From a virus, in IMG/VR virus record IMGVR_UViG_3300046673_000055, positions 1-21,673 of that record: a DNA stretch of 21,673 bases. One strand, written 5' to 3'. The position numbers and the translations under genes are program-made. Position 1 is the stretch's first letter. Each line of letters begins with the position of its first letter. A model generated the notes under the pieces. The model had not been told where the DNA came from and did not search any database. It saw only the letters and a list, made by a program, of their open reading frames with translations. This document shows positions 1-21,673 of the stretch, in pieces.

Positions 1-1317
1 AAGCTCAAAGGCCGTAGTAGCTTTGTGTCCGTTTGCGTAGGTGTTGTTATTCCGCACAATAGCACCGTGCTCAATCACAAGACTGTACGCGAGAGTCAGA
101 TCGTCGCTCAGCGTGCAGTTGTTTCCTTCGATAACGTCTCCACTTCCATATACGTAGCCATTGGCAAGCACGTTGTATCCGCCGCCCGTGATACAATTCG
201 CGTAGGTTCCGCCCGATGTGATGTTATTCCAACCCACATGACCGCCAATCGGCGCAATTCCCGGCGCGGCTGGCCAGTATTGCAAGCCCGTGGTCTCCGC
301 TCCGTTGCCGCTTACGGTGATGGTGTTGTGGTCCAGATTAAACGCTGTCATTGTTCCCCTCATCAAAAGCGGAGTAGAGCCAGCTGTGACCGTATTCCAA
401 GTGAAGTGGAATCCCACTGTATACAAAGGTTGGATGCAGAAAGGAGTATACGTTGGCCAGCTATTACAGGTGATTGTGTTTCCGGTCAGAGTTACGTTGC
501 TGCTTAGTGTCGCGCCTGTCACATCGCCGATCACAAATAATTGGCCGGTATAACCATTCTGAATGAGCGTGCAGCCGCTCATTGTGAACCCATCGGCAGT
601 CACGGCGGGAACTACAATCATTCCGTTAGCAAGATTCGCGCCCAGAGTTAGTGTCGCTCCGGGGTTGCATTGCAAAGTCACGTTGGCCGCGTTGACTGTA
701 GCGGTACTGGTCAGCGTCTCTGAATAGTTCGATTGCAAGATAATTTTCGTATTGGCCGGTGCTGCGGCCAGCTTCGACGCAAGCGTGCCTGCTGATGCGC
801 TCCCACTCAGATACACTTCCGGCGCGAGCAGGTTATTGACCGCCCCGTTCGCCGTGATCGCGCCCGTACCTCCCTGTCCAGTAGAAACGACATTCTCCCC
901 ACCGAGGGTCGTGCCATTACCCGGATAGTAGGCAATCTGATTTATGGTTCCGGAACTCACCAGCCCGGAACCTCCCGAACAAATGTTGGGCATATTTTGA
1001 AAACCCTGCCCAGGGGACGAAACGGATTCTGAAACGCAGTAGTTCAAAGGCAGGTAATAGCTGTAGTTTCCGCTCGCATCCGCTGTCACAAGAGGAGGGT
1101 TGATCGGGGCAGTCAAAAGAGGGTCGGAATAAATCGTTGCCGCGAGGCCCGTGGCTGTGCTAGTTACACTCACTTTTGCATACGGAACTACCTGAGCCGA
1201 GACTCCTTGGGGGGCCCGAGCAAGAACTTGATTCAGGCGATGATAGCCGGTAGTGGCCTGAGAAAGTCCGGATAATGGACAAAAAATCAAGGCCGCGAGC
1301 AACAAAAACTTTTTCAT
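1..1317 (-). CDS. Tail spike/fibre with signal peptide, 3' end beyond window
   Basis: The frame is open from the ATG at 1317 to the window edge (439 codons, no stop), so the C-terminus is missing. Residues 1-20 look like a Sec signal peptide: MKK, a hydrophobic stretch, then LSQ. Residues 22-102 match the N-terminal part of the next gene upstream (1326-1841), for example TTGYHR, RAP, IYSDP and YYLPLNY. From about residue 150 the sequence has short repeating runs rich in N, T, G and V (such as LTGNTITC and VGWNNITSGG), typical of right-handed parallel beta-helix spikes and lyases. The role is inferred as receptor binding or polysaccharide degradation; no catalytic site can be assigned. A second ATG lies at 1320, but the SD AAGAGGA fits the 1317 start better. 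The repeated 15-bp motif sits inside the signal-peptide codons. Confidence 0.75.
   Translation of the reverse strand, partial: MKKFLLLAALIFCPLSGLSQATTGYHRLNQVLARAPQGVSAQVVPYAKVSVTSTATGLAATIYSDPLLTAPINPPLVTADASGNYSYYLPLNYCVSESVSSPGQGFQNMPNICSGGSGLVSSGTINQIAYYPGNGTTLGGENVVSTGQGGTGAITANGAVNNLLAPEVYLSGSASAGTLASKLAAAPANTKIILQSNYSETLTSTATVNAANVTLQCNPGATLTLGANLANGMIVVPAVTADGFTMSGCTLIQNGYTGQLFVIGDVTGATLSSNVTLTGNTITCNSWPTYTPFCIQPLYTVGFHFTWNTVTAGSTPLLMRGTMTAFNLDHNTITVSGNGAETTGLQYWPAAPGIAPIGGHVGWNNITSGGTYANCITGGGYNVLANGYVYGSGDVIEGNNCTLSDDLTLAYSLVIEHGAIVRNNNTYANGHKATTAFEL
1266..1280 (-). promoter_or_regulatory. Repeated 15-bp motif, site 1, within signal-peptide codons
   Basis: GTCCATTATCCGGAC on the minus strand, read as codons C-P-L-S-G in another frame than site 12. 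Lies 37-52 bases after the start codon. Confidence 0.85.
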
Positions 1318-1325
1318 CATTCCTC

Positions 1326-1841
1326 TTAATAGGGGGTAATAATTATGTCGAAGGTGGCACCAGACGTAGTGGGGTGCGTGACAGTAATGCTTCCCGCTGT
1401 TTTAGCCGACACATAGGTCGAAGTCAACATGGTCGCCGCTGAGGCGTTAGTCGGCTGCAAAGAAACGTGGCTTGTGCTTAAAATTCCGGAAAGAACTACG
1501 ACGTCCGTTGCGTTTCCAGTAGTAGTTAAAGAAGCGGCCAACGGTCCGTTTTGTACAACGTTAACTACTGTGAGTACCGCCCCGTTTGGGGAGGAAATTG
1601 TTTCAGTAACGGAGTAGTTCAGCGGAATATAGTAGTCATAATTCCCGTAGACATTGGTCGTAATCAACGCTCCGGAGATTGAAATAGACAGTCCGGGGTC
1701 TGAGTATATAACGGCCCCCGCCCCGGTTGACGTGAGAGTAACGTAGACCAAAGCCCCGGGAACAACCTGCTGTTCGATTCCAAACGGTGCTCTGGTTGTA
1801 ACGGACCCTATACGATGAAAACCTGTAGTAACAACTCCCAT
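1326..1841 (-). CDS. Short fibre-like virion protein sharing N-terminal domain with the spike
   Basis: 171 residues. Residues 5-85 are homologous to residues 22-102 of the following spike gene (shared TTG(F/Y)HR, RAP, VVP, IYSDP, GNY, Y(I/L)PLNY and SP), but there is no signal peptide. The C-terminal part (STYVSAKTAGSITVTHP, then a GATFDIIITPY tail) is beta-rich and resembles the end domain of phage fibre or decoration proteins. The SD AAGGAG lies 6 nt before the ATG and directly follows the stop of the upstream gene. I infer a minor virion protein using the same attachment domain as the spike, perhaps a short or alternative fibre. No enzymatic motif is seen. Confidence 0.7.
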   Translation of the reverse strand: MGVVTTGFHRIGSVTTRAPFGIEQQVVPGALVYVTLTSTGAGAVIYSDPGLSISISGALITTNVYGNYDYYIPLNYSVTETISSPNGAVLTVVNVVQNGPLAASLTTTGNATDVVVLSGILSTSHVSLQPTNASAATMLTSTYVSAKTAGSITVTHPTTSGATFDIIITPY

Positions 1842-1850
1842 GTTATCTCC

Positions 1851-2786
1851 TTAACCTCGTCCCTGCTGAGCCGTCATAGTTTGCCGCATCGAATTTATCT
1901 TGGAAGTAAGCCACAAATTCTTTTGGGTCTGGCTGAGCCCTTCTGAGACGGCAGCCAGATCAGTAAGAAACAACTGCATTGCTTCCTGGTTCCTCGGATC
2001 GTTGCAGTATTCTGCTCCCTTGGCGAAGAAACCTTCATTGACCAGATAGCTGAGATAGTCGGGGATCGGGACCCACGTCTGAGTTAAAGAACTGAATTGA
2101 GGAGCGGATTGCTGATAATCAACAACGACGTTGTAAACCTTGTCCGGGGCCGGAGTTATTCTAAAGGTGATATTTCCCGCTCCGTCGTCGTATTGAGCCG
2201 AGATTCTCGTCGGCTGATTGGGAAGCGTCTCCGCCCCCATGACCAACTCGTTCGATAGCTCAAAAGCATAATACCCGCTGCTCGGGTCATAGGCCACAGC
2301 TTTTTCAAGCCAACCGAAAGCGGGAAGAGCAACCTCGTAATCAGTTGTTCCGACTATGGTAACGAAGGTGGGAAGAGAAGGGGAACCCCCCACCCGGTTC
2401 CATCTCCAGGCAAACGGAGGGGCAAGGATAGTCTGCATTACCCAATCCGCGTTGGAGAAAGCCGGATCGGAGGATGTGAAGGTATTGACCTTCAGGTTGG
2501 TTCCGGTTCCTCCTGTGGTAGATATTCCGGTCGCCCCGTTGATGTACCCAACCCCGCCTTCTATGACAGCAAGAACAGTTACCGGGCCTGTTGATCCTCC
2601 CCCGCTAATGTTGGTAACCATCGCGGTTCCTTTGGTTCCTCCAGCAACGGTAATCATATCCCCAACCGTGTACGCAGTTCCGCCCGCGTTTACGGCCAGG
2701 CTAAACAGCGACGAAAACGTCAGCGGGCGATTATACAGAAATTGCTGGACCAAATTTATGGTCCGTTGGAGTTGGATTGTAGACAT
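1851..2786 (-). CDS. Virion structural protein with inserted Gly-rich beta domain
   Basis: 311 residues. The N-terminal helix (MSTIQLQRTINLVQQFLYNR) continues logically at ADWVMQTILAPPFAWRWNR (113-131). Between them, at about residues 28-102, lies a Gly/Thr/Val-rich module of the type Y-T-V-G-D...GG...GGVGY that looks like an inserted beta-sandwich. The C-terminal two thirds (YEVALPAF, FRITPAPDKVY, WVPIPDYLSYLVNEGF, then a helical end with DPRNQEAMQLFL) resemble uncharacterised structural proteins of environmental tailed phages. Its place next to the fibre genes suggests a tail, neck or head-tail junction component. The start is two bases past the previous stop (TAGCATG) with GAGG as SD. The exact role is unknown. 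Confidence 0.7.
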   Translation of the reverse strand: MSTIQLQRTINLVQQFLYNRPLTFSSLFSLAVNAGGTAYTVGDMITVAGGTKGTAMVTNISGGGSTGPVTVLAVIEGGVGYINGATGISTTGGTGTNLKVNTFTSSDPAFSNADWVMQTILAPPFAWRWNRVGGSPSLPTFVTIVGTTDYEVALPAFGWLEKAVAYDPSSGYYAFELSNELVMGAETLPNQPTRISAQYDDGAGNITFRITPAPDKVYNVVVDYQQSAPQFSSLTQTWVPIPDYLSYLVNEGFFAKGAEYCNDPRNQEAMQLFLTDLAAVSEGLSQTQKNLWLTSKINSMRQTMTAQQGRG

Positions 2787-2787
2787 G

Positions 2788-3207
2788 CTACCTCAGAGGA
2801 GGGATGATATTTTTAGGAAGGGTCTTGAGGAAGACCATCGTCAGCTTTTGGGTCTGCTGTTCTATGTCTTTATGGAAGATCGGGGCTGTTATTGTAGACA
2901 GATGTGGTTGCATCCAGTCTTGCAGAGGAGCTAGAAAAATATGAGCTACTTCGTGGGTAAGAAGACTGACTAACCTATCAATGTTTCCGTCTTGGAAGTC
3001 CTTTTGGGCGAGTTTATTGACACGAATAGTAGCCATTTGGTAGGGTGGAGTGACAACAATATGGGCATACTCTAAGTTGCCGGAATCACACTCCTCCGGC
3101 TCCTCTTCGAGGTGCTCAATAGATATTCTCCACCCAGATAGGTTGAAGTGCTCGGATAGGTTCTCTACCAGCTTAGTCAACCATTTTTCGTAGGTTACCT
3201 TCTTCAT
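2788..3207 (-). CDS. HExxH putative metalloprotein/metallopeptidase
   Basis: 139 residues with a clear zinc-metallopeptidase motif, HEVAH (H85, E86, H89), within SLLTHEVAHIFL, and a possible third ligand E116 in DIEQQTQKL. Before it come a helical N-terminus and two beta-like strands (WRISIEHL; ATIRVNKLA), as in small SprT/M78-like minimal proteases. Proteins of this size and pattern recur in phage structural regions without a known substrate. It could process a virion protein, loosen the cell wall or only bind metal. The SD AAGGGGG precedes the ATG, and the gene abuts the next one (stop TAG two bases before the ATG at 2786). The call rests on the motif only. Confidence 0.65.
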   Translation of the reverse strand: MKKVTYEKWLTKLVENLSEHFNLSGWRISIEHLEEEPEECDSGNLEYAHIVVTPPYQMATIRVNKLAQKDFQDGNIDRLVSLLTHEVAHIFLAPLQDWMQPHLSTITAPIFHKDIEQQTQKLTMVFLKTLPKNIIPPLR

Positions 3208-3217
3208 AAGCCCCCTT

Positions 3218-3832
3218 TTAGCTGTCGTGGAGGAACGAGTCTGCCATAGCCTGCGGGTAGTTCATCACCGTCCGCTTGCCCGCGCTAGAGGGTTTGCCAA
3301 ACTGCGGCTTTCTCCTCCACTCCATATAATCCGGGTCGAGGGGGGTAAGAATTTTCTGACAGATACTGCAAATCCCGAATTCGACTCCCACATCGTTGGT
3401 GTGCCATTGGAACGAGGTTCGACCCTGAAGGTCCTTGAATCCCTCGCCAATCTTGTTGCTTCCCGCGATGTGCTCGCAGATACCATGCAGGTACGCATCG
3501 TTTCGCTTCTTCATCTTTTCCAGATCAGTTTGACGATTCTGGAATAGCCGCTCATTTTCTTCGTCGGCTTCCTGCTTGCGAGACTTTAGGGGGGCTTTAG
3601 GCGTGGCCAGGTTGATGATGGCTTCGGCCAAGACTTTGTTGTTCTCTGCCTGAGATTTCTGGCCGTCAAGGAACTGCTTCTGCATTGAAGCCAGGAGGGT
3701 GAGCAGGGTGTCTTGGGTTAGTGGGGCCAAAGGAACGGGCGCTGCTTGGTTTTCAGCGGTCTCTGTGTTTTCAACGGATGTTGAAACGGCTTCGTCTACT
3801 TCTTGGTTCTTGCGAGGTCTTCCTGCGGGCAT
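3218..3832 (-). CDS. Unknown protein with basic N-terminus, coiled coil and CxxC
   Basis: 204 residues, not recognised. It begins MPAGRPRKNQ, an AT-hook-like GRPRK patch, followed by an acidic, low-complexity stretch (about 10-35), a helical/coiled-coil middle (about 40-115, rich in K, E, Q) and a C-terminal part with a CSIC cysteine pair and aromatic residues (FQWHTND, YMEWRRKPQFG). The single CxxC could be half of a metal site. The SD is AGGAG, 6 nt before the ATG; the TAG of an 11-codon mini-ORF overlaps it. Possible roles are DNA binding or assembly; nothing here decides between them. Confidence 0.6.
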   Translation of the reverse strand: MPAGRPRKNQEVDEAVSTSVENTETAENQAAPVPLAPLTQDTLLTLLASMQKQFLDGQKSQAENNKVLAEAIINLATPKAPLKSRKQEADEENERLFQNRQTDLEKMKKRNDAYLHGICEHIAGSNKIGEGFKDLQGRTSFQWHTNDVGVEFGICSICQKILTPLDPDYMEWRRKPQFGKPSSAGKRTVMNYPQAMADSFLHDS

Positions 3833-3841
3833 AGCGGTCTC

Positions 3842-3877
3842 CTAGTCAAATCCTGACTGACGGTGGGTTGCGTCCAT
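3842..3877 (-). CDS. Possible 11-residue relay peptide inside motif junction
   Basis: The 15-bp motif at 3872-3886 contains TAATG: the TAA ends the 231-residue upstream gene and the overlapping ATG opens MDATHRQSGFD. Its stop (TAG) overlaps the AGGAG SD of the next gene. This geometry would allow terminating ribosomes to move from gene to gene. It may be fortuitous, since the motif always contains ATGGAC in this orientation. Confidence 0.25.
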   Translation of the reverse strand: MDATHRQSGFD

Positions 3878-3886
3878 TATCTGGAC
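3872..3886 (+). promoter_or_regulatory. Repeated 15-bp motif, site 2
   Basis: GTCCATTATCTGGAC. It spans the stop codon of the 231-residue gene (TAA 3879-3877) and lies about 40 bases before the next main start (3832). Confidence 0.8.
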
Positions 3887-4572
3887 TTGTTGCGGCGGGT
3901 TTGAAGAGCCTTAAACCAACTGTTGTGTAGGTCACCGAGAGGGCGGCCAAACACCTCGTTGATTTTCTCTTCGGGGATGATGTCGTTTTCGATAAACCGG
4001 ATAAGCACAGACCGCCATCCGATTTTGGATACGCGGAGCATGATGTCTCGGGAGTCAAACTCATACTCTGAGTATTCGGGTAGATCGTCTCCGTAGAACT
4101 TGGGGAGAGTTACATATCCGATATATTTGAAGTCTCGGTCGTTCCAGTCATGGCGTAACCAACCGGACGTGGCATATAGAGCAACATCCCCCGCGATTCC
4201 ACCTTCTGTGATAAACAAACCAGGGTAGGCTTTGTGGAGCTTCGTTAAAAACTCTGAAGTAGACATCGACTTTCCACGCCTTGGTTTGCGGAGTTCGGCC
4301 TGATCCGGGTGTCTTTGTCTCTTCGTGGCCTCGGAACTGTAGTTCATTTCTCGAAGGCGGGAGGTGTGTTCTGCAATACTTAGACGAGGGGAACTTTTGC
4401 ACAACGGACACATTGGATCATAGCCGGACTTATATGAGGAGTTTCGGTCGAAGAACTTGTATTCGAGCAATCTCCTGCAACCGACACATTCCATTCCCCG
4501 AAGGTTACTGTCCGCCCCCGCCTCGTAGTTAATGACATCGAAATCGGATTCGATCAGACTTACTGCGCTCAT
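3877..4572 (-). CDS. Unknown protein with N-terminal zinc-ribbon-type cysteines
   Basis: 231 residues from the ATG at 4572. That start overlaps the previous stop as ATGA, which favours it over a codon 12 bases upstream. Two pairs, CVGC and CPLC, separated by about 25 residues with an intervening aromatic stretch, look like the zinc finger that opens many phage endonuclease-like and recombination-like proteins. The centre is basic (KRQRHPDQAELRKPRRGK). The C-terminal 120 residues (ITEGGIAGDVALYATSGW, IGYVTLPKFYGDD, a helical end) match no catalytic family I recognise. A nucleic-acid role is possible from the zinc site and basic linker, but not shown. Confidence 0.65.
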   Translation of the reverse strand: MSAVSLIESDFDVINYEAGADSNLRGMECVGCRRLLEYKFFDRNSSYKSGYDPMCPLCKSSPRLSIAEHTSRLREMNYSSEATKRQRHPDQAELRKPRRGKSMSTSEFLTKLHKAYPGLFITEGGIAGDVALYATSGWLRHDWNDRDFKYIGYVTLPKFYGDDLPEYSEYEFDSRDIMLRVSKIGWRSVLIRFIENDIIPEEKINEVFGRPLGDLHNSWFKALQTRRNKSR

Positions 4573-4829
4573 GCGGGCACCCAAATCTTAGGCTGCTCCG
4601 GCTTGTTCGGATCGGGGAAAGCCTCGTTCAGTTTGACTTCTATAGCTTTGACCGTCGCCTCCGCGAGTTGATTGTCTTCCGCGTTGTCTGCGTTGACTGC
4701 GATGTCTCGCTCAAGAGTAATCGAGCCGTCTTCGCCTTTTACGACCAAGGCTAGGACGTGGCCAATGACCCCGTCATAGTATTCGGTGTGGTCTATATCC
4801 GACGTTCCTACACCTATCGTGATTGCCAT
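4569..4829 (-). CDS. Unknown 86-residue protein
   Basis: Begins MAITIGVGTSDIDHTEYYDG and continues with alternating beta-like stretches (GHVLALVVKG, SITLERDIAV) and an acidic helix (AEDNQLAEATVKAIEVKL), ending in a Pro/Lys tail. No family recognised. An SD (GAGG) precedes the ATG. Its stop overlaps the following start (ATGA), so translation is probably coupled. The 15-bp motif lies 13 bases upstream of the start codon. Confidence 0.65.
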   Translation of the reverse strand: MAITIGVGTSDIDHTEYYDGVIGHVLALVVKGEDGSITLERDIAVNADNAEDNQLAEATVKAIEVKLNEAFPDPNKPEQPKIWVPA

Positions 4830-4981
4830 TTTACCTCACTTAGTCCATTATTCGGACAAACTTCTTGTCTTGGAAATGCTTTTGACGCACCACACGCACA
4901 CCACAGAATAATGACCAGATACGGGGGCCCAGCCGTTTGCCAGCGGACCTCCGAATCGTAAGTGTGAGTGTGTTTTGTCAC
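4814..4981 (-). CDS. Probable small protein, GTG start
   Basis: A 55-residue frame starting MTKHTHTYDSEVRWQ (GTG at 4981, seven bases after the stop of the upstream virion gene), with a hydrophobic VIILWCACGASKAFPR segment carrying a CxC. It fills an otherwise empty gap and overlaps the next gene by 16 bases. The composition (His and Cys spaced as H-T-H ... C-A-C-G) resembles small phage proteins that may bind a metal. The SD is weak (GGAG about 15 bases upstream), so translation may be coupled. The 15-bp motif lies inside this frame (codons for C-P-N-N-G-L). Confidence 0.45.
   Translation of the reverse strand: MTKHTHTYDSEVRWQTAGPPYLVIILWCACGASKAFPRQEVCPNNGLSEVKWQSR
4843..4857 (+). promoter_or_regulatory. 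Repeated 15-bp motif, site 3
   Basis: GTCCATTATTCGGAC, 13 bases upstream of the start at 4829. Confidence 0.8.
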
Positions 4982-4987
4982 GGACCG

Positions 4988-5989
4988 TTATAATCTCTCC
5001 AAGCAAAAATCTCGGAGTGTGATTGTGTTTGAGGAGGAGGCGAACCCGAAGGTTACAGCCCCCGCGAAAGCTAGGTCAGAAATGGCCAAGGCGGACGTAA
5101 CATTGGTGACTACGGTCGGGCCTGTGAAGAACTTCGACGTTCCAAACCCAATGACCGATGTATACGAACCGGACAGGACTTGAGACGTAATGTCCCACTG
5201 CAACGTGGCCTCGATCTCAAAGTTGAAAGCACCGCCCGTCGGGCCGATAACCCTCGTCGCTCCGGTTGTTGCCAGGGCGCTGTTTAGTGTAGTCGTTCCC
5301 TGATACAGCTTGATGGTCACATAGGTTGTTGCGGCAGTCGGCAGGGCCCCACTTGGACTAATGGACCCAAGGTCTGTGTAGGTGGTTACCGCCCCCACGG
5401 TGGCAATCTTTTGCTCGGCTCCCGTGGTGCGCCCGTAGATCACATAACCAGTCGCGCCCGCTACAGCGCCCCAGGTCACGGTCATTGTGTGCGTTCCGGT
5501 CACAGTGGCGCTCGTTGCTTGAGAAGTTTCCGCAGAGGCGAGGGAGGTTCCACCCTGAGCGTTGATGGCAGCTATCCGATAGTAATAAGTAGTGCCGTCA
5601 GCAAGACTTCCACCAGTGTCCGCCTGGGTAAACGTACTGTTTACCGGAGTAGCCAATTGTGTGGCAGCGTTGCCTATTCCAGAAATCCGGACACGGAACG
5701 GACGACCATCCCACGAGTATTGAGTGAAGGGGGCGTTTCCTTCTCCGGACGGAAGACCGTAGTCTTGTCCGGAACGACGAAGCACGGCGACGTTGGCATT
5801 GGTGTCTATGGGAGCCCGGGCTCCCGAACCGTAAGCCCCGCGAGGAATGGGGAGAAAGAAGTTGCCGGTTCCCGTGTCAGTGCTGATAGTCAGTTGGGTC
5901 TCCGCCGCTGTTGAGACGGTTTGGGCCTGAAACTGATTTCGTGCCGTGCCGCTCCGAGAAAACCCGACGATAGAATTTGCGTTTGCCAT
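4988..5989 (-). CDS. Virion protein paralogue with inserted FN3-like domain
   Basis: 333 residues. It is a paralogue of the gene just upstream (6024-6737): both have MAN-N start, SGTA+NQF, YGLPSGE, SWDGRPFRVRI, KLYQG/NLYQG, FTGPTVVTNV and a similar end (TLRDFCLERL versus SIREFVVDKL). Compared with that paralogue, residues about 112-219 are extra: GTTYYYRIAAINAQGGTS and VTWGAVAGATGYVIYGRT are the strands of a fibronectin type III-like fold. I infer a surface-displayed capsid or tail protein whose FN3 domain faces outward to bind cells or glycans. The SD is AAAGGAT, 5 bases before the ATG. Confidence 0.75.
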   Translation of the reverse strand: MANANSIVGFSRSGTARNQFQAQTVSTAAETQLTISTDTGTGNFFLPIPRGAYGSGARAPIDTNANVAVLRRSGQDYGLPSGEGNAPFTQYSWDGRPFRVRISGIGNAATQLATPVNSTFTQADTGGSLADGTTYYYRIAAINAQGGTSLASAETSQATSATVTGTHTMTVTWGAVAGATGYVIYGRTTGAEQKIATVGAVTTYTDLGSISPSGALPTAATTYVTIKLYQGTTTLNSALATTGATRVIGPTGGAFNFEIEATLQWDITSQVLSGSYTSVIGFGTSKFFTGPTVVTNVTSALAISDLAFAGAVTFGFASSSNTITLRDFCLERL

Positions 5990-6023
5990 TTTTTATCCTT
6001 TGTCCTTGATTTTCAAAGAGTTA

Positions 6024-6737
6024 CTAGAGCTTGTCCACCACAAATTCCCGAATCGAGATAGTGCTGGAGGCGGCGTTGCCGAGAGTTACGGAGGCGAGGA
6101 AAGACAGAGTTGCGCTGGTCATAGAGCCTACAACGTTCGTAACAACTGTGGGACCTGTGAATTGAGACGTGGTGCCTCCCGCGATGTTGGACGTGTAGCT
6201 TCCGGTCAGAACGCCGGAGGTCAAATCCCACACCAAGGTCGCTTCGATCATAAAGTTAAAGCTGACATTAGAGCTACTTTGCGCAATGGCGTAAGCCGCG
6301 CCCGTGGTTCCGATAGCGTGATCGCTGGCCAAGGAGGCAGAAGTTCCCTGATACAAATTGAAGATCAGAGTCTGGGCCGCGTTGTGGCCCGCCGTTCCTA
6401 CGCCGCAGATACGCACCCTAAACGGACGACCGTCCCACGAACCGACAGCGCCAGAGGCGTTGCTGGACGAGAATTGATCGTTAGTTTCTCCCGAAGGCAG
6501 CCCGTATTCGCGGGCGGAGCGTTCGATGACGGCGAAGTTAGCATTGACATCCAAGCCCGTGCTGGACCCCAGAATGGACCCGCCGCCGGGAACAACCACG
6601 AAGCAAGTTGTGGTTCCGGCATCGGTGTTAAGGAGCAACGCGGTTTCAACGGTCGTTGCTACTGTTTGAGTTACTGGGAATTGATTCTTGGCGGTTCCGC
6701 TTGCGGTATAGCCCGCACAAGTATTAACGTTTGCCAT
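6024..6737 (-). CDS. Virion protein, FN3-free paralogue
   Basis: 237 residues, beta-rich with many T, S, G and V. It shares its full length with the downstream gene except for that gene's FN3 insert. Landmarks are YGLPSGE (about 78-84), SWDGRPFRVRI (100-110), NLYQG (127-131) and FTGPTVVTNV near the C-terminus. There is no signal peptide. Its position downstream of the capsid gene fits a head decoration, head-fibre or tail protein. The SD AAAAGGAT lies 5-6 bases before the ATG; the 15-bp motif lies 57 bases upstream. No function is recognised beyond structural. Confidence 0.7.
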   Translation of the reverse strand: MANVNTCAGYTASGTAKNQFPVTQTVATTVETALLLNTDAGTTTCFVVVPGGGSILGSSTGLDVNANFAVIERSAREYGLPSGETNDQFSSSNASGAVGSWDGRPFRVRICGVGTAGHNAAQTLIFNLYQGTSASLASDHAIGTTGAAYAIAQSSSNVSFNFMIEATLVWDLTSGVLTGSYTSNIAGGTTSQFTGPTVVTNVVGSMTSATLSFLASVTLGNAASSTISIREFVVDKL

Positions 6738-6793
6738 GTTTTTATCCTTTTGTGATTTGGGTTACACCCGGCGGAAATGCCGAGGAAAACGTT

Positions 6794-6808
6794 GTCCATT
6801 ATCCGGAC
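6794..6808 (+). promoter_or_regulatory. Repeated 15-bp motif, site 4 (longest stem)
   Basis: GTCCATTATCCGGAC. Flanking bases extend the inverted repeat to 7 bp each side (GTTGTCC and GGACAAC around a 7-base centre, 6791-6811). Lies in the gap before the start at 6737. Confidence 0.85.
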
Positions 6809-6815
6809 AACTAGC

Positions 6816-7460
6816 TTAGGTGATTGTTTCGGCGTGGGTCTTCGAAGTCGTCAGAGGTTTGAAGATGGGCTCTGCGTCGAGCTTGGACCCGTTGAAGAAA
6901 ATTGCAATAGCTCCACCAGGCGACACAAGGAGATTTTTATGCCCACCCTTTAAGAGTGCGCCTACTTCATGTACAATCGAAGAGTGGGCTACTAAAAGAG
7001 GAGGAACTCCGGTTTTGCTAAACATCTCTACCGCTTGTTGCAGACAGGGGCCAATTCTTTGTTTGAATTCATTGAGGGATTCGCCCCCGGGAATCTGAGT
7101 ATCCGGAGACTCCAAATATGTCTGAAGGTTAGCTTCTGCCTCGGGAGTGCGCTTCTGTCCTGAGAACTCTCCGACATCTAGTGCTCGAAGACTCTCGACT
7201 GGGTGAACGGACGCCCCGTGAGCCTTGCCCACGATCTCGGCGGTCTTCGTCGCTCGTTGTTTGTCTGAGCAGAATATATGAGACAGTTCGACGTGCTCGA
7301 AGAGCTTGGCCAGTTCCCCCGCTTCTTTTATCCCTACTTTGTCCAAAGGAGGGTTGGCGTTCCCCCGGAACGAGTTAGAAGCATTCAAAGCGGTCTGACC
7401 GTGTCGTGCGACATAAACACACACGGTTCCGGAGCTAGACGGGTTCGGGTCGAGGGGCAT
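6816..7460 (-). CDS. Histidine phosphatase superfamily protein (phosphoglycerate mutase-like)
   Basis: 214 residues. The family signature is intact: RHGQT with R19 and nucleophile H20 near the N-terminus, SDKQRATKTAEIV with R69, an acidic donor at E98 in LDVGEFSG, GGESLNEFKQRI, and a second catalytic histidine H159 in LLVAHSS. Such enzymes remove or transfer phosphate through a phosphohistidine; substrates range from sugar phosphates to nucleotides and proteins and cannot be read from the sequence. With all catalytic residues kept, activity is likely. It overlaps the previous gene by 26 bases and has its own SD (AAGGAAG). Finding it among virion genes is unusual; it is perhaps an auxiliary metabolic or anti-defence gene. 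Confidence 0.85.
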   Translation of the reverse strand: MPLDPNPSSSGTVCVYVARHGQTALNASNSFRGNANPPLDKVGIKEAGELAKLFEHVELSHIFCSDKQRATKTAEIVGKAHGASVHPVESLRALDVGEFSGQKRTPEAEANLQTYLESPDTQIPGGESLNEFKQRIGPCLQQAVEMFSKTGVPPLLVAHSSIVHEVGALLKGGHKNLLVSPGGAIAIFFNGSKLDAEPIFKPLTTSKTHAETIT

Positions 7461-7779
7461 TCAGTTCTTCCTTTACTTGGGATGGTCCGTCAGAGAACAT
7501 GGTGGCTGTGGTAATGCTTGTGGTCAGGGGCCCGGGCCCAGGTTCGGGAGCGGGGAACTCGAACTGAATCCCATCCAACTCTACTTCCAACTCCTGGACA
7601 AGCCCGAACAAGTCCGCGTGCTTGACGAAGGGCGACTTTCTGTCTACAAGCAATTCGACAGCGGCCTTTCGGTAGTCCCGGGGGGCGCACTCGTTGCGGG
7701 CTAGGTCCCTGAGAATTTCACTAGACAAAGGCCGCAAATGCCTGTAGCCATCGAAAAACGGGTCAAATGTTTTGGACAT
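7435..7779 (-). CDS. Unknown 114-residue protein
   Basis: Not recognised. The N-terminal 70 residues are probably helical (LRPLSSEILRDLARNECAP, YRKAAVELLVDRK, LFGLVQELEVELDG). A Pro/Gly-rich linker (PAPEPGPGP) and a low-complexity tail follow. The SD GAGG lies 5 bases before the ATG. It is the first gene after the hairpin-bearing gap and overlaps the histidine phosphatase, so the two are probably co-translated. The APRDYRKAA segment recalls short helical phage proteins of unknown role. Confidence 0.6.
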   Translation of the reverse strand: MSKTFDPFFDGYRHLRPLSSEILRDLARNECAPRDYRKAAVELLVDRKSPFVKHADLFGLVQELEVELDGIQFEFPAPEPGPGPLTTSITTATMFSDGPSQVKEELNAPRPEPV

Positions 7780-7998
7780 GATTCCTCAAAAGAGCGAAGA
7801 TTTGTGTGGAGAAAAATACAGGCCGGAGATTCTCTCAGTGTTAGATCGGCTTGCCCGGCTTGTTCTCTGGATAGTTAGGCTAAGGGATCACCTGTCGCCC
7901 AACCGGCCTTCGATACAAACCAGCCAAAATAGTCTCCACGTCTCCTCGGGGCTAACGAGAACACGCTTCGGCTCCTGCTGAAACTACGGCCTGCGGAA

Positions 7999-8013
7999 GT
8001 CCATTATCTGGAC
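7999..8013 (+). promoter_or_regulatory. Repeated 15-bp motif, site 5
   Basis: GTCCATTATCTGGAC, extended by A/T to a 5-bp stem. It lies just beyond the hairpins, about 220 bases before the next main start. Confidence 0.8.
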
Positions 8014-8027
8014 TAAAATTGAAGGGT

Positions 8028-8063
8028 CCCGGCGCGGCGAAAGGAGGAGAACTCCGCGCCGGG
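8028..8063 (-). terminator. Perfect 10-bp GC hairpin with 16-base loop (possible terminator)
   Basis: CCCGGCGCGG (8028-8037) pairs exactly with CCGCGCCGGG (8054-8063). In the minus-strand RNA the loop contains CUCCUCCUUUC, which includes the CCUCCUUUC of the 16S rRNA 3' end; in the plus strand it contains AAAGGAGGAGA. Downstream on the minus strand only a broken T tract follows (TTCAATTTTAG), and the loop is long for a factor-independent terminator, so a regulatory RNA element is equally possible. Confidence 0.5.
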
Positions 8064-8066
8064 CGA

Positions 8067-8096
8067 CCGCTGCAAAATAAGAAGGTATAGCAGCGG
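8067..8096 (-). other. Second hairpin, 7-bp stem, 16-base loop
   Basis: CCGCTGC (8067-8073) pairs with GCAGCGG (8090-8096), again with a 16-base loop that is pyrimidine-rich in the minus-strand RNA (CCUUCUU). It lies 3 bases from the 10-bp hairpin and directly follows the KTSC gene stop. The pair looks like one structured RNA region. Confidence 0.55.
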
Positions 8097-8103
8097 CCAA
8101 TTT

Positions 8104-8325
8104 TTAACTTACTCTAGTGAACTCGTGTTTGCCCCGGATGTTGGCGTGGAAGAAATCTCCATGACTGTCCGCTTCTCCGAAGGCTATGGCTTTATCTTGA
8201 GGAACGTTGTGATATGCGTATTTGCCGCCGGAGTTCAAAGTCAAGACCAGGCGCTCGGCTTGCGGGTCATACGTGGCGGCCTGTACCTGGGTACTCGGTT
8301 TCAAACGGAAGGGGATGTCGGCCAT
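8104..8325 (-). CDS. KTSC-domain protein
   Basis: 73 residues from the ATG at 8325, preceded by GGAAGGAA; a start 42 bases further upstream in the same frame lacks this support. The whole chain fits the KTSC domain pattern: ATYDP, a central LVLTLNSGGKYAYHNVP, then a helix and SHGDFFHANIRGKHEF. KTSC domains occur alone or fused to lysyl-tRNA synthetase-like and phage proteins, and their biochemical role is not well defined. It overlaps the preceding small gene by 25 bases and is the last gene before the paired hairpins, so it closes the cassette that begins at the promoter near 9579. Confidence 0.85.
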   Translation of the reverse strand: MADIPFRLKPSTQVQAATYDPQAERLVLTLNSGGKYAYHNVPQDKAIAFGEADSHGDFFHANIRGKHEFTRVS

Positions 8326-8477
8326 TTTGTTCCTTCCGGGACCATTTCGTCCAGGATTAAATTGCATCCGCCTTCTCGACAGATTTTGAAAAGAATTTGT
8401 TGGTGTGGGGGAAGTTCTTCCAAAATCTCGTCAAATTCTTTTTCAGAAGCAGTTTGTAGCAATGGTGTTAGGTCCAT
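8301..8477 (-). CDS. Small acidic protein, 58 residues
   Basis: Starts MDLTPLLQTASEKEFDEIL, a helical acidic stretch, then QQILFKICREGGCNL with two cysteines. No family recognised. Its ATG overlaps the previous stop (TAATG), and it overlaps the KTSC gene by 25 bases in another frame. The start sits in TAATGGAC, the same 8 bases found in the repeated motif. Confidence 0.5.
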   Translation of the reverse strand: MDLTPLLQTASEKEFDEILEELPPHQQILFKICREGGCNLILDEMVPEGTKWPTSPSV

Positions 8478-8599
8478 TATTTCTCTGCTTTCTTGTCAAC
8501 TTTTCGGACAACAATACTCCCATCTGAGTTCCGCAGAGCAATTCCTTTGTGCTGGGGAAGGGGACGGAAGTCGGGAGGAAAGAGGACGTAATAGTCCAT
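8477..8599 (-). CDS. Small protein, 40 residues
   Basis: MDYYVLFPPDFRPLPQHKG followed by IALRNSDGSIVVRKVDKKAEK, a plausible small beta protein with a charged tail. An AAGGAG SD lies 9 bases before the ATG. The ATG is inside the 15-bp motif and overlaps the previous stop (TAATG); the stop overlaps the next start (TAATG). No family recognised. Confidence 0.5.
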   Translation of the reverse strand: MDYYVLFPPDFRPLPQHKGIALRNSDGSIVVRKVDKKAEK

Positions 8600-8608
8600 T
8601 ATCCGGAC
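8594..8608 (+). promoter_or_regulatory. Repeated 15-bp motif, site 6, forming a stop/start junction
   Basis: GTCCATTATCCGGAC. Read on the minus strand it supplies the TAA of one small gene and the overlapping ATG of the next. Confidence 0.8.
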
Positions 8609-8691
8609 TCCTTTATATTGGCACCAAAGGCCAGGTAGATCAGACAGCTAAAAGCGACGGACAGCCCGAGGATGGTTAAGAAAAACTTCAT
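8599..8691 (-). CDS. Tiny membrane peptide, 30 residues
   Basis: MKFFLTILGLSVAFSCLIYLAFGANIKESG: a single hydrophobic helix covers residues 3-23. Its ATG overlaps the previous stop (TGATG) and its stop overlaps the next start (TAATG). The size and single helix suggest a membrane-inserted peptide, for example a superinfection-exclusion, toxin-like or lysis-modulating peptide, but that is a guess from topology only. Confidence 0.5.
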   Translation of the reverse strand: MKFFLTILGLSVAFSCLIYLAFGANIKESG

Positions 8692-8795
8692 CACTTTTTC
8701 TTCGGCTTCTTCTTGGTCTTGGGCCTGGGTTTGGCCCCGTAGTAGGTGGCTGTCGTATTGGGGAGGGCCGGGCCGGTTGTTACTGAGGCTTGCAT
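8691..8795 (-). CDS. Tiny basic-tailed peptide, 34 residues
   Basis: MQASVTTGPALPNTTATYYG then a tail of Lys, Pro and Arg (KPRPKTKKKPKKK). An ideal AAGGAG SD lies 5 bases before the ATG, the best support that it is translated. It overlaps the preceding gene by 16 bases, and its stop overlaps the next start. A nucleic-acid-binding tail is plausible; no family recognised. Confidence 0.5.
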   Translation of the reverse strand: MQASVTTGPALPNTTATYYGAKPRPKTKKKPKKK

Positions 8796-8938
8796 TTAGT
8801 CTCCTTCAAAAGCTCTTCGGCATCGGCAAGTAGCTCTTCGCACGCAGAGCAGGTACAACCACAATCTTCGTCAAGCCAAAGGTGGACCAGGAACCGGAGT
8901 TTCTCCGCTGCTAGTTTGTATTTTTCAAGGTCGGTCAC
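8780..8938 (-). CDS. Small Cys-rich protein, GTG start, 52 residues
   Basis: I place the start at the GTG at 8938: AAGGAG lies 5 bases upstream and the codon overlaps the endonuclease stop as GTGA. An ATG 30 bases upstream in the same frame has no such support. The chain is helical and acidic with a tight cluster DCGCTCSAC (cysteines at about 26, 28, 30 and 33) and one more Cys near the end, a possible metal-binding knot between two helices. Function unknown. Confidence 0.6.
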   Translation of the reverse strand: MTDLEKYKLAAEKLRFLVHLWLDEDCGCTCSACEELLADAEELLKETKCKPQ

Positions 8939-9474
8939 GCAGGCTCCTTGGAAAAGGTGTCCATCCAATCGGCTATAAGGCGGTGCTCGGCGGCCAAACC
9001 TTCATTCTTGATTCTGTTGGCTCGATATGAAATTACGGCCACATTCCCAGGAACATAGCCAAAAGCCGGATTGAGACGGTCAAGGCTGGGAGAGCTATTT
9101 CGGGTCTCCATATCTCCAAACTCTAAACGAAGTCCCAGGATAGGACAGAACTCTGGAATCTTTATGTCGGATTCCGTAATCGTACAGGAAACTCCAGATT
9201 TCTTGCAACGCTGCTTGGCCAACTTAAGAAGACCCTTGGCCGGATTATCTTTCAAGGCTTGCTTCTGTCGGGCCATCTGCTGTTTGGCCTGCTTGGGGTA
9301 AGAAAGATTCTGACGTTGGCGGATGACCTTTTGATTGGCCGCGTAGTGTTCTTGGCCATATTTTTTCGTGCATTCTCGGCACCAAGATTGAAGGCCACCA
9401 AGTTTCTTTCCAAATTCGTTTGTGGATTTTTCCAATCCACACTTCTTACAAATCTTTGTTTCCATTTTGCTCAT
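8935..9474 (-). CDS. HNH-like homing endonuclease candidate
   Basis: 179 residues. The N-terminal zinc finger has CKKC (9-12) and CREC (32-35). A Lys/Gln-rich linker (about 45-95) follows, then a C-terminal nuclease-type block: FCPILGLRL (109-117), SPSLDRLNPAFGYVPGNVAVIS (128-149) and RANRIKNEG (151-159). This block is typical of freestanding phage endonucleases annotated as HNH. I could not place the usual first catalytic histidine, so the active site may be atypical or degenerate. The gene lies directly behind the capsid gene with its own promoter, as expected for a mobile intruder. The start may be the ATG at 9474 or the one 9 bases downstream; both share one GGAG. Confidence 0.75.
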   Translation of the reverse strand: MSKMETKICKKCGLEKSTNEFGKKLGGLQSWCRECTKKYGQEHYAANQKVIRQRQNLSYPKQAKQQMARQKQALKDNPAKGLLKLAKQRCKKSGVSCTITESDIKIPEFCPILGLRLEFGDMETRNSSPSLDRLNPAFGYVPGNVAVISYRANRIKNEGLAAEHRLIADWMDTFSKEPA

Positions 9475-9496
9475 CTCTCCATGAGGTTAGGGGCCT

Positions 9497-9524
9497 CCGG
9501 GGCCTGCGGGAGAGCGCAAGCCCC
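9497..9524 (-). other. GC-rich imperfect hairpin in endonuclease leader
   Basis: A GGGGC/GCCCC outer stem with an inner GCG/CGC stem encloses a short GGAGAG loop (plus-strand reading), next to a second GGCC-rich palindrome. It lies between the promoter at 9550-9579 and the endonuclease start, so it would be in the 5' leader. It may hide the SD or act as a terminator behind the capsid gene; no T tract follows. Confidence 0.4.
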
Positions 9525-9549
9525 TTTGACCGTTATTCCAACTAAAACC

Positions 9550-9579
9550 ATTGTACCACAGTCGCCTGCGATATGTCAA
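9550..9579 (-). promoter_or_regulatory. Strong sigma70-type promoter before endonuclease
   Basis: On the minus strand, TTGACA (9579-9574), an 18-bp spacer, then TACAAT (9555-9550), with TG one base before the -10 (extended -10). It lies in the 135-base gap between capsid and endonuclease genes and points at the endonuclease. It is the only near-consensus promoter I noticed in the window. Confidence 0.75.
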
Positions 9580-9609
9580 GCCTCAGTTGAAATTATTTTC
9601 ACAGGTTCC

Positions 9610-10593
9610 TTAGCTGCTGGAAGTCTGTGATTGCAAACGTCTTAGGGTCATTACGCTGCCCGGACGAAGCGTGTTGGTGTAACGGACGTTGTAAGAAACC
9701 CAGCCGCCAATTTGCCGTGCTGGATCGCTCACACTTCCCTGCTCAGGAGCGGCCTGTATAAAAAGCTTATAATTTTTGGAGCCATCGGCTGGATTCTTCC
9801 CGAGGAACACGGAGAAGATAGCGTCTTCGCCGAAAATATAGGTGTTGTAGTACGTATTTCCGGAGATCGTCACTGATGGAGCGGTCGTACTTTGTTTGAA
9901 CGTCACGCCAGCAAACGAGATAACATCCTCGTTCTTCGGCAGTTCAAACAGCATCGCACGCATTGAGTCGTCACGCTTGATAATGTCAGTCAGACCATTG
10001 TAAGACGTGTCGTTCAAAATGTCGCGTACAACCGAGGGGTGAATAATTCCACCGAACTTGTTGTCCACGAGGGGCCGTGCGTTTACGGCAACCAGAGACT
10101 GCGCAGCAGAACGAACGTTGTTGGCAGTCAGGTAGGAGCCGTTTGCGAGTTGGATGTTGACCAGGGCGTCAACCGCAACTGCCGAGTCAGCGGTAAGCTG
10201 GACAAGGGTGTTGAGGGTGAGGGCCAGACGGTAGTTCAACTCATTCGCCAGATTCTGAAGCAGACCCGGGTCGTCGATGGCCACGTCAAGCGCCAAGTCC
10301 GAGCTATTGATAAAGTCAGCGTACTGACCAATCGTAGCCACGATCTTGTTGCTGGACTCGGAAATTGGCGAGCCCACTGTGCCTTCAGCGGCCTGGTTCA
10401 GGTTAGCTGCAAGCAGAGCGTAGGTGTAGAACTGAATCTGGTTTCCTTGGCGCAACGGCAGCGGACGCTGCTTGGTCATGCTAAGGTAGGGAGTGTTTGC
10501 CTTCAGGTTTGGAATCGCTTCCCGCTCGTAGTGAATTGCAACCAAGTTGGGAAGTGCGCCCGAAGTAAGAATTGATGCTGGTGAATAGCTCAT
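9610..10593 (-). CDS. Major capsid protein (N4-gp56-like family)
   Basis: 327 residues. The pattern fits HK97-fold capsid proteins of the N4-gp56 type: ALPNLVAIHYEREAIPNLKA at the N-terminus (helical arm), QRPLPLRQGNQIQFYTYALL, EGT (about 70), an IGQYADFINSSDLALDVAIDDP block (88-109), a helical spine with a long Leu-rich run, and HPSVVRDIL and WVSYNVRYTNTLRPGSV strands near the end. It forms the icosahedral shell. It directly follows the scaffold-like gene, with AAAGGAG about 8 bases before the ATG. Length is normal for the family. Confidence 0.85.
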   Translation of the reverse strand: MSYSPASILTSGALPNLVAIHYEREAIPNLKANTPYLSMTKQRPLPLRQGNQIQFYTYALLAANLNQAAEGTVGSPISESSNKIVATIGQYADFINSSDLALDVAIDDPGLLQNLANELNYRLALTLNTLVQLTADSAVAVDALVNIQLANGSYLTANNVRSAAQSLVAVNARPLVDNKFGGIIHPSVVRDILNDTSYNGLTDIIKRDDSMRAMLFELPKNEDVISFAGVTFKQSTTAPSVTISGNTYYNTYIFGEDAIFSVFLGKNPADGSKNYKLFIQAAPEQGSVSDPARQIGGWVSYNVRYTNTLRPGSVMTLRRLQSQTSSS

Positions 10594-10611
10594 ATAAGCT
10601 ACTCCTTTGTT

Positions 10612-11760
10612 TTAGTTAGAGCGCCGAGCTTTCGACATCTCCCGAGAAACACCACCAAGTAATTGCTTGATCTGTGCGTCGGACATGTTTTCTAGCTCCT
10701 CGGCTGAGGGCGCTTTGGGGGCTTCCGGGGGTGCGACGGGTGTTACGTCGGTGTTCCGGAGTCCCATAGCCGCTCTCGGGCGCGTCACCACTTGAACAAT
10801 CCGTTCGTTGGGGCGCGGCGCAGGCAGTGCCGGTTCGTTGGGTTGAACCGCTACCGGCGGAGGGGTTTCCACTTGTGGTGGAGCTTGTTTGGGAAGTCTG
10901 GGGGCCTGAACCATTAAATCGTCGCTGCTCAGGTCTTCAAAAGCTTCCTCAATATTTTCGACAGTCCATTGTCCGTTCGTGTGTAATTCGAACATATCGG
11001 CATCGGACTTGCCGAGCTTAAATTTGCTTAGCCACTGGACTAGCCGGTTGAAATTCTTGGCTTCTCTGTCCGGATAGTAGTCCGGATTCTTCCGCAGAAA
11101 GTCTTGACAAACTAAATCGGTTTGAATCTGCGCTTCGGCCAGGGACCCTCTTTGTGCGCGGGAAAGAACGTCGTCCATTGTTACGCCGCGAGTTTTCAGA
11201 AGCAAGAAGTCTTGCGCCGCTTCCGGGTCGGATTCCAGCAAGGTCTTGTACTCAAAAATCTCGTCGGCAGTCAGTCTCCTCTTGGACGTAGCTTGCTGAG
11301 ACGGGGCGAGAACCGGGGCCGCTGGAGTAGAACTGAACTTCAGCTTTGCATTCTGCTCTCGAATTTTCTTTGTGGCGTTCGCCTGCGCCTTCAAGATATT
11401 GAGCACCAATTCGTTCTTGGTCTTTCCCCAGTAAATCTGAGGGCTGCCTGTGGGCCCCGCAACAGAGCCTTTCCACTGCCCCTTGTCTTTCTCCAAGGAG
11501 AGCAAGGTGCCGTCCTCCAGTTCCAGAGTTTCTGGAACATCGGGCTCTTGGGGTGGCGGGGGCGGAACAACCGGCTCTTCCTCCAAGGGCTCCGGCTGCG
11601 GGTAGTTTGTAACTATATTCGGAACAAGGAGCGGGTGTTCTTCGAGAAGGTCGGGGTCGATTTCGTCCAGACGTTGCGATCTTAGATCAACGTTAGTGAA
11701 GGGGTCAACGCTTCCATCGGGGTTTAATGCCCAGGGATCAAGGGTTAATTGCTGTGCCAT
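10612..11760 (-). CDS. Scaffolding-like protein upstream of capsid
   Basis: 382 residues: acidic and Pro-rich N-terminal third (a PPPPP run near 70), helical middle with RLTADEIFEYKTLLESDPEA and a long stretch to LVCQDFLRKNPDYYPD, a second Pro-rich linker (about 285-325), and a short basic C-terminal helix (AQIKQLLGGVSREMSKARR). A disordered acidic body ending in a basic helix, immediately before the capsid gene, is the usual look and position of phage scaffolds, where the basic end contacts the shell. No protease domain is seen. Identification is by position and composition, not sequence family. The leader repeats a 13-mer also found before the gene at 18207. Confidence 0.65.
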   Translation of the reverse strand: MAQQLTLDPWALNPDGSVDPFTNVDLRSQRLDEIDPDLLEEHPLLVPNIVTNYPQPEPLEEEPVVPPPPPQEPDVPETLELEDGTLLSLEKDKGQWKGSVAGPTGSPQIYWGKTKNELVLNILKAQANATKKIREQNAKLKFSSTPAAPVLAPSQQATSKRRLTADEIFEYKTLLESDPEAAQDFLLLKTRGVTMDDVLSRAQRGSLAEAQIQTDLVCQDFLRKNPDYYPDREAKNFNRLVQWLSKFKLGKSDADMFELHTNGQWTVENIEEAFEDLSSDDLMVQAPRLPKQAPPQVETPPPVAVQPNEPALPAPRPNERIVQVVTRPRAAMGLRNTDVTPVAPPEAPKAPSAEELENMSDAQIKQLLGGVSREMSKARRSN

Positions 11761-11772
11761 TCTGTCTCCTAC

Positions 11773-11785
11773 CGGAAATCCTCCG
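11773..11785 (-). repeat. Shared leader 13-mer, copy A
   Basis: CGGAGGATTTCCG on the minus strand, a small hairpin (CGGA/TCCG) just before the AGGAG SD of the scaffold-like gene. An exact copy lies at 18219-18231 in the same position relative to another start; both are next to a 15-bp motif. Confidence 0.6.
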
Positions 11786-11800
11786 GCACGGGTTGGGTTT

Positions 11801-11815
11801 GTCCATTATCCGGAC
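11801..11815 (+). promoter_or_regulatory. Repeated 15-bp motif, site 7
   Basis: GTCCATTATCCGGAC, 41 bases before the start at 11760 and 3 bases after the stop of the upstream gene. Confidence 0.85.
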
Positions 11816-11818
11816 GGG

Positions 11819-12043
11819 TTAGTAATTAGAACAGGTAACTGTCCAAGGGTAAGGAGACGGGTCCCAAATATTCGGCGATGGGTAGCCCGGCCACGGTGGA
11901 TAAGAAGGAACCGGCACTGCGTTTTTGCGCCCGCAGCATGGGCAGTATCCGCAAGCAGGACAAACGTGTTGCGCTTGCTGAGAGAGGTCTAAGCCCCACA
12001 AAGATTGCGCCCCGCTTGCGTTTCCTACTAAATTCTCGTCCAT
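11819..12043 (-). CDS. Small Cys-cluster, Pro-rich protein
   Basis: 74 residues. A compact CPACGYCPCCGRK cluster (five Cys in 10 residues) at about 28-38 is followed by a Pro/Trp/Tyr-rich tail (YPPWPGYPSPNIWDPSPYPW). The cysteines suggest a zinc knuckle. The tail is probably extended and could bind a partner surface. The ATG overlaps the previous stop (TAATG) in TAATGGAC, with GGGGGAG as SD. It sits between the portal and scaffold groups; function unknown. Confidence 0.6.
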   Translation of the reverse strand: MDENLVGNASGAQSLWGLDLSQQAQHVCPACGYCPCCGRKNAVPVPSYPPWPGYPSPNIWDPSPYPWTVTCSNY

Positions 12044-12453
12044 TACACTCCCCCTATCGCAGCTTTGACATCTGCCGCTTTATAGGCACCCTTCAACCAG
12101 AGAGTAACTTCCTCGGAAGGGTTCGCAGCAAACTCAATTGCCTTCTCTATGTCTTGCTGAAATTTAACGAACTGGTCGTCCAAAGCAGAGGCTGCGGCGT
12201 GGACAGTAGGAACTGTTGGGTCTCCCGGCGGAAGATCGACCAGGGTTTGAACCGCTTTGTCTCGGTAGTCCTGCAAGGTCTGTATTACCGTGTTCCAGCC
12301 GGGATGATTGACCACCGTCCGAAGTTCGCGGCCTTTGTTGTATAACTCCAACTCTCCTTCGATGTTGGAAAAGTCTGCGTCGGGTTCGGTTGGAAAGTCG
12401 CTGGTTACTGGACCGTAAGTTGCGTACCCGGAGAAAGGAATCTTAGGAGGCAT
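12043..12453 (-). CDS. Unknown helical protein between portal and scaffold
   Basis: 136 residues: an N-terminal Pro/acidic stretch, then helices (NHPGWNTVIQTLQDYRD, ASALDDQFVKFQQDIEKAIEFA) and a short end. The pattern of a P-G-W helix, a linker and a second long helix recurs in small phage proteins coded beside the portal; a role in head assembly is inferred from context only. GGGGGG is the SD. It overlaps the previous gene by 11 bases and ends in TAATG, overlapping the next start. Confidence 0.6.
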   Translation of the reverse strand: MPPKIPFSGYATYGPVTSDFPTEPDADFSNIEGELELYNKGRELRTVVNHPGWNTVIQTLQDYRDKAVQTLVDLPPGDPTVPTVHAAASALDDQFVKFQQDIEKAIEFAANPSEEVTLWLKGAYKAADVKAAIGGV

Positions 12454-12649
12454 ACAATCCCCCCAGGATGTGGTCGAGGTTAACTGTTCTCTTCGCTTGT
12501 GGAGGGGTGGCAGTTCTCATTTGTCCCCGGCCCGTTATGGAGTTGAGCAGCTTGTCCAACTCCTCGGGAGAAAGCCTGTCAAACTCGGTGGATGGAATTC
12601 CACCCGTGATTGCAGTTTGGAAGTTTGGTTGATACGGAGCGGTAGCCAT
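12443..12649 (-). CDS. Unknown 68-residue protein after portal
   Basis: Starts MATAPYQPNFQTAITGGIPS and carries a helix (LSPEELDKLLNSITGRG) and a short basic end. No family recognised. CAGGAG lies about 6 bases before the ATG. The 15-bp motif lies 12 bases before the start, with its GGAC end at the portal stop. Its reading frame overlaps the next gene by 11 bases. Confidence 0.6.
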   Translation of the reverse strand: MATAPYQPNFQTAITGGIPSTEFDRLSPEELDKLLNSITGRGQMRTATPPQAKRTVNLDHILGGLYAS

Positions 12650-12660
12650 TTATTCTCCTG

Positions 12661-12675
12661 GTCCATTACCCGGAC
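12661..12675 (+). promoter_or_regulatory. Repeated 15-bp motif, site 8
   Basis: GTCCATTACCCGGAC. It fills half of the 30-base gap between the portal stop (12680) and the next start (12649). Confidence 0.8.
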
Positions 12676-12679
12676 GATA

Positions 12680-14752
12680 TTACGCCGCCGAGCCAAAGCC
12701 GGTAGACGCCGAAGCCTCTCCAGTAAGCTCGTTGGGTTCTGTTACTTTTTCGAAACCAACTCGTAGGGCGTGTCTTGCGGCCTGAGCGATATTATTAGCA
12801 TCGTCGGCTTGTTCTTTGGCCGCCGCTTTCTGCGCGATCAAAGCTTGCTGTTGCTGGAACTTCTGCTGGTTGAGTCCGCCCATGCTCTGCTGTTGATGTC
12901 TCTGCATATCTTGCTGAGTCATTGGGACGATAACATCATTCAAGTTCTTCCAGTCTGAAGATTCAAACCACATTCTTACGACCTCGTTCACGTCTACCTT
13001 CTTTCCTTCGATGGAAAGCTGTTCGACGATTGCGGGGTTGGACAGGAATTGCGTTAGCATAGGCAATCCCTGGGCCATGTTCCTTCGGGTCTGCATCTTG
13101 GACCCGGCCAGGATCGAGAACTTGACTTTGGCGTTCAGGATGTCCACCAGGTCGCCACCCTGCGTCAAATACTCATGTTTGAGTTCTTGGGACATGATGT
13201 AGTCTAGCTGCGACAAAGGCAACATAGTGTAATTCATTTCCTGCATATCGTACAGGAACGGAACGATAACCTGGTTGGCAAGCTTGTCCACGGCCTCGGA
13301 GATTACGTTTGAAGCTCCTTGCAGCAGCCCTTGGGCCCCGGCAGACGACCGAGCAATGTTTGAGTGACCGCTGGACCCAGCAATACCTTGTCCACTCATG
13401 GGGCTGTTACCCGAAACGGAGTCTACTCGGCCTTGGGATGCCATCAGAATTTGCTGCGCTTCTACAACGGGATCGCCAAACTTGAGAACAGCCAGGTCGT
13501 CTTTGTTATCAACCTCAATCATCTTGCTGGGACTGATGCGAACGCTTTGCGTTGGTATGCTCTTGCCCCGAACCCGGACCAGAGGAGCATTCAGCTTCAT
13601 GTTGGCCTGATTCAATAGCAGGTTTGTGGTGCCGGTTTGCAGGCGCTGCTCTGTGCCAATTGTGCGGCCCAGACCCATAGACCAGAAAGCACCAGGCACA
13701 TCCCACCAACCTATGGACAGGAACGGGATTCTGCCGTAGATGTTCGTGTCGTTGTAGATAACCAGTTTCTTTTGGACAACAACGATGTAGGTTTTATTAT
13801 CCCACCGCTCCAAAACCTCTAGGGGTTTTTGGAATGGATCGGCAGTGGTTTCTTCCCAACGAGGTTCGGCCCTGGCGTCCCACAAGGGGTTGCGTCCACC
13901 GTCTTCCGAGACGTTGGCCTCGACAGGTTCCTGCGGGGGAAGGAATAACTCAAGCAGCTTTTCTCTCGACGGAATGGTATATCCGTCTCGTTCGCGCAGC
14001 TTGTCGATGTCGTCGAACGTCATGTAACGCCGACGAATAACGTACTTTGCCTTGCGAACGTCCGGCACGTTTAGTCCCGGGTCTACCAAGACTTCCCGCA
14101 GATTAACGATATGCTCAAAGGTGGGTCGGTCTACGACCTCTTCTGTGACTTCTTCTTCAAGCTCGTCGTCGGTAATACTGGTGTCCGGGGCTCCGGGAAT
14201 TGTGCTTTTGATTACAACCGCAGGGCTCTTTCTCTTCAAAACCTTGCGTTCACGAGTAAACTTTTCCCACCCTTCTTGGAACATTGCTGTTCCGAAGAGC
14301 AGGAAGTTCATTACACCCAACCGCAGTTCTTCCCTGAAGTTAATGTCGTCCAGTTGAAACGCAAGCAAAGCGCTGGTAGCCCGAGCGCACTGTGCAGTCG
14401 TGCCCGGTCTTTCCTGCGCTATAAATGGAGGATTTTCGTAAAACAATCCGGCAAGAATCTGGGGATTTATTCCGTTGACGGCAGTAGCCACCGTAAAGAA
14501 ATTTACGGACGCGGCTTCGATCTGGGTACCTGGCCAATAGTTTGGCGAGTAGAGCGAGGAATAAAGGTCTCTGCTAGATTCCCATGAAGTTACGAACGCC
14601 CGACGATTTGCCTCTTGCTCGGCCCGCATAGTGTCCTGAAGAACTAAGCGCAAACCAGGATCGTCTTCCCATACTTGCGCGGACAAAAAGGCTTTGGCCT
14701 CTTCGGGCTTTATGGCCTCATACGGGTTAAGGACGGGTTCGGGAAGAATCAT
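12680..14752 (-). CDS. Portal protein
   Basis: 690 residues, the usual length of P22-type podovirus portals. Helical N-terminal part with NFFTVATAVNGINPQILAGLFYENPPF (about 84-110), then a wing with an acidic loop (DDELEEEVTEEVVD), IVNLREVLVDPG, a hinge near GRIPFLSIGWWDVPGAFWSMGLGRTI, and the stem/crown helices after about 470 (GASNVISEAVDKLANQVIVPF). The C-terminus is Gln-rich (QRHQQQSMGGLNQQKFQQQQ), then charged. It forms the ring at the vertex through which the terminase pumps DNA. It lies after the terminase and before scaffold and capsid, as expected. AGAGGAT lies 5 bases before the ATG. Confidence 0.85.
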   Translation of the reverse strand: MILPEPVLNPYEAIKPEEAKAFLSAQVWEDDPGLRLVLQDTMRAEQEANRRAFVTSWESSRDLYSSLYSPNYWPGTQIEAASVNFFTVATAVNGINPQILAGLFYENPPFIAQERPGTTAQCARATSALLAFQLDDINFREELRLGVMNFLLFGTAMFQEGWEKFTRERKVLKRKSPAVVIKSTIPGAPDTSITDDELEEEVTEEVVDRPTFEHIVNLREVLVDPGLNVPDVRKAKYVIRRRYMTFDDIDKLRERDGYTIPSREKLLELFLPPQEPVEANVSEDGGRNPLWDARAEPRWEETTADPFQKPLEVLERWDNKTYIVVVQKKLVIYNDTNIYGRIPFLSIGWWDVPGAFWSMGLGRTIGTEQRLQTGTTNLLLNQANMKLNAPLVRVRGKSIPTQSVRISPSKMIEVDNKDDLAVLKFGDPVVEAQQILMASQGRVDSVSGNSPMSGQGIAGSSGHSNIARSSAGAQGLLQGASNVISEAVDKLANQVIVPFLYDMQEMNYTMLPLSQLDYIMSQELKHEYLTQGGDLVDILNAKVKFSILAGSKMQTRRNMAQGLPMLTQFLSNPAIVEQLSIEGKKVDVNEVVRMWFESSDWKNLNDVIVPMTQQDMQRHQQQSMGGLNQQKFQQQQALIAQKAAAKEQADDANNIAQAARHALRVGFEKVTEPNELTGEASASTGFGSAA

Positions 14753-14834
14753 TTATATCCTCTGATTTCGGTACGGAAGACCAACACTCTTTATGTGGAA
14801 ATTCTAAAACAAGAAGCGTTACCGACGCCGCTTT

Positions 14835-14849
14835 GTCCATTACCCGGAC
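14835..14849 (+). promoter_or_regulatory. Repeated 15-bp motif, site 9
   Basis: GTCCATTACCCGGAC in the 100-base gap before the portal gene, 4 bases after the previous stop. Confidence 0.8.
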
Positions 14850-14852
14850 TAA

Positions 14853-15137
14853 TTAGTAGGGCTTTGTCCGAACATCAGGAACCACGAACCCGTCCTTCAA
14901 ATCGACAGATACCGGGCAAGAAACCGAGGTTCCGGCGGCGGAGGACTGTCCGACTTTGAAGTCCGAAGCTTTGATGTCGTTGTTAACAATCTGCGTTGGA
15001 GATTGTTTGACAAGTTGACCCTCGCCCGAGGAAGAACCTTCGGCCCCGGTTGGGCCTACGGCAGAATAGTCAGACGGCTTGGAATCACGTGGATTTTCGA
15101 GATTGCCGCCGAGCGAAATGAGAGTTCCAACAGCCAT
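14853..15137 (-). CDS. Small protein of the packaging region, 94 residues
   Basis: I start at the ATG at 15137 (MAVGTLISLGGN), which follows AGAGG and the previous stop by 5 bases; longer forms read back through the previous gene. The chain is low in complexity: a Gly/Ser-rich part (GPTGAEGSSSGEGQ) and a C-terminal part with VSCPVSVDLKDGFVVPD. No family recognised. It could be a minor head protein, judged by its place between terminase and portal. Confidence 0.55.
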   Translation of the reverse strand: MAVGTLISLGGNLENPRDSKPSDYSAVGPTGAEGSSSGEGQLVKQSPTQIVNNDIKASDFKVGQSSAAGTSVSCPVSVDLKDGFVVPDVRTKPY

Positions 15138-15142
15138 GATGA

Positions 15143-15511
15143 TTAACCTCTTGATGTAGGCGCGAAGCCTGCGGGTTGGTTTAGATTTTGTTGTTTCGTC
15201 GGGGAAGACGTTCCCCACATTGATTGTGGTGTGAGAGAAGGTGGAAAGTTTTGGGGGTATGTTGGCCTGGCGTTCGGACCTGGAACAGGAGTTATCCAAC
15301 CGTTTGGCCTATCGACTCTTACTATAGGCTGAAAAGTAATCCCAAACAGTTCGTAGGTTCCGTTGTTGACCACGTCAGAAGCGTTCTGTGGCATCTTGCT
15401 GAGAAACCTTCGGGCCGAAGGGGCCGTCCAGCGGCTGGGGGTTGAAGCGTCCGCCGTATGCTCGGCTTGGACTAATCCCTCGTCATCCAGAATTTCTACG
15501 TGAATTTTCAT
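15143..15511 (-). CDS. Small protein of the packaging region, 122 residues
   Basis: Begins MKIHVEILDDEGLVQAEHT; AAGGG precedes the ATG, and the start overlaps the previous stop as ATGA. Residues 25-70 have a mixed fold (WTAPSARRFLSKMPQ, GTYELFGITFQPIVRVDR); the last 50 residues are Pro/Asn/Gln-rich and probably disordered. No family recognised. A longer upstream start is not supported because it would read back through the preceding gene. Confidence 0.55.
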   Translation of the reverse strand: MKIHVEILDDEGLVQAEHTADASTPSRWTAPSARRFLSKMPQNASDVVNNGTYELFGITFQPIVRVDRPNGWITPVPGPNARPTYPQNFPPSLTPQSMWGTSSPTKQQNLNQPAGFAPTSRG

Positions 15512-15693
15512 TGCTTTCCCTTTACAGCTTGGTATTTGGTCAACAACTCGGTAAACAGTTTTTGAACCGTACAGGAAAAAGCAAACTCTCGGTTGTATCC
15601 CCTGCGCCACTTTCTAACCTCAGCGCGTAAAGATCGGTTTTCCCAACCAAGGCAAACCGCGAGCCAGAAAGACAAGGCGAAAAGCAACAACAT
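15508..15693 (-). CDS. Small membrane-anchored protein, 61 residues
   Basis: MLLLFALSFWLAVCLGWENR forms an N-terminal membrane helix (2-16), followed by a basic helical domain (SLRAEVRKWRRGYNREF) and an amphipathic end. I choose the ATG at 15693 because AGGAG lies 6-7 bases upstream, right after the terminase stop; a GTG 18 bases upstream would overlap the terminase. The layout (one helix, basic cytoplasmic coil) resembles spanin- or lysis-regulator-like peptides, but the context is packaging genes, so function is unknown. Confidence 0.6.
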   Translation of the reverse strand: MLLLFALSFWLAVCLGWENRSLRAEVRKWRRGYNREFAFSCTVQKLFTELLTKYQAVKGKQ

Positions 15694-15701
15694 ATTGTCT
15701 C

Positions 15702-17870
15702 CTATCCCCACATTCCAGCACCCAGGATATTGTTCATCCCCGAGGGAACTCCACTGGTTTCCGGTTCTGACGAGGATGAGAAGAAGTCAGTGGGCTCGGG
15801 CGTCGGACCGTCAATCGGAACCAAAGTTCCGTCTGCTGCATAGGTCCACCGGGTTGGGCCCGTTTGCTGAATAGGAACCATCTGGCCATCGTCTCCCAAG
15901 TAATACCCACCCCGGGAGTTAGGCCGATAATTTTCGTCGAACACCTCGCCCCAGCCTTGCCGGTCTATGCTGAAGAACATATCCGTGTTATTTTCGACTA
16001 TGGCTTGGGTGGCCCGGGGGGCGTATCGAAGCTGATAAGCCAGGCAGTCTGGTATATCCTCGTGGTGATGGCTTGTCTGGCACTTTTCGAACTCTGTATA
16101 AAGAATCTCTATTCGAAGGGGGTCCATACAAGCATTGAGGAAGAACCACTGTCCGTTTACCATCCACGGATACAACTGCCCGATTCGAAGTTTCTTAGCG
16201 TCGTTCTGGTTGTCTACCGGAATCCATTCAATGTGGGCACACAATTCCATGATATAGGGGTCACCTGTTTTGGCGGCCTCCGTTAGAATTGTATATTCCA
16301 TGTAGCGGACACCCGGGGAGTCCTCAATTCCGATGATGAAAGGTCGAGTTTCTTGCGCCAGACGGATAACAGCTTGGGGTCCCGTTAGATTGTTGAAACG
16401 ATCCCTCACAACTTTGAGTGTGCTTCCGACCGTCTTCTTTCTTCGGGTCTTGGTTCCGTTCGGCATTATTATTTCAACTGGTTTACCGTTTGGTCCGATT
16501 TCGTCAGCTTCGCTCCACATAACAGCGGAGCCCGTGGTGTAGTCCAATCCCTTCTTCTGCTTGCCCCCGTTAAAGTCCCACATATTTGACACGGGGCCGC
16601 TGCGGGGAAGCATTTGATAGGGGATAGTACACCGAAGGAGGAGGGGCCTATCGAACGTCACGCTTCCGGCGGATCGGGGGTTCTGATTTCTCTGTCCTTC
16701 GAAAGACTTCTCATCCTTGGCGAGATCGTTCATCAGCCAGGAGAAGGACATGATGTGGGGAAGAAGCAGAATACAACCCGCTTCGCCCGCTTCTTGGTAG
16801 GTTACTTTTCGTCCCTCAGACTGAAGACGTTCTACAATCTCGGGTTTGATCGTGATCGCTCGGCCCACCAAGATGTTCATATTGGTGGTTTTGTTGTGGA
16901 CAAAGAACCAGCCGGGTCCCTCTCGACGTTCCACTTCTCCGAAGTTCTCGTTCTTCTCTAGGAGTTCGCCGTAATGGTCTTCGTCCGCATACCGAGTGCC
17001 TATGTAATCTACATAATATCCTCCGGGAATAATCAACTTCTCGGCGAGGAACAATTTATGGGAAATGCTGGAACACTGCTCGGATGACTCTGTGTTCACG
17101 TCCGAGACGGCGTCATCCATTTTAATAAGTTCGTAGTGCCAACCGGACTTGGTTTTGCCTACGGACGATCCGACGACGGTCGGCTCCTTGCGCCTGATCT
17201 TCTTTGCTTTCCACACCGGGCAGGTAAAGACTTCCATCTTTTCCCGCTGACCCTTGACCTTAACCCCGTTTTCATCTTCTTCGGAGGCAACATCAACGAA
17301 GCAGAATTCGGGGAAGAAGAGTTCCATCAACGTGGGCTCGTCTTCGCTGCGTTGAAAATGGCCCTTAACCTCGTCCACGAAACCTTTGGACAGACTGACT
17401 TCCGCCGTCAGATAAAGAATACGAATGGAAGGGAAATTGAGAATCCATTGGACAGTGTCTACGTGGTCGATTGTGCTCTTAAACCCAGACCTGGGCCAGA
17501 GGAGGAGCCTAGTCTTGACTGTGGACTGCTGGTTAAGGGGTTTGGATTTGTCTTTCTTGACGAACAGGTCGCAGACTGTTTGATAGTATTCCTCGGTGAT
17601 GAGGTTTTCCGAAAGGGGTTTAGTTCCTTTTTCGCTGTGCGCGTTCGTTTCCCAGGTAAAATACCGAGCTAACCACAGAAGGTCTGCCTCACTTCTACGC
17701 CTGACTTCTCTCCCCAATTTGGAATTTGGAATGTGATCCGAGCCCAACTTGGCCATGTTGGCCAGGTCCTGTCTCCCGTCTTGGAGGCAGGAGTAGAGGG
17801 CGTCGTTGGGTATTAGTTCGTAGCCGCCGTATTGGTCGTAAAGTGCGTCTACCTGCTCGGAGATCGACAT
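15702..17870 (-). CDS. terL: Terminase large subunit
   Basis: 722 residues, long for the family. ATPase: a Walker A variant WPRSGFKST (125-133, with K131), Walker B ELIKMDD (247-253), plus a typical GTRYADEDHYG stretch and a QRNQNPRS motif (393-400). Nuclease (RNase H-like) candidates: D443 in GLDYTTGSAV, the E/D pair in IGIEDSPG (516-517), and D605/D608 in HHHEDIPDCLAY. It cuts and pumps DNA into the prohead. The last 90 residues are Pro/Gly/Ser-rich. No strong SD precedes the ATG, which sits 4 bases after the upstream stop, so coupling is likely. No small subunit is recognisable nearby. Confidence 0.9.
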   Translation of the reverse strand: MSISEQVDALYDQYGGYELIPNDALYSCLQDGRQDLANMAKLGSDHIPNSKLGREVRRRSEADLLWLARYFTWETNAHSEKGTKPLSENLITEEYYQTVCDLFVKKDKSKPLNQQSTVKTRLLLWPRSGFKSTIDHVDTVQWILNFPSIRILYLTAEVSLSKGFVDEVKGHFQRSEDEPTLMELFFPEFCFVDVASEEDENGVKVKGQREKMEVFTCPVWKAKKIRRKEPTVVGSSVGKTKSGWHYELIKMDDAVSDVNTESSEQCSSISHKLFLAEKLIIPGGYYVDYIGTRYADEDHYGELLEKNENFGEVERREGPGWFFVHNKTTNMNILVGRAITIKPEIVERLQSEGRKVTYQEAGEAGCILLLPHIMSFSWLMNDLAKDEKSFEGQRNQNPRSAGSVTFDRPLLLRCTIPYQMLPRSGPVSNMWDFNGGKQKKGLDYTTGSAVMWSEADEIGPNGKPVEIIMPNGTKTRRKKTVGSTLKVVRDRFNNLTGPQAVIRLAQETRPFIIGIEDSPGVRYMEYTILTEAAKTGDPYIMELCAHIEWIPVDNQNDAKKLRIGQLYPWMVNGQWFFLNACMDPLRIEILYTEFEKCQTSHHHEDIPDCLAYQLRYAPRATQAIVENNTDMFFSIDRQGWGEVFDENYRPNSRGGYYLGDDGQMVPIQQTGPTRWTYAADGTLVPIDGPTPEPTDFFSSSSEPETSGVPSGMNNILGAGMWG

Positions 17871-17874
17871 AAGT

Positions 17875-18207
17875 CTATTTGTCCAGCTTCTGCGGAGGAA
17901 TCCTATTTAGTGACCATCTCCAGATAATTTCGTGTTGCCTTCCGTGGTCATACATTTCGTGAGCCATGCGGACCGGAACTCCGTCTCCGCAAGGCCATTC
18001 AGATTCTTCTGCTAGAGACGTTTGAAAAATATCTTCTATTTCTCCCCCGGCGGACAAACAACCGAGGCATAGGTAGTAGTAATGCTCACCGTCGCCTTTC
18101 ACCAGTCGAAATCTAAGGGGAACTTCGGACTCTTCTTCGCTCTCCTCTACATACGGAGGCGTCCAAGAACTTGGCTTGAGCAGAGTAACCTCAAAAATTG
18201 TTTGCAT
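17875..18207 (-). CDS. Unknown 110-residue protein
   Basis: MQTIFEVTLLKPSSW, an acidic stretch (VEESEEESE), then beta-rich segments (LRFRLVKGD, YYYLCLGCLSAG with a CxxC) and a C-terminal WRWSLNRIP. No family recognised. GCAGGAG lies 5-6 bases before the ATG, with the CGGAGGATTTCCG hairpin leader upstream. It directly precedes the terminase, the place where a small terminase subunit often lies, but no helix-turn-helix is visible, so I do not make that call. Confidence 0.6.
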   Translation of the reverse strand: MQTIFEVTLLKPSSWTPPYVEESEEESEVPLRFRLVKGDGEHYYYLCLGCLSAGGEIEDIFQTSLAEESEWPCGDGVPVRMAHEMYDHGRQHEIIWRWSLNRIPPQKLDK

Positions 18208-18218
18208 CGTAGCTCCTG

Positions 18219-18231
18219 CGGAAATCCTCCG
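18219..18231 (-). repeat. Shared leader 13-mer, copy B
   Basis: CGGAGGATTTCCG, an exact copy of 11773-11785, again just before the SD. Confidence 0.6.
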
Positions 18232-18245
18232 CGACGGGCATTTGT

Positions 18246-18260
18246 GTCCGGATAATGGAC
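18246..18260 (-). promoter_or_regulatory. Repeated 15-bp motif, site 10, inverted
   Basis: GTCCATTATCCGGAC on the minus strand, the opposite orientation to sites 2-9. It touches the stop codon of the DUF6496-type gene and lies 39 bases before the next start. Confidence 0.85.
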
Positions 18261-18436
18261 TACTTCTTTCGGCTTTGCCCCGATTCGGAGAGGGAGATTG
18301 CTATTGCTTGCTTCTGAGATGTAACCTTCGGACCTTTCGCCGAACCGGAGTGCAGCTTTCCCGCTTTCCATTCTCCCATAACTTGCTTGACAGCTTTTTG
18401 TTTTCCAGCTTTAGTCGTTGGTTTTGTGAGAGGCAC
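18260..18436 (-). CDS. DUF6496-type small basic protein
   Basis: 58 residues from the GTG at 18436, chosen because AAGGAGA lies 6 bases upstream; an ATG 105 bases earlier in frame has no such support. The body matches the conserved pattern of this family: VMGEWKAGKLHSGSAKGP, then KVTSQKQAIAISLSES and a Lys tail. It is a Lys-rich protein found in phages and bacteria with no known activity; nucleic-acid binding is plausible from its charge. It overlaps the preceding gene by 26 bases. Confidence 0.75.
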   Translation of the reverse strand: MPLTKPTTKAGKQKAVKQVMGEWKAGKLHSGSAKGPKVTSQKQAIAISLSESGQSRKK

Positions 18437-18617
18437 AGGGTTCTCCTTGTTCTTGTGACAAGTCTTGAAGGATGAGAGAAGCAAAAGCCGCCTCGTTCTC
18501 GTGCCCCAGGGAAACAGCTTTGTATCCATTTTCTCGGGCATAGACAGAAGCCACTAACGATTTGTGACGGTGTCCAAGAACAAATAGTCTGATTCTTTCC
18601 AAAGACTCAGATGTCAT
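18411..18617 (-). CDS. Unknown 68-residue protein
   Basis: MTSESLERIRLFVLGHRH, then a helix-strand mix (SLVASVYARENGYKAVSLGHENEAAFASLILQDL) and a short polar end. No family recognised. AAGAGG precedes the ATG at short spacing. It lies between the small membrane gene and the DUF6496-type gene and overlaps the latter by 26 bases. Confidence 0.5.
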   Translation of the reverse strand: MTSESLERIRLFVLGHRHKSLVASVYARENGYKAVSLGHENEAAFASLILQDLSQEQGEPCASHKTND

Positions 18618-18632
18618 ACGCCTCTTATTTTG

Positions 18633-18788
18633 TTAGAGCTTCTTTGTAACCGCTGTTTCGATGCCCTTCAAACGGGCTTCAATGGTGGTTTCCAAACTGG
18701 CAACGGCGGCGGCCAACTGCTTCGAAAAGTAGTGTCCCCCGACGAAACCAACGATAGCCGACAATACTGCTGTGTAGACGTAGTCCAT
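18633..18788 (-). CDS. Small membrane protein with coiled coil, 51 residues
   Basis: MDYVYTAVLSAIVGFVGGHYF is a single membrane helix; the remainder (SKQLAAAVASLETTIEARLKGIETAVTKKL) is a short heptad-like helix. TTGGAG lies 5 bases before the ATG. It follows the holin-like gene by 13 bases, so it may be part of the lysis module, for example a regulator or spanin-like partner. That role is inferred from location and topology. Confidence 0.6.
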   Translation of the reverse strand: MDYVYTAVLSAIVGFVGGHYFSKQLAAAVASLETTIEARLKGIETAVTKKL

Positions 18789-18801
18789 TTGTTCTCCAAT
18801 A

Positions 18802-19128
18802 CTACGGGCAGGGTGTTGTGGGTGGTTGAACCTGCGGGGAAGCGTTGGGTGCCCTGTTGTTCACCGCATCCGCTGTGTATTTCATTCCCGCCATAGTTCC
18901 GACTATCAAAGCCGTGAAGGTTCCAGCAGCCCCTATGAAGGTTACAATATCGGTAACCGTGACGGGGGTGTGCAGCTTCCACAGCAAACAAGATACCCAG
19001 GTCAAGACGGATGTTACCGTCATCAGGATACAGACCTTGGTGTTGCTGACCGTCCCGTCTTTATCTGACAACTGCGACCGCATAAACCCAGCAGCCCAAT
19101 TGCCGCCTAAAACTGAAGATACGTTCAT
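18802..19128 (-). CDS. Two-helix membrane protein, holin-like
   Basis: 108 residues. Two hydrophobic helices (about 31-50 and 59-80) joined by a short turn, after a polar N-terminus containing MRSQLSDKDGTVSNTKVCIL. A G-T-V-S-(S/N)-T-(R/K) stretch just before a helix is seen in a recurrent phage membrane family often annotated as holin. The C-terminal tail is Pro/Asn-rich. The start overlaps the previous stop (TAATG), so it is coupled to the coiled-coil membrane gene. Holin function is a reasoned guess. Confidence 0.6.
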   Translation of the reverse strand: MNVSSVLGGNWAAGFMRSQLSDKDGTVSNTKVCILMTVTSVLTWVSCLLWKLHTPVTVTDIVTFIGAAGTFTALIVGTMAGMKYTADAVNNRAPNASPQVQPPTTPCP

Positions 19129-19760
19129 TACTTTTTCCCCAGGGCATAGGCCGTGCCGCCCGCGACGACAGCCGTAATTCCAATAATTTTTGCATCGTGC
19201 CGGAACCTTTGCCAGAACGTTCCGCCCTTGAGTTCCGCTTTATAGGCATCTCGTTGAGTGGTTGTTGCTTTCAACTCGTCCACTGTCGTCGCCTGAGTCA
19301 GAGTACACGCTCCGAGTTTCGCGTTGTTTTCTTCACAAGTGATTGCATAGTCTTGGAGAGTTTTCAAGTCTGCTGCGGGAACCTGAACGAAAGCGGCGCT
19401 CGGAACTTCCGTTGGTTTTCCGTTCACGACTTGTTGCGTTGGGGGCGGAGTAACCACTTGCAGGGGTTGGGGAAGATTGGGAAACAACTTGGCTGCCGAA
19501 ATAACAATCTGCTGCGGAGTTGCTGGTTGGCTTCGCGCCGCTTCCAAAGTGGACAGTCGTGCCGCCAGGTCCGTTTGGGCTTTGGCCACTGTGGCTTTGT
19601 CCGCTTGAATCTGCGTCTGAGCAGCCGTTACCGTCGCTTCAGCTTTGATGCGGGCGTCGTGTTCTTGGGACCATTCGTAGGCACTAAAGATCAGAACCGC
19701 AGCGATAACAGCGGTAACGATCCAACCTATCTTCGAACTCGGAACGATGGCAATTGTCAT
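19128..19760 (-). CDS. Coiled-coil membrane protein (possible spanin-like)
   Basis: 210 residues: membrane helix 11-28, coiled coil about 35-77 (Ala/Gln/Lys/Glu-rich), a Pro-rich linker 95-125, a second helical stretch about 142-176 with two Cys, and a hydrophobic C-terminus (191-207). An N-terminal anchor plus periplasmic coil is the layout of inner-membrane spanins and some tail-assembly membrane proteins; the second hydrophobic end is atypical for Rz. Its ATG directly abuts the previous stop, with AAGGA upstream. The pairing with a holin-like gene favours a lysis role. Confidence 0.6.
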   Translation of the reverse strand: MTIAIVPSSKIGWIVTAVIAAVLIFSAYEWSQEHDARIKAEATVTAAQTQIQADKATVAKAQTDLAARLSTLEAARSQPATPQQIVISAAKLFPNLPQPLQVVTPPPTQQVVNGKPTEVPSAAFVQVPAADLKTLQDYAITCEENNAKLGACTLTQATTVDELKATTTQRDAYKAELKGGTFWQRFRHDAKIIGITAVVAGGTAYALGKK

Positions 19761-20117
19761 TTACATTCCTTGCTGCGGCTGTGGAGGACCACCAGGGCCC
19801 GGACCGGCTGCTGCTACTGCGGGGCCAGCTTGCTGAGACGGGTCGGGAGGTGCCGCTTGGGGGGCCGCCTGATCGTCCGTATTGGCCGCTATGTGCTGAA
19901 GGAGGGACGCCTGGTCCGGCATCACGTGCTCTTCGGGGTCGGTAGCGACTCCGCTCTCGTCGGGGAGTTCGTGGTGGGTAACAATGTGCCCGCCGCTCTT
20001 TCCTTTGCGGATACGAATTTCATGCGGGTGACTCTTGCTCTTTGAATGAGAGGAGGACTTTTTCTTGCCGCCCCCACTCATCGAGCTTTTCGCCCTGGAT
20101 GCCTTTTCCTCGGCCAT
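19761..20117 (-). CDS. Basic, disordered small protein
   Basis: 118 residues. The N-terminal 40 are Lys/Ser/His-rich (GGGKKKSSSHSKSKSH), then HEIRIRKGKSGGHIVTHHEL, a compact segment with a His-rich look, followed by an Ala/Pro/Gln-rich tail ending PPQPQQGM. Probably disordered outside the middle. No clear SD, only GAG near the start. No family recognised. Confidence 0.55.
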   Translation of the reverse strand: MAEEKASRAKSSMSGGGKKKSSSHSKSKSHPHEIRIRKGKSGGHIVTHHELPDESGVATDPEEHVMPDQASLLQHIAANTDDQAAPQAAPPDPSQQAGPAVAAAGPGPGGPPQPQQGM

Positions 20118-20133
20118 GTTAAATCTCGATTCT

Positions 20134-20149
20134 GTCCAAGTTAATGGAC
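20134..20149 (-). promoter_or_regulatory. Repeated motif, site 11, 16-base variant
   Basis: GTCCATTAACTTGGAC on the minus strand: same ends and same ATTA start, but one base longer in the centre. Lies between two gene boundaries, 16 bases before the start at 20117. Confidence 0.65.
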
Positions 20150-20259
20150 TACTTGATGGCCTTTTTCAAGGCGTTCTTTGCTGCTTCTGGAGTGCTGGCT
20201 TTAACTTTGATCTTGATCTTGGTTTCGCCAGACTTCTTTTCCGGTTTCTTCGTGGTCAT
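20149..20259 (-). CDS. Small Lys-rich protein, 36 residues
   Basis: MTTKKPEKKSGETKIKIKVK followed by ASTPEAAKNALKKAIK. AAAGGAGA lies 4-5 bases before the ATG, a strong SD that supports translation. A beta-strand then a short amphipathic helix is plausible. Strongly basic; no family recognised. Confidence 0.6.
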   Translation of the reverse strand: MTTKKPEKKSGETKIKIKVKASTPEAAKNALKKAIK

Positions 20260-20313
20260 GTTTTCTCCTTTGGTTAAATTTTATTGCCGTGTCCTATTAC
20301 TGACCCCACAAGC

Positions 20314-21363
20314 CTATTTCAGCCGAATCAAAGAGAACTGCCAAGTGTAAACGCCCCCACCAGCAAGAGTGCCTGATGTGTACGCGGAAATTAGCGTACT
20401 GGCATCTGCGCTGATTTGTTTGCAGTTAGAGGCTCCACTGGACCCATCCATGCCAATATCATACGTTCCGGTCGCAGTCGTTGCCGCTCCCATTGAGGCC
20501 GAGTGCCAATGGCCGAGCCAATACGCATAGCCGTAAGGGTTGAGCGTTCCGGTTCCTGCGGTCGTCATGGTCGCATCGCCACACATCTCATATTGGCCAG
20601 TCAGCCCGCTCGGAGTCGCATAAAGCGGTACGTAGCCTCCATTTGCTCCTGTGATCACGGTCAACCCGCTAATAAGCCCCGCTGCCACTGTGCAGGGATA
20701 TTGAAGACACCCCGCCGGAAGCCCCGTAGTCTGTGGAACCCAGCTTGCATAGAAGGGCGGAACCCCGCTGGCCGCTCCGCCAACATCGTTGTAACTGGTC
20801 GTCTGGCAGGACGCAAGTAATCCCTGAGAGTACACGGTCCCAAGCCGCACCATCACATATACATCAAAGCAGTTTGCGTTTGTTGGCAGCGTTGGAAAAG
20901 TGACGATGTTATAGTTCGTGCCATTGACCGTGGCTGGTCCTGTCGTGGTCAGAGCTAAAGGGGAGAGTGCCGTGTAGATCGTCCCCGCCGTATTTCGCGC
21001 TACTACCCCATAGACGTAGCTCGCAGTGCCAGGAGTGCCGCCCTGCGTGATTGCGGGGCCGGTCGCAAGGTTGGCAATGGCCATGCTCGGAGCCGACAAA
21101 GTTAGTTGTGAGCCCGCCGTCAGCCCCGCTGCTGTGCCGGTCGTATTATTCGCTATCGTCCCAGCCGGGGATACGCTCCAAGTTCCATTATCACAGGAGT
21201 AAATAACACCCGTAGAGATTACAACTTCAATAGGGGGAGAAGCAGGACAAGCTCCCGAGGGGGCGGATGGAACATAGATAACTTGATTGTTCACCGGCAA
21301 TTGAGCGGAAGCTGTCCAGATAATGGACAATCCGAGAACGGCAAGGGAAAGGAGTTTCTTCAT
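20314..21363 (-). CDS. Fibre/adhesin-like virion protein with signal peptide
   Basis: 349 residues. Residues 1-20 form a clear Sec signal peptide (MKKLLSLAVLGLSIIWTASA, cut after SAQ or nearby). The mature chain is Thr/Gly/Ala/Ser-rich with beta repeats: an FN3-like block (about 105-200, YVYGVVARNTAGTIYTA then a CFDVYVMVRLG region) and a C-terminal part with GHWHSASMG and a GTYDIGMDGSSG stretch. Six or more Cys in the mature chain suit an exported protein. It abuts the preceding gene (TAA then ATG). The 15-bp motif lies inside its signal-peptide codons. I infer a surface adhesin or fibre; no enzymatic motif. Confidence 0.7.
   Translation of the reverse strand: MKKLLSLAVLGLSIIWTASAQLPVNNQVIYVPSAPSGACPASPPIEVVISTGVIYSCDNGTWSVSPAGTIANNTTGTAAGLTAGSQLTLSAPSMAIANLATGPAITQGGTPGTASYVYGVVARNTAGTIYTALSPLALTTTGPATVNGTNYNIVTFPTLPTNANCFDVYVMVRLGTVYSQGLLASCQTTSYNDVGGAASGVPPFYASWVPQTTGLPAGCLQYPCTVAAGLISGLTVITGANGGYVPLYATPSGLTGQYEMCGDATMTTAGTGTLNPYGYAYWLGHWHSASMGAATTATGTYDIGMDGSSGASNCKQISADASTLISAYTSGTLAGGGVYTWQFSLIRLK
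21314..21328 (-). promoter_or_regulatory. Repeated 15-bp motif, site 12, within signal-peptide codons
   Basis: GTCCATTATCTGGAC on the minus strand, read as codons S-I-I-W-T. Lies 35-50 bases after the start codon. Confidence 0.8.
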
Positions 21364-21673
21364 TTAGACTGTCCACCAAATCCAGAGTTTTGTTCCTGTT
21401 GCCGTCAAACCCGTCACCGCAAAATCTCGCCAAGTCAAAGCACCTGTTGTATCAGTTGGGCTGTCGAGAAATAGTTCCGTATTGGCGGCTGTTGAAGCCG
21501 CAACGGACAGTATGGGATATAGCGGGGCACTATCAGAGGGTGCGGTAATCGCTACCGTTCCCAAACTGGCCGCGCTGGCTCCGACAATGAGTAGAAGTTT
21601 TTGGACGCGGATTCCCGTGGTATAACCAGCAGACACAACCGTCGCGGCGTTGCGCCAAGTTGTGATGTCTCCA
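21364..21673 (-). CDS. Virion protein, C-terminal part only (5' end beyond window)
   Basis: The frame is open from the right window edge to a TAA at 21364, about 102 codons; a GTG at 21636 has no SD and the frame continues upstream, so I treat it as a fragment. It shows an apparent internal repeat: TTWRNAATVVSAGYTTG near the edge and LTWRDFAVTGLTATG near the end, with KLLLIVGASAASLG and LYPILSVAASTAANTELF between. Thr/Ala/Gly-rich and beta-prone, it is probably a head or tail decoration or fibre protein. The stop abuts the next ATG. Confidence 0.6.
   Translation of the reverse strand, partial: GDITTWRNAATVVSAGYTTGIRVQKLLLIVGASAASLGTVAITAPSDSAPLYPILSVAASTAANTELFLDSPTDTTGALTWRDFAVTGLTATGTKLWIWWTV

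Follow-up and report, generated by a model that had tools for sequence, protein, structure and literature searches.

The 21.7-kb window, by which we mean the whole stretch of viral DNA analyzed here (IMG/VR record IMGVR_UViG_3300046673_000055, 21,673 nucleotides), contains two genes whose products carry signal peptides, as judged by eye only. Neither protein had a match in PHROGs or Pfam, so the "fibre" label given to both in a first-pass annotation is a guess.

1..1320, minus strand: signal-peptide gene with the site at 1266, extending past the window edge
20314..21363, minus strand: signal-peptide gene with the site at 21314; its N-terminal 65 aa are 83% identical in phage G008, where the motif is retained

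Both genes contain a copy of a short motif that recurs throughout the window. We counted 11 copies of GTCCATTANYYGGAC at no more than one mismatch to GTCCATTATCCGGAC, together with one 16-nt form. Allowing up to three mismatches, GTCCATTATCCGGAC matched 13 times compared to 0.49 expected, and no shuffled sequence reached 13. Similarly, GTCC-N7-GGAC occurred 12 times compared to 0.34 expected.

1266..1280, minus strand: GTCCATTATCCGGAC, inside signal-peptide codons (CPLSG); same place kept in G008, G011, G014 and G020
3872..3886, plus strand: GTCCATTATCTGGAC, at the 3' end of gene 3877..4584
4843..4857, plus strand: GTCCATTATTCGGAC, intergenic; start codon of gene 4569..4829 lies 13 nt downstream, and the upstream gene ends at 4988
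6794..6808, plus strand: GTCCATTATCCGGAC, intergenic
7999..8013, plus strand: GTCCATTATCTGGAC, intergenic
8594..8608, plus strand: GTCCATTATCCGGAC, intergenic; overlaps a weak small ORF call
11801..11815, plus strand: GTCCATTATCCGGAC, intergenic, 40 nt ahead of the start of gene 10612..11760
12661..12675, plus strand: GTCCATTACCCGGAC, intergenic, ahead of gene 12443..12649
14835..14849, plus strand: GTCCATTACCCGGAC, intergenic, ahead of the portal gene
18246..18260, minus strand: GTCCATTATCCGGAC, upstream of gene 17875..18207; one base also belongs to the stop codon of a gene that ends at 18260
20134..20149, minus strand: GTCCATTAACTTGGAC, the 16-nt form, upstream of gene 19761..20117
21314..21328, minus strand: GTCCATTATCTGGAC, inside signal-peptide codons (SIIWT)

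What looks like a pulled-apart site lies at 8472-8511 (GTCCATTAT, then TTCGGAC about 25 nt on) and was left out of the counts. At 6816-7460 (minus strand), a histidine phosphatase superfamily protein is encoded amid structural genes.

The site at 1266 stands 37 to 40 nt past the start codon of its gene (ATGATG start) and is read as TGT CCA TTA TCC GGA (C-P-L-S-G). The one at 21314 stands 35 nt past the start codon and is read in a different frame, as TTG TCC ATT ATC TGG ACA (L-S-I-I-W-T). This confirms the first-pass observation of a motif kept inside signal-peptide codons in two genes and read in a different frame in each. The further suggestion that the copy at 4843 may be coding (C-P-N-N-G) did not hold, as this site is intergenic and no gene is called in that frame.

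The motif array belongs to one clade of phages

Relatives of the window phage were recovered from IMG/VR by their terminase (55 to 100% identity). An exact motif scan was positive in 86 stretches, some of them with single, chance-like hits. The long motif-rich contigs harbored 25 to 75 copies each in 68 to 110 kb, one contig having 74 near-matching copies in 97 kb, and the reversed control pattern gave no match in any phage record counted. These contigs represent one clade of soil phages of about 100 kb with many orthologues in common.

Two more distant phages point to the hosts. Tunturi_3, a phage isolate, infects Tunturiibacter (PMC11924767) and compares with the clade at 25% for the terminase and 31% for the portal, and a portal relative is found in a Ca. 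Sulfotelmatobacter assembly (portal 51%, MCP 78%). Because of this, the hosts of the clade are likely Acidobacteriota. The array was absent from both Tunturi_3 and the Ca. Sulfotelmatobacter contig, and a deeper origin of the motif was rejected on these grounds. Furthermore, 247 Acidobacteriota genomes yielded only 13 motif matches in total, and controls performed alike. Given this lack of enrichment, a motif shared with the host, such as an uptake sequence or a Chi-like element, was rejected, and any protein binding the motif would be encoded by the phage. Literature searches retrieved neither the exact motif sequence nor the combination of stoperator and Acidobacteriota.

Several other features were observed in these phages. 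In G003 (contig L117, 2853-8760), near-identical to the window, and in G004 (contig L113, 5138-11396), about 28 tRNA genes form an array, and the motif lies in some of the gaps between these genes. An alternative genetic code had been considered for these gene-poor stretches and was rejected in view of the tRNA arrays. The array on L113 includes a permuted tmRNA (10922-11108, minus strand; RF04321, 94 bits; tag AVPFELPMAA according to ARAGORN), and the same phage contig has a match to a type-P5 twister ribozyme (16973-17030, plus strand; RF02684, 42 bits). In G008, the major capsid gene, whole in the window, is split into parts of 58 and 166 aa (contig L111, 342-2084, minus strand; G008 80342-82084). 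The insert holds a 295-aa ORF present in eight phages and looks intron-like; it had no match in Rfam or NCBIfam.

Anatomy, placement and spacing of the sites

Pooling 232 distinct sites gave the logo YWGTCCATT(A)NYYGGACWR, in which conserved information stops 2 bp outside the arms with no wider flank. The loop measured 7 nt in 268 of the 327 GTCC..GGAC pairs with loops of 4 to 10. The two arms, 11 bp apart from center to center, face the same side of the helix and flank an asymmetric center (ATTANYY).

We placed 346 distinct clade sites relative to genes called with a simple in-house script: 173 lay between co-directional genes and 144 (about 40%) within genes. Intergenic sites peaked 10 to 15 nt ahead of start codons, where the short gap leaves room. 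Stop codons were overlapped by 62 sites, 36 of which supply the stop. The integrase gene of G008 (contig L107, 11765-12877, plus strand) has three copies, two inside and one at the stop, an above-average density. Since sites also stand between tRNA genes, the element is independent of translation.

The whole phage genome has roughly one site per 0.9 to 2.6 kb, with sites also in 9-kb genes and in the tRNA array. The spacing is more even than random: the coefficient of variation of inter-site distances was 0.48 to 0.80 in seven of eight contigs compared to 0.94 to 0.98 under the null, the effect being individually weak in G018 and G020 (p 0.06 to 0.09), and the eighth contig (G015) showed none. 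Both orientations occur. Between co-directional genes, 119 sites were in the opposite and 54 in the same orientation, while the in-gene sites split 82 to 62. The bias is moderate (69:38 in strictly intergenic sites), and the sites are phylogenetically non-independent.

The bases of the motif are under selection

To compare synonymous change, we considered codons of unchanged amino acids in relatives at no more than 85% whole-protein identity. Such codons were identical in 74.7% of cases within the motif and in 41.5% ± 1.3% within random windows of the same genes (2000 resamplings, maximum 0.455). Third positions were identical at 0.67 to 1.00 for fixed motif positions and at 0.43 to 0.60 for degenerate ones, so that their conservation tracks the motif logo. 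The first-pass annotation had proposed to compare synonymous change in the motif codons among relatives, and across the clade the outcome (0.75 compared to 0.41 elsewhere) is in good agreement with its claim that bases rather than amino acids are conserved.

The signal-peptide genes illustrate the same point. In the family of gene 1..1320, the site is written as CPLSG, CPLFG or GPLFG in five lineages (the window, G008, G011, G014 and G020), whereas G015 and G022 write it in another frame, as LSIIWT, and have second copies, unchanged or with one base altered, shortly before the start codon. In G002 and G018, the site, again intact or one base off, is found just upstream of the start codon. In the G008 homologue of gene 20314..21363, the site is retained despite an Ile-to-Thr change within it. 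In both genes, the amino acids follow the DNA. What relatives conserve is the bases and not the residues, with the motif in one frame or the other or immediately ahead of the start codon. It had been stated beforehand that this reading would be contradicted by relatives that encode these proteins but lack the motif in the signal-peptide codons. They do exist, but in these the motif or a form one base off lies a few bases upstream.

The first-pass annotation also read the two copies as a separate control of the two fibre genes. Indeed, both are located 35 to 40 nt past the start codon. However, 144 of the 346 clade sites lie within genes of many kinds, and close homologues hold the site in the 5' leader, upstream of the start. 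Moreover, the orientation shared by the two copies is accounted for by the signal peptide, since the hydrophobic frames of only one orientation suit it. A control peculiar to these two genes is therefore highly improbable.

As to its statement that DNA or RNA is the target, the first half stands and the second does not. An mRNA hairpin, bound or cut by a protein, could form by pairing of GUCC with GGAC across a 7-nt loop, and many sites are immediately upstream of ribosome-binding sites. Covariation nevertheless largely refutes it: over the four arm pairs, 68 changes were one-sided and only 5 were Watson-Crick compensated, and pairing between the bases that flank the arms was rarer than in shuffled sequences. 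In addition, single-site folding was equivocal, with weak z-scores for three of six sites, both orientations are used, sites occur in the tRNA array, and one-sided forms are frequent in G016. We consider an RNA element almost certainly wrong.

The specificity of the array has switched in one lineage

G016 has a portal at 70% and shares most genes with the clade. Among its 47 core sites, 28 had a T/A outer pair (TTCC..GGAA) and 12 were one-sided. Of its 14 sites within genes that could be aligned, four share codon, frame and orientation with sites of other phages, including one in the signal-peptide family. Milder differences between per-phage consensus sequences were found elsewhere in the clade, at positions 8 to 11. 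A symmetric change throughout the genome is to be expected if the sites co-evolve with a dimeric protein.

Candidate proteins binding the array

The long motif-bearing contigs covering the respective loci encode a tyrosine recombinase, a sigma-like protein and p40414, the last of these being present in all contigs that cover its locus. p40414 (about 235 aa) is a neighbor of the phage sliding clamp, and its operon is of the replication type, where one would hardly expect a lysogeny repressor. Its divergence correlated with the distance between per-phage motif consensus sequences (r 0.76), second best among 58 families (median 0.32), compared to 0.59 for the clamp, 0.47 for the sigma-like protein and 0.37 for the terminase; the top family, p34718, was represented in six genomes only. 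These are raw correlations without phylogenetic correction, and since the recombinase was not among the families reported, they say nothing on it. p40414 had no convincing match in Pfam, PHROGs or NCBIfam, none to host ParB by hhalign and no significant one in PDB or BFVD by Foldseek, and profile searches recognized no ParA, ParB or CTPase domain. Its predicted structure is mediocre (pLDDT 66), and the top VIA match, Spo0J bound to parS (Z 6.7), is within the range for unrelated helical models. We tentatively regard p40414 as the best candidate for the protein that would bind the array.

The tyrosine recombinase offers another reading, in which the motif would be a set of core sites bound by the integrase, either for recombination or in the manner of an MrpR-like repressor. 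Arms around a 7-bp asymmetric spacer have the shape of a core site, long contigs covering the locus encode the enzyme, and MrpR of SPbeta, which has a tyrosine-recombinase fold, binds a dispersed 15-bp motif (PMC10516654). However, sequence conservation reaches no farther than 2 bp beyond the arms, and active recombination at about 70 sites in both orientations would scramble a genome in which site positions are conserved. The catalytic R, K, H-x-x-R and Y were kept in all four recombinases aligned, unlike in MrpR. Altogether, we find this reading unlikely.

What the array may be for

The sites very probably form an array of binding sites for a phage protein, and we favor, with some reserve, the joint reading that they serve a phage-encoded dimeric protein and act like dispersed operators. 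A sequence-specific protein of the phage would bind each double-stranded site as a dimer through the GTCC/GGAC arms, and selection keeps the sites in the same positions, whether at junctions of genes, inside them or among tRNA genes. We propose less confidently that, once bound, the array would act on transcription and on the state of the genome as a dispersed silencer or roadblock, and the copies in the signal-peptide codons would then simply be the sites covering those genes. That silencing or a transcription roadblock would be the main effect is a tentative proposal. Contrary to what a silencing model might predict, the integrase gene is not spared, and the even spacing and the in-gene sites suit an organization of the DNA at least as well.

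Indeed, the sites might instead be loading points for a phage protein whose task is to condense, segregate, protect or tag the phage DNA, control of transcription being secondary. The even genome-wide spacing, which includes the 9-kb genes and the tRNA array, the presence of both orientations and the lack of the motif in host genomes are consistent with such a role, as are the location of p40414 with the sliding clamp and sigma-like genes and its weak structural match to DNA-bound Spo0J. However, no ParA, ParB or CTPase domain was recognized in p40414, and the intergenic orientation bias of 69:38 would not be expected. We hold this architectural role to be rather doubtful. More speculative is its specific version, in which the evenly spaced array would mark phage DNA as self and p40414, as a protein of a new kind, possibly ParB/Noc-like, would organize or protect the replicating genome, specificity switching in concert.

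Few phage-wide arrays of binding sites are known, and the present one spans a whole clade of Acidobacteriota-type phages. Because the array sits in coding sequence under measurable selection and at least one lineage has switched its specificity, one can directly test how protein and DNA co-evolve and what dispersed operators are for. It is also a warning that a DNA site, and not the protein, can determine which codons a phage gene uses.

Comparison with known systems

Returning to the dispersed operators that we favor, the array can be likened to stoperators, to SPBRE and to KorB/Noc arrays. We filed it under none of them, because each has a defining feature that the array does not clearly share. 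In single sites, the geometry resembles that of 434/P22-type repressor operators, which have short arms about one helical turn apart around a 6- to 7-bp center. These phages have about six operators at two promoters, whereas the array described here is genome-wide.

RK2 has about a dozen KorB sites, and the present array is denser. KorB and Noc/ParB sites are palindromic, scattered over the replicon and global in action (PMC11790492, PMC8429893). The present sites are likewise palindromic and scattered, and the p40414 model may weakly resemble the fold of Spo0J on parS (Z 6.7), but no ParB-family domain or CTPase was found. SPBRE of the Bacillus phage SPbeta gave ten ChAP peaks in promoter regions, and its protein MrpR has lost the catalytic residues (PMC10516654). 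Both systems show a dispersed, phage-specific 15-bp motif and have a protein of tyrosine-recombinase fold as a candidate. However, our recombinase keeps R, K, HxxR and Y, and our sites extend beyond promoters (144 of 346 in genes).

Cluster A mycobacteriophages (L5, Bxb1, Trixie) have 20 to 30 asymmetric stoperators of 13 bp, mostly in one orientation with transcription, and the protein that binds them is known, a repressor acting as a monomer (PMC6550527, PMC9283540). As an immunity repressor, it stops elongation. A predominant single orientation relative to transcription was not found here (119/54 and 82/62). Also unlike stoperators, our sites have palindromic arms, lie in genes in about 40% of cases, reach 74 near-matching copies per contig and belong to phages of another host phylum. 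Nevertheless, in both systems a phage genome is dotted with tens of short sites. Furthermore, the stoperator consensus is phage specific and drifts in concert between relatives (PMC6550527), in agreement with the per-phage differences and the switch to TTCC..GGAA in G016 seen here.
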